Virus record (IMG/VR): IMGVR_UViG_3300024346_004772
Coordinates: 1 to 37,366 of that record
Direction: 5' to 3' (one strand)
Source of the DNA: a virus
DNA length: 37,366 bases
Part shown: positions 1 to 37,366 of the stretch, piece by piece
Numbering within the stretch: the first letter of the stretch is position 1
Layout of the letters: the number at the start of each line of letters is the position of its first letter
Translations under genes and position numbers: made by a program
The notes under the pieces: model-generated
What the model was told of the DNA's origin: nothing
Seen by the model: the letters and a program-made list of their open reading frames with translations, nothing else
The model's database searches: none

Positions 1-2
1 TG

Positions 3-773
3 TATAACTGTACTTACTGTTATATGAAGAGACATAAGCCGGAAGGATTAACTGTAGCTAAGAATACTATGGATATCCTGACAGAAATCAATTCCCATGC
101 ATTCTTTGCAGATGTAGAGAAGCCAAATCAGACTGGAGATTATATTACATATGATATCAGTTGTAATGAGGACTTTGCTCTACATGCTAAGTATCATGAT
201 TGGAAAACAATCTTTAAGTTTTTTAGAGATCATCCTCTTGCTATGGGTTCATTTGCTACCAAGTATGTAAATAAAGAGTTATTAACCTTTAGTCCTGAAG
301 GTAAAATTAGAATTAGATTTAGTCTAATGCCTTATGAGTTACAACAACGTCTTGAACCTAATACAAGTAGTATTATTGAAAGACTTATGGCTATACCCCA
401 GTTTTTAAATGCTGGTTATGATGTGCACTTAAACTTTAGTCCTGTTATTGTACATGACAATTGGTTAAAACATTATGAAGGTTTATTTAAAAGTGTTGCT
501 TTTATGGCAAAAAGTCATGGTTGGGACCTTACAAGAGTTAAAGCTGAGGTAATCTTTTTAACTCATAATGAAGAAAAGCATTGGTATAACCTAGCAAATA
601 AATTACCCGGTGAAGAATTTTTATATACCCCTAAAATCCAGGAGCAGAAAATTTCCCAGTATGGAGGAACTAATATTAGGTATGAACACAGAAGAAAGCA
701 AGACTATATTAGACAGTTTACAGAACTTCATGACAGATTCCTTCCTTGGAACACAATTCGTTATATATTTTGA
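3..773 (+). CDS. Radical SAM protein, spore photoproduct lyase-like (5' end cut by window)
   Basis: The reading frame is open to the left edge of the window and ends at a TGA at 771-773. Its first visible residues read YNCTYCYMKRHKPEG. This is the C-terminal part of a CxxxCxxC cluster-binding motif; the first cysteine should lie just outside the window. The cysteine motif followed by YM and basic residues is typical of the spore photoproduct lyase branch of radical SAM enzymes, which bind a [4Fe-4S] cluster and cleave S-adenosylmethionine. The rest (about 250 residues) fits the barrel of such a protein. An internal ATG at 24 would remove the cluster cysteines, so it is not the start. A DNA-lesion repair role would suit a phage, but the substrate cannot be read from the sequence. 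I am fairly sure of the superfamily and less sure of the lyase activity. Confidence 0.75.
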   Translation, partial: YNCTYCYMKRHKPEGLTVAKNTMDILTEINSHAFFADVEKPNQTGDYITYDISCNEDFALHAKYHDWKTIFKFFRDHPLAMGSFATKYVNKELLTFSPEGKIRIRFSLMPYELQQRLEPNTSSIIERLMAIPQFLNAGYDVHLNFSPVIVHDNWLKHYEGLFKSVAFMAKSHGWDLTRVKAEVIFLTHNEEKHWYNLANKLPGEEFLYTPKIQEQKISQYGGTNIRYEHRRKQDYIRQFTELHDRFLPWNTIRYIF

Positions 774-780
774 TAGAAAA

Positions 781-1200
781 ATGGAAAAGAAAATAATGGA
801 TGAGATGCTGGCACTGTCAGCACAGATTGCAAAAGAACATTATGAATTAACAGATTCTGTAGATAGAAACTTAAATTATCTATGGTATATGTACCATAAA
901 GGTAGTAAAGTAGGGACATTCCGTCCTTTTGTATATATGGCAGAATTACAACTGCTAAAGAGAATGGGCTACATTAATGATACTGAGATAAAGAACATGA
1001 TTGCAATGTTAGAATCTTCAGATGAAGAGAACCTGCACATGGTTACTCTATCAATTAAAAGCTTTAGAGATCTAAGAGTCCAGGAACATGGTGAGTACAG
1101 TAAAGTGAATAAAACCTATGCAAAGATTGCTAAAGATTATCCACATGAGATTCTTAATCATGAAGTATTTATGAAAACAATGTCACCAGCTAATGGCTAA
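781..1200 (+). CDS. Unknown protein with SSD-motif module
   Basis: This 139-residue protein has no family I recognise. I chose the ATG at 781, 7 bases after the radical SAM stop. The frame is open back to 610, but using that would bury 160 bases inside the upstream gene. The protein is helical and charged. Its second half contains MLESSDEENLHMV, a motif that recurs in the proteins at 10628-11029 (MFQSSDTENHVVA) and 13406-14698 (MFKSSDKDNHIMA). The shared pattern is Met-hydrophobic-x-Ser-Ser-Asp-x-acid-Asn, followed by a hydrophobic helix. The next small gene starts inside its last codons (ATGGCTAA), which suggests translational coupling. The role is unknown. Confidence 0.7.
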   Translation: MEKKIMDEMLALSAQIAKEHYELTDSVDRNLNYLWYMYHKGSKVGTFRPFVYMAELQLLKRMGYINDTEIKNMIAMLESSDEENLHMVTLSIKSFRDLRVQEHGEYSKVNKTYAKIAKDYPHEILNHEVFMKTMSPANG

Positions 1201-1360
1201 TTTAATTAAAGAACACATTATTACTGAAATGAAAGCAACTAACAAGAATCTAAAAGATATGATTCCTAAGGCTGTTGCCGATTATATAAGAGTAAAGTAC
1301 AAGTGTTCACCATATATTGCTAGGACAATTGCAAAAGAATTAACAAATGACGGAAAATGA
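1193..1360 (+). CDS. Small basic protein of unknown function
   Basis: This is a 55-residue open frame starting MANLIKEHIITEMKATNKNL and ending ELTNDGK. It overlaps the upstream stop by 8 bases and the downstream start at 1347 by 14 bases, the packing expected of a real phage gene. Without it there would be a gap of about 146 bases in an otherwise gapless operon. It is lysine-rich with one cysteine, and its C-terminal half (AVADYIRVKY...SPYIARTIAKEL) could form a helix-turn-helix-like pair. That is a suggestion only. I see no recognised domain. Confidence 0.55.
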   Translation: MANLIKEHIITEMKATNKNLKDMIPKAVADYIRVKYKCSPYIARTIAKELTNDGK

Positions 1361-1601
1361 ATTAACAGACTTAGGCTTTAATAAGGTAGAAGTCAACAAC
1401 TTAGAGAGTCAAAATGGGTATGATTATTATTATTATACTTTTGACATATTTAACAATCTTACTTTGATCTCAGTAGACAATGATAGAGTAGAAAATGAAG
1501 ATTGGTATGTATATAATCTGGATTGGCCTGATCAATTTAAGCTTCAGACAAAGGATCAAGTTCTTCAATTCCTTCATTCTGTAGGTCACTTTGTTTCATG
1601 A
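1347..1601 (+). CDS. Unknown acidic phage protein
   Basis: This 84-residue acidic protein begins MTENELTDLGFNKVEV and is rich in Tyr, Asp and Trp (YDYYYYTFDIF, EDWYVYNLDWPDQF). The pattern, a short N-terminal helix then beta strands with a conserved-looking LTLIS segment and a Trp-Tyr segment, resembles small unannotated proteins common in Bacteroidota phages. I cannot name the family. The start overlaps the preceding small gene by 14 bases. The last 65 bases overlap, tail to tail, a minus-strand gene that ends at 1537, so the two transcripts are antisense there. It ends this short plus-strand cluster. Confidence 0.6.
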   Translation: MTENELTDLGFNKVEVNNLESQNGYDYYYYTFDIFNNLTLISVDNDRVENEDWYVYNLDWPDQFKLQTKDQVLQFLHSVGHFVS

Positions 1602-1848
1602 GTTTAGCTTTCTCAGATAACATTGCAGATAGAATAAGAATAGAACCTGATTCCCAAGCTTCATCTATTTCTTTAGATAGCAGATCAAAAGGCATAGTAG
1701 TCTTTAATACTTCTCCTGTACGGAGATGTATTTTACTACCAGCATCTGGATTTCTTGGATTAATAAAAGATATTCTTGTTATGTGAGTAACATTCAGATG
1801 CTCAATATATGGGCCCTGCTCATCTTTGAATTCAATTGGTAGAAACAT
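1537..1848 (-). CDS. Unknown protein, partner of the phosphoesterase gene
   Basis: This 103-residue minus-strand frame begins MFLPIEFKDEQGPYIEHLNV. It lies directly behind the metallophosphoesterase gene: its ATG shares a base with the upstream stop at 1848, so the two are almost certainly co-translated. The first part reads as beta strands (HITRISFIN, GSKIHLRTGEVLKTTM), then a helical, acidic C-terminus. No domain is recognised. The 3' end runs 65 bases into the convergent plus-strand gene. Its codon pattern and clean junction make it more likely real than a shadow frame, but the function is open. Confidence 0.6.
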   Translation of the reverse strand: MFLPIEFKDEQGPYIEHLNVTHITRISFINPRNPDAGSKIHLRTGEVLKTTMPFDLLSKEIDEAWESGSILILSAMLSEKAKLMKQSDLQNEGIEELDPLSEA

Positions 1849-2876
1849 TAGACTATTTGGTTACCTTCTATTTTGTAATTGTGAACTTGTACTAAGTTAC
1901 CATTTCTTTTTAGAATAGCAAATCCATGATTCCATTCATTTATTTCTAAATATTCTGGAGTAAGTTCACATAAGCAACCAAGACTATAGCCACGGATAGT
2001 TGTAGAGTCTTCAGGACCATACACTCTCTGTGAGCTAGAACTTGTTTTGTGAAAGTGATTTATAAGACAGTTTGTTTTTAATCTCATTAGAGCAGTGCGG
2101 GCTGGTACTACACCACCTGCACCAGGGATTTTATCTCCATGCTCTATAAGAAAGTCACCAAAGACAACTTTAGATCTGAAAGGAATATACTGTACACCAT
2201 ATTCAGCTACATGTAAAAGTACATCTAGTCTGAACTCATCCATGTCTAATAGTTCTGATGCCTTAACTCTAAGGTATCTTTCAAATCTATTCTCATGGTT
2301 ACCTGGGATAAAGTAAATAGGAATACCAGGGAATCTGGATCTGCAGTAATCTAAGAATTGTCTACCTGCTTCAAGTTCTTGCTTAAAGTGAACCATTCTT
2401 GGGTCTTTCTCATGAAAAGAGAGCTGATAGAAGTCTAACATGTCACCGTTAATAAACAGGGACTCTATGTTTTGTTTTTCCATCTCATCAAATGCTGCTT
2501 CTATAGCATCATTATCTTGGTATGGTATATGAAGGTCACCAATAACTCCTACTGAGTTGCAACCTGATGGAAATATAAAAGTATCACGCTTGGTTGCATA
2601 AGACTCTGGGAGAAATTTTTCTTTCATACTTATTTCAACTTTAAGTTCTTTTTGGAATTGTCTATTCTGTAAATGCTTTCTGTGTTCTTTACCGTATTGA
2701 CCTCTATAGTATCTAACTTTACCATAGACAGATTCAAGAGAACTAAGAGCAGGATTTTCAGAATAGATTTTTTTAGCTAAAGTTTTTGAAGGAGCTTCTG
2801 GAAACCTTTCTAGGTAACTCAGTACTATTTCAGTATCTTTACTTATTGTAGCTTGATTTCCGGGAATTCTTTCCAT
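1848..2876 (-). CDS. Calcineurin-like metallophosphoesterase
   Basis: This 342-residue protein carries all the metal-binding signatures of the calcineurin-like phosphoesterase superfamily, in order: GDLH (residues 113-116), GD (144-145), GNHEN (192-196), HGD (246-248) and HFH (274-276). These residues bind two divalent metals and hydrolyse phosphomono- or phosphodiesters; the substrate cannot be told. The first 80 residues are separate from the enzyme core and are basic and helical, with a stretch (APSKTLAKKIY...SLESVYGKVRYYR) that resembles a DNA-binding helix-turn-helix. That would suit a nucleic-acid phosphatase or nuclease. It is the first gene of a two-gene minus-strand unit. The 31-base gap to the divergent gene at 2908 is AT-rich and should hold its promoter. 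Confidence 0.88.
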   Translation of the reverse strand: MERIPGNQATISKDTEIVLSYLERFPEAPSKTLAKKIYSENPALSSLESVYGKVRYYRGQYGKEHRKHLQNRQFQKELKVEISMKEKFLPESYATKRDTFIFPSGCNSVGVIGDLHIPYQDNDAIEAAFDEMEKQNIESLFINGDMLDFYQLSFHEKDPRMVHFKQELEAGRQFLDYCRSRFPGIPIYFIPGNHENRFERYLRVKASELLDMDEFRLDVLLHVAEYGVQYIPFRSKVVFGDFLIEHGDKIPGAGGVVPARTALMRLKTNCLINHFHKTSSSSQRVYGPEDSTTIRGYSLGCLCELTPEYLEINEWNHGFAILKRNGNLVQVHNYKIEGNQIV

Positions 2877-2907
2877 ATCTATTAATAATATACAAAAAAA
2901 TCAGCTT

Positions 2908-3282
2908 ATGTTTACTACTAAATTAGTGAAACGTGGAGGTAAGTTAGTTTATCCTGATGATAAATCCAAATTAAATTTTCAGATTTTCATTGATAAACTA
3001 GCTGATGGACAGCAAGTTGAGGTCTTTATGGGCTTAACTTCTGACAATGCCTCATTAGCTCAGATTGCTAAAGTGCATGCATGCATAAGAGCATTAGCAC
3101 AAGAATCTGGCTATACTTTTGATGAAATGAAAAGGATTATTAAGACCCATGCGGGTCTTTGTTATGATGCAGAAGGTGCAGAGATTTGTAAATCTTTTGC
3201 TGACTGTAGTAAAACAGAATTAGCTCTAGCAATAGAGTCTTGTGTAGAAATAGGAAGAGACTTTAATCTTAATCTTGCTTAG
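2908..3282 (+). CDS. Unknown phage protein, possibly NinB-like
   Basis: This 124-residue protein begins MFTTKLVKRGGKLVYPDD. The centre (SLAQIAKVHACIRALAQESG, then FDEMKRIIKTHAGL) and the C-terminus (CSKTELALAIESCVEIGRDF) form helices arranged as in many small phage proteins next to replication genes. The helical layout loosely recalls NinB-type recombination mediators, but I do not see enough to assign that family. The gene is divergent from the phosphoesterase gene and its last 14 bases overlap the end of the minus-strand gene at 3269. It stands alone between two minus-strand genes, so it probably has its own promoter in the 2877-2907 gap. Confidence 0.65.
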   Translation: MFTTKLVKRGGKLVYPDDKSKLNFQIFIDKLADGQQVEVFMGLTSDNASLAQIAKVHACIRALAQESGYTFDEMKRIIKTHAGLCYDAEGAEICKSFADCSKTELALAIESCVEIGRDFNLNLA

Positions 3283-3580
3283 GTTCAACATAACCTTCAT
3301 CACCAGGTTGAAGAATTTCTTTTTCTTCATATTGGTCAGTGGCTTTGGCTTGTGTTTCAATTTCTGCAAGTAACAACGCAACAGTATAAAAAGATCTTTG
3401 AAGATCATCTAAATCAGCATAAGATTTATTCATGATTTCTTTAAAGTACTCATCATCTTGTTTTTCACCTATTTGTTGAAATAGATAAAATGATAGAGCT
3501 TTAGCCATCATGTAATAATTCTTATTTACATTGATACTTATAGTTGCATCAGATTTGATTTCTTTTACTTTAACAGCCAT
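3269..3580 (-). CDS. Unknown small protein (single-gene minus-strand unit)
   Basis: This 103-residue protein starts at the ATG at 3580 (MAVKVKEIKSDATISINVNK). The frame is open upstream to 3649, but that extension is AT-rich, reads like non-coding sequence (MFILFNVYYISHNH) and overlaps the uracil-DNA glycosylase start, so I reject it. The protein has a short beta N-terminus, a helix with aromatic residues (YYMMAKALSFYLFQQI), then an acidic tail ending LQPGDEGYVEPKQD. No family is recognised. It is transcribed away from the glycosylase gene. The 27-base gap contains TATATTTG on this strand, a match to the Bacteroidota -7 box. Confidence 0.6.
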   Translation of the reverse strand: MAVKVKEIKSDATISINVNKNYYMMAKALSFYLFQQIGEKQDDEYFKEIMNKSYADLDDLQRSFYTVALLLAEIETQAKATDQYEEKEILQPGDEGYVEPKQD

Positions 3581-3598
3581 TATATTATACTTTTTTAA

Positions 3599-3606
3599 CA
3601 AATATA
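3599..3606 (-). promoter_or_regulatory. Candidate Bacteroidota -7 promoter box (TATATTTG)
   Basis: Read on the minus strand, this is TATATTTG, an exact match to the Bacteroidota consensus TAnnTTTG, 18 bases upstream of the ATG at 3580. No clear TTG -33 element is seen at the usual distance, and the sequence is AT-rich, so chance is possible. Confidence 0.3.
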
Positions 3607-3607
3607 C

Positions 3608-4318
3608 ATGATTATGACTAATATAATAGACATTGAAGAGTATAAACAAAAAATATTTAATAAACTTGAACCTAGTGGTTGGGGTAGAGTTCTTAAACCT
3701 TTTATATTTAGTTTAGAGTTTGAGAAGATCTTGACTGATCTTTACAATCTTTCTAATGGAGGTAAAAGATTTACTCCAGTTCTTAAAGATGTGTTTAGAG
3801 CATTTGAGGAGTGTCCTTATGACGAATTAAAAGTTGTAATGGTTGGACAAGACCCTTATCCTACATTAGGTGTAGCAGATGGTATTGCATTTAGTTGCGG
3901 TAAGTCTGAGAAAGAACAACCTTCTCTAAGATTCATTCTTGATGAAGTTGAAAAATTATACCCGGAAGGGTATAAAAGACCCTTAGACCTATCAAAATGG
4001 TCCCGACAGGGTATACTTATGCTTAATACAGCTCTGACAACTGAAGTTGGTAAGATTGGTCAGCACTATGAAATATGGGCTCCATTTGTAGCATATGTGT
4101 TTGATTACCTTAAAAACTTTCATCCAGGACTTGTATATGTATACATGGGTAAAAAATCTCAAGAATGGGCAGACATGTGTGGAGAAAATTGTACTAAATT
4201 TATGGTCTCACATCCTGCAAGTGCTGCTTACAATGGTAGCAAATGGGATTCTAAAGGTGTCTTTGGAGAAGTTCGGGATACTGTACAGCATTTATATAAC
4301 TATAAAATCATTTGGTAA
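3608..4318 (+). CDS. ung: Uracil-DNA glycosylase (family 1)
   Basis: This 236-residue protein is about the usual length of bacterial Ung and shows its signatures. They are GQDPYP (residues 80-85; Asp82 would be the catalytic water-activating residue) followed by GVADGIAFSC, then WSRQGILMLNTALT, then HPAS with the catalytic His near 202. It excises uracil from DNA and leaves an abasic site. Two positions differ from the textbook motifs: GQDPYH is GQDPYP and HPSP is HPAS. Core catalytic residues are kept, so activity is expected. The start could be 3608 or the ATG at 3614. It leads the replication operon; the next gene starts on its stop codon (TAATG). Uracil glycosylases are common in crAss-like phages. 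Confidence 0.9.
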   Translation: MIMTNIIDIEEYKQKIFNKLEPSGWGRVLKPFIFSLEFEKILTDLYNLSNGGKRFTPVLKDVFRAFEECPYDELKVVMVGQDPYPTLGVADGIAFSCGKSEKEQPSLRFILDEVEKLYPEGYKRPLDLSKWSRQGILMLNTALTTEVGKIGQHYEIWAPFVAYVFDYLKNFHPGLVYVYMGKKSQEWADMCGENCTKFMVSHPASAAYNGSKWDSKGVFGEVRDTVQHLYNYKIIW

Positions 4319-4905
4319 TGGGAGAAATCTTTTTTAAGATAAGTCAGATGGGCTTAACACCTAACATGTTTTATGTTTTATATTGCATGCACAATAAGAT
4401 TGTTCCTGATAAATCTGTCAATACATCTCTTGAAGTAGCCAAATTATTATCAGGTAATTACCTTACAGAATCCTTGGAATTGTCAGGGAATAGCCTTAAA
4501 TTTATACAGGAAATTGATGGCTTCTTTAAGAAATCTAAGAAGAAAACATCAAAAGATCTAATGGGAGATAGCTTCCAAGACAATCTTAAGCTTTATAATG
4601 AAATCTTTCCAAAAGGTAAGTTACCAAGTGGTGTGCCGGCAAGAGTAAATATTAAAGGTCTTGAGAATGCTTTTAGATGGTTCTTTGAGAATTTTACATA
4701 TTCTTGGGAAACTGTACTAAAAGCAACAGAGAAATATGTAGATGAGTATTCTATGAATAGATACAACTACATGCGTAACTCTCAATACTTTGTTAGAAAA
4801 CAGAATACAGATAAAACCTGGGATTCTACACTAGCAACTTATTGTGATATGATTGATGCAGATGATTATGAAGAACCAAATTACTTTAAAGAGAACATAG
4901 TATGA
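4318..4905 (+). CDS. Probable replication accessory protein (possible helicase loader)
   Basis: This protein of about 195 residues starts at the ATG within TAATG at the glycosylase stop (MGEIFFKISQMGLTPNMF); an alternative start is at 4312. The N-terminus (GLTPNMFYVLYCMHNKI) resembles a winged-helix segment. The C-terminal half (AFRWFFENFTYSWETVLKAT, then YNYMRNSQYFVRK, then LATYCDMI) resembles DnaD-type or primosomal domains of phage loaders that sit beside DnaB-like helicase genes. Only a tiny membrane-protein gene separates it from the helicase at 5082. The loader role rests on context and a vague pattern match, so treat it as a hypothesis. Confidence 0.6.
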   Translation: MGEIFFKISQMGLTPNMFYVLYCMHNKIVPDKSVNTSLEVAKLLSGNYLTESLELSGNSLKFIQEIDGFFKKSKKKTSKDLMGDSFQDNLKLYNEIFPKGKLPSGVPARVNIKGLENAFRWFFENFTYSWETVLKATEKYVDEYSMNRYNYMRNSQYFVRKQNTDKTWDSTLATYCDMIDADDYEEPNYFKENIV

Positions 4906-5072
4906 TTAGACTTAAATTATTCTTTGTTGCATTAACAGGAAGTCTTGTTTCCTGGCTGTTAGTTTATACTTTACTTGTAAAGATGAACTTTGTACAGTTT
5001 TTAGCAATAGAGTTTATAGTGGGTTTATCTCACTACATCTATAATGATGTAAAAAGTAAGTTAACAACTTAA
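4902..5072 (+). CDS. Small membrane protein, two helices
   Basis: This 56-residue frame starts at the ATG overlapping the previous stop (ATGA) and ends 9 bases before the helicase start. It begins MIRLKLFFVALTGSLVSWLL. It contains two hydrophobic stretches, at about residues 6-26 and 29-44, joined by a short Lys-Met-Asn turn, and a basic C-terminal tail (NDVKSKLTT). That is the pattern of a hairpin inner-membrane protein. Its position between the putative loader and the helicase is suggestive of a link between replication and membrane, but no function is shown. Confidence 0.6.
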   Translation: MIRLKLFFVALTGSLVSWLLVYTLLVKMNFVQFLAIEFIVGLSHYIYNDVKSKLTT

Positions 5073-5081
5073 TCCAAGTGT

Positions 5082-6080
5082 ATGGCAGATTTATTTAACG
5101 GTGCCCGGGCTCTGAAGCCTGTGAGTGAAAGAGACGCTCTTAGAAAAGCCCTTCTTAAGATGAAGGCTAGAAGATCTGGTGAGTTAAAATCACTTAAAAG
5201 CTCATGGCCCAAATTTAATGATGCCTTCTGTGATGGATTGGAATGGAGAACTATCACCGTAGTAGGTGCTAGGCCTGGGACAGGTAAAACTTTATTTATG
5301 GAACAGTTAATCTCTGATATTATTGAGGAGAACCAAGACCATAAATTTAGAGTGCTTAAGTTCCAGTTTGAGATGCTTGATGAGACCAATGGTATCAGAA
5401 AGCTGAGTCTGAATACAGGTTCTGATTACAATACACTAATGTCCAAAGGTGAACCGGTAGATAAGGATCTATATCTGAGATGTGTCCAGTACTATGAAGA
5501 TAGTGCAAGAAATGATGTCATTGATGTAGTATATGATCCGTGTACTGTAGATGAAATGTGTGCAACTATACATTATTATATGGAAGCTCACAAAGATGAA
5601 GAGGGTAACTACACAAATACTCTGGTTACTATTGACCACTCAGCTTTATTTAAAGTAGGTAAAGGTCAGAAGGATAAGTTTGAAGTATTATATGCTCTTG
5701 GTGAAGCCATGACATATATGAAGAAACATTATCCTGTGGCGTTTCTTATTTTAAGTCAGTTGAACCGGAATATAGATAACCCAGATAGATCTAAAGATGG
5801 TGACTATGGTAATTATGTATTAGATTCTGATTTATTTGGAGCAGATGCTTTATTGCAACATGCTGATGTAGTTTTAGGTATTAATAAACCTTCTATCAGA
5901 AAGATTAGACAATATGGTCCAGAGAGATTTATAATTAGTGATGAAGACACTTTAGCCTTCCACTTCTTGAAGTCCAGAAATGGCACCACAAGATTGAGCT
6001 TCTTTAAGCTAGATAGAAACTCCATGAGAATAATTGAAATAGCAACACAAGCACAAGCAAGTAAAACAATTAAAATTTAA
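5082..6080 (+). CDS. DnaB-like replicative helicase
   Basis: This 332-residue RecA-fold ATPase has a Walker A motif GARPGTGKT (residues 62-70), a Walker B strand LVTIDHSAL (about 181-189) and a motif ILSQLNRN (223-230), which matches the H3/sensor region of DnaB-type helicases. The late KSRNGTT segment is also characteristic (the R-finger/KxRxG region of DnaB). It lacks the N-terminal primase-binding domain of cellular DnaB, so it is a short phage form. It would form a hexameric ring that unwinds the fork. The neighbours (possible loader, Sak4-like ATPase, SSB-like protein, primase) support this. Confidence 0.88.
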   Translation: MADLFNGARALKPVSERDALRKALLKMKARRSGELKSLKSSWPKFNDAFCDGLEWRTITVVGARPGTGKTLFMEQLISDIIEENQDHKFRVLKFQFEMLDETNGIRKLSLNTGSDYNTLMSKGEPVDKDLYLRCVQYYEDSARNDVIDVVYDPCTVDEMCATIHYYMEAHKDEEGNYTNTLVTIDHSALFKVGKGQKDKFEVLYALGEAMTYMKKHYPVAFLILSQLNRNIDNPDRSKDGDYGNYVLDSDLFGADALLQHADVVLGINKPSIRKIRQYGPERFIISDEDTLAFHFLKSRNGTTRLSFFKLDRNSMRIIEIATQAQASKTIKI

Positions 6081-6082
6081 GT

Positions 6083-6664
6083 ATGAGTAGAAAAGAAAAA
6101 GAAAAGGAATTCTTTGCCCATCACATGGACAAATTCCGTAAAGCTCAAATAGCTGACCCTTTCTTTACTATTAAAACTGCTTTCTTTCAGAAAGGTAAGT
6201 TTGGTAGGCAAGTTCAGTTATTTGAAGGTGAATTAAAGAGAGGAGAAGATATCTACATTGAGTTCATTGACATTATTAGAGATAATAATGGTAAAGAAAC
6301 AGGTATGGAACCTGCATTTGAAGATAGACCACTCTTTAAGTACAAACACAATCCTTATTTTGCAGAAGAGTATGATGTAAAAGAAGGTACAAACTCTATG
6401 GGAGAAAACTATTTTGCTTATACAATTCCATTGTCTGAGTTAATGGTAATTATGCCTGACGGTTCTGAGATTACTCAAAATCTTTATGAGAAGAGAAAAG
6501 CTGAAGCTCCTAAAGAGCAAGTAAGTTTGTCTGTATTTCCAGATTTTGAAGATGAATTCATTCCAAAGCTTAAAGATGTAAGTTTAGATGCTGAAGAATC
6601 AGCTTCTGATATTCTTATGAGAATAGCTAAGGATTTTGAAAAATTAGCCCAAACATTAAAGTAA
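6083..6664 (+). CDS. Unknown protein in replication operon
   Basis: This 193-residue acidic protein begins MSRKEKEKEFFAHHMDKFRK. The N-terminal third is highly charged and helical. The middle is beta-rich (GRQVQLFEGELKRGEDIYIEFID), and the C-terminus (SLDAEESASDILMRIAKDFE) is an acidic helix. I recognise no catalytic motif. It starts 2 bases after the helicase stop, and the next gene starts on its own stop (TAATG). It is therefore firmly inside the replication operon and probably acts with the helicase or the ATPase that follows. Confidence 0.65.
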   Translation: MSRKEKEKEFFAHHMDKFRKAQIADPFFTIKTAFFQKGKFGRQVQLFEGELKRGEDIYIEFIDIIRDNNGKETGMEPAFEDRPLFKYKHNPYFAEEYDVKEGTNSMGENYFAYTIPLSELMVIMPDGSEITQNLYEKRKAEAPKEQVSLSVFPDFEDEFIPKLKDVSLDAEESASDILMRIAKDFEKLAQTLK

Positions 6665-7386
6665 TGAGTATAGTACTTCCAACTTCCAAAGTAAAGGCTG
6701 AAAGAGTTAATCCAAAGAGATTAATTATCTATTCAAAGCCTAAGACAGGTAAAACTACAGCATTTGCTGGTCTAGATAACAATTTGATTCTGGATTTAGA
6801 GAATGGTGCTGATTATGTAGAAGCTCTTAAAGTAAAGATTACAAGCTTGCAAGAGTTACTTGATGCTGGTAAAGCTATTAAAGCTGCTGGTAACCCATAT
6901 AAGTATCTTACTATAGATACTGTAACTGCATTAGAGGATATGGTAATGCCTTTAGCTATCAAACTTTACAAACAAACTAGCATGGGTAAAAACTATGATG
7001 GTGACAATGTATTGTCTCTAGCAAATGGTGCAGGTTATCTATATTTAAGACAAGCTTTCTTTCAAGTTTTAGATTTTATTGATACATTAGCTCCCCACAT
7101 TATTTTGTCTGGTCACATTAAGGACAAGCAAGTTGATGACAAGGGAGAGATGGTTCTTGCAGCAAATATAGATTTGACTGGTAAGATTAAGTCTCTGATC
7201 TGTGCTAATGCAGACGCAATTGGTTATATGTACAGAAAGGGTAACAAAACTATTTTGTCATTTAAGACAAATGAAGAGGTTACTTGTGGTGCAAGACCTG
7301 AACATCTAAGAAATGAAGAGATTGTAGTTACAGAGATGAATGAGAATGGTGAACTTGAGTTTCACTGGGATAAAGTATTTATTTAA
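6664..7386 (+). CDS. Sak4-like RecA-fold ATPase (phage nucleotide-binding protein)
   Basis: This 240-residue P-loop protein belongs to the AAA_24/phage nucleotide-binding family. The Walker A motif is SKPKTGKTT (residues 24-32), followed by a strand LILDLENG (41-48) and the Walker B YLTIDTVTAL (81-90). ILSGHIKDK near residue 150 is the expected polar strand after Walker B. Members include Sak4, a RecA-like single-strand annealing protein that works with a cognate phage SSB. The next gene here encodes a probable SSB with an acidic tail, which is exactly that pairing. It would promote strand annealing in recombination-dependent replication. Confidence 0.82.
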   Translation: MSIVLPTSKVKAERVNPKRLIIYSKPKTGKTTAFAGLDNNLILDLENGADYVEALKVKITSLQELLDAGKAIKAAGNPYKYLTIDTVTALEDMVMPLAIKLYKQTSMGKNYDGDNVLSLANGAGYLYLRQAFFQVLDFIDTLAPHIILSGHIKDKQVDDKGEMVLAANIDLTGKIKSLICANADAIGYMYRKGNKTILSFKTNEEVTCGARPEHLRNEEIVVTEMNENGELEFHWDKVFI

Positions 7387-7405
7387 TTATTAAAAACAAA
7401 ACAAA

Positions 7406-8089
7406 ATGGCATTAAGCACAACTGATTTGGGCACAGCAGGCTCAGGACTACCAAAAACAATTACTCCAGGTAATCATGTATTAAAGATTAACAGTATTGA
7501 ACTTGAGGAATTCAAGTTTATTGATGGTGCATATCATTTAATGATGCATGTAGAGACTCAACCTATTGAAGGTTTTGAAGGTTTTATGATTGATAAAGAT
7601 GATGAAAGTAAAGGTCGTTATGCAGGTCAGATTGGTAGAGTAAAAGCAAGCCAATATGCATTTGCTGATGGTGAAACTAAATCTGGCATTAAAATTCAGA
7701 GAGATAGATCTATTTTGATCTTCTTAAGAACTCTTGCACATACCATGGGACTAGATTCTTGGTTCCTTGAGCAAGATGGTCAGCATGAAACTATTGAAGA
7801 CTTTGTTAAAGCATTCAATAAAACTGCAGACTTTAGAGGTAAATTCCTTGAGTTCTGTGTTGCTGGTAAAGAGTATGAAGGTAAAACGGGTTATACTAAC
7901 TATGACATGTGGTTACCAAAAGCAGAAGGAAAGAAATATGCATTTGGAGCTATTGAAGCTGGTGCAGTAATTTCTTTTGATGAGGCTAAGCATCTCAAAA
8001 AATTAGAAGTTAAAGAAGTTAAGTCTTTTGGAGATGATGATGATGTATTTCATAAACCAAAAACATCTTCAGACTTTAGTTTAGACTAA
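7406..8089 (+). CDS. Probable single-stranded DNA-binding protein
   Basis: This 227-residue protein begins MALSTTDLGTAGSGLPKTIT. The body is beta-rich with features of an OB-like fold (NHVLKINSIELEEFKF, YHLMMHVETQPIEG). The C-terminus is acidic and ends FGDDDDVFHKPKTSSDFSLD, like the protein-interaction tails of phage SSBs. The location right after the Sak4-like ATPase and before the primase supports the call. I do not recognise a named family, so the function comes from context plus architecture. Its leader (AAAAACAAAACAAA before the ATG) is A-rich with no Shine-Dalgarno, suggesting strong independent initiation, and a hairpin follows the gene. Confidence 0.6.
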   Translation: MALSTTDLGTAGSGLPKTITPGNHVLKINSIELEEFKFIDGAYHLMMHVETQPIEGFEGFMIDKDDESKGRYAGQIGRVKASQYAFADGETKSGIKIQRDRSILIFLRTLAHTMGLDSWFLEQDGQHETIEDFVKAFNKTADFRGKFLEFCVAGKEYEGKTGYTNYDMWLPKAEGKKYAFGAIEAGAVISFDEAKHLKKLEVKEVKSFGDDDDVFHKPKTSSDFSLD

Positions 8090-8107
8090 CTACTACCTAG
8101 ATAATTA

Positions 8108-8176
8108 GGGGGAGTTAGTTATAATTATTGTTTAACAAGGATTTCAAACTATTTCAGGAAACTCCCCCTTTTATTT
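8108..8176 (+). terminator. Long-loop hairpin followed by T-rich run
   Basis: GGGGGAGTT (8108-8116) pairs perfectly with AACTCCCCC (8160-8168), followed by TTTTATTTTATT. The stem is ideal for an intrinsic terminator, but the loop is 43 bases, far longer than usual. It lies between the SSB-like gene and the primase ATG at 8185, and would reduce read-through into the primase. Confidence 0.6.
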
Positions 8177-8184
8177 TATTGGCT

Positions 8185-9162
8185 ATGATTTCTACAAAGA
8201 ACTTAGTATCTGATTTAGAGGACGTACCTAGAGAATGGGTATTTGAATACTATCTAAACTTAAAAGAGAAACTCATTGGTCAAGATATAAAGATGCTCTC
8301 AGCATTTAATGTAAAGGACAAAGTTCCTAGCATGTTTATCTATCGCAATGGGGATTGCTATAAGTTTAAAGATTTCTCTTCTGGCTTTCAAGGTGACAAT
8401 ATTGAACTTGTCAAATGTTTATTTAACTATGACACAAGATTCAAAGCAGTTAACAGAATACTTAATGATTACCAAGAGTATCTAAAGTATAATGCACCTG
8501 CAGAAAGAGGGCCCATACAATTTCATGATAAGTTCAAAGTAACAGATTTCCAAATGAGACACTGGAATTCCCAAGACTCTAAGTTTTGGATGAGTTTTAG
8601 GATTTCTTCAGCTATACTGGAGAAATACAATGTTGTCCCATTGGAATTCTTTACTATGGAAAAGACTGACGTTGATGGTAGTCTTAGATCTTATAAGTTT
8701 GCAAGACCATATGTCTATGGTTATTTTAGAGAAGATGGTGAGCTGTATAAGATTTATATGCCTAAAGTCCCAGAGAAGAAGTTCATTAAGATCCAGAACT
8801 ATACACAGGGTATGGATCAATTGCAATATGATTCCAAGTATTTACTGATTGTTTCTTCACTTAAAGACCTTATGTCTTTCAAGAAGCTTGGTATTGGTAA
8901 TATAGAATGTATTGCTCCGGACAGTGAGAATACAATGATTGGAGAATCTGTTATAAATAAACTTAGAGAGAAGTATTCTAAGATTATTGTACTGTTTGAT
9001 AATGATGAGCCCGGCATGAAAGCTGCTCAGAGATATCAGGACAAGTATAATATTCCACATGTAGTACTTGACATGTCTAAGGATTTATCAGACTCTGTTA
9101 GAGATCATGGTATTGAACCTGTGAGAGATCAATTATTAATCTTACTAAAACAAGTTGTATGA
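8185..9162 (+). CDS. DNA primase, DnaG-type Toprim domain
   Basis: I start this 325-residue protein at the ATG at 8185 (MISTKNLVSDLEDVPREWVF). A longer frame from a TTG at 8128 would run through the terminator stem. The N-terminus has YRNGDCYKFKDFSSGFQGD, resembling the start of phage primases after loss of most zinc ligands. The Toprim domain is seen as LLIVSSLKDLMSFKKLGI (about residue 220), APDSEN (about 245) and LFDNDEPGMKAA (about 270), the DxD motif that binds metal. The usual catalytic Glu of Toprim motif I is not where expected (SSLKD instead of EGxxD), a form I associate with phage primases. It would make RNA primers for the polymerase at 17233. Confidence 0.82.
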   Translation: MISTKNLVSDLEDVPREWVFEYYLNLKEKLIGQDIKMLSAFNVKDKVPSMFIYRNGDCYKFKDFSSGFQGDNIELVKCLFNYDTRFKAVNRILNDYQEYLKYNAPAERGPIQFHDKFKVTDFQMRHWNSQDSKFWMSFRISSAILEKYNVVPLEFFTMEKTDVDGSLRSYKFARPYVYGYFREDGELYKIYMPKVPEKKFIKIQNYTQGMDQLQYDSKYLLIVSSLKDLMSFKKLGIGNIECIAPDSENTMIGESVINKLREKYSKIIVLFDNDEPGMKAAQRYQDKYNIPHVVLDMSKDLSDSVRDHGIEPVRDQLLILLKQVV

Positions 9163-9434
9163 GTTTAACTAAAACTTTAGATCGTCTTGAGAGTCACATG
9201 GATTTTGCACGTGATTACTTTATTGATTTACAAACTGAAGTAGATGAAATGTATACTGAACTAAAAAATTGTCAAAGCATGGTTGTAGATCTTACTATGA
9301 CAATTCAAGAGCTTGAAGAAGAGAAAGGCAATTTGATACATTTAATTGAAGAGTTAAAACTTAAATGTGTGATATTAGAAGCTGAGAATCTGGAAGTAAC
9401 AGCTAAATTTGCACACTATACACTATCAAGTTAA
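9159..9434 (+). CDS. Small coiled-coil protein
   Basis: This 91-residue protein is almost entirely predicted coiled coil: residues about 20-80 have regular leucine, isoleucine and methionine spacing within a glutamate-rich background (MTIQELEEEKGNLIHLIEEL, then LEAENLEVTAKFAHY). It has no enzyme motif. Its ATG overlaps the primase stop (ATGA), so it is translationally coupled to the primase. A structural or adaptor role in the replication complex is possible, but nothing in the sequence shows a partner. Confidence 0.65.
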   Translation: MSLTKTLDRLESHMDFARDYFIDLQTEVDEMYTELKNCQSMVVDLTMTIQELEEEKGNLIHLIEELKLKCVILEAENLEVTAKFAHYTLSS

Positions 9435-9437
9435 GTT

Positions 9438-9863
9438 ATGAGTTGGTTATACAAAGGTGAAGTATTTAATGACAGCAAAATTCCAGATGGTGCTGTAGGT
9501 TTCATTTATGAAATGGAAGCAATCATTGATGGTAAAGCAGTCCGTTATATTGGTAAGAAGAACTTTTATTCTACAGTTAAAAAGAAACTTGGAAAGAAAG
9601 CTATTGAAGCAATGACAGACAAAAGGGCATCTAAATACACTTTTGTTAGCAAAACTAATTATCAAAATTATTACAGCAGTAATAAAGTGCTACAGGATGC
9701 ACATAAAGCAGGAATTCCTATAAAGAGATTTATGGTTAGGATATGTTTCTCAAAGACAGAGTTAACATATCATGAGACTAAATCACAATTTGTAAGAGAA
9801 GTGCTTGAAAAAGAAGAATATCTGAATGCCAATATTCTTGGCAGGTTTTACAAAATCAAATAG
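9438..9863 (+). CDS. GIY-YIG-type endonuclease (Seg-like)
   Basis: This 141-residue protein has the two short strands that name the family: GFIYE (residues 21-25) and RYIGKKNF (36-43). The conserved lysines and the YYSSNKVLQDAHKAG segment follow, then a glutamate in a helix (LTYHETKSQFVREVL), the usual metal-binding position. The layout resembles phage SegE-like GIY-YIG nucleases. Such proteins nick or cut DNA; phage copies may be homing nucleases or act in host DNA breakdown or repair. It has no separate DNA-binding domain. It sits between the coiled-coil gene and the DUF6878-like gene, with gaps of a few bases. Confidence 0.72.
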   Translation: MSWLYKGEVFNDSKIPDGAVGFIYEMEAIIDGKAVRYIGKKNFYSTVKKKLGKKAIEAMTDKRASKYTFVSKTNYQNYYSSNKVLQDAHKAGIPIKRFMVRICFSKTELTYHETKSQFVREVLEKEEYLNANILGRFYKIK

Positions 9864-9864
9864 T

Positions 9865-10281
9865 ATGAAAGAAATAGATATGATTGGAACCCTTGTTAGA
9901 TTAGCTGACTTGGGGATAACTGGTATTAAAGTAACTTATGAAGGCTCTGGTGATTCAGGTGCTATTGAAAATATAGTTTATACTGCAGAAAAATTAAGAG
10001 AATCTGAAGAAGATGCATTTGAAGATTTAAATGACATTGATGTTTGGGGAAAAGATGTATGGGAACTTAGAGATCTAGATTCTGGTCTTCATTCTGATAT
10101 AGAAAACTTTGTTGAAGACAAATTACTCCAAGATATTGAAGATTGGTGGAATAATGATGGAGGTTATGGTACAGTATGTATTCTTATACCATCAGGTAAA
10201 TACAACATTGTCAATGATGTTAGAATTACTCAAGTAGAAACTTATTATCATGAAGGATCTTTAATTGAAAAGACATTGTAA
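9865..10281 (+). CDS. DUF6878-like protein
   Basis: I start this 138-residue protein at the ATG at 9865 (MKEIDMIGTLVRLADLGITG), one base after the nuclease stop. The frame is open to 9826 inside the upstream gene, but that extension is not needed. Features recall the DUF6878 family: an LADLGITGIKVTYEGSGDSG segment, an acidic middle, DWWNNDGGYGT near residue 95, then a strand-rich end (VRITQVETYYHEGS). The family has no known function. The next gene is a DUF6915-like protein with which it overlaps by one base. I am moderately sure of the family name, which is from memory. Confidence 0.65.
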   Translation: MKEIDMIGTLVRLADLGITGIKVTYEGSGDSGAIENIVYTAEKLRESEEDAFEDLNDIDVWGKDVWELRDLDSGLHSDIENFVEDKLLQDIEDWWNNDGGYGTVCILIPSGKYNIVNDVRITQVETYYHEGSLIEKTL

Positions 10282-10628
10282 TGGCACATCCGTATCAACA
10301 TGCTGTATCTTCAGCTAGAAAATTTGGAGGAGCTCCAGTAGATTATTTATATATCCACCAATGGTTTGATGAAACTAAATCTTGGGTAGGTCATAGTAAA
10401 CATAGAATGTTCCGTCACCATAGTGAGGGTATATTTGAATGTGAGCAAAGATTTGGTATATCATTTACTAACTCTGATGGCAAAACTGTATATACAAGAT
10501 ATGTTGGTGAACAGCATGTGAAAGAAGATTGTAATGGATATATTCCAAGTGCAAAAGAATGGTTAGATATGATTGCGTCCGGTGAAGTTAAAGACTGGGC
10601 TATTAAAACTTTAAAAATTGAAGACTAA
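10281..10628 (+). CDS. DUF6915-like protein
   Basis: This 115-residue protein starts MAHPYQHAVSSARKFGGAPV and contains YIHQWFDETKSW, KHRMFRHHSEGIFECEQRFG, and RYVGEQHVKEDCNGYIPS. This His-rich order of motifs matches my memory of the DUF6915 family of phage and bacterial proteins. The clustered histidines (HRMFRHH, QHV) could bind a metal, but the fold and activity are unknown. The gene overlaps its neighbours on both sides by one base (TAATG at each junction), so it belongs to the same operon. Confidence 0.7.
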   Translation: MAHPYQHAVSSARKFGGAPVDYLYIHQWFDETKSWVGHSKHRMFRHHSEGIFECEQRFGISFTNSDGKTVYTRYVGEQHVKEDCNGYIPSAKEWLDMIASGEVKDWAIKTLKIED

Positions 10629-11029
10629 TGACAAGAGATGAATTAAAGAATCTGATTAACATGTTTCAATCAAGTGATACTGAGAATCATGTAGTTGCAT
10701 TTCATGCAATTGAGAATAGTACACTTGATAATAATGAGCTAGTATTATTGTATAAATTTTCTGGACAACCATTTGCAAAATGGAAACATGAAATTCCAAA
10801 AACTGCACAGAGAATTGCTGATGTAATTGGTGATGAAGCCATAGCATTATCATCTGCACGTGTACTTGGTATTATTACTAATAATAAAGCAGCTAAACAT
10901 GTAATAGAAACATTCCTGGAGTTTTTCATCCGGGATTTAACCAGTATGTTAGGAAGCATAGGGTATCCAATGGATAAAGTTGACATCAACGTAAAAATAA
11001 GAGATGATGGACAAAGCACAGAGTCTTAG
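10628..11029 (+). CDS. Unknown protein with SSD-motif module
   Basis: This 133-residue protein begins MTRDELKNLINMFQSSDTEN. It carries the SSD motif (MFQSSDTENHVVAFHAIEN) shared with the proteins at 781-1200 and 13406-14698. Here the motif is at the extreme N-terminus. The rest is mostly helical (TAQRIADVIGDEAIALSSAR, then AKHVIETFLEFFIRDLTSML) and ends in a polar tail. No enzyme signature is visible. Its last 26 bases overlap the start of the VWA/metallopeptidase-like gene, and it immediately precedes the MoxR/VWA pair, so it may be part of that system. Confidence 0.62.
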   Translation: MTRDELKNLINMFQSSDTENHVVAFHAIENSTLDNNELVLLYKFSGQPFAKWKHEIPKTAQRIADVIGDEAIALSSARVLGIITNNKAAKHVIETFLEFFIRDLTSMLGSIGYPMDKVDINVKIRDDGQSTES

Positions 11030-12185
11030 TAAAACAAGTAAAGAATTAATGTTGAAAGAGCCCTATTACGGGTTCTTTCTCATTATGTTGAATAAAGTTT
11101 GGAGGAAAGATCTCCCAACTGCAGGAGTAAGCAAACAGAATATTAATTATCAATTAGCCATCAATGAGAAATTCTGGACTGGTCTAAGTGATGATCATAA
11201 AATGGGCTTACTGAAACATGAATTGCTCCATATTGCATTTGGACATCTTACAAGTTTTAGTTCTTTTAGTAACAAGAAACTTGCAAATGTTGCCATGGAT
11301 ATGGAAATTAATCAGTATATTGAAGACTCTTGGCTGCCAGAAGGAGGTATCAGAATTGAAGATTATGAAGATCTTAAACTAGATAAAAGAGCTGGTTGTA
11401 GATATTACTATGACCAGCTTCTCCGCCTTCAAGATGAGAAGGATAAGAATGGTACAACAGGTAATCAAGGTATGGACAAATTGCTTGATGATATAGCAAA
11501 TGGAGACATACCAGATCATTCTACATGGGAAGAGTTTGAAGACATGACTGATGCTGAGAAAAAGCTAATTGAAAAGCAGGTTCAGAAAATTCTACAAGAT
11601 GCAAAAGAACAGACAGTAAAGAAACGTGGTAATGTGCCAGGTGAGATTGAAGGTCTTATTGTAGTTGAGGAATTTACTGCACCTAAGTTTGATTGGAAAG
11701 GCTATCTCAGAAGATTTACAGGAGTAAGTACTAAAGTATTTACCAAGAAGATCAGAAGAAAAGAGAACCGTAGATATGAAGATAATCCAGGTCTGAAGAT
11801 TAAGATGCGTCAGCACATGTTGCTTGCTATTGATACTTCAGGTTCAGTAAGTGATACAGAGCTTGCTGAGTTTATGAATGAGATTCATCATATCTATAAA
11901 GTAGGAGTAGATATTACTGTAGTACAGTGTGATACTTCTATCAAGTCTATTGAGCCTTATAGAGGTAAAAATGAAATTAGTGTATTAGGAAGAGGTGGGA
12001 CTGAATTTGATCCCGTCCTAGATTATTACAATGCAAACCTAAAGAAATATACAAGCTTGGTATATTTCACTGATGGTGAATGTTATACATCTGTAAGACC
12101 AAGAGGTAAAGTACTTTGGGTCTTGTCAGAAAGATCAGGCATGAATGAAGACCTACCAGGTCAAGTAATTAAATTAGAATTATAA
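11004..12185 (+). CDS. VWA-like metallopeptidase-related protein (DUF2201 type)
   Basis: This 393-residue protein has two parts. The N-terminal half has a zincin-type motif KHELLHIAFGH (residues 71-81; HExxH plus a following His), then AMDMEIN (98-104) as in the DUF2201 peptidase-like family. The C-terminal half is a von Willebrand A-like domain: AIDTSGSVSD (about 275-284) is the DxSxS metal-adhesion site, with GGTEFD (332-337) and FTDGE (355-359) giving the Thr and Asp positions. It partners with the MoxR-like AAA+ ATPase in the next gene. Such pairs are thought to act as chaperones that remodel or mature target complexes. The start could also be the ATG at 11007. Confidence 0.82.
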   Translation: MMDKAQSLSKTSKELMLKEPYYGFFLIMLNKVWRKDLPTAGVSKQNINYQLAINEKFWTGLSDDHKMGLLKHELLHIAFGHLTSFSSFSNKKLANVAMDMEINQYIEDSWLPEGGIRIEDYEDLKLDKRAGCRYYYDQLLRLQDEKDKNGTTGNQGMDKLLDDIANGDIPDHSTWEEFEDMTDAEKKLIEKQVQKILQDAKEQTVKKRGNVPGEIEGLIVVEEFTAPKFDWKGYLRRFTGVSTKVFTKKIRRKENRRYEDNPGLKIKMRQHMLLAIDTSGSVSDTELAEFMNEIHHIYKVGVDITVVQCDTSIKSIEPYRGKNEISVLGRGGTEFDPVLDYYNANLKKYTSLVYFTDGECYTSVRPRGKVLWVLSERSGMNEDLPGQVIKLEL

Positions 12186-12196
12186 AAACAAACATT

Positions 12197-13366
12197 ATGA
12201 ACACAGTACAATTGAATGCAGAAGAGTTAAAGAGTTTTATCAAACACATGGTAACAAATAATCAGCACATCCAAGCTCAGGGTAAAGTTCCTGTAGCTGT
12301 CAATATTGAGGGTGATGCTGGTCTTGGTAAGACTTCAACTATTTTACAATTGGGCAAAGAGCTTGGAATGGATGTTGTAAAACTTAATCTATCTCAGATT
12401 GAGGAGTTAGGTGACCTTGTTGGTTTTCCTGTTAAAGAATTTCTTGTAAAGAACCAAGAAGGTAAACAAAGGTGGATTACTGAAGCTCAAGTAAGTGGTG
12501 CTCTTAAAGCAGGATATACTGTAGCAGATAAGAGAATGTCTCATGCTGCTCCTGAGTGGATTCAAGGTAAAGGTGAGGGTGGTTTCCTAATCTTGGATGA
12601 CTATACTCGTGCTGACCACAGATTTATGCAAGCTACTATGGAGATTCTTGACCGCCAAGAATATGTATCATGGAAGCTTCCTAAGAACTGGCATGTTATC
12701 TTGACTTCAAATCCAGACAATGGTGACTATAATGTAACTAGTCTTGACGTAGCTCAGAAGACCAGATTTATTTCTGTTGAGATGAAGTATGATGCTAACG
12801 TATGGGCTAAGTGGGCTGAGAGTGCAGGTATTGATGGTAGATGTATTAACTTCATGTTGATGCACCCAGAGCTTGTAACTCAACGTGTGAATCCAAGATC
12901 TATTACTACATTCTTCAATGCAATTAGTTCTATTCCTAAGTTTGAAGAGCAGTTACCACTAATCCAAATGATTGGTGAGGGTTCTGTTGGTGCAGACTTT
13001 TCTAGCATGTTTACTATGTTTATTAATAATAAACTAGATAAGATTATTTCTCCTGAAGATATCCTTACTAAGGATGAAGCATATGTAAAAGGTGCTATTC
13101 TATCTTCAGTAGGACAAGGTGATGATTTCCGTGCGGACTTATCCAGTGTCATTGCAACACGTGTTATTAACTATGCACTTACTGTTGCTGACAAAGGTGG
13201 AGTTCCACAAGCTATGATTGACAGATTGGCTAAACTAACTACAGAGTTTGATGGCTTTACAAATGACTTGAGATACTATATGGTCAAAGAGATTGTAAAT
13301 GGTAACAAGGTCAAGTTTGCAAAGCTTATGCAAGATACTAACGTAGTTAAGATGGCAATTCAGTAA
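12197..13366 (+). CDS. MoxR-like AAA+ ATPase
   Basis: This 389-residue AAA+ protein has a Walker A motif GDAGLGKTS (residues 39-47), a Walker B strand GGFLILDDYTRAD (128-140) and a sensor-1-like segment HVILTSNPDNGDYN (about 172-185). The order and the DDYTRAD form fit the AAA_5/MoxR class, whose members act with VWA proteins. The upstream gene is exactly such a VWA protein, separated by 11 bases of A-rich leader (ATAAAAACAAACATTATG). The C-terminal 150 residues are helical. It would remodel a protein complex using ATP. Target unknown. A strong terminator closes the unit 6 bases after the stop. Confidence 0.85.
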   Translation: MNTVQLNAEELKSFIKHMVTNNQHIQAQGKVPVAVNIEGDAGLGKTSTILQLGKELGMDVVKLNLSQIEELGDLVGFPVKEFLVKNQEGKQRWITEAQVSGALKAGYTVADKRMSHAAPEWIQGKGEGGFLILDDYTRADHRFMQATMEILDRQEYVSWKLPKNWHVILTSNPDNGDYNVTSLDVAQKTRFISVEMKYDANVWAKWAESAGIDGRCINFMLMHPELVTQRVNPRSITTFFNAISSIPKFEEQLPLIQMIGEGSVGADFSSMFTMFINNKLDKIISPEDILTKDEAYVKGAILSSVGQGDDFRADLSSVIATRVINYALTVADKGGVPQAMIDRLAKLTTEFDGFTNDLRYYMVKEIVNGNKVKFAKLMQDTNVVKMAIQ

Positions 13367-13371
13367 TAACT

Positions 13372-13400
13372 AAGGGGGTGTAACAGCCCCCTTTATTTTA
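13372..13400 (+). terminator. Intrinsic terminator after the MoxR gene
   Basis: AAGGGGG (13372-13378) pairs with CCCCCTT (13387-13393) across an 8-base loop, TGTAACAG, and is followed by TATTTTATAATT. It separates the MoxR/VWA unit from the gene at 13406. Confidence 0.8.
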
Positions 13401-13405
13401 TAATT

Positions 13406-14698
13406 ATGACAAGAGCAGTATTTTTTGATAAGGAAGATGAAGTATTCAATGTAGATGTAAGATATGTACTTGAAGATCCTTCAAAATTTGAATTATTTAA
13501 TATAAGTAAAGGGTATACTCCTGCACAAGGAGATACAATTTATCTTATGCCGGGTGTTAATATCCCAAGAGCAAAACTGAAAGACCTAGCACTTAATCAA
13601 GGAATTAAAGTAGTAAGAGATTCTGATAAAGCAAATGTAATAATTACAGGTAAGGCTACTCCAGGTAGAGTGTTAAACGGTAGTTGGTATTATACAGCAC
13701 CTATTGCTAAGATTGAAGATTATCTTAATAAAGTAGCAGTAGATGATTATTATAAAGATAATCTACGCACAGCTATGTTATCTTCAGAATCTGATGTAGT
13801 ATATTTTAATTACAGCACTAAAGTTAGTATAAATAATCATGTAGTTACTAGTAATTTCACTGGGAGTTCACATCACTTTTATTATATACATGATGAGTGG
13901 AAAGAGTTAATTGATGACTGTCAAAACAAAACAGTTTATGATGAGTCTGAATTGCTTGCTATGATTAATGGAGATGATGCTGTAACAATTACCAATGAGG
14001 TATATACTCAGTTGCGTGAGATGTTTAAGAGCTCAGACAAAGACAATCATATCATGGCAATGGAGATTATGGCAAACTCTAACTATGTAGAAAGTGCATT
14101 ATATTTATTGATGCTACTTGAAGAATATGGTCATAGGATTGCAGACTGTAATACTAAGAACCATGTTAATTTCAAGTCTATGGTTAGTTACTTTGGTCTC
14201 AGGGTCAGAGACGTAGATTGTTTAGATCCTGATGATGTTTCTAAGAAATTAGTTTCACTTAATCTGCTTACTACAGACTGGTTAAATATTCTTTTAAAAT
14301 CTAGACTTGATTGGTTTATTACAAACATTGCTAGAAGTTCTACTTTTAACGTTGCAAGTATTATTCCTTCACCAGAAGTTGCAGAAGTAATTCAGTCTGA
14401 GTATAGAGCAGAGATTAGCTTTGATGATAGGACTCCACTTTTAGACTTTGCAATTGGTGTTAATGAGGTTCCTGAAAAAGTAGAAGAAATAAACCAGGAT
14501 GATTTAAGTACACCAGTTCTAGAAGAATTAAATGATTTGGGTCTTGAAGGACCAGAAGGACCGGAGGGACCGGAAAATAATTTTAATGAAGTAGAAGCTG
14601 AGACAGAAGTATTAACTGAAGAATTAGTTATTGAACCTGTAACAAATAACAATCAAATAAACCAAACTAATGAGTCTACCGGCATTGACTGGTTCTGA
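13406..14698 (+). CDS. Unknown protein with SSD-motif module and acidic tail
   Basis: This 430-residue protein begins MTRAVFFDKEDEVFNVDVRY. The first 180 residues are beta-rich, with a repeated-looking GDTIYLMPGVNIPRAKL/ANVIITGKATPG region. The centre (about 204-235) carries the SSD motif (MFKSSDKDNHIMAMEIMANS) shared with two smaller proteins here. The last 80 residues are acidic and low complexity, including three Gly-Pro-Glu repeats. No family is recognised. It begins 12 bases after a terminator, so it needs its own promoter or read-through. Its last 29 bases overlap the nuclease gene. The modular layout, with the motif in the middle of a larger protein, suggests the SSD helix pair is a mobile interaction module. 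Confidence 0.65.
   Translation: MTRAVFFDKEDEVFNVDVRYVLEDPSKFELFNISKGYTPAQGDTIYLMPGVNIPRAKLKDLALNQGIKVVRDSDKANVIITGKATPGRVLNGSWYYTAPIAKIEDYLNKVAVDDYYKDNLRTAMLSSESDVVYFNYSTKVSINNHVVTSNFTGSSHHFYYIHDEWKELIDDCQNKTVYDESELLAMINGDDAVTITNEVYTQLREMFKSSDKDNHIMAMEIMANSNYVESALYLLMLLEEYGHRIADCNTKNHVNFKSMVSYFGLRVRDVDCLDPDDVSKKLVSLNLLTTDWLNILLKSRLDWFITNIARSSTFNVASIIPSPEVAEVIQSEYRAEISFDDRTPLLDFAIGVNEVPEKVEEINQDDLSTPVLEELNDLGLEGPEGPEGPENNFNEVEAETEVLTEELVIEPVTNNNQINQTNESTGIDWF
14546..14575 (+). repeat. Three 9-base repeats coding Gly-Pro-Glu
   Basis: Three near-identical 9-base units encode EGPEGPEGPE within the acidic tail of the 13406 gene. This is a collagen-like Gly-Pro-X run too short to form a stable triple helix, more likely a flexible linker. 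Confidence 0.7.
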
Positions 14699-15689
14699 TG
14701 AACTGGAACTATTTTACAAGAAACCATTCTGGTTTAGTTACAGTAGCATTAATAAGCTATTGTTTTCACCTAGAATGTTTTACAGTCATTATGTTTTGAA
14801 TCAGAGAGAAGACAGTACAGACGCGCACCTGGTTGCGGGGCGTGTCTTACACTGTCTCTTATTTGAGCCAGACAACTATGACAAACAATTTATTAGCATG
14901 CCAGGCAAATATCCTACGGATAGCCAAAGAAAGATTATTGATAATATTTTCAAGTACCATTGTACAGTTGGGAATGATTCATTATCTTTGAATGATTACT
15001 CTCAAGAGATACTCACAGAACTACTCACAGCCAACTTATATCAATCTCTTAAAACAGATCAGCAAAGACTTGACAAAGTTTTAACTGATGAAAACAAATC
15101 CTACTTTAATTTCTTAAAAGAAAGTCTAGATAAGACTATAGTTGATGAGGTTACTTTGAATAACTGCAAAGAATCTTTGATAGAACTAAAGTCTAATCAA
15201 GCAGTAAGATCACTTTTACAATTGGATAGAACTCCTAATGATGTTCACATAAAAACATTTAGTGAGCATATGATTAGTATTAATCAGGAGCATTTACCGT
15301 TTGGTTATAAAGGAATCTTAGATAATGTGGTAATGGATTATGATTCTAAAACCTTATTTATCAATGACTTAAAGACTACAGGTAAGGACATTGCATCTTT
15401 TCCAGAGTCTGTAAGCTATTATAAGTATTGGATTCAGGCTGCCATTTATCACAAGCTTGCCTGGAATAACTTTATTAAAGTACTTCCGGATGCTGTTGAA
15501 TGGAATATTGTAATTACATTTATAGTAATTGATAAGTACAATCAAGTGTACCCGTACCAGGTAAGCAAAGAAACATTAGAAATGTGGTTAGCTGACTTTG
15601 AGGACATAGAAGATAAACTAAAATATCACTATGAAAACAGAGAATATAGACTACCATATGAATTAGCTTTAGGTAATGTAACACTGTAG
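14670..15689 (+). CDS. PD-(D/E)XK nuclease (DUF3799/exonuclease-like)
   Basis: This 339-residue protein has the PD-(D/E)XK core in its second half: GILDNVVMDYD with Asp near 218, then FINDLKTTG with DLK at 233-235, then a Gln in a helix (YYKYWIQAAIYH, Gln256). The N-terminal part has FSYSSINKLLFSPRMFYSHY and HLVAGRVLHCLLFEPDNYD, the substrate-side helices of phage RecE/YqaJ-like exonucleases of the DUF3799 type. It would degrade one strand of duplex DNA in recombination, a natural partner for the Sak4-like annealing ATPase. The start overlaps the upstream gene by 29 bases. Confidence 0.8.
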   Translation: MSLPALTGSDELELFYKKPFWFSYSSINKLLFSPRMFYSHYVLNQREDSTDAHLVAGRVLHCLLFEPDNYDKQFISMPGKYPTDSQRKIIDNIFKYHCTVGNDSLSLNDYSQEILTELLTANLYQSLKTDQQRLDKVLTDENKSYFNFLKESLDKTIVDEVTLNNCKESLIELKSNQAVRSLLQLDRTPNDVHIKTFSEHMISINQEHLPFGYKGILDNVVMDYDSKTLFINDLKTTGKDIASFPESVSYYKYWIQAAIYHKLAWNNFIKVLPDAVEWNIVITFIVIDKYNQVYPYQVSKETLEMWLADFEDIEDKLKYHYENREYRLPYELALGNVTL

Positions 15690-15692
15690 ATT

Positions 15693-16265
15693 ATGGTAAT
15701 TAATGCGCTTTATAAGAAGTATTTTCAAAAGTCTAAGATTTTTATTTATCCGCTCTTAGACATTAAAAGGGGTACTCAAATTGTTCCAAGTGAGACATAT
15801 CTTGCTTGGAATGATTTGTATTCTCCTGAGGATAAAAAACTGATATGTGTTTATAATGCAGAACAATTTGGATTTGCAGAATTTGAAAAGGATGTTTTAT
15901 TAAAACATGATAGACTATGTGATTATAATAAAATAAATCCTTCTCAATGTGTCTGTGTATTTGATTTTTCTGATTTAGGAGCTGATTGGAACAAACTAAT
16001 TACTGGTAAATACAGTAAAATAAGTGAAGGAGTAAAGCGCAAAATTGTAAACTTTTTTGACAAAAACAGTGGAAATCATGTATACGTAACAAGTTACATG
16101 TTTCCTAAACAGTTTTTTAAAAGGTATGCGGAAATATTAAATGTTTCTGTAACTTTACTGGAAGAAGTCGGAGAATTATGTGACAAACCTAATCTTGAAA
16201 AAGAAAGGTTAACATTAGAAGTTGCAAATTTGGAAACTATTGATAATTCTAAATTATCTTTGTAA
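15693..16265 (+). CDS. Unknown protein
   Basis: This 190-residue protein begins MVINALYKKYFQKSKIFIYP. It has alternating strands and helices, with IKRGTQIVPSETYLAW, LICVYNAEQFGFAEFEKDVL, and VCVFDFSDLGADWNKLITGK as the most conserved-looking parts. The C-terminus is acidic and helical. I recognise no catalytic motif. It starts 3 bases after the nuclease stop and is followed by an A-rich leader and another small unknown gene. Its last codons contain a TATCTTTG that could serve as a promoter for the next gene. Placement beside the nuclease suggests a DNA-metabolism role, unproven. Confidence 0.65.
   Translation: MVINALYKKYFQKSKIFIYPLLDIKRGTQIVPSETYLAWNDLYSPEDKKLICVYNAEQFGFAEFEKDVLLKHDRLCDYNKINPSQCVCVFDFSDLGADWNKLITGKYSKISEGVKRKIVNFFDKNSGNHVYVTSYMFPKQFFKRYAEILNVSVTLLEEVGELCDKPNLEKERLTLEVANLETIDNSKLSL
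16229..16262 (+). promoter_or_regulatory. Candidate Bacteroidota-type promoter
   Basis: TTTG at 16229-16232 and TATCTTTG at 16255-16262 (match to TAnnTTTG), separated by 22 bases, lie just before the A-rich leader of the 16283 gene. The spacing is slightly longer than the usual Bacteroidota spacing, and the region also codes for protein, so this is tentative. Confidence 0.3.
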
Positions 16266-16282
16266 AATAAAAAACTAACAAA

Positions 16283-16627
16283 ATGAGTGAAAACACAATG
16301 ATGCTTGTACAAGCAACTTGGCAAGAAAGCCAAACATTTAGAATGATTCCTATTGCAGAATCATGTCCTTATGTAGAATGTATTTTTGATCCAAAGACTA
16401 AAGTTTTTGTTATCATCTCTAAAATTAAAAGAACATCTTTACAGATGCTTCCTAAATTAGATGAGTATGGTCAACCAATTACTGGTGCTAAAGGTCATAA
16501 AGAAGAGAGACACAAACTTGAAGTGTTTCAAGAATTCTACATTGAAGATAAAGAAGCTATCAAAAAGTTAATTGAATTATTTGCAGTTAATAAAGACTTT
16601 GATTATATTAGCTTCATGAATTCATAA
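16283..16627 (+). CDS. Unknown small phage protein
   Basis: This 114-residue protein begins MSENTMMLVQATWQESQTFR. It is beta-rich in the first half (ESCPYVECIFDPKTKVFVII) with a basic turn (KIKRTSLQMLPKLDEYG) and helical in the second (QEFYIEDKEAIKKLIELFAV). It resembles small conserved phage proteins in replication clusters, but I cannot name the family. The leader AAAATAAAAAACTAACAAA before the ATG is A-rich with no Shine-Dalgarno, as for the SSB-like and MoxR genes, suggesting that it is strongly expressed. A terminator follows 30 bases after its stop. Confidence 0.65.
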   Translation: MSENTMMLVQATWQESQTFRMIPIAESCPYVECIFDPKTKVFVIISKIKRTSLQMLPKLDEYGQPITGAKGHKEERHKLEVFQEFYIEDKEAIKKLIELFAVNKDFDYISFMNS

Positions 16628-16656
16628 TGTGAATTTGTTTAAGGGTTAAAAACAGT

Positions 16657-16689
16657 AAAAAAGGGTAAATCTACAGTTTACCTTTTTTT
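16657..16689 (+). terminator. Intrinsic terminator
   Basis: A 13-base stem with one G-T wobble, AAAAAAGGGTAAA (16657-16669) against TTTACCTTTTTTT (16677-16689), has a 7-base loop and a T run in the 3' arm. It may work in both directions because of the A run in the 5' arm. The next 40 bases up to the ATG at 16730 hold a G-rich stretch (CGGGGGGACAG) but no clear promoter. Confidence 0.78.
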
Positions 16690-16729
16690 ATGCGGTAACG
16701 GGGGGACAGCTTAACTGAACATTCTTATT

Positions 16730-16996
16730 ATGGTAAAATATAAAGTAGCCAAATCATTTTATAATTCTGATTGGAATAGAGTTAAATGTGATAGCAGATT
16801 TGGTTGTTGGGATCTTAAAGTTAAAACTGTAAAAGTTTCCTCAACTATTAAATGCAGTTGTTGTAAAGGTGGGCATAAGGAAACATTTTACATGTGTGAG
16901 GCTCATGCCATGGATCTACAAAAGTATTTACCAAAAACAACAAGTATAGAACTTAAGTGGGACAGTATCAATGATCCAATATCTAAACTGTTTTGA
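16730..16996 (+). CDS. Small zinc-finger-like protein
   Basis: This 88-residue basic protein begins MVKYKVAKSFYNSDWNRVKC. Cysteines and histidines (IKCSCCKGGHKETFYMCEAH, about residues 41-60) are arranged as a treble-clef or zinc-ribbon site, and two further Cys occur near the N-terminus (KCDSRFGCW). DNA or RNA binding is likely for such a protein, but the partner is unknown. It is the first gene after a terminator and probably begins the DNA polymerase transcript. The gene after it encodes a second small protein with Cys pairs, one base downstream. Confidence 0.65.
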   Translation: MVKYKVAKSFYNSDWNRVKCDSRFGCWDLKVKTVKVSSTIKCSCCKGGHKETFYMCEAHAMDLQKYLPKTTSIELKWDSINDPISKLF

Positions 16997-16997
16997 T

Positions 16998-17240
16998 ATG
17001 GGAGATGCTGAACAACGTAGAGGGTTATGTCATGTTTGTTTTGAACAAAATGATCTGGTTAAAACTTACTTTCACTATCCAATTGCCTGCGAATGTTGTG
17101 GGCCCACACATTTTTCAATAGTCTATCATTGTATCACATGTATACCAAAAGCTCCAAGAGTTACTGAATTACAAGTAACTAGCGCAAAGTTACTTGATCC
17201 AGTTCATGAAGGTTTATTTAAAAAAGTAAGAGATGAGTAG
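16998..17240 (+). CDS. Small Cys-rich zinc-binding protein
   Basis: I start this 80-residue protein at the ATG at 16998 (MGDAEQRRGLCHVCFEQNDL), one base after the previous stop; the frame is open to 16971. It has three cysteine groups: CHVC (about 11-14), CECCGPTH (about 31-38) and HCITC (about 45-49). These can bind one or two zinc ions. The pattern is common among small phage proteins with no known role. It ends in the stop that overlaps the DNA polymerase start (ATGAGTAG), so it is translationally coupled to the polymerase. Confidence 0.65.
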   Translation: MGDAEQRRGLCHVCFEQNDLVKTYFHYPIACECCGPTHFSIVYHCITCIPKAPRVTELQVTSAKLLDPVHEGLFKKVRDE

Positions 17241-19134
17241 AACACATTGGGTAATGGACTATGAGACCCTCAGCAACTGCTTTATTGCTGTATTTGAGGA
17301 TATCAAGTCTGAACATAGAGAGATCTTTGTAGTACATGAATCACAGAATGATATCTTAGAGTTAGTACAGTTCTTGGAAGGTAATATTGCAAGAGAAGAA
17401 TGGCATGTATCTTTTAATGGTCTTGGATTTGACAGTCAGATTACTGAGTACATTCTCAGAAATAGAGACACTGTTATTCATAACACAGGAGAGTCAATTG
17501 CTAAATGGCTTTATGGTAAAGCTCAGGATATTATTGGTAGACAGAACCGTCAAGAGTTTCTTGAGTTTTCTTTAAGAGATCTTCAGATTAACCAGGTAGA
17601 TGTCTTTAAACTAAATCACTGGGATAATAATGCTAAGAGAAGTTCTTTAAAGTGGATTCAGTATACCATGGACTGGCATAACATAATGGACATGCCTATT
17701 CATCATACTAGTAAAATCACTGCAGATCAGATTCCAGAAGTTATTAGATATTGTATTAATGATGTTAAGTCTACTAAACAGATCATGCAGCTCAGCAAGA
17801 GCCAGATTGAGTTACGTAGAAACTTGACAGAAGAATATGGTATCAATCTCTTCAGTGCTTCTGAGCCAAGAATTTCTAAGGAGTTGTTCCTGATGTTCCT
17901 GAGTGAACAAACTGGTATTAAAAGATGGGACCTCAGACAAATGAGAACCCATAGAAGTATGATTAAGGTAGATGAAATTATTCTACCCTATATTGAATTC
18001 AAGACAGCTACATTCCAGAATCTTCTTAAGAAGTTTAAGGAAGTAGTTATCTTTCCGGGTCAGACTAAAGGAGGCTTTAAGTATTCTGTACAGTACAAAG
18101 GAGTCAAGACAGATTATGGTCTTGGTGGTATTCATGGTGCTAGAAGAAGTAAAGTTTATAAGTCTGATGAGGACATGGTAATAATGACGTCTGACGTTAC
18201 TAGTTTCTATCCTAATTTGGCTATTAGAAACAAGTGGGCTCCAGCACATTTACCACAAGATGAATTCTGCAGTCTGTATGAATGGTTCTTTGAAGAAAGA
18301 AAGAAGATTCCTAAGAAGGACCCTAAGAATTATGTATATAAGATTATTCTAAACTCAACCTATGGGTTAAGTAATGATGAGAACAGCTTCCTATATGATC
18401 CTGAATTTACAATGAGGATTACTATTAATGGTCAGCTGAGTCTGTCAATGCTATATGAGATGATCTGTGAAGAGATTCCCGGTGCAATTCCACTAATGCA
18501 AAATACAGATGGTCTTGAGACTATGATCCCAAGACAACATGTAGAGAAGTATATGGAGATTTGTAAGAGATGGGAAGATATGACTAATCTACAGTTAGAA
18601 CATGATACTTATAGTAAGATTGTTCTCGGTGATGTAAATAATTACATTGCAGTTACTGAAGATGGTAAGTCTAAGTGCAAGGGCAGATTTGAGTATAAAG
18701 ATTTGGCCATGCATAAAAACAAAAGTTTTTTGATTATTCCTAAAGCTTTACATGCATATTTTGTAGATGAAATAGACCCTGAAGACTTTATGAAAGCTAA
18801 CACAGATATATTTGATTACTGTGGTGGTGTTAAGATTAAAGGAGACTGGTCATTTCATTTCCACAAGGTACACCAGGGAGAGTATCAAGACATTCCTCTA
18901 CAACATACTATCAGATATTATGTATCTAATAGTGGTGGTAAGATTGTTAAGAAGAACAATGAGGACATGCGGGCTATACAAGTAGAAGCCGGCAAATGGA
19001 TGCAAACCCTTATGATTGATTATGAAGAAAAAAAGTTTGAGGATTATGATATCAATCTTAAATATTACTTAGAGAAAGTAAGAAAGGAAATTGAGAACCT
19101 TGAACCAAGTACAAACCAACTAAGTTTATTTTAA
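17233..19134 (+). CDS. DNA polymerase, family B
   Basis: This 633-residue replicative polymerase has a 3'-5' exonuclease domain: DYET (residues 9-12) as ExoI, FNGLGFD (61-67) as ExoII, and YCINDV with Asp177 as ExoIII. The polymerase domain follows: SDVTSFYPNL (320-329; motif A, metal-binding Asp321), KIILNSTYG (370-378; motif B) and QNTDGLE (423-429; motif C, Asp426). The spacing between motifs A and B is short, as in compact phage forms. The protein ends in NQLSLF, a close match to the bacterial sliding-clamp-binding motif (QLxLF), so it should use the host DnaN clamp. No phage clamp is seen in the window. Start overlaps the upstream gene by 8 bases. Confidence 0.93.
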   Translation: MSRTHWVMDYETLSNCFIAVFEDIKSEHREIFVVHESQNDILELVQFLEGNIAREEWHVSFNGLGFDSQITEYILRNRDTVIHNTGESIAKWLYGKAQDIIGRQNRQEFLEFSLRDLQINQVDVFKLNHWDNNAKRSSLKWIQYTMDWHNIMDMPIHHTSKITADQIPEVIRYCINDVKSTKQIMQLSKSQIELRRNLTEEYGINLFSASEPRISKELFLMFLSEQTGIKRWDLRQMRTHRSMIKVDEIILPYIEFKTATFQNLLKKFKEVVIFPGQTKGGFKYSVQYKGVKTDYGLGGIHGARRSKVYKSDEDMVIMTSDVTSFYPNLAIRNKWAPAHLPQDEFCSLYEWFFEERKKIPKKDPKNYVYKIILNSTYGLSNDENSFLYDPEFTMRITINGQLSLSMLYEMICEEIPGAIPLMQNTDGLETMIPRQHVEKYMEICKRWEDMTNLQLEHDTYSKIVLGDVNNYIAVTEDGKSKCKGRFEYKDLAMHKNKSFLIIPKALHAYFVDEIDPEDFMKANTDIFDYCGGVKIKGDWSFHFHKVHQGEYQDIPLQHTIRYYVSNSGGKIVKKNNEDMRAIQVEAGKWMQTLMIDYEEKKFEDYDINLKYYLEKVRKEIENLEPSTNQLSLF

Positions 19135-19135
19135 A

Positions 19136-20377
19136 ATGCCAAAGAAAATTAAAGAATGTAGCAAGGCGCACTTGATCAGTGTGCCACTACCAGATCATGG
19201 AGATTCATATACTGTAATCAGCCATGAGTCAGTTATGGATTATGTAGCAACTGAACTATCTAATGCAGGATTTGGAATTGCATTAGAAGAGTATAGAGCT
19301 ACTGCAGATGGTAACATTGCACAAGGTATATATAAACTTCAGTATCAGAATGATCCTGAGTTATCTATGATGTTTGCTTGGACAAACAGTTACAATAAGC
19401 AAGTAAGATTTAAGTGTGGTGTTGGTGCATATGTGAACCACACAGGCACCACTATGGTCTGTGGTGACATGGGTAGCTGGGCCAGAAAACATACTGGTAC
19501 AGCAGATGAAGAAACTATAGCTACAATTAAAGAACAAGTTGCAAATGCACACATGTACTATGATCAATTAGTAGATGATAAAAATGCAATGAAAGAGATC
19601 AAGATGAATAAGAGAAAACAAGCTCAACTTCTTGGTATCTTATTTGCTGAGTATCAGATACTTACAACTGAGCAAGCTAGTATTGTAAGATCTCAGATGG
19701 ATAAACCAACACATGTGTTTGAAGACTCTAGTAGTCTATGGGCTTTCTACAACTATGTAACTACTGCTTTACAATCTTCTCACCCAAAAACATGGATGGA
19801 GGATCAGAGAGTTCTTCACTATTTTATTTCTTCAGTAAATAACTTTGGTAAACCGCTTCCAATTCAACCGGAAACTGCTAATGATGAAGAAGAAAAAGTT
19901 GCAGATCCTTTATTGACTAACTATGGTCAACCTGAGAATCAGACTAATCTTTTGGTTCAAATTGCAGAAGCAGAAGCTGAGACAGCAGAAGTAGAAGAAG
20001 TCAAGGTAGAACAGGAAAACAAGGAATGTGATGATACTGTAATTTATACTGATCCTATGGGTAATACTTTTGAGACACCAATATTTGATACTATTGATCT
20101 CAATAAAGATACCAAGATGTCAGTTATGATTAGTCCATGTGCAGCTCATGACTCTGAGCCTACAGATGAATGGATGGATAGTATTGATGAAGCTGTTGAA
20201 TTAGATGCTCCAGTTAAATCTTTAACACCTACATTTGCAGATATTCAATTGTTAGAAGCTACTGAAAATTCAGAAGGAGAACCTATCAATGCTAATCTTG
20301 ATAGTTTACCTCAAGAAGCTAATGATTTTGACTTTGATTTTTCAGATGAAGATGATGATGATCCAAGCTTTTTCTAA
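19136..20377 (+). CDS. DUF932-like phage/plasmid protein with acidic tail
   Basis: This 413-residue protein begins MPKKIKECSKAHLISVPLPD. Its first 250 residues resemble the DUF932 family (phage/plasmid-like protein): LSNAGFGIALEEYRATADGN, then FKCGVGAYVNHTGTTMVCGD, then a helical middle. From about residue 255 it becomes very acidic and low complexity, and ends NDFDFDFSDEDDDDPSFF. That tail resembles the SSB-type interaction tail that ends in acidic residues plus a final aromatic. The role of DUF932 proteins is unknown. The gene follows the polymerase by one base and ends before a strong terminator, so it is probably co-expressed with the polymerase. Confidence 0.7.
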   Translation: MPKKIKECSKAHLISVPLPDHGDSYTVISHESVMDYVATELSNAGFGIALEEYRATADGNIAQGIYKLQYQNDPELSMMFAWTNSYNKQVRFKCGVGAYVNHTGTTMVCGDMGSWARKHTGTADEETIATIKEQVANAHMYYDQLVDDKNAMKEIKMNKRKQAQLLGILFAEYQILTTEQASIVRSQMDKPTHVFEDSSSLWAFYNYVTTALQSSHPKTWMEDQRVLHYFISSVNNFGKPLPIQPETANDEEEKVADPLLTNYGQPENQTNLLVQIAEAEAETAEVEEVKVEQENKECDDTVIYTDPMGNTFETPIFDTIDLNKDTKMSVMISPCAAHDSEPTDEWMDSIDEAVELDAPVKSLTPTFADIQLLEATENSEGEPINANLDSLPQEANDFDFDFSDEDDDDPSFF

Positions 20378-20400
20378 TCAGTAAAAGGCAATAATCAATT

Positions 20401-20432
20401 AAAGGGGTACAGAAATGTGCCCCTTTTTTTTT
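20401..20432 (+). terminator. Strong intrinsic terminator
   Basis: A 10-base stem, AAAGGGGTAC (20401-20410) with GTGCCCCTTT (20417-20426), has a 6-base loop AGAAAT and a run of T to 20432. It closes the DNA polymerase/DUF932 unit. Confidence 0.85.
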
Positions 20433-20443
20433 AAATTTGATCT

Positions 20444-20830
20444 ATGAAAGAACAACTTAAAGCGGTGGAGACATTCCACAATGCCTTTGGGCAAGAAAAT
20501 GGCAAATGGCCACAACCATTATCAGAACATGAGTTTAATCTTAGACACTCATTAATGAAAGAAGAGAATGATGAATACTTAGAAGCATGTTTTAAAAACT
20601 CATTAGTAGAAATTGCTGATGCATTAGGTGACCAATTATATATTCTCTGCGGGACTATTCTTAAGCATGGTATGCAACATATCATAGAAGATGTATTTAA
20701 TGAAATACAAGCCAGCAATATGAGCAAATTAGGAGATGATGGCAAGCCTGTTCTCCGTGAAGACGGTAAAATATTAAAAGGACCTGGGTATTTTAAACCA
20801 GATCTTAGTAAGTTTATAGAAATTAAGTAA
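20444..20830 (+). CDS. MazG-like NTP pyrophosphohydrolase
   Basis: This 128-residue protein has the all-alpha NTP pyrophosphohydrolase signature: MKEENDEYLEA with Glu at 40, 41 and 44, then VEIADALGDQLYILCGT with Glu56, Asp59 and Asp63. This is the EExxE-x-ExxD metal-binding pattern of MazG/HisE-type enzymes. The late segment SNMSKLGDDGKPVLREDGK and the C-terminus (GPGYFKPDLSKFI) fit phage MazG-like proteins. It would hydrolyse nucleoside triphosphates to monophosphates, possibly to clean the nucleotide pool or adjust host signalling nucleotides. It follows a terminator by 11 bases and leads the four-gene cluster to 22089. Confidence 0.82.
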   Translation: MKEQLKAVETFHNAFGQENGKWPQPLSEHEFNLRHSLMKEENDEYLEACFKNSLVEIADALGDQLYILCGTILKHGMQHIIEDVFNEIQASNMSKLGDDGKPVLREDGKILKGPGYFKPDLSKFIEIK

Positions 20831-20832
20831 CC

Positions 20833-21444
20833 ATGTTTAAAATCAACCAACAATCAAACAAGAGATTCTTTGTAGTAGATAACTTTTATGAAGATCCTAA
20901 AGCAGTTAGAGAATATGCATTAATGCAAACATACTTTCCAGGAGAAGGAGCTGTAGGTGAAAGAACCCGCATGCAGTTTTTATTTGATGGGATTAAAGAA
21001 AAGTTTGAAGAGATAATGCAAATTGAAATTGCAGATAACACTGATGATGGTTATGGTTGGTATGACACTGGTATTAATGGTAGATTTCAATCTTGTATAG
21101 GTGGTGTTCCTCAGGTGTTTCACTGTGATGCTCAACAATGGGCTGCAGTTTTATTCTTAACTCCAGATGCTCCGCCACAAAGTGGTACAAGCTTTTATAG
21201 ACACAAGCAGTCTAAAGTATTTCATAATGACCAAATTGATTGGTCAGCCGGTGAGAATGGTAATGTATTTTCTAAAGATACATTTCTAGATCCTACCCCA
21301 TTTGAAAGACAAGACACAGTAGGGAATGTATTTAACAGACTAGTAATCTTTGATGGTGGTCTTATACATTCTGGTAATGATTATTTCGGACATAATAGAG
21401 AAACAGGAAGACTGTTTCAAATTTTCTTTTTCAATCAAGTATGA
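20833..21444 (+). CDS. 2-oxoglutarate/Fe(II) oxygenase-like protein (DUF6445 type)
   Basis: This 203-residue protein begins MFKINQQSNKRFFVVDNFYE. It has the double-stranded beta-helix iron-binding set: VFHCDAQQWAAVLFLTP with His97-x-Asp99, then IFDGGLIHSGNDYFG with His179, then RLFQIFFF with Arg193 for 2-oxoglutarate. SGTSFYRHK and LIHSGN fit DUF6445 proteins. The predicted activity is hydroxylation of an unknown substrate, in phages sometimes linked to modified nucleotides, proteins or cell-surface components. It sits 2 bases after the MazG-like gene and overlaps the thioesterase-like gene by 4 bases. I am fairly sure of the fold, unsure of the substrate. Confidence 0.75.
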   Translation: MFKINQQSNKRFFVVDNFYEDPKAVREYALMQTYFPGEGAVGERTRMQFLFDGIKEKFEEIMQIEIADNTDDGYGWYDTGINGRFQSCIGGVPQVFHCDAQQWAAVLFLTPDAPPQSGTSFYRHKQSKVFHNDQIDWSAGENGNVFSKDTFLDPTPFERQDTVGNVFNRLVIFDGGLIHSGNDYFGHNRETGRLFQIFFFNQV

Positions 21445-21860
21445 CATTTTTAAATTCACATCCAATTAAAAAATCTGATTTAGGTTTTCATGGTAATCTC
21501 TTTGGTGGTAAACTCTTAGCATGGATAGATGCAGCTGCTGCTGGCTATGCTATGCAACTTTGTGATACCCCGAGAATGGTTACAGTAAGTATAGACCAAT
21601 GTAATTTTGAGCGGGCTGCAAAAGAAAGCCAGCTTCTAAAGATATATGGTCATCCAGTTAAAATTGGTAACACTTCAGTTACTCTTTATATGGAAGCAAG
21701 ATCTCACAATGTATATACAGGTTCACAAACATTAGTTTTAAAGACTAATATTACATTTGTACATATTGATGAAGGTGGTAGTCCTATTCCTATTGCAGGA
21801 AAGGGTAAGAAAAGAATCAAAACATTAATTGATGCAGATGGAAACTCTGAAGTGCTTTGA
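21441..21860 (+). CDS. Acyl-CoA thioesterase-like protein (hotdog fold, YciA type)
   Basis: This 139-residue protein has the classic hotdog thioesterase start: DLGFHGNLFGGKLLAWIDAA, with Asn19, the FGG turn and Asp30 at the catalytic position in the central helix, followed by AYAMQLC-type helix residues. The strands VTVSIDQCNFERAA and LKIYGHPVKIGNTSVTLYM complete the fold. YciA-type enzymes hydrolyse acyl-CoA to CoA and a fatty acid. Here it would be an unusual auxiliary metabolic gene for a phage. The start codon overlaps the oxygenase stop (ATGA). The enzyme class is likely; the actual substrate is unknown. Confidence 0.8.
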   Translation: MTFLNSHPIKKSDLGFHGNLFGGKLLAWIDAAAAGYAMQLCDTPRMVTVSIDQCNFERAAKESQLLKIYGHPVKIGNTSVTLYMEARSHNVYTGSQTLVLKTNITFVHIDEGGSPIPIAGKGKKRIKTLIDADGNSEVL

Positions 21861-22089
21861 ATGTAAAATAGAAAAGTCTTTATCTAAATATGCTCCTAAC
21901 CGTAGAAAGTATCAAGTTAAAGCTAATAAAGGCATGTGTATTATATGCAAAAAGTGTGTATTACATAATGCAATCACTAAATTATATGTAGTTAGATATA
22001 ATTTTGATGAAAATAAATTTGAGATAATTAAGTTCAAAGATGCTAATGAAGCAGTAGAATTTATCAATAAAGAAGAAGGGGAGTATTAA
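21838..22089 (+). CDS. Small zinc-ribbon protein
   Basis: This 83-residue basic protein begins, by my choice, at the ATG at 21838 (METLKCFECKIEKSLSKYAP); an ATG at 21832 is equally possible. Two CxxC pairs (CFEC and CIICKKC) suit a zinc ribbon. The rest (LYVVRYNFDENKFEIIKFKD, then acidic end) has no recognised domain. It overlaps the thioesterase gene by 23 bases and ends at a terminator. It is the last plus-strand gene before the convergent boundary. Similar small zinc-ribbon proteins are common in phages with no assigned role. Confidence 0.65.
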   Translation: METLKCFECKIEKSLSKYAPNRRKYQVKANKGMCIICKKCVLHNAITKLYVVRYNFDENKFEIIKFKDANEAVEFINKEEGEY

Positions 22090-22101
22090 CTCCCCTTTTT
22101 T
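22076..22101. terminator. Bidirectional terminator at the convergent boundary
   Basis: AAGGGGAGT (22076-22084) pairs with ACTCCCCTT (22089-22097) across a 4-base loop, followed by T to 22102 on the plus strand. On the minus strand the same stem is followed by TTCTTC. It lies between the plus-strand stop at 22089 and the minus-strand stop at 22101, so it can end both transcripts. Confidence 0.82.
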
Positions 22102-25100
22102 TATCTAAAGAAACTTGATTCAAATGCTTTGACTGCCTCTCCTGGTTTCATGTTATAACCAGAGAAGCCCATAAGTTTTAAGAAAGCTGCCCAAGCTTTA
22201 TTATCTCCTTTTTCCCATACACCTGATTCTCTTTTATATTCTTCAGTGATGTTCCAAGGCATAACTTGATTTATAAACTTTATCAAACGGTCAACAGTAC
22301 TTGTCATAGCTGACGGTGACCTAAAGATACGGATAGCATCAATTGGGTTGATGTAAGAAGCTGTTTCTGATCTCATCCTAATGATCTCATAGACCATAAA
22401 GTTATATGCATAGCTTTCTTCCAGTGTAGTTTTTTCATCATCATCTGGATCTACTATAATTTGCGTTAGAATAAATCCTAATGTTGCAGCTCCAAGGACA
22501 ATACCCATTTCAGTAAGTGTCTTTCTAATCTGAGCTTTTTGGAAAGGTGTGTAACTTGACCAGTTCTTAATGATGTTATACTTGTATTGCTTTAAGTCTT
22601 TTAATAACATGTCAGCAAATGTTCTGTAGTATCCTTCTGTTGGTGATCCAATTTCATGATCCATAGAAGCTCTTTTAAATCTTCTTTTGTAACCAGGTAC
22701 AACATGCTTTCTATACATTAATGCTAGGCGACCCACAGAATACTTTTGCATAGTACCTTTATCAAAGTCATTATAGACACCATTCAGGTATTTATTGATA
22801 CCGTGAAGTCTAGCTTGGATATCTTGGCGGTAAGATTCACTAAATGGTACATATATTATTTCACCATTCTCATCAGTCTCAACTTGACCATTACTATCTG
22901 TTTTAGCAATTTTAATCTTAGTACTAATATCCTTTGCACCATATGCATTGTATGCTTCAAGTAAAGAGATCTCTTGGTTCTTAGCAACATCAAATACTTT
23001 AGTAGCATCTAAGATTGCACACATAGTAGAAACTTGTAATTCATATTCCCCAAAGTGCATGTTAAAGAATAATGTATCTGTTCTCATGAGTTTATTTAAT
23101 CTACTCATAGAAACTTTCTTACCATACTCATCTTTAAAGTTACCTTGCATAGGGTCATAAAGCTCAACCAGTTGGCCTAACAAACTTGTTGGCGCAGGTT
23201 TACCAAAGTCACCTAACACTCCAGGAATATTTTTTGCAACAAAAGCTTTACCTCTTCTTACATTCTTACCATTAAAGAATTGACCTCCGGCAGCTTCAAT
23301 AGCTAACTGAATATTACCTTGGAAGTTGTTAGCAATACCCTTAAGTAAGTCTGCCGCTAATGTGGTAAGTGCAGCTACTGACATTGCTGTATTGGTAATC
23401 TTTGTAAGAGATAAGCCTCCGAATATTTCTTCAGCTTTTTGCATCTCACCATAGACAACCATATTGATAAACTCATTTAAGTGCTTAGTAGAATATGCTT
23501 CACCATTCTGGCGTATATACTCCTCATAACCCATCTTGTTTGCAAATGCATCAAGTACAGCTTGACCTTTACTATTAGTTACAGGAACCTTACGGGCTCC
23601 AATAACTGTTTTCATCATAGAGATCTCAGCATTAACTTCATTAAGAGCTTCGTATTTATTTGCCATAGCACTAAATACAAGTACAGAAGATGTAAAGTCT
23701 AAAGAAACAGTTTTAGCATCCATTGGCTGAGTATAGTAGATTGGTAAGAATCTAACGTCCTCTTCAGAAATACTTCCTAGTTGAAATTCAATATCATAGT
23801 TCTGCATCTTAACTGCTTCACTAGCTTTGTTTACAACCAAATCTTTAATACCATTCTGCATTATTCTTTCAAGGTCGGTCTTCTCTATTGATGGTACACG
23901 GTAACCTTTCTGTTGACTCTCAGGTAGCTTGGATTGTGCCTCAAAGTAAATTTTTAATAACCTTTCATGGAACCTACCTTTTTCATTAATAGGAACATCA
24001 TTCTGGTTATACATTGCTTTCCACTTGCTACTGATATATTTGTCAGCCGGGAGGGCCAGGTCTCTTGCGTATACAATTCTTCCTTTTACCTTGAGTACAT
24101 TTTTCTTTTGCCACTCTTTGAATTCATCCTGAGATATAATACCTCTTTGTACATCTCTGTTTTTCTCAGAGATTATTTTTTCAATTTCCTGTCTTGACTT
24201 TGGTACAGTGTTATCTTCAAGCCATTGGTTTCTAGCTTCAAACCAAGCATCAATTTTAGCTTTCTCAGCTTTAGTTGCTCTTACCCCTACCGGAGTAGGA
24301 TAATCCCCTAAGGCTTTATACATTTCTCTTTCTGCTTGCTTGAATCTGTTGACATCATACTTCTGTACAAACTGAACTTCTTGGCGCGTTTCTTTTACCG
24401 TGCCGTCTGTGTCGTATATAGGAATGTCTACTACCTCATATATACCATCATAAAACTTTGCAGTATTGTCAGAAGAAGCTGGGGCAGTTGGGCGGTATTT
24501 TAAAAATGCTTCCACCAAGTCATCCCTTACCTCAATGTCTTTTTGCCTTGCAAATTCCAATTGACTTTTGATTGATTTTGCAAATAAGGCTAAGGCTGCA
24601 TCTGGCGAAGTGATTAGTGGTGATATTAGGAAGTCTACTACTCCTTCGTCTTTATATGCTTGTCTGAGTATTTTTGTCATTGAGTCTTCATCAATGTCAA
24701 ATGTTTCAAACATGTCTAGTCTAGACTGAAGCTTTTTGATTTCTTTTTCTTTGCGAGCATCTTTCATCTTAGGATTGTTCCTAATAGCTTCTATCTCAGC
24801 CTTCATAGCCTCTATCTCTTCTATGATTGTAGCGTCTTGAAGTTTTGATTTATATGCAACTAAGTATTTAGCGAGCATTGGGATTGCTTCACTGATTACT
24901 TTGAGTTTAACTTTATTACGGATAGAGATTGCATCAGAAAGCATTTTCTGCGGAGTCATTGGACCAGCTACACCTGCACCTTCTTCAGGTAAATTAAAGT
25001 AGTCCATGATGTCTGCAGAATCTATCTCATCTAGAATAGAGTAACCATTAACAAAGTCATTAATGGCTGTAAGCTCTCTTAATACATCTTTGTAGTCCAT

Positions 25101-25559
25101 ATTACCTTTATTAGATAATAGTGCACCAAATCTCTTCTTTACCTGCTTAGCTTTGTTATATGCATCAGATATAAAGATTGCAATTGATTCTACTCCGTCA
25201 GCTACTTCAATTGCTGTTTGTAGATCTTTTAATTTCTTTTGCTTAAACTTTTGATTCTGGATTTTTTTCTTGTTAAGAATCTCAATTTCTTTTGCCAAAT
25301 AAATTTTGATTTTTTGCATCAAGCCTTCAAGATCCTGTGCAGGAGTTTCAACCTTTTCTCCATTTATTTCATTGAAGTCATCATCATATTGTTTATCAGA
25401 AGAATAATCATTAAGATCCTCATTCTCCTCATAACCTTCCTCTACCCAAATTCTTTTAGCTTCAGCCTCAATCTCTGCTTCACTATTTAATCCCGGTGTT
25501 CTTAGTGCTTTATTATAGCACCACTTCCATTCTCTAGTATTTTTATTAGGACATTTCAT
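22101..25559 (-). CDS. Large probable virion protein with C-terminal membrane segment
   Basis: This 1152-residue protein begins MKCPNKNTREWKWCYNKALR. The N-terminal third is acidic to lysine-rich with long coiled-coil stretches (about 75-120 and 230-290: EEIEAMKAEIEAIRNNPKMK). The centre is mixed. Hydrophobic segments occur at about 716-740 (ITNTAMSVAALTTLAADLL) and about 1016-1033 (GIVLGAATLGFILTQIIV, then DPDDDEKT). Its place at the end of the polymerase block fits the cargo or ejection proteins that crAss-like phages package with their RNA polymerase. A coiled-coil protein with membrane-spanning helices could help carry the cargo across the cell envelope. This role is inferred from context. 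It begins right at the stop of the 300-residue gene (TAAATG). Confidence 0.7.
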   Translation of the reverse strand: MKCPNKNTREWKWCYNKALRTPGLNSEAEIEAEAKRIWVEEGYEENEDLNDYSSDKQYDDDFNEINGEKVETPAQDLEGLMQKIKIYLAKEIEILNKKKIQNQKFKQKKLKDLQTAIEVADGVESIAIFISDAYNKAKQVKKRFGALLSNKGNMDYKDVLRELTAINDFVNGYSILDEIDSADIMDYFNLPEEGAGVAGPMTPQKMLSDAISIRNKVKLKVISEAIPMLAKYLVAYKSKLQDATIIEEIEAMKAEIEAIRNNPKMKDARKEKEIKKLQSRLDMFETFDIDEDSMTKILRQAYKDEGVVDFLISPLITSPDAALALFAKSIKSQLEFARQKDIEVRDDLVEAFLKYRPTAPASSDNTAKFYDGIYEVVDIPIYDTDGTVKETRQEVQFVQKYDVNRFKQAEREMYKALGDYPTPVGVRATKAEKAKIDAWFEARNQWLEDNTVPKSRQEIEKIISEKNRDVQRGIISQDEFKEWQKKNVLKVKGRIVYARDLALPADKYISSKWKAMYNQNDVPINEKGRFHERLLKIYFEAQSKLPESQQKGYRVPSIEKTDLERIMQNGIKDLVVNKASEAVKMQNYDIEFQLGSISEEDVRFLPIYYTQPMDAKTVSLDFTSSVLVFSAMANKYEALNEVNAEISMMKTVIGARKVPVTNSKGQAVLDAFANKMGYEEYIRQNGEAYSTKHLNEFINMVVYGEMQKAEEIFGGLSLTKITNTAMSVAALTTLAADLLKGIANNFQGNIQLAIEAAGGQFFNGKNVRRGKAFVAKNIPGVLGDFGKPAPTSLLGQLVELYDPMQGNFKDEYGKKVSMSRLNKLMRTDTLFFNMHFGEYELQVSTMCAILDATKVFDVAKNQEISLLEAYNAYGAKDISTKIKIAKTDSNGQVETDENGEIIYVPFSESYRQDIQARLHGINKYLNGVYNDFDKGTMQKYSVGRLALMYRKHVVPGYKRRFKRASMDHEIGSPTEGYYRTFADMLLKDLKQYKYNIIKNWSSYTPFQKAQIRKTLTEMGIVLGAATLGFILTQIIVDPDDDEKTTLEESYAYNFMVYEIIRMRSETASYINPIDAIRIFRSPSAMTSTVDRLIKFINQVMPWNITEEYKRESGVWEKGDNKAWAAFLKLMGFSGYNMKPGEAVKAFESSFFR

Positions 25560-26462
25560 TTAACACAAAGTATTTAATAGAGTTTCAGTAATTTTATTTA
25601 AGTCTTCTTGGGTTTCAGCATAGAGTAGATCTTCATAAATGTCTGCAGTATCAATACCTTTTTCAGCAAGATAGTTATCAATACCTTGTTCCTTTATCAT
25701 CTTCATGATATATCTGAACAGTCTATCTCTTTTTGCTTCATCTAATGGTTCACCTGGCATTTCAATTTCAGGCACAATGGTTCCTGATTCTAAATCAACA
25801 TTCCTCATAAATGTTAAGTTAGTATCAGCATCAATTAGATTATAAAGATTGTTTTTATTTAAAGCCCACTTAAAGTTACCAGCCATAAATACACTTGGTT
25901 TTAAACCTTTGTTTTTTTCAACTAGGCTTTTATAAACATCCATGCTTTGTGCTAATGGTGGTCTAGTATCATCTTCTTCCTCAAGCTCTTCTTGTATATT
26001 TACTATTGGATTTATATTGACAATAACTGTATTAGGGTTTTTGGTTCTTCTTAAAGAAAAGATATCAGGGAAAGTTGATTCAAGTTTTTCCATGATAGCC
26101 AAGTTAGGTTTGAATACAGTGTTAAAAGTCTCAGCTGTTAAAGCAGATGATCCTCCGTATAACCAACCTGTAGTTACAAAATAGGTTCCATTATGTTTGC
26201 TGATCACACCTTTAAGCATGCTCTTTAATCCATCTTCTGAAAGATAAGGATTGATTTCTAAGCCTCTTCTTACTTTCTTAAAGATATCATTCTTCTGCTC
26301 TGTAAGCCAGTCCTTTACTTCTGTAGCTGTAGGAATATAGTAATTATCCTCATTGCTTTTTTTATTTATAGGATAAGCACGAACAAAAGCTTCAGCTAAA
26401 TTATCTCCATAGATATTTGCTAAAACTTTATAACCTCTGTCTGACTTATTTACACAGCTCAT
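25560..26462 (-). CDS. Unknown protein in polymerase/cargo block
   Basis: This 300-residue acidic protein begins MSCVNKSDRGYKVLANIYGD and ends ETLLNTLC. No enzyme motif is recognised. The middle contains an acidic linker (NIQEELEEEDDTRPPLAQSM), and the C-terminus is helical. It starts on the stop of the 762-residue gene (TAATG) and is followed immediately by the 1152-residue gene, so the three are translationally coupled. Its first residues share a Met-x-Cys-x-Asn pattern with the other two. Because neighbouring genes in this position encode packaged proteins in crAss-like phages, it may be a virion protein. Function unknown. Confidence 0.65.
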   Translation of the reverse strand: MSCVNKSDRGYKVLANIYGDNLAEAFVRAYPINKKSNEDNYYIPTATEVKDWLTEQKNDIFKKVRRGLEINPYLSEDGLKSMLKGVISKHNGTYFVTTGWLYGGSSALTAETFNTVFKPNLAIMEKLESTFPDIFSLRRTKNPNTVIVNINPIVNIQEELEEEDDTRPPLAQSMDVYKSLVEKNKGLKPSVFMAGNFKWALNKNNLYNLIDADTNLTFMRNVDLESGTIVPEIEMPGEPLDEAKRDRLFRYIMKMIKEQGIDNYLAEKGIDTADIYEDLLYAETQEDLNKITETLLNTLC

Positions 26463-28750
26463 TACAACTTACATTTTAAAGTGTCAATGTAGTCTTCTAC
26501 ATCTTGATTGAATGGAGCATCTTCATATGCTGCAATCAGATCATCTAAATTACCTAATATATCTTTTTCCTGTTGGCTTAGCTCATTATAAAAGTTACTA
26601 ATTTCTGCGCTATTAACATCTATAACAGCATCATTTAATTTACTTTCAGGGTTAAAAATGTTCTCATTTGGAATAAATCTGTTGTAATCCCAGATATCTT
26701 TTAATCTTCCAAATTGTAGTTTTGCATTAAATGTGTTCTGCCAAGTAGCTATTCTAAGCTTAGTTCCTGAATCAAGAGTTCTTTCAGAACTACGTACATT
26801 ATCTTCAGTAATTTTTGGATATGTGAATATATCAATTAACTTAGCTTCAACTTCAGGGTTTGTATGTGAATCCTTTTTAGGAATATAACTACTTACTATA
26901 TTACCTTTTGCATCTACAATATCATAACCCGTTATTTTATTTGTACTTCCAAATAAATTAAGATTTTTAATTGTATAACCTTCTGGAGCAATTAACCATG
27001 TGTTAGTTTGATAGTCATCATTAGTAATGTTTCTAATAAAGATGTTATCAGGATAGAGTTCATTAAATATTCTTTTACTTTCCTCTGTTGAGAGAGGACT
27101 TACCCAGTCAATGTCATGCATTTGATTTTCATTAGGTCTATAAACACTTCCTTGTTCAGAAAGTGTAATACTACCTGTTAAAATAAAATACTCAGACATT
27201 TTTTCTACAATAGAATTTCCAAACGGATCAGACTTTAATGCTTCTTCTAAACCAATTTTTGAAACAGGTTTTATAGTTCCTGGTTTAAACACTGAACTTG
27301 TTATCAATGCTTGGTTTTGTAAAAGAACATTGTCAGCAATAAAGGCTATATTTTTATTTATTCTTTTAAGCTTAATAGAATCTAAGAAGTTAAAGAATTG
27401 TCTAATTAAATTTCTAATAGCTTCAATAAGAGACTTAGGCATTTCTGTATCAGTTTTGCTATGGAGTTCTCTTGAAATTAAATCTCCCATAGCTTCAAAT
27501 AACTCATCATTACTTAATCTATTAAATATAGAAGACTTTTTCATTGCAGAAGTAATCTCTGCAACAAGCGGGTTGTGTTGCATCATATATGCAATAATCT
27601 TTCCTGCCTGCTGAGGATAGTCCTGTTGATTATTTTTATTTACATAGACAATTTTATTTAGAATATCTACATAGGCTAAACTATCAATACCTAATTTATC
27701 TTGCATATCTTGGACAACTTCAGTCTTAATACCAAACTTAGAAAGATACATTGCAAGCTCTTTATTTAATTCAGTATCTAATTGGTTATAGATTTCTGGA
27801 TTGTTTAATATATCCGTTCTATTTATTACAACCTTGTTATTTGCACTATTTTTTATTATCTGCTCAACGGTATCCTTTACATATTTTTTTTCGGGCTCTA
27901 CATATTTTTCTCCTGTGGCTTCTATTTGTTTTCTTTCTTCTTCTCTTTTACGTTCAAGTCTTGCTTTTAACTTAGGAGATTTTTCAATGATAATATTTTG
28001 TCTTTCTTGTTCGGCAGCATCTATCTTTAATCTTTTCTGTAGTTTGTAGGCATTATAGTCGTAAATACCTAATTCTTCTAAAAGACCATATAAGTTATCA
28101 AACTCTTTATTTTCATATGCTTGTTGTAATTTACCTATCAGACTCCAATAGTTAAAGAATGTATCATACTTTATTATGTCTTGAGTTGTAATCCTTTCAA
28201 CCGGCTTGTTAAATGCTTTTTCAGCAGTTTCTTTAGAACTGAAGTATAGATTTTTAATCATGTCTTCACCTCTAAAGTTGTACTGTTTACCAACATTTAA
28301 TTTATAAAGTCCTTTCTTTTCAAGCATAGCACCAATGTCATCTGGAACTGAAGCCATCATGTCTGCGTTAGCCATTAGTACATCCATAGAATTAAACATC
28401 TCTCTAATACTAGGAGCACTAATAAGTCTTGCTTTAAAAATGTTGTTTAATACATCCCATTCACCAAAGATATAAGTCTGTTTATGTTTAAAAACCTGAA
28501 GGCTATCAAACATATCATTAAACTTTTCATAAGTGATTCCTTTACCCTCTCTTTTTCTATCCATGAGATTAATATAATTCTCATAGATCTTTTGTCTTTC
28601 CTCTTCTGGAACATTTACAAAAGTGCCTCCGTTTTGGATTACAAAATCTTCATTAGTAAGTTTTGTAAATTCAACTTCAGCCAATAAAGGATTGCCTACT
28701 CTTCTTAGAATAGTTTGAAATGCTGGGTTATTTGGATTTATACAACTCAT
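26462..28750 (-). CDS. Large protein with degenerate zincin-like and nucleotidyltransferase-like segments
   Basis: This 762-residue protein begins MSCINPNNPAFQTILRRVGN. The middle (about 370-450) reads like the zincin domain of large phage polyvalent proteins: LNKIVYVNKNNQQDYPQQ, with QQAGK where active members have HExxH or EEAAH, so it is likely inactive. Residues about 525-548 contain TGSITLSEQGSVYRPNE and HDIDW, resembling the GS and DxD metal-binding motifs of minimal nucleotidyltransferases. The N-terminal third contains charged coiled coil (about 240-300). It lies directly after the RNA polymerase gene with a one-base gap. I infer a packaged multi-domain protein; both domain calls are tentative. 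Confidence 0.65.
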   Translation of the reverse strand: MSCINPNNPAFQTILRRVGNPLLAEVEFTKLTNEDFVIQNGGTFVNVPEEERQKIYENYINLMDRKREGKGITYEKFNDMFDSLQVFKHKQTYIFGEWDVLNNIFKARLISAPSIREMFNSMDVLMANADMMASVPDDIGAMLEKKGLYKLNVGKQYNFRGEDMIKNLYFSSKETAEKAFNKPVERITTQDIIKYDTFFNYWSLIGKLQQAYENKEFDNLYGLLEELGIYDYNAYKLQKRLKIDAAEQERQNIIIEKSPKLKARLERKREEERKQIEATGEKYVEPEKKYVKDTVEQIIKNSANNKVVINRTDILNNPEIYNQLDTELNKELAMYLSKFGIKTEVVQDMQDKLGIDSLAYVDILNKIVYVNKNNQQDYPQQAGKIIAYMMQHNPLVAEITSAMKKSSIFNRLSNDELFEAMGDLISRELHSKTDTEMPKSLIEAIRNLIRQFFNFLDSIKLKRINKNIAFIADNVLLQNQALITSSVFKPGTIKPVSKIGLEEALKSDPFGNSIVEKMSEYFILTGSITLSEQGSVYRPNENQMHDIDWVSPLSTEESKRIFNELYPDNIFIRNITNDDYQTNTWLIAPEGYTIKNLNLFGSTNKITGYDIVDAKGNIVSSYIPKKDSHTNPEVEAKLIDIFTYPKITEDNVRSSERTLDSGTKLRIATWQNTFNAKLQFGRLKDIWDYNRFIPNENIFNPESKLNDAVIDVNSAEISNFYNELSQQEKDILGNLDDLIAAYEDAPFNQDVEDYIDTLKCKL

Positions 28751-28751
28751 T

Positions 28752-31700
28752 TTAGTAACATTCTTTTAGTTTGGTGATTACCAGTTCTCTATCTTTTGTA
28801 GCTAATGCATCATTAATGTAAGCAAGCGCTTGCTCAGGTGACATGCTGTATTTATTTGAGAAGTTTGTCAAAATTGTATCTCTTTCTTCTTTATTAAAGT
28901 CTTCTAATGAATTAAACAAATCACTTGTTTCAAGATCTGTTGCAGCTGCTTCAGTTAACCCCGCATCAGCTAACATAGCTTTAATTTGAGGAAGATTCTC
29001 TCTTGTAGCATCTTTTCTTACAGTTCCTTGTCTTCCAAGGTTTATACCCTCAGCCGGGATAACTAATTTAATATTATCTGAAGCCTGTACAGTTTTAATT
29101 AACAACGGCATTATTTCTTCTACTGACCCTTCACCATGACCTAATCCAGCTAATGGTAACAAATAAGTTCTATCTGCATTACCTCTTGCTGTCATAATCA
29201 AGCTTCTTAGGCTTTCTTTAAGAAGATCCATATTGTTATTCATACCCATTGAATCACTCCATACTTTCTTAACAGGAAGTTGGACTACGTTATCTGTAGC
29301 TTTGAACACACCGTCACCTTGTTTAATAAGACCTTTTGCTTTAGCTGCTTGTGCTAAACCTGCGCCATGTACACCACCTAAATTAGTTGTGATTACAGGA
29401 ATACCAGGTAAAGAGAATATGTCACCTTCAAGTACTTTTGATGGAGATTCTCTCAATACTGTACCTGGAGACATGAAGTCTTCCATACCAGCAAGCTCAT
29501 CATCAGATAATCCTTCAAGGAAACTTTGTACTGAAGTTTGCGCAACACTTGCAAATGGATCCACAGTATAGTTTTTGTAGCTTGACTTGGTAGCATTCAT
29601 TGTATTATAAATTCTATCTAGTGTTTCCACATTAACATCATTAGCTAAGAATGCTCCTGATGCATTTTCCATTACGGCAATAAATGCTTCTGGGTCAAGA
29701 ATTTTTGTAAAGCCAAGTTTGCTATAACCTACACCATGCTGATAGAACATTAGCATTGAGAAGTTCTTAAATACATCACTGATTCTTTTATTGTCAGCTT
29801 TGTCTTTTACTTTTCTAACTGTTGGGTCAGCTAATTGTTTTAAGTTTTTATAATATTCTGTAGCGGTATCACCTTTAGCTGTACCCTTATCGTTTAATTC
29901 AAGAACATTAACATCTTTCTCAAATTTAGCAGGTGCTAATTGAGCTAAGACAGGATAATTATACTTAATGTTTTGATCTTCAAACTCAGAAATAATATTC
30001 ATTACCATGTCAGTATATGAGTACTTAGTAGTACCCATAATGAATGCGTGGTTAAAGCTACTAATAAGAGCACGTTGGGTAAGATAGCTATCAGTTGCTT
30101 CAGGATAAGCAGATTTAAAATATGCTTTCTCCATTGCAAACTTCACATAGCTTTCAAATGTTGGGAATGGATTATCTTTTATATCAAAAGTATCCTGATC
30201 TGTATTTGCATAACTATCTGGACTGTTGTTATTACTTAAGAAAATTTTTGAAGCATAGTCATTTTGTAACTTAGCCAAATTAACTTGATAACCTTTATCG
30301 GTTAATGTAATAGCAGGTCCTTGACTAACTTCATTTACAGGATATGTATGTACTTCTTCCGGTAATGTTACAGGGCGTCCATTCTCATCTGTATAGTTAG
30401 ACATGGTATTTTGGAAAATATAATTTACTACAGCATTGTTAAATGTATTTGTAAATCTCTCTTGACCCTTAATTCCAACTCCATATTTTTGAGCAATTGA
30501 ATCTTTATTCTTAGTGATAACTTTATCAATATAGTTTGATATAGTATCATTTAATCTTAATGCAAATAGTGGGTTTGTAAGATTAAGTATCATGTCACTC
30601 TTATAGAATGATGACAAGATAGATTTATGTCTTAACCTATCTAAGAAATCACTATCTACTTTAGATACTTCAGATAATAAAGACAAAGCTTCATCTCTCT
30701 TCTTAACATGTAATACAGTATCAAGCATTCCAGTATCTGGAGTGAATGCCATCTCAAGTGCATCCATACCACTGAATTGTTTTTCTAACTGAATCATACG
30801 CATTAAGATTGCAAGATTTTGTATTGTAGGTCTCATACCTTCTTTTACATAGGTTTTAAGTTCTGATTCCGTTAATACTTTATTCTCACTTCCAAAAGCC
30901 ATTTTCCATGCAGCCTGTCCTGCATAATAGAAGTTATCATTGTTTGCAATACCAAATGATTTAGTAAAATACTTTTTCTGGTCTGCATATGAAACACCTT
31001 CTTCTCCGGCTTTAAGTTCTACAATGTCACCTAATGGGAAATCTTTTGATTTAAAGATTCTCTTACCTGTAGCACTCATTGGTTGAGTCAACTCACCATT
31101 TCTTGATAGAACAAAAGTGTATTTTTTATTTAAGTCTTCTTTTTTAAGAACTCCAATAATGTCTGCTAATCTGTGGCTGTTTGCATATTTTGCTAATTCT
31201 TTAACTGTCTTTTCAGAAAGACCTTGCTTAACCATTTCATTAATAGTAAGTCTAGCAGCAGCTGCTTTTACTTGATGACTTGCAACAGGATTATCCATTA
31301 GTTTAGCAGTTGATCCACCAAGGTATACCTGGTTATCAATATATCTAGCAATCCATGGGTTATTTACAAATGCAAATACCTCAGATACTTTTGCTCCAGA
31401 TTCAATTAAGTGATTGATAGTTGGAAGAGCCTCTTTAATAATCTTTAAGATGAATGGGAATGGATTCTTTGCACGGTCAAGTAATCCTTGTAGACCATGT
31501 GAGAAGATATCTCCAATTTTTTCTCCTTCAATATTGTTTTGATGTGACAATGAAACTACTGTTTGACCTTTTGAATTTGTTGTGGTCTGGTGAGCAATTG
31601 GCATTACAACATCATAATCAATATCAAGCTCATCATACTTTTTATCTTCATCATTCCAAATAGTAGCCTTATAAGAAGCTGGCATTACAGCACCAACACT

Positions 31701-34700
31701 TTTAAATAAAGAGTGTACTTTATTCTTTTTAGCCATTATCCCAAGCGGTAAGTTACCTGATAAGTTTTTCTCATGAACACTTAAGTTATATTCTTCATCA
31801 AATATTCTTGATGGGCTCATTACTGTCTTATCTCCTGCCGCATTTAATCTTTCAGCTTCATTATGAGCATTTGCTTTTGGATTATAGATTGAAGAGTTTT
31901 CTTGGTAAAAAGAAACTTCATCCTCAACTAAGTATGTGTTATTAGGTTTTGTTAATGTAGCATATTTCTCAGGTAAAGAAAGAATCTTAGCTGTTTGGCG
32001 GATCAATTCATTTTGAGCATATTTTTTATACTGTGCAATAAGTGAGCCTGCACTTCTAAACTCTTTATTCTTTCTTTGTTTAAAACTTGCTCCGTTAGCT
32101 TTTTTAACCATTGCTTTTAGTTCTTCCGTTGATTCAGCAACTTTGCCAACCATTGTGCCATCACTATTTAAGTTAGGTAGCATGAAAGAAATTTTATCAA
32201 CGTCAAAGTCAGATCCAGCTTTAGCTACAATTTCTGTAGGAACAATAACTATGTTACCATAACTAGGATCTATAAAATGCCATACTTCTGCAAACTCAAT
32301 AGTGTTATCTGCATCTGTAGGGATACGTGGACCAGCAATTGTAATAAGTTCTCTGTTTTTTTCAAGCCATTCATCATTTTTAATTAGATCATTAAGCCTG
32401 TCAACATTTCCTATTTTTTCACCATCAGGGTGAATAATGTTTAATAGATTTAAAAAGTCTCCATGTAGAGTAATAGCTACTTTCATAGCCATTGTGTTAC
32501 CTCTTGAACCATCTTCATTAAATATAGTTCTATAGAAAGGTAAGTTATTAGAACCAAGATACTTTTTAATTAACTCATCATTCTTTTTAATAGCTTCATC
32601 TCTTTCATATTCACTGTCCCAAATACCATTATAGAATGTAGATGGTGCTTGAATTAATGCTTCACCTTTAGTCTTTTGTTTAATTACACTTTTCTGAATT
32701 CTATTAACAATAATTTTTTCAAGTGTATCTGCCTCTGGATGGATTGAGAAATCCATTGACAAGTTACCAGTTACTCTTGTATCTAATAGTGTAATTAAAT
32801 GTTCTGGAACTTCTCTTGCTCCAAGTTCTTCTCTAATTAGCTCAATGAACTTATCAATTTGACCAGTATATGTTTCTGTCTTAGGGTCATATTCATAACC
32901 AATTTTATTAAGAAGCTCTAATGTTAAAATTTCTGTATAGTCATCAACTGCAGATTTATAACCAGCAGCTACTTCTTTATGTTTGTCAGCAACTTCACCT
33001 ACATTAAATAAACCATCTAATAATAGTACACGTTTCTGTGTTGGATAGCTAATCTCTCCTTTAAACTTAGTGTTGATAGCAGTTACATCTTTAAGATACT
33101 CTAAGTAAATTTTATTAAGTTTTACTGGAGCATCAGCTGAAACTGCTTTTTCATCACTACCCGGTTCAAAAATATTATCAAATGTACCATCCATAGTAAG
33201 AGTAGATACTTTTGATCCTGATCCAAATGCGTAGTATTGCATGTTAGACTTTAACATCTTTAAGTGAAGATCATAAAGTTTTGTACCTGGTTTAGCTAAC
33301 GTAGGAATAATTGGCGTTACCGCAAACTTGTGCATCCCTGTAGTAGCAATTGGTGCATTTGCAATTGAACCATAGTAATGTAATTTATAAACAGGGAAGA
33401 ACTCTTTTACTTTTTTAGGGTCTACTTCTTCACCATTTATGATTTGCTGATACAATGCTTCTTGTGCAGTTGACCATTTGTCATTCATGAATCTTAAGGT
33501 TCTGTATGCATCAAATGTCATAAATGCAGCTCCATCAGACTCAACCATTTTCTTATAAGCTTTAGCATCTTTAGCTAATTTCTTATCAACCTCTTGTTTT
33601 AATTTCTTAGGGTCAGAAATAATTGGAGAAAGGTCAGCATAGTATTTTTCTTCCCATGCGTCAAGCATATCATCTAAGTAAACAGAAAGTCTTTCAGCAT
33701 CTGCAATTACTCCGGTATTGAGTGAACCGTCCATTACAAACTGATTAACTGTATCATCCTCTAGTTCTTTTGCTAACTTAGAAGCATATGTCTTTTTGTT
33801 AAGTACATTATTGACAAAGTCCTGCATGTACTCATCATTTAAGAAAGGATCACCATCTGATGTAGAACCAGGTACACGTTTTGAAGCAGCCTCTTTATCA
33901 TGGTCAAATTGAGCAGCATCCCCATTTATAAGAGAGAACATTTCAAATTTGTGAATCCAAGAATTGTACAAGTATCCTTTTAATAAAATTAAGTCAGAAG
34001 CTTGTTGATTTTTAGAATTTAAACCTTTAGGGTCAATACCAGCTTTTTCATATAACTGATTGTCTACATAACTTAATTTGGTAAACTCATTTCTATATAA
34101 GCTCTCCGCCTTTTCTTTAAAGTAGTTAACAATATCTTTTTGGATATCCAAGTATAGATCTTGATTACTTCTAATGTATGTTGGCAAATCAATTGTTGAA
34201 TTTGATACTAACTTATATAGTTTATTTTTAGTTGGTGTTGTAAGTATATTATCAAATGCTGTAAATACTTCTCCAGCAAGTAGAGGGCTACCGTCTTTCT
34301 TTTTACCTACTTCTCTGTTGTATCCTATAATATTTTTAAGCTCAGTAGGATTTTGTTTAAAGTATCTGATTCTATCAAATTCTACAGCAATATAGTCTAA
34401 GAAATAACCACCAACAGCTACAATTTCACCTGGTGTAAGTTCATCTGCATTTTTAGAATTAAACTTGTTGAGGTCAATGTATAAATTTTGGTCAACACCA
34501 TTTGTAATACCATTAACAACAACTTTCATTTTACTACCTATCTGTCTTATACCAAATGCTGATTTCTTTTCAGCATGGCGCATAAACTCAGCAATACCAT
34601 TTAAGCCAAATGTGTGTACTTCTTGAAATAGTTTTCCTGTCTTATCTAAATCAGCGGTAGTAATACCGTCTAATCCTGCAATTTGAGTACCACTAGTTTG

Positions 34701-37366
34701 AATTAGTTGTAAAACTTTATCACCTTTTTTATCAAGTGATTCATTTGTTGTATCAAATAAGGCACCAATAACTTTAGATCTTAAAGTAAAGAATGATTTA
34801 CCTGGTTTAAAGTGTGACATGTATCCATACTTAGGATCTGTCCATAAATCAGAAAGATTCTCAACAGTATTTAAAGCATCTACAGTAACAGTAACTTGAC
34901 TATGATTTATATTTTCATATACTTTATTCCCATCAGGCAATAATACAGCAGGATTTGCGTTCTCATATCCATATTGTAATTGTAGCTCTGCTATTCTTTT
35001 TAAGATATTTTTTTCAGCAACATCTTTTTCAAAGCTTTCTAATATTCCTTTTGGGATTTCAGTTCTTAAAACTCCAATAGGATTAGCTATAAATTTAGCT
35101 AAGAAGTCTTTTTGTTTTGATGTTGCTTCAGGGTTTTGTTGAATTTGATAAAAGTCCTTTACAATATCATAGATGTATGGTAAGCCATAGTACTCTGACT
35201 TATTCTGTAAATTATCTTTAATTGGGTCAAGAGTATCAAGCTTAATACCTAAAGCTGCTGCAAACTGCATTGACTTTTTAATATCTAACTGATCTAGATA
35301 TTTTTTATCTTGGAAATCAAAAACAACATTTTCTAGATTTAGAATAGCTTGATTTTTATCATTCTTACTGATATATTTATTAGGCGTACTACTTTTAAAC
35401 AGTGCTTCAAATCTTCTAATAGTAGAATCAACTGCTAATGAAGACTCAGTAACTTCACTTTCAAAACCAGTGATTTTTGTATCTACATCTCCAAACAGGT
35501 TCATAGTTTGACCATATTGTGGGAATACAGTAAACTGCCAGTACTTAATACTTGGTTTTGCAAACGTTTGCCAGAATGAATTACTTAGCTTCTGCTCAAA
35601 TAAGTTTGTGATACCTTTTGGATTAGGTAACTTAGTTTCAATTAGCTGCTTAAGCTCAGGGAAGTTTTTACTTTCTTTTTCTAAGATTTCATAAACCTTT
35701 TGTCTGTCTCTTATGCCGCCAATATTCTTAACTATGATACCCCAAATCTTTTTAAAATCGGCGGGTTCTTTAAAGCCCAATCTATTGTATGAGATATTTC
35801 CTTCACGGTTAACTTTATGAAGACTCTTTAATAGATAGATTACTTCTTTAGAAGCAAGTTGAAGAATTGATTTTTTATTAGCAGCCTCTCCACCAAATGG
35901 GGTCTCACTGTCATGAGTTTGATTTTCTTCATCCTCATCTATCTCTTCACCTTCAGCATCAAGCATGTCTTTATCCAAATAATATTTAGCTGATCCAATA
36001 TCAAAGCTTGAGTGCTCTAAATGATAGGCAATCATACCAGAAGGTTTTGAACCTTTAGAATCCCATTGTGGGTCTCCATAGTTATCAATTGCCGCTTGTA
36101 AGATTCTGATATTATCTAAGATAAGTTCTTGTTCTGCACTTAAATCAAATTCAGGTACATCTTTTAATTCAATCTCAGGAATGTAATTTTTTGCACCGCC
36201 TTTAATATAGTTATCAAGTTGTACTTGAGCATCTTCTAAATTAGATACAACAAGAATATTAACCGGTTTACCTTTCTCTTCAATAGTTTTATGAGAGTAG
36301 AAATCTCCTACAATCTTAATACCATGCCATGACTCACCTCTTACTCTTGTTCCTTTTTTAATCTCAGGAGTAACTTTGTCAAATCCATCCATTTGAGATT
36401 GTAAGAATACATACTTATCACTATTATCAGTAGTCTTTAGTACGGCAACAGCTTCATTTTGAAGTTCCTCTAATGTATTGATTTTACTAAACACATTGAT
36501 AGATTCATCTCTATGAAGTTTTCTTTTAAACTCATCAAGCTTTTCTTCTAATCTTTCTTTGACCACCTCATATGTAACACCTCTTTCTTCCGGATCTAAC
36601 AATAAACCCACAGTTCCAGATTTAAGACTTGTATAATTACCAGTTTCTCTAGCTTCTGCAAGTCTTTCATTAAAGTAATCATCAATGATGTCTGAAATAA
36701 TCATATCCATTGAATTAGATATTAAGTTAGAATCTTGCTTACTTAATGCTGACTCACTTGGATTATCAACTTTTGCAGCACCCCTGTCTAATTCAAAGAA
36801 GTCTACATTGGCAATGTTAGCCTGGTATGATCTTACAAATGTCTTTTTATTTGAAGAGTAGTTTAATTTCTCAAACATCTCTCTTACTGCAGGAACATTC
36901 ATAACATCTGTTACAACTTCTGTAGGATTGATTGGTTTTAAACCGAACAAACTTCTCAAGAAGTTTAAGATTTTTCTAAACAATTTATTTTTTACTGGTG
37001 ACCCAGTTTTAATATAATTGCTCTTCATATATGTTCTGAAGTCTTCAGCAAGCATTTCATCAATCTCCTTATAACTCATAGAAGCATAAGGATTGTTTCC
37101 GTTCTTATCTGTGAATTCTTGAACTTCACTGTATAAGTCATATTTTTCTTGGCGTGTGAGATACAACTGGCTAAATGCATGCCATGCCTCATGATAGATA
37201 TCTACAAGTGTACCTTTGTCAGGATTAATTTGAATTTTTGCAATCTTATCAGAGCCCGCTAATGTGGCACCACTTACAATAAACTTTGCAAATACATCTG
37301 AGTTTACCAAGTTGTATGCATGCTCTAGTTCAATATGTTTTTGTAACTCTTTACCAAACTTACTGT
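28752..37366 (-). CDS. Giant single-chain RNA polymerase-like polyvalent protein (5' end outside window)
   Basis: At least 2870 residues are visible; the frame is open to the right edge. A TTG at 37310 lies inside the frame and is not needed as a start, because the codons before it (SKFGKELQKHIELEHAYN) are clearly coding. Residues below count from that TTG. Near the N-terminus IYHEAWHAFSQLY (38-50) has HExxH, with an Glu-rich helix EIDEMLAEDF (82-91): a zincin metallopeptidase motif. At about 1700 (nt 32196-32210) SDFDVDKISFM is the DxDxD metal site of two-barrel RNA polymerases, preceded by RIPTDADN. The C-terminus (about 2639-2750) resembles a macro domain. In crAss-like phages this class of enzyme is packaged in the virion and transcribes early genes. 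Confidence 0.85.
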   Translation of the reverse strand, partial: SKFGKELQKHIELEHAYNLVNSDVFAKFIVSGATLAGSDKIAKIQINPDKGTLVDIYHEAWHAFSQLYLTRQEKYDLYSEVQEFTDKNGNNPYASMSYKEIDEMLAEDFRTYMKSNYIKTGSPVKNKLFRKILNFLRSLFGLKPINPTEVVTDVMNVPAVREMFEKLNYSSNKKTFVRSYQANIANVDFFELDRGAAKVDNPSESALSKQDSNLISNSMDMIISDIIDDYFNERLAEARETGNYTSLKSGTVGLLLDPEERGVTYEVVKERLEEKLDEFKRKLHRDESINVFSKINTLEELQNEAVAVLKTTDNSDKYVFLQSQMDGFDKVTPEIKKGTRVRGESWHGIKIVGDFYSHKTIEEKGKPVNILVVSNLEDAQVQLDNYIKGGAKNYIPEIELKDVPEFDLSAEQELILDNIRILQAAIDNYGDPQWDSKGSKPSGMIAYHLEHSSFDIGSAKYYLDKDMLDAEGEEIDEDEENQTHDSETPFGGEAANKKSILQLASKEVIYLLKSLHKVNREGNISYNRLGFKEPADFKKIWGIIVKNIGGIRDRQKVYEILEKESKNFPELKQLIETKLPNPKGITNLFEQKLSNSFWQTFAKPSIKYWQFTVFPQYGQTMNLFGDVDTKITGFESEVTESSLAVDSTIRRFEALFKSSTPNKYISKNDKNQAILNLENVVFDFQDKKYLDQLDIKKSMQFAAALGIKLDTLDPIKDNLQNKSEYYGLPYIYDIVKDFYQIQQNPEATSKQKDFLAKFIANPIGVLRTEIPKGILESFEKDVAEKNILKRIAELQLQYGYENANPAVLLPDGNKVYENINHSQVTVTVDALNTVENLSDLWTDPKYGYMSHFKPGKSFFTLRSKVIGALFDTTNESLDKKGDKVLQLIQTSGTQIAGLDGITTADLDKTGKLFQEVHTFGLNGIAEFMRHAEKKSAFGIRQIGSKMKVVVNGITNGVDQNLYIDLNKFNSKNADELTPGEIVAVGGYFLDYIAVEFDRIRYFKQNPTELKNIIGYNREVGKKKDGSPLLAGEVFTAFDNILTTPTKNKLYKLVSNSTIDLPTYIRSNQDLYLDIQKDIVNYFKEKAESLYRNEFTKLSYVDNQLYEKAGIDPKGLNSKNQQASDLILLKGYLYNSWIHKFEMFSLINGDAAQFDHDKEAASKRVPGSTSDGDPFLNDEYMQDFVNNVLNKKTYASKLAKELEDDTVNQFVMDGSLNTGVIADAERLSVYLDDMLDAWEEKYYADLSPIISDPKKLKQEVDKKLAKDAKAYKKMVESDGAAFMTFDAYRTLRFMNDKWSTAQEALYQQIINGEEVDPKKVKEFFPVYKLHYYGSIANAPIATTGMHKFAVTPIIPTLAKPGTKLYDLHLKMLKSNMQYYAFGSGSKVSTLTMDGTFDNIFEPGSDEKAVSADAPVKLNKIYLEYLKDVTAINTKFKGEISYPTQKRVLLLDGLFNVGEVADKHKEVAAGYKSAVDDYTEILTLELLNKIGYEYDPKTETYTGQIDKFIELIREELGAREVPEHLITLLDTRVTGNLSMDFSIHPEADTLEKIIVNRIQKSVIKQKTKGEALIQAPSTFYNGIWDSEYERDEAIKKNDELIKKYLGSNNLPFYRTIFNEDGSRGNTMAMKVAITLHGDFLNLLNIIHPDGEKIGNVDRLNDLIKNDEWLEKNRELITIAGPRIPTDADNTIEFAEVWHFIDPSYGNIVIVPTEIVAKAGSDFDVDKISFMLPNLNSDGTMVGKVAESTEELKAMVKKANGASFKQRKNKEFRSAGSLIAQYKKYAQNELIRQTAKILSLPEKYATLTKPNNTYLVEDEVSFYQENSSIYNPKANAHNEAERLNAAGDKTVMSPSRIFDEEYNLSVHEKNLSGNLPLGIMAKKNKVHSLFKSVGAVMPASYKATIWNDEDKKYDELDIDYDVVMPIAHQTTTNSKGQTVVSLSHQNNIEGEKIGDIFSHGLQGLLDRAKNPFPFILKIIKEALPTINHLIESGAKVSEVFAFVNNPWIARYIDNQVYLGGSTAKLMDNPVASHQVKAAAARLTINEMVKQGLSEKTVKELAKYANSHRLADIIGVLKKEDLNKKYTFVLSRNGELTQPMSATGKRIFKSKDFPLGDIVELKAGEEGVSYADQKKYFTKSFGIANNDNFYYAGQAAWKMAFGSENKVLTESELKTYVKEGMRPTIQNLAILMRMIQLEKQFSGMDALEMAFTPDTGMLDTVLHVKKRDEALSLLSEVSKVDSDFLDRLRHKSILSSFYKSDMILNLTNPLFALRLNDTISNYIDKVITKNKDSIAQKYGVGIKGQERFTNTFNNAVVNYIFQNTMSNYTDENGRPVTLPEEVHTYPVNEVSQGPAITLTDKGYQVNLAKLQNDYASKIFLSNNNSPDSYANTDQDTFDIKDNPFPTFESYVKFAMEKAYFKSAYPEATDSYLTQRALISSFNHAFIMGTTKYSYTDMVMNIISEFEDQNIKYNYPVLAQLAPAKFEKDVNVLELNDKGTAKGDTATEYYKNLKQLADPTVRKVKDKADNKRISDVFKNFSMLMFYQHGVGYSKLGFTKILDPEAFIAVMENASGAFLANDVNVETLDRIYNTMNATKSSYKNYTVDPFASVAQTSVQSFLEGLSDDELAGMEDFMSPGTVLRESPSKVLEGDIFSLPGIPVITTNLGGVHGAGLAQAAKAKGLIKQGDGVFKATDNVVQLPVKKVWSDSMGMNNNMDLLKESLRSLIMTARGNADRTYLLPLAGLGHGEGSVEEIMPLLIKTVQASDNIKLVIPAEGINLGRQGTVRKDATRENLPQIKAMLADAGLTEAAATDLETSDLFNSLEDFNKEERDTILTNFSNKYSMSPEQALAYINDALATKDRELVITKLKECY

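Follow-up and report, generated by a model that had tools for sequence, protein, structure and literature searches.

Macrodomains of the ALC1-like class, such as the DarG macrodomain of the DarTG2 antitoxin (PDB 5M31, 5M3E and 5M3I) and TARG1/OARD1 (4J5S), have a catalytic lysine (Lys80 in DarG, Lys84 in TARG1), which is the proposed nucleophile of this class (PMC7050489). DarG removes ADP-ribose linked to thymine in DNA, Lys80 and Asn22 being its positions most sensitive to replacement (PMC5179494), and NADAR removes guanine ADP-ribose (PMC11543638). For viral NAD-ADP-ribose systems, ART, macro, NADAR and Nudix proteins are predicted to be packaged and to act early in infection; outside RNA-virus polyproteins, viral macro, NADAR and SLOG domains typically stand alone, and crAss phages and A1S are not mentioned in their description (PMC9503650). 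Polyvalent proteins of phages and conjugative elements have been described as well (PMC5512222, where the terms NADAR, AlkB, SLOG and crAss do not occur). Virions of crAss001 contain the RNAP-associated proteins gp47, gp49 and gp50, as identified by mass spectrometry (PMC10172136), and three proteins of the homologous locus in phi14:2 bear a structural annotation based on MS/MS. The virion RNA polymerases (vRNAPs) of N4-like phages are devoid of cysteine, a feature that has been related to their route through tail and periplasm (PMC3715699); N4 gp50 has no cysteine in the 3342 residues read.

The DNA analysed here as a whole, called the window, is a contig of 37,366 bases (IMG/VR virus record IMGVR_UViG_3300024346_004772). 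Its forward strand bears a replication module comprising a DnaB-like helicase, a Sak4-like annealing protein, a primase, an exonuclease and a DNA polymerase, and its minus strand, from 37364 to 22101, encodes a giant vRNAP and three further genes:

28752..37364, minus strand: giant vRNAP ORF, 2870 residues, 5'-truncated by the contig end (right end of the record)
37179..37193, minus strand: zincin-type HEAWH motif, residues 58-62 of the giant
32196..32210, minus strand: DFDVD (DxDxD) RNA polymerase motif, residues 1719-1723 of the giant
28755..29570, minus strand: variable C-terminal slot beyond the conserved RNAP core, the core end being set by profile
28755..28961, minus strand: C-terminal segment of 69 residues behind the predicted macrodomain, holding the giant's only cysteine (residue 2869, 28758-28760)
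26462..28750, minus strand: cargo-type gene downstream of the giant; product of 762 aa whose sole cysteines are residues 3 and 760
25560..26462, minus strand: cargo-type gene that follows; product of 300 aa whose sole cysteines are residues 3 and 300
22101..25559, minus strand: final gene of the series; product of 1152 aa with cysteines at residues 3, 14 and 847 but a cysteine-free C-terminus

The giant has matches in the RNAP catalytic gene of p-crAssphage and in further crAss-like phage proteins. It is assigned to the crAss-like vRNAPs by its DxDxD motif together with homology to crAss RNAP proteins, and the RNA polymerase identity proposed in an earlier, sequence-only reading of this DNA holds on the same grounds, the DFDVD motif and the match to the p-crAssphage RNAP gene product. 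The vRNAPs of crAss001 (gp50, 2412 residues) and phi14:2 (gp077, 2180 residues) are of the same RNAP type, belong to the same locus and are packaged as cargo (PMC10172136; phi14:2 MS/MS annotation), but they are much shorter than the giants considered here. The zincin-type motif is kept, as HEAWH(A/G)F(S/T)Q, in the N-terminal part of most related giants, and p-crAssphage gp45 is annotated as a fusion to a zincin protease. Like the polyvalent proteins, the giants are large, multidomain and probably injected and carry a zincin-type motif, and related tails contain ART-PolyVal; unlike in the polyvalent proteins, it is the virion RNA polymerase that carries the cassettes, and exchange takes place at its C-terminal end. 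This architecture, several effector-type domains in one large protein, is seen in the window and its relatives, and its delivery is presumed.

At 29070-29396, near the C-terminus of the polymerase, the sequence-only reading had marked two loops about 60 residues apart and attributed them to a macro-type, ADP-ribose-binding domain. Both are found exactly there on the minus strand, with a spacing of 58 residues, and the predicted domain has the following parts:

28962..29438, minus strand: predicted DarG/TARG1-type macrodomain, residues 2643-2801 of the giant, from family alignment, AlphaFold2 model, fold searches and profile against the PDB
29337..29396, minus strand: loop 1, VITTNLGGVHGAGLAQAAKA, residues 2657-2676
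29382..29384, minus strand: Asn2661, aligned with DarG Asn22
29268..29270, minus strand: Lys2699, aligned with the catalytic Lys80 of DarG
29259..29261, minus strand: Trp2702, aligned with DarG Trp83
29103..29162, minus strand: loop 2, LLPLAGLGHGEGSVEEIMPL, residues 2735-2754, with GLGHG (2740-2744) aligned with DarG 117-121

As a single sequence, the window tail matches no Pfam family, yields nothing meaningful among PDB sequences, finds only short weak pieces in Vibrio phages among phage records, and had no match in a first IMG/VR scan. Relatives were found by two routes, through close polymerase relatives and through a degenerate DNA pattern for TNLGGxHGxG. Nine macro family members are aligned over the whole domain (alignment A2); alignment A3 adds two Vibrio phage proteins (27% identity), one of which comes from a phosphatase-annotated family. 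Both loops and an invariant lysine between them are common to eight relatives. The PDB sequences best matched by the A3 profile are Mtb DarG (7.2e-6), Taq DarG (1e-4) and T. africanus DarTG (1.7e-4), and further ones are TTHA0132 (0.025) and TARG1 (0.11). With the numbering of Taq DarG fixed through the residues named in PMC5179494, the Lys, Asn, Trp and Gly-loop columns are matched in the A3 profile alignment with DarG. The Lys2699 column is invariant in all ten sequences aligned; the Trp2702 column is not, the residue being missing from one branch (L055/L058/L060). The ADP-ribose pocket residues conserved in A2, i.e., the loop-1 Asn with GxGxA and the Gly-rich loop 2, are matched to contact residues of DarG, and DarG Lys29 is not conserved, alanine or arginine being found instead. 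The NCBIfam DarG model matches five of the nine family members (best 1.4e-6), and the Pfam Macro model PF01661 matches three (best 0.0027). For the window tail alone, NCBIfam gives A1S_2505_Nterm (2e-5) and DarG (0.12), both below the cut-offs, and PF01661 gives no match at E up to 1. The macro assignment is based on the family profile and the fold, and the window's own sequence lies below library cut-offs.

The AlphaFold2 model, made from nine sequences, has a mean pLDDT of 76.7 and a pTM of 0.76, with pLDDT below 50 at model residues 71-74, which adjoin the active-site lysine. Foldseek against the PDB places VEEV macro (6.7e-4), Taq DarG (8.6e-4), Mtb DarG and TARG1 at the top, and its rows are nearly all macrodomains, with TM of about 0.5. 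The VIA-align matches (Z 8.7-10.6) are also mostly macrodomains, including Taq DarG (Z 8.7) and Mtb DarG (Z 8.8), and the DarG matches span 121 residues at 3.0 A. Also listed among the fold matches are de novo designed serine hydrolases. The values of these predicted-structure matches are moderate and the match list is almost uniform, and the tail domain almost certainly adopts the macro fold (three-layer alpha/beta/alpha). The earlier assignment to a macro-type domain is borne out, with the family profile against the PDB, AlphaFold2, Foldseek and VIA-align in agreement and no prediction lacking the macro fold; the proposed ADP-ribose-binding loops gain support from profile and predicted structure, in which their residues are aligned with those of DarG. 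The assignment is now narrowed to the DarG/TARG1 class, and the domain (28962-29438) is larger than the two loops that had been marked; its membership in a set of exchangeable cassettes, described below, also goes beyond that reading.

The loop pair and its domain are more than a chance resemblance, in view of the loops and lysine shared among relatives, the dN/dS and the profile matches to macrodomains of known structure. The dN/dS of the window against its two nearest relatives is 0.154 and 0.158 (167 codons); the macrodomain is under purifying selection. An assembly error as the origin of the fusion was rejected, as this domain also lies within the vRNAP reading frame at three other loci (L006, L011 and L064). 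The macro family, used to scan bacterial genomes, found no relative there, which left no host neighbourhood to read. A macro domain of the same kind is present in four separate phage proteins of 536-1198 residues, some of them cut by contig ends (L055, L057, L058 and L060), which have zero cysteine and are possibly ejected proteins of other phages. The L058 protein additionally has cpYpsA above the cut-off and a weak YAcAr match.

The window domain has in common with DarG and TARG1 the predicted fold, the invariant lysine, the loop-1 asparagine and the Gly-rich loop 2, and with DarG also the tryptophan behind the lysine. It differs from DarG in lacking the DarT-binding C-terminal domain, only positions 69-175 of the 338-position DarG model being matched, and from both in its location on an RNA polymerase and in an identity of only about 20% over the structural alignment. 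From the aligned active-site residues and the model, the predicted macrodomain is probably an active ADP-ribosyl hydrolase. It might instead be a reader, which would position the polymerase by binding ADP-ribose, an RNA that is NAD-capped or ADP-ribosylated, or a host protein bearing ADP-ribose, without hydrolysing its ligand. Many macrodomains are indeed readers (PMC7050489), and the window family is without DarG Lys29. Two points argue against a reader and make it quite improbable: all ten sequences retain the lysine used for catalysis in DarG and TARG1, and the other occupants of the slot are catalytic families (NADAR, AlkB and ART).

The window domain also matches the A1S_2505 family (NCBIfam NF049995) with 26.0 bits (E 8e-6). 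The cut-off of 45 bits is not reached, and a plain A1S_2505 protein was rejected on this ground, though the two are homologous. Profile-profile comparison of A1S_2505 with the window family gives 96% and E 4e-9, with LPVK on LPTK. An A1S_2505 cassette folded from 31 sequences has a pLDDT of 96.1, with TARG1 as the top match by both programs and Z up to 11.8, so that the model makes A1S_2505 very likely a TARG1-like macrodomain too. This family occupies the same slot in related vRNAPs, and differs in that the window domain runs about 30 residues further at the C-terminal end. In the cassette at L003:15149-15559 (alignment A6), the PTK lysine is conserved. A1S_2505, which has no functional name in NCBIfam, would hereby gain a fold and a likely active site.

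The tails of related giants vary in what they carry. Eight relatives, whose RNAP cores are 69-75% identical in their best segments, differ behind the core: one has a macro-like domain, and the rest have A1S_2505, NADAR, AlkB or others. A scan with the core alignment led to 80 loci. In 67 non-redundant tails, Pfam at 1e-3 detects an AlkB-type dioxygenase in 17, the commonest cassette of the slot, NADAR in 9, cpYpsA in 4 and ART-PolyVal in 4, and NCBIfam detects A1S_2505 in 13. NADAR and AlkB in the slot reach Pfam cut-offs, and ART-PolyVal is above its cut-off in L013. At least one cassette is found in 42 of 68 tails, in 33 combinations, as counted with HMMs seeded from the cassettes and with four cassette labels given by eye. 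By-eye labels for four cassettes (SLOG-like with TNHSGG, DUF4326-like with FGNPF, ASCH-like, and an unnamed one with MLARNGSL) were not confirmed by Pfam, PDB profiles or comparison with cpYpsA. These four cassettes are recurrent and match no library used (L065:13463-14065, A7; L075:14903-15295, A8; L129:13709-14128, A9; L071:13172-13462). The vRNAP tail of L106 (12443-15811) carries a RecD2/PIF1-like helicase, and that of L123 (12623-13801) a kinase-like ATPase (AAA_33, Zeta-type).

Exchange of cassettes is evident at several distances. On a quick tree of the cores, ten NADAR tails need ten changes and three macro-like tails need three. Over 4428 bases, including the A1S cassette, L013 and L014 have 99.8% identity; different cassettes follow in the two, after which identity is 93%, and both breakpoints of the swap lie in TQP-type linkers. 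The window and L011 have cores of 30% identity and macro cassettes of 82% (76% in DNA); likewise, L002 and L073 share a cassette of 98% identity on cores of 40%, and, conversely, L117 and L121 combine cores of 94% identity with AlkB cassettes of 43%. All 58 TQP[ST] motifs in cassette-bearing tails lie outside the cassettes, compared with 4 such motifs in 188,957 residues of the cores, and these stretches may serve as flexible linkers and recombination sites. There is hardly any doubt that the tail is an exchangeable slot and the macrodomain one cassette among several.

Cysteine is almost absent from these proteins. The window giant has a single one in 2870 residues, and other proteins of the window have scattered cysteines near 1%. 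The cassette tails contain none in 37,972 residues outside the last twelve, and the A1S domains none in 3427 residues within giants versus 9 in 790 in stand-alone proteins (p 3e-7, a value that ignores kinship among the sequences). Because the cassettes are exchanged horizontally, their purging of cysteine is independent evidence of passage through the tail with the polymerase. From the homologues found in virions and the total cysteine depletion of the cassettes, packaging and ejection of the cassette together with the polymerase can be inferred, and by this analogy the macro cassette is in all likelihood co-ejected.

The main reading is that a DarG/TARG1-type macrodomain, an exchangeable cassette on the virion RNA polymerase, acts in four steps, and the whole chain is given a probability of roughly 0.45. 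The polymerase would be packaged in the virion and, still joined to the cassette, be ejected into the host. ADP-ribose would be bound in the pocket that loops 1 and 2 make up in the predicted fold. Lys2699 would act as a nucleophile, as is thought for DarG Lys80, and ADP-ribose would be released from a DNA or RNA base. In this way, ADP-ribose that DarT-like host toxins attach to phage nucleic acid may be removed at a time when the phage has not yet made enzymes of its own. Nucleic-acid-linked ADP-ribose is tentatively taken as the main substrate, at somewhat less than even odds, because DarG, the nearest structure, acts on thymine, NADAR of the slot acts on guanine, and AlkB is a base-repair family. 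AlkB is a family of nucleic-acid enzymes engaged in base dealkylation and repair, for which we know of no role in ADP-ribose signalling. Some cassettes of the slot are unassigned, and need not act on nucleic acids.

As the main alternative, the same macrodomain might degrade soluble ADP-ribose derivatives, such as cyclic ADP-ribose variants or ADP-ribose-1''-phosphate, and disarm a host signalling or toxin defence. Such activity has been argued to be the main role of macro, NADAR and SLOG domains from phages at large (PMC9503650). A relative of the window domain precedes the cpYpsA SLOG domain in the L058 protein, and cpYpsA occurs in 4 of the 67 vRNAP tails. The nearest structures, DarG and TARG1, speak against it, DarG working on thymine-linked ADP-ribose in DNA, as does the prevalence in the slot (17 of 67) of AlkB, a nucleic-acid enzyme family, and soluble derivatives are considered a rather unlikely target. 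RNA end repair or NAD salvage, in which the domain would process ADP-ribose phosphate left by tRNA repair and ride on the vRNAP for packaging only, is also conceivable in that macro and NADAR domains have been connected with RNA repair in phages (PMC9503650) and the L123 slot holds a kinase-like ATPase; but no RNA ligase or KptA-like gene was identified nearby among those window genes scanned, and fast cassette turnover is more typical of conflict than of housekeeping, which makes such a role highly improbable.

The counter to host ADP-ribosylation suggested in the sequence-only reading is plausible, given the DarG-type active-site residues and the NADAR and AlkB that this slot holds elsewhere. 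Because NADAR, AlkB or other cassettes take this position in related phages, the slot can be seen as an interchangeable set of decontamination tools coupled to the enzyme that has to read the template first. That the DarG-like domain sits where relatives exchange enzymes with comparable tasks suggests a set of tools delivered to disable host defences as soon as infection begins. If so, certain crAss-like phages would bring in enzymes for counter-defence or nucleic-acid repair as exchangeable parts of an injected RNA polymerase, with protection in place before the first phage gene is read, and the list of modules would be a guide to host attacks on uncultured phages (thymine and guanine ADP-ribosylation, base alkylation).

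The few cysteines that are retained lie at the protein ends. A cysteine is present within the last twelve residues in all 61 complete giants of the related loci, and nearly all of their remaining cysteines are within the first 14 residues. At junctions between neighbouring proteins, a C-terminal cysteine upstream and an N-terminal cysteine downstream are both present in 77 cases, both absent in 2 and discordant in none, and the protein upstream of the giant, readable in 46 cases, has a cysteine at its end in every one. In total, 123 junctions have both cysteines, 2 have neither and none is discordant (window, L065-L144, crAss001 L145, phi14:2 L146 and p-crAssphage L147). Each set of cargo proteins therefore reads as a linear chain with matching ends. 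The terminal cysteines might possibly couple the proteins by disulfides, the C-terminal one of each to the N-terminal one of its successor, into a train that is pulled out in order; a shared packaging or contact motif is the alternative explanation of the two. Disulfides have been described in capsid and tail proteins of crAss001 and none among its cargo in the main text of PMC10172136. A literature search, with most subscription journals outside its reach, found no report of terminal-cysteine coupling of cargo. A wider scheme, in which such a train leaves through the tail in order, and cysteine-purged, base-decontaminating enzymes (macro, NADAR and AlkB) in the slot at the rear of the polymerase clear the template for it in a transcription-coupled removal of host-made DNA or RNA modifications, is speculative and on present evidence improbable. 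Neither the slot nor the cysteine pattern was part of the earlier finding, and both would surprise a specialist; cysteine purging with terminal cysteine pairs could provide a sequence signature for recognising ejected proteins, and perhaps their order. The pattern extends to the described phages. In phi14:2, gp078 has its single cysteine at its last residue, 1797, gp077 has cysteines at 3 and 2179, and gp076 has a single one at 3. In crAss001, the single cysteine of gp47 is at 2339 of 2341, gp50 has cysteines at 5, 1334 and 2404, and that of gp49 is at 5. In p-crAssphage, the terminal cysteine pair is retained together with internal cysteines.

Follow-up and report, generated by a model that had tools for sequence, protein, structure and literature searches.

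The window analysed here, a 37.4 kb virus record (37,366 nucleotides in full), carries on its plus strand a set of crAss-like replication genes encoding PolB, DnaB, a Toprim primase, a Sak4-like AAA protein, UDG and a PD-(D/E)XK nuclease. These genes converge on a block of giant late genes on the minus strand (Table 1). The layout is that of phage phi14:2, whose giant block has the same order and strand arrangement; the last member of the window's block is a gp65 homologue. No head genes were detected inside the window; a phi14:2-like portal (E to 2e-22) and capsid protein are encoded on the larger contigs of relatives, and in the closest relatives a capsid fragment only was found (E=6e-5).

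Table 1. Features of the giant minus-strand block, in window coordinates
Feature	Position	Strand	Remark
Gene of the predicted giant virion RNA polymerase (crAss-like), 5' end cut off by window edge	28752..37364	-	2870 residues in window
HEAWH zincin-like motif, residues 58-62	37179..37193	-	Every aligned relative has HEA[WF]H
Modelled polymerase core, residues 1200-2330	30375..33767	-	AlphaFold pLDDT 82.2, pTM 0.81
Lys1385 (SGSK), candidate catalytic lysine of first (beta-like) barrel	33210..33212	-	Invariant; role inferred
Lys1564 (QKTKGE), candidate second catalytic lysine	32673..32675	-	Invariant; role inferred
AGPRIPTDADN, residues 1677-1687	32304..32336	-	RIP invariant; aligns with RIPNQG of phi14:2 gp66
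IVPTEIVAKAG, residues 1707-1717, immediately ahead of DFDVD	32214..32246	-	
DFDVD, predicted catalytic motif, residues 1719-1723	32196..32210	-	DFDxD invariant
Swapped C-terminal module, residues ~2640-2809	28938..29447	-	79% identical to L016
Cys2869, penultimate residue and single cysteine among 2870	28758..28760	-	
762-aa protein	26462..28750	-	Exactly two cysteines: C3 (28742-28744), C760 (26471-26473)
300-aa protein	25560..26462	-	Exactly two cysteines: C3 (26454-26456), C300, last residue (25563-25565)
1152-aa protein, end of chain	22101..25559	-	phi14:2 gp65 homologue (E=5e-45)

The gene at the window edge had been singled out in the original prediction as a giant minus-strand frame of more than 2850 residues with a DFDVD motif, longer than the phi14:2 enzyme, and this description holds: the frame counts 2852 aa from its first TTG and remains open to the edge, compared with 2180 aa for phi14:2 gp66. 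Given that relatives L002–L007 have ~810 extra residues before the homologous point, the frame is truncated at its 5' end. The full protein is estimated from the relatives at ~3,700 aa, and complete frames in relatives reach ~3,300–4,900 aa. The excess over gp66 is explained by an additional N-terminal zincin-like part and a variable C-terminal module.

In the motif region, the minus strand encodes ...AGPRIPTDADN...IVPTEIVAKAGSDFDVDKISFM..., with both upstream elements preceding DFDVD as first described. The string SDFDVDKISFM is also present, but it spans 32181–32213, the start of 32178 given earlier being one codon too far. In an alignment of 24 sequences, comprising that of the window and those of 23 viral relatives, D1719, F1720, D1721, D1723 and K1724 are invariant, together with R1680, I1681, P1682, P1709, I1712, V1713, K1715 and G1717, and the corresponding columns of the phi14:2 gp66 structure (6VR4) read RIP... 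and TEIPTKTGSDFDIDK. In polymerases of the two-barrel class, the three aspartates of this motif hold the catalytic magnesium ions. From the alignment, Asp1719, Asp1721 and Asp1723 are thus the predicted catalytic residues, polymerase activity itself being inferred, and the invariant Lys1385 and Lys1564, further upstream, may be the first-barrel lysines, again by inference. In cr108_1 (L036:4627-16217), the polymerase gene is split exactly at the catalytic motif, the first frame ending in ...AKAGSD and the next starting with LYDIDKMY, an arrangement that an intron or intein at the active site would produce.

Single-sequence searches with the window polymerase gave no Pfam match, no PDB match and one weak PHROG match, and for this reason profiles were needed. 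These searches could be taken to mean that DFDVD arose by chance or has decayed, and that the protein has a structural or ejection role and does not act as a polymerase. A profile search and a structure prediction had been proposed beforehand as checks on the polymerase assignment; the profile search supports it, as does the overall fold of the predicted structure. The family-profile hmmsearch matched a single PDB chain, 6VR4 (E=1.1e-49), in which DFDVD aligns in register on the DFDID of phi14:2, the motif to which it had been likened. It also aligns with the DFDID/DFDVD of Bacteroides crAss-like phage proteins annotated as RNAP, and Crassvirales RNAPs were matched directly by tblastn (43% over 61 aa around the motif). 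When run against annotated crAss-like block proteins, the profile detected cr108, cr118, cr4, cr10 and phi14:2 gp66 (E=7.8e-39), followed by crAssphage, crAss002 and others. The only significant fold match of the core model is 6VR4 (E=4.1e-25), with 1190 columns aligned at ~14% identity and a query-normalised TM-score of 0.57, although the barrels were not traced singly. Together with the invariance of the motif across 24/24 aligned sequences, the profile and fold matches leave the non-polymerase reading with virtually no support. The second fold match, the eukaryotic RNAi polymerase QDE-1 (7y7q), is a two-barrel single-chain polymerase, but it is a cellular enzyme and was matched with E=0.04 (probability 0.57) only.

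Sequence profiles and modelling therefore leave us with hardly any doubt that the window protein is a predicted crAss-like phage virion RNA polymerase of the phi14:2 gp66 type, a divergent new branch of an already known family. It resembles gp66 in the register of DFDxD, in the RIP and EI..K.GSDFD motifs, in the core fold and single polypeptide, in gene order and strand layout and in that gp66 also has cysteines near both termini (C3, C2179), and differs from it in its estimated length, its zincin-like N-terminal part and its swapped C-terminal module. Gp96 of Thermus phage P23-45 is a virion polymerase with two barrels in a single chain that enters together with the genome, but it is fused to a tape measure protein and lacks the clamp (PMC10770324).

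The N-terminus of the polymerase in the window's clade consists of ~900 residues with the HEAWH zincin-like motif; in crAss001, a HEAxH zincin-like part instead lies in the C-terminal region of gp47, the protein that precedes the polymerase. The C-terminus appears to be a swap slot, occupied by a NADAR domain in L006 and L008 and by a 2OG-Fe(II) oxygenase in L002 and L016. L016, with which the window shares its C-terminal module, has a polymerase core only ~30% identical to that of the window. For this module, no phage match was found; by eye it looks macro-domain-like, which is not established (model pLDDT 58) and is not claimed here. The swapped modules may be injected counter-defence enzymes. 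One domain turns up in different proteins of the block. It makes up the window's 762-aa protein, whose homologues form the C-terminal part of the polymerase in L013 and L023 and the front of the last block protein in L010 and L012; over its final 47 residues the 762-aa protein also matches the end of the L002 and L007 polymerases. As the free-standing protein of the window, it bears a cysteine at each end.

Cysteines are scarce in the window's giant block (1.6 per 1000 aa, versus 9.1 in its replication genes), and their positions follow a rule. The polymerase, the 762-aa protein and the 300-aa protein carry theirs only at the termini (Table 1), and the 1152-aa protein has cysteines at positions 3 (25551-25553), 14 and 847 and none close to its C-terminus. 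We surveyed 22 non-redundant environmental loci for cysteines lying no more than 12 residues from the facing termini of consecutive giant proteins, and both the upstream C-terminus and the downstream N-terminus fulfilled this at 52/52 junctions, one of them after frameshift correction. Among adjacent same-strand pairs (n=64), 51 had both cysteines, 12 had neither and a single pair was discordant. The 12 pairs are structural genes upstream of the chain; the discordant one (L017:18000-18370) reflects a frameshift where the last block protein begins, with MACNSRENTIK... in another frame. No cysteine was found at the readable outer ends of the chain, where the first protein starts and the last one stops (0/36), and control termini of genes outside the block had one in 10/120 cases. 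Since homologous loci are not independent, Fisher P values overstate this evidence, and the breadth of the rule weighs more.

The rule extends to reference phages. In phi14:2, gp67 has Cys 1797/1797, gp66 Cys 3 and 2179/2180 and gp65 Cys 3/1421. The crAss001 proteins show the same chain order and rule: gp47, on the opposite strand, has Cys 2339/2341, gp50 has Cys 5, 1334 and 2404/2412 and gp49 has Cys 5/1349, so that the facing termini read ...ALRCNS and MSKRC... for gp47/gp50 and ...DKICGANTLYEL and MAKKC... for gp50/gp49. The rule was seen in Steigviridae (phi14:2, crAss001, DAC15, cr128 and cr106), in Intestiviridae (crAssphage, crAss002, jaberico and cr11) and in Suoliviridae (cr118, cr4, cr50, cr7 and the Azobacteroides phage), as well as in Flavobacterium phage Fpv2 (gp33 Cys 4400/4401, gp34 Cys 3), which its record does not assign to Crassvirales. 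The apparent exception, crAss002 gp33 (L034:7645), is included with a corrected start, as its annotated start is probably ~32 codons early and MSCTPSN follows in frame. A weak case is cr273, where the last cysteine lies 50 residues before the C-terminus. Internal cysteines do occur, with 4–8 per giant protein in Intestiviridae, 9–14 in cr7 and cr273 and up to 7 in DAC15 and cr106. We hold with high confidence that the terminal-cysteine rule is real. Literature searches found no report of terminal cysteines, and the pattern is apparently unreported within the searchable literature, which did not cover Drobysheva et al. 2021 or the majority of subscription papers.

Wherever proteins have been fused or the break displaced, the cysteines go with the break. 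Residues 1253–2210 of crAss001 gp47 match positions 168–899 of the window-clade polymerase profile, HEAxH included, as does the cr128 homologue of gp47 over the same positions, and crAss001 gp50 matches the profile only from position 1034 on. The chain break has therefore been displaced by several hundred residues, falling after the zincin-like part in crAss001 and before it in the window. The break cysteines lie near frame position 1 in the window clade and at ~950–1030 in crAss001, and each lineage lacks cysteines at the break site of the other. In cr118, cr50 and Fpv2, the counterparts of these two proteins are fused and there is no cysteine at the joint; in jaberico, the polymerase is fused to the last protein and no cysteine occurs beyond residue 1802.

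Gene junctions could hold a motif acting in the DNA or in translation coupling that encodes cysteines by coincidence, and many junctions do overlap or nearly so. However, the first gene lies on the opposite strand in crAss001, DAC15, cr128 and cr106 and the cysteines are retained, so that a DNA or RNA motif at the junction is excluded. In addition, gaps in Intestiviridae measure ~120–170 nt, and the frame and the distance to the stop or start vary. We give this explanation practically no weight. The cysteines might also be independent signals for packaging, portal or tail docking or processing that do not join neighbours, and a shared loading signal is thinkable, as all these proteins are cargo (PMC10172136). 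Such a signal would not be expected to occur only at chain breaks and to vanish at fusion joints, nor to be missing from the N-terminus of the first protein and the C-terminus of the last, and we consider this explanation improbable.

Two further ideas were rejected. An intramolecular ring (C3 to C2179) is ruled out by the first and last proteins, which each have one such cysteine. General avoidance of cysteine in ejected proteins accounts for the empty interiors and not for the terminal cysteines. The N4 virion polymerase gp50, a T7-like polymerase, is a giant injected protein and resembles the window polymerase in having no internal cysteines, but has 0 Cys in 3500 aa and hence no terminal ones; N4 gp51 and gp52 and T7 gp15 and gp16 also lack cysteine, and T7 gp14 has Cys2.

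We infer that consecutive cargo proteins are likely to be linked head to tail in some way, although no bond has been observed. The terminal cysteines could hold zinc or iron where one protein meets the next, producing a non-covalent, cysteine-dependent chain around an otherwise ordinary crAss-like virion polymerase. A metal link fits the same positional rule and would be workable in anaerobic hosts and a reducing cytoplasm, but most junctions offer one cysteine per side and thus only two ligands, and no conserved histidine or additional cysteine is adjacent in the termini examined, making it a rather unlikely form of the link. A disulfide in particular is the form towards which we lean, with slightly better than even confidence and equally without an observed bond. 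Disulfides occur in the crAss001 virion, in its tail (PMC10172136). Against this form, packaging takes place inside a reducing cytoplasm and the crassviruses of the gut multiply in the absence of oxygen, which leaves open when a disulfide would form. Several crAss-like phages (L033, L035, L036 and L052) have annotated thioredoxin-like genes close to the block, which is of interest if disulfides are involved.

The virion cargo of crAss001 includes gp47, gp49 and gp50, which must partly unfold to pass the tail (PMC10172136). By analogy with phi14:2 and crAss001, the window polymerase would be carried in the capsid, enter the host ahead of the DNA and transcribe the early genes. The polymerase and its neighbours would be injected as a single long chain, whose segments become connected head to tail, through disulfides or some other cysteine-based link, once the virion has left the reducing cytoplasm; the linked cargo would thread through the tail in a fixed order, and the reducing cytoplasm that it meets in the next host would break up the chain and release the enzymes. 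We consider it marginally more probable than otherwise that, in crAss-like phages and relatives such as Fipvunavirus, the virion polymerase and its partners form such a cysteine-linked chain, in which each break in an ancestral giant polyprotein-like cargo is stapled by a cysteine pair, fixing the order of ejection until release in the host.

What determines the exit order of the cargo was left open by the structural study of crAss001 (PMC10172136), and according to a genome survey, close relatives within one group differ widely in the boundaries of their block proteins (PMC7886860). Both the freely moving boundaries and the ordered passage of very large proteins through a narrow tail would be accounted for if each break were closed by a cysteine staple. 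The polymerase alone is another branch of a known family, and the cysteine rule outweighs it in importance: if the proposal is true, some of the commonest human gut viruses would deliver their enzymes as a redox-released protein chain.

Follow-up and report, generated by a model that had tools for sequence, protein, structure and literature searches.

The stretch of DNA analysed here (the window) comprises 37,366 bases and is a linear virus record, probably a fragment. On its minus strand a giant open reading frame (ORF) runs with no stop in its frame between the window edge and position 28752. The features of this ORF and of a large gene downstream of it are listed below, with residues numbered from the first one encoded in the window.

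28752..37364, minus strand: giant virion RNA polymerase (RNAP) ORF, 2,870 aa within the window, its N-terminal part lying beyond the window edge
36915..37364, minus strand: zincin-type domain, about residues 1-150
37179..37193, minus strand: HEAWH, predicted zinc-binding HExxH motif, residues 58-62, invariant in 64/64 homologues
37044..37058, minus strand: E103-M-L-A-E107, with E103 and E107 both invariant in 64/64
36144..36506, minus strand: variable insert of about 120 residues (about 287-407) between the zincin block and the next conserved block
31011..34013, minus strand: RNAP core homologous to the phi14:2 virion RNAP (profile match, E 1.3e-54)
32193..32210, minus strand: DFDVDK, the RNAP catalytic metal motif, residues 1719-1724 (within GSDFDVDK)
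29055..29417, minus strand: C-terminal domain of the giant with the look of a macro/phosphatase-type phage domain (weak PHROG matches)
22101..25559, minus strand: large downstream protein (1,152 aa); in relatives its homology lies with the C-terminal part of the giant encoded after the RNAP gene

The giant ORF and its polymerase core

A profile built from the region around DFDVDK (48 sequences, including that of the window) matches phi14:2 GenBank gp77, the chain solved as PDB 6VR4 (6vr4_A), at E 1.3e-54 and PhicrAss001 gp50 at E 1e-40, which identifies the window giant as a virion RNAP of the crAss type, with the homologous core and DFDxDK motif of these Crassvirales polymerases. The phi14:2 and PhicrAss001 RNAP chains carry no zincin, unlike the window giant, where the polymerase lies some 1,660 residues downstream of the zincin motif in the same ORF; among the first relatives, 28/30 likewise have the RNAP motif in the zincin's ORF. 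The original prediction that a metallopeptidase is joined to an RNA polymerase in a single chain is well supported as far as a zincin-type domain and a crAss-type RNAP are concerned, both by the match of the RNAP profile to the phi14:2 RNAP and by metal residues that are invariant in 64/64 homologues. Its placement of the motif on the N-terminal side holds relative to the polymerase but not for the chain as a whole: complete relatives of the giant measure about 3,290-4,910 aa with HExxH at residues 569-1,024, and in the closest ones (L002-L007) the motif occupies residues 868-872 of the stop-to-stop frame, so that about 810 N-terminal residues of the window giant would precede the window edge.

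The insert at 36144..36506 is filled in just 26-48% of relatives, mainly those of the window's own clade, and is possibly a linker. Near the other end of the chain, the stretch TTNLGGVHGAGLAQAAKAKG... (29055-29417, minus strand) gives weak matches to phrog_2072 (E 0.0016) and phrog_335 (E 7.9e-4). The counterparts of the protein encoded at 22101..25559 are phi14:2 gp76 and crAss001 gp49; the window's version lacks the additional zincin described below.

Conservation and predicted fold of the zincin-type domain

The stretch YHEAWHAFSQLY begins at residue 57 of the giant and brings in HEAWH, with H58 at nt 37191-37193, E59 at nt 37188-37190 and H62 at nt 37179-37181. At 41 residues past this motif, E103 (nt 37056-37058) lies within EIDEMLAEDF (residues 100-109) and is a candidate third zinc ligand, with E107 as a candidate second-shell acid in an ExxxE arrangement resembling the ExxxD/E of gluzincins. 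An intact HExxH offering two histidines, with a candidate glutamate about 40 residues on, is therefore present as originally described. It is the single HExxH of the window chain, for which residue shuffling yields an expectation of 0.047 per chain.

To assemble homologues, IMG/VR was searched with the whole giant (28 loci) and with the domain alignment (442 confirmed relatives, 80 kept), and distant Crassvirales records came from whole-protein tblastn. H58, E59, H62, E103 and E107 are found without exception in 64/64 non-redundant homologues (111 loci before clustering at 90%), a conservation that is partly selected for because the search patterns contain the motifs, with the counterweight that a locus could be picked up by one of two separate patterns or by patterns lying in other parts of the chain. 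E103 is also invariant in the 54-sequence alignment A3, and within a 24-sequence set the zincin shares 24-78% identity with that of the window. The conservation of the histidines and glutamate, on which the prediction had been staked, consequently stands. Furthermore, the domain of PhicrAss001 gp47, kept outside profile building, is recognised at E 3.7e-11 and carries the motifs HEAFH and EENMAEGF, and hmmsearch scores residues 5-174 of the giant at 226 bits with a profile that includes the window sequence. Along the chain the zincin domain is the best conserved block in the N-terminal half of the giant and is flanked on both sides by stretches of low conservation; against close relatives its dN is about 0.2 and its dS about 2 (saturated), and the domain is under purifying selection.

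Known families did not reach this domain by sequence. Pfam and PHROG scans of the window giant and its zincin returned no zincin family, a PDB sequence search with the zincin profile gave chance matches only, the M34 family (lethal factor/PPEP) showed no sequence match, and Pfam MPTase-PolyVal did not match the window zincin, the PF18818 scan having missed its controls too. An AF2 model of the zincin (22 sequences; pLDDT 70, pTM 0.59) has confident motif helices, including a predicted helix 98-115 bearing E103 and E107, preceded by a sheet that falls below 50. Foldseek with this model, low-confidence sheet included, found no significant match. VIA-align ranks two zincins highest, both of them M34-type peptidases: PPEP-3 scores Z 5.0 and anthrax lethal factor 4.8; no unrelated chain exceeds 4.0. 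These Z values are low and the model is partial. The zincin fold that the prediction called for is accordingly supported only weakly by modelling.

Other zincins and gene arrangement across Crassvirales

In most relatives (L008-L029) another HExxH (LHEFAHPL and others of the LHEF[AS]HP type) is found in the giant after the RNAP gene; in phi14:2 this second zincin sits in gp76 (L034:14998-19263, minus strand), with neither the RNAP nor gp78 bearing one. The window's large genes contain no second zincin, which seems to have been lost in the window's clade. The second zincins of phi14:2 and cr1_1 hit the PHROG of the N4 virion RNAP in its zincin region (E about 1e-7), that of cr1_1 alone also reaches PF07737 below the cut-off, and the window-type profile detects those of cr1_1 and cr10_1 at E of about 2e-5 to 5e-5 in a small database. 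Profile-profile comparison gave 89.5% for window-type against second zincin and 87.6% for second zincin against N4, with controls (reversed, shuffled, unrelated) at 7% at most; compared directly, window-type and N4 zincins reached 9%, and nil in a run with other alignment settings. On these profiles, we read the window-type, second Crassvirales and N4 zincins as one remote superfamily in which the direct N4 link is weak, the zincins of the window and of the N4 virion RNAP being probably related via the second Crassvirales type.

In the N4 virion RNAP (gp50) and its N4-like counterparts, as in the window giant, RNAP is fused to a zincin whose HExxH is followed by a Glu. They differ in that the N4 polymerase is T7-like and single-subunit with the zincin after it (PMC12633501), whereas the window polymerase is crAss-type with the zincin before it, and on both counts the window giant falls outside the N4-like (Schitoviridae) pattern. 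In the zincin-like MPTase of polyvalent proteins, which are giant injected proteins of phages, HExxH is joined by a Glu on the helix that follows (PMC5512222); the window giant fits this architecture, with its injection assumed by analogy to PhicrAss001. Thermus phage P23-45 has a 5,002-aa protein, gp96, in which a metallopeptidase domain accompanies a virion RNAP (PMC10770324); likened here by description only, it is a tape measure fusion with the RNAP at the N-terminus, unlike the window giant.

Within Crassvirales, a single chain of about 3,300-4,950 aa holds both zincin and RNAP in the window clade and in the Suoliviridae cr118_1, cr1_1, cr10_1 and cr50_1. Several other Suoliviridae records were left out of this chain-sharing score because they appear broken under table 11, consistent with the stop-codon recoding known in the group (PMC7886860). 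In cr108_1 the zincin and the start of the RNAP lie in one ORF and the remaining RNAP in the next; RNAP homology stops at the ORF end and resumes 290 nt on, near the metal motif (L031:9530-9821), a break that is possibly an intron. In Dulem virus 41 the zincin is the last domain of its gene and the RNAP gene starts 33 nt later on the same strand. In PhicrAss001 and cr85_1 it lies near the C-terminus of gp47 or its equivalent, with the RNAP encoded by a separate gene on the opposite strand. PhicrAss001 gp47 (L032:26120-33145, plus strand) is annotated as an RNA-polymerase subunit, yet has no RNAP profile match; it reads, by its sequence, as a PD-(D/E)xK-like nuclease with a C-terminal zincin. 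In relatives of the window, the gene preceding the giant shows homology to gp47 along this nuclease-like stretch, so that the order nuclease, zincin, RNAP seems to be kept while gene boundaries shift. Overall, the zincin domain is a long-standing component of the transcription module of Crassvirales.

Possible roles during infection

These data make it highly likely that the ORF encodes the virion RNAP giant of a crAss-like phage, in which the polymerase is immediately preceded by a gluzincin-type metallopeptidase domain with its catalytic residues intact. In this domain, H58, H62 and E103 would hold a zinc ion and E59 would activate a water molecule, and the zincin probably cuts either the giant itself or a host protein during infection. 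In PhicrAss001 the zincin-bearing gp47 and the RNAP gp50 are virion proteins by mass spectrometry, as is gp49 (PMC10172136, PMC6235969), and the window chain is presumed on this basis to be packaged and ejected with the DNA. Our best explanation overall, at a probability of roughly 0.4, is that the domain is a gluzincin-type peptidase which, once the giant is ejected, processes its own chain or neighbouring giants. The zincin would cut the variable stretches on either side of itself, or the neighbouring giants, and the RNAP would thereby come away from the N-terminal ejection/nuclease part, most probably after entry into the host. Self-processing after ejection is favoured because the zincin stands at a movable gene junction with poorly conserved flanks, and processing of P1 DdrB, a polyvalent protein with such a domain, counts in the same direction (PMC5512222). 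Against it count the packaging of the N4 virion RNAP, with its related HExxH domain, in unprocessed form (PMC5512222) and the absence of degradation of the recombinant full-length protein (PMC12633501). On gels, PhicrAss001 virions yield bands at 150, 270 and >300 kDa (PMC6235969), near full-length gp47, gp49 and gp50, making cleavage before packaging unlikely there. Furthermore, Steigviridae such as PhicrAss001 have the zincin off the RNAP chain, so freeing the RNAP cannot be all that it does.

Self-processing leads our ranking of mechanisms, and its main rival, in our view unlikely, is an effector role in which the zincin is carried in by the ejected RNAP giant and cleaves a host protein (one of defence, transcription or the envelope, for instance). 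Zincins do serve as effectors in conflict systems, as Iyer et al. propose for polyvalent proteins (PMC5512222), and both the retention of the zincin near the end of gp47, apart from the RNAP, in PhicrAss001-type Steigviridae and that of a second zincin with a different motif context in the giant after the RNAP in most relatives would suit such a role. The domain is nevertheless conserved over a wide range of phages and always within or adjoining the virion RNAP module. Most host-directed effectors, by contrast, turn over fast. Less expected still would be a metal-binding domain that serves the ejected RNAP in a structural or regulatory way and acts as no peptidase in infection. This would agree with the N4 virion RNAP, whose CTD with its HExxH subdomain autoinhibits transcription and which stays undegraded at full length (PMC12633501), as well as with the near full size of the PhicrAss001 giants in virions, but a purely structural metal site has no need of the general-base Glu and is disfavoured by the invariance of E59 (64/64).

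That the domain is instead a non-peptidase HExxH enzyme, such as an iron/2-oxoglutarate enzyme of the alphaKG-HExxH type, we regard as very improbable: an HExxH is not diagnostic by itself, and for N4 C1 the N4 authors point to radical-SAM-associated HExxH proteins as well as zincins, but the ExxxE follows HExxH at gluzincin-like spacing, the best structural matches (PPEP-3 and lethal factor) are peptidases and profiles tie the domain to N4/polyvalent zincins. Finally, HEAWH might be a coincidental HExxH within a helical protein and have no metal function, and the failure of any Pfam or PHROG zincin model to reach the domain unaided would agree with this. Such a coincidence is hardly credible, being strongly disfavoured by the conservation of five residues in 64/64 diverse homologues where 0.047 motifs are expected per chain.

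Returning to self-processing, a wider version of it appears possible, if doubtful, in which the Crassvirales virion polyprotein processes itself through a zincin that sits at a conserved junction, where the nuclease/ejection part meets the RNAP, and that cuts fused chains after ejection. Where a gene boundary coincides with this junction the cut would be unneeded, and where the genes are fused the zincin would make it.

Among the viruses of the human gut, crAss-like phages are the most abundant. Fusion of RNAP to a zincin was published in 2017 for N4-like phages, together with the ideas of self-processing and host cleavage, in a paper by Iyer et al. that makes no mention of crAss-like phages (PMC5512222), and the crAss zincin-RNAP is a variant of this previously published kind of fusion. 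Full-text literature searches returned no paper naming a crAss zincin, an earlier naming in Yutin 2018 or Drobysheva 2021 being possible. Zincin-bearing proteins are publicly annotated as 'RNA polymerase subunit', 'DNA helicase', 'nuclear pore complex protein-like' or 'hypothetical', and their annotation can thus be improved. The H/E/H site of PhicrAss001 gp47 provides a conserved, testable active site in the giant-polymerase machinery of a cultured phage. If the proposed reading is true, zincins would have been recruited to virion RNAPs of different folds (crAss, N4 and possibly P23-45), and such recruitment would be a shared rule of ejected polymerases.
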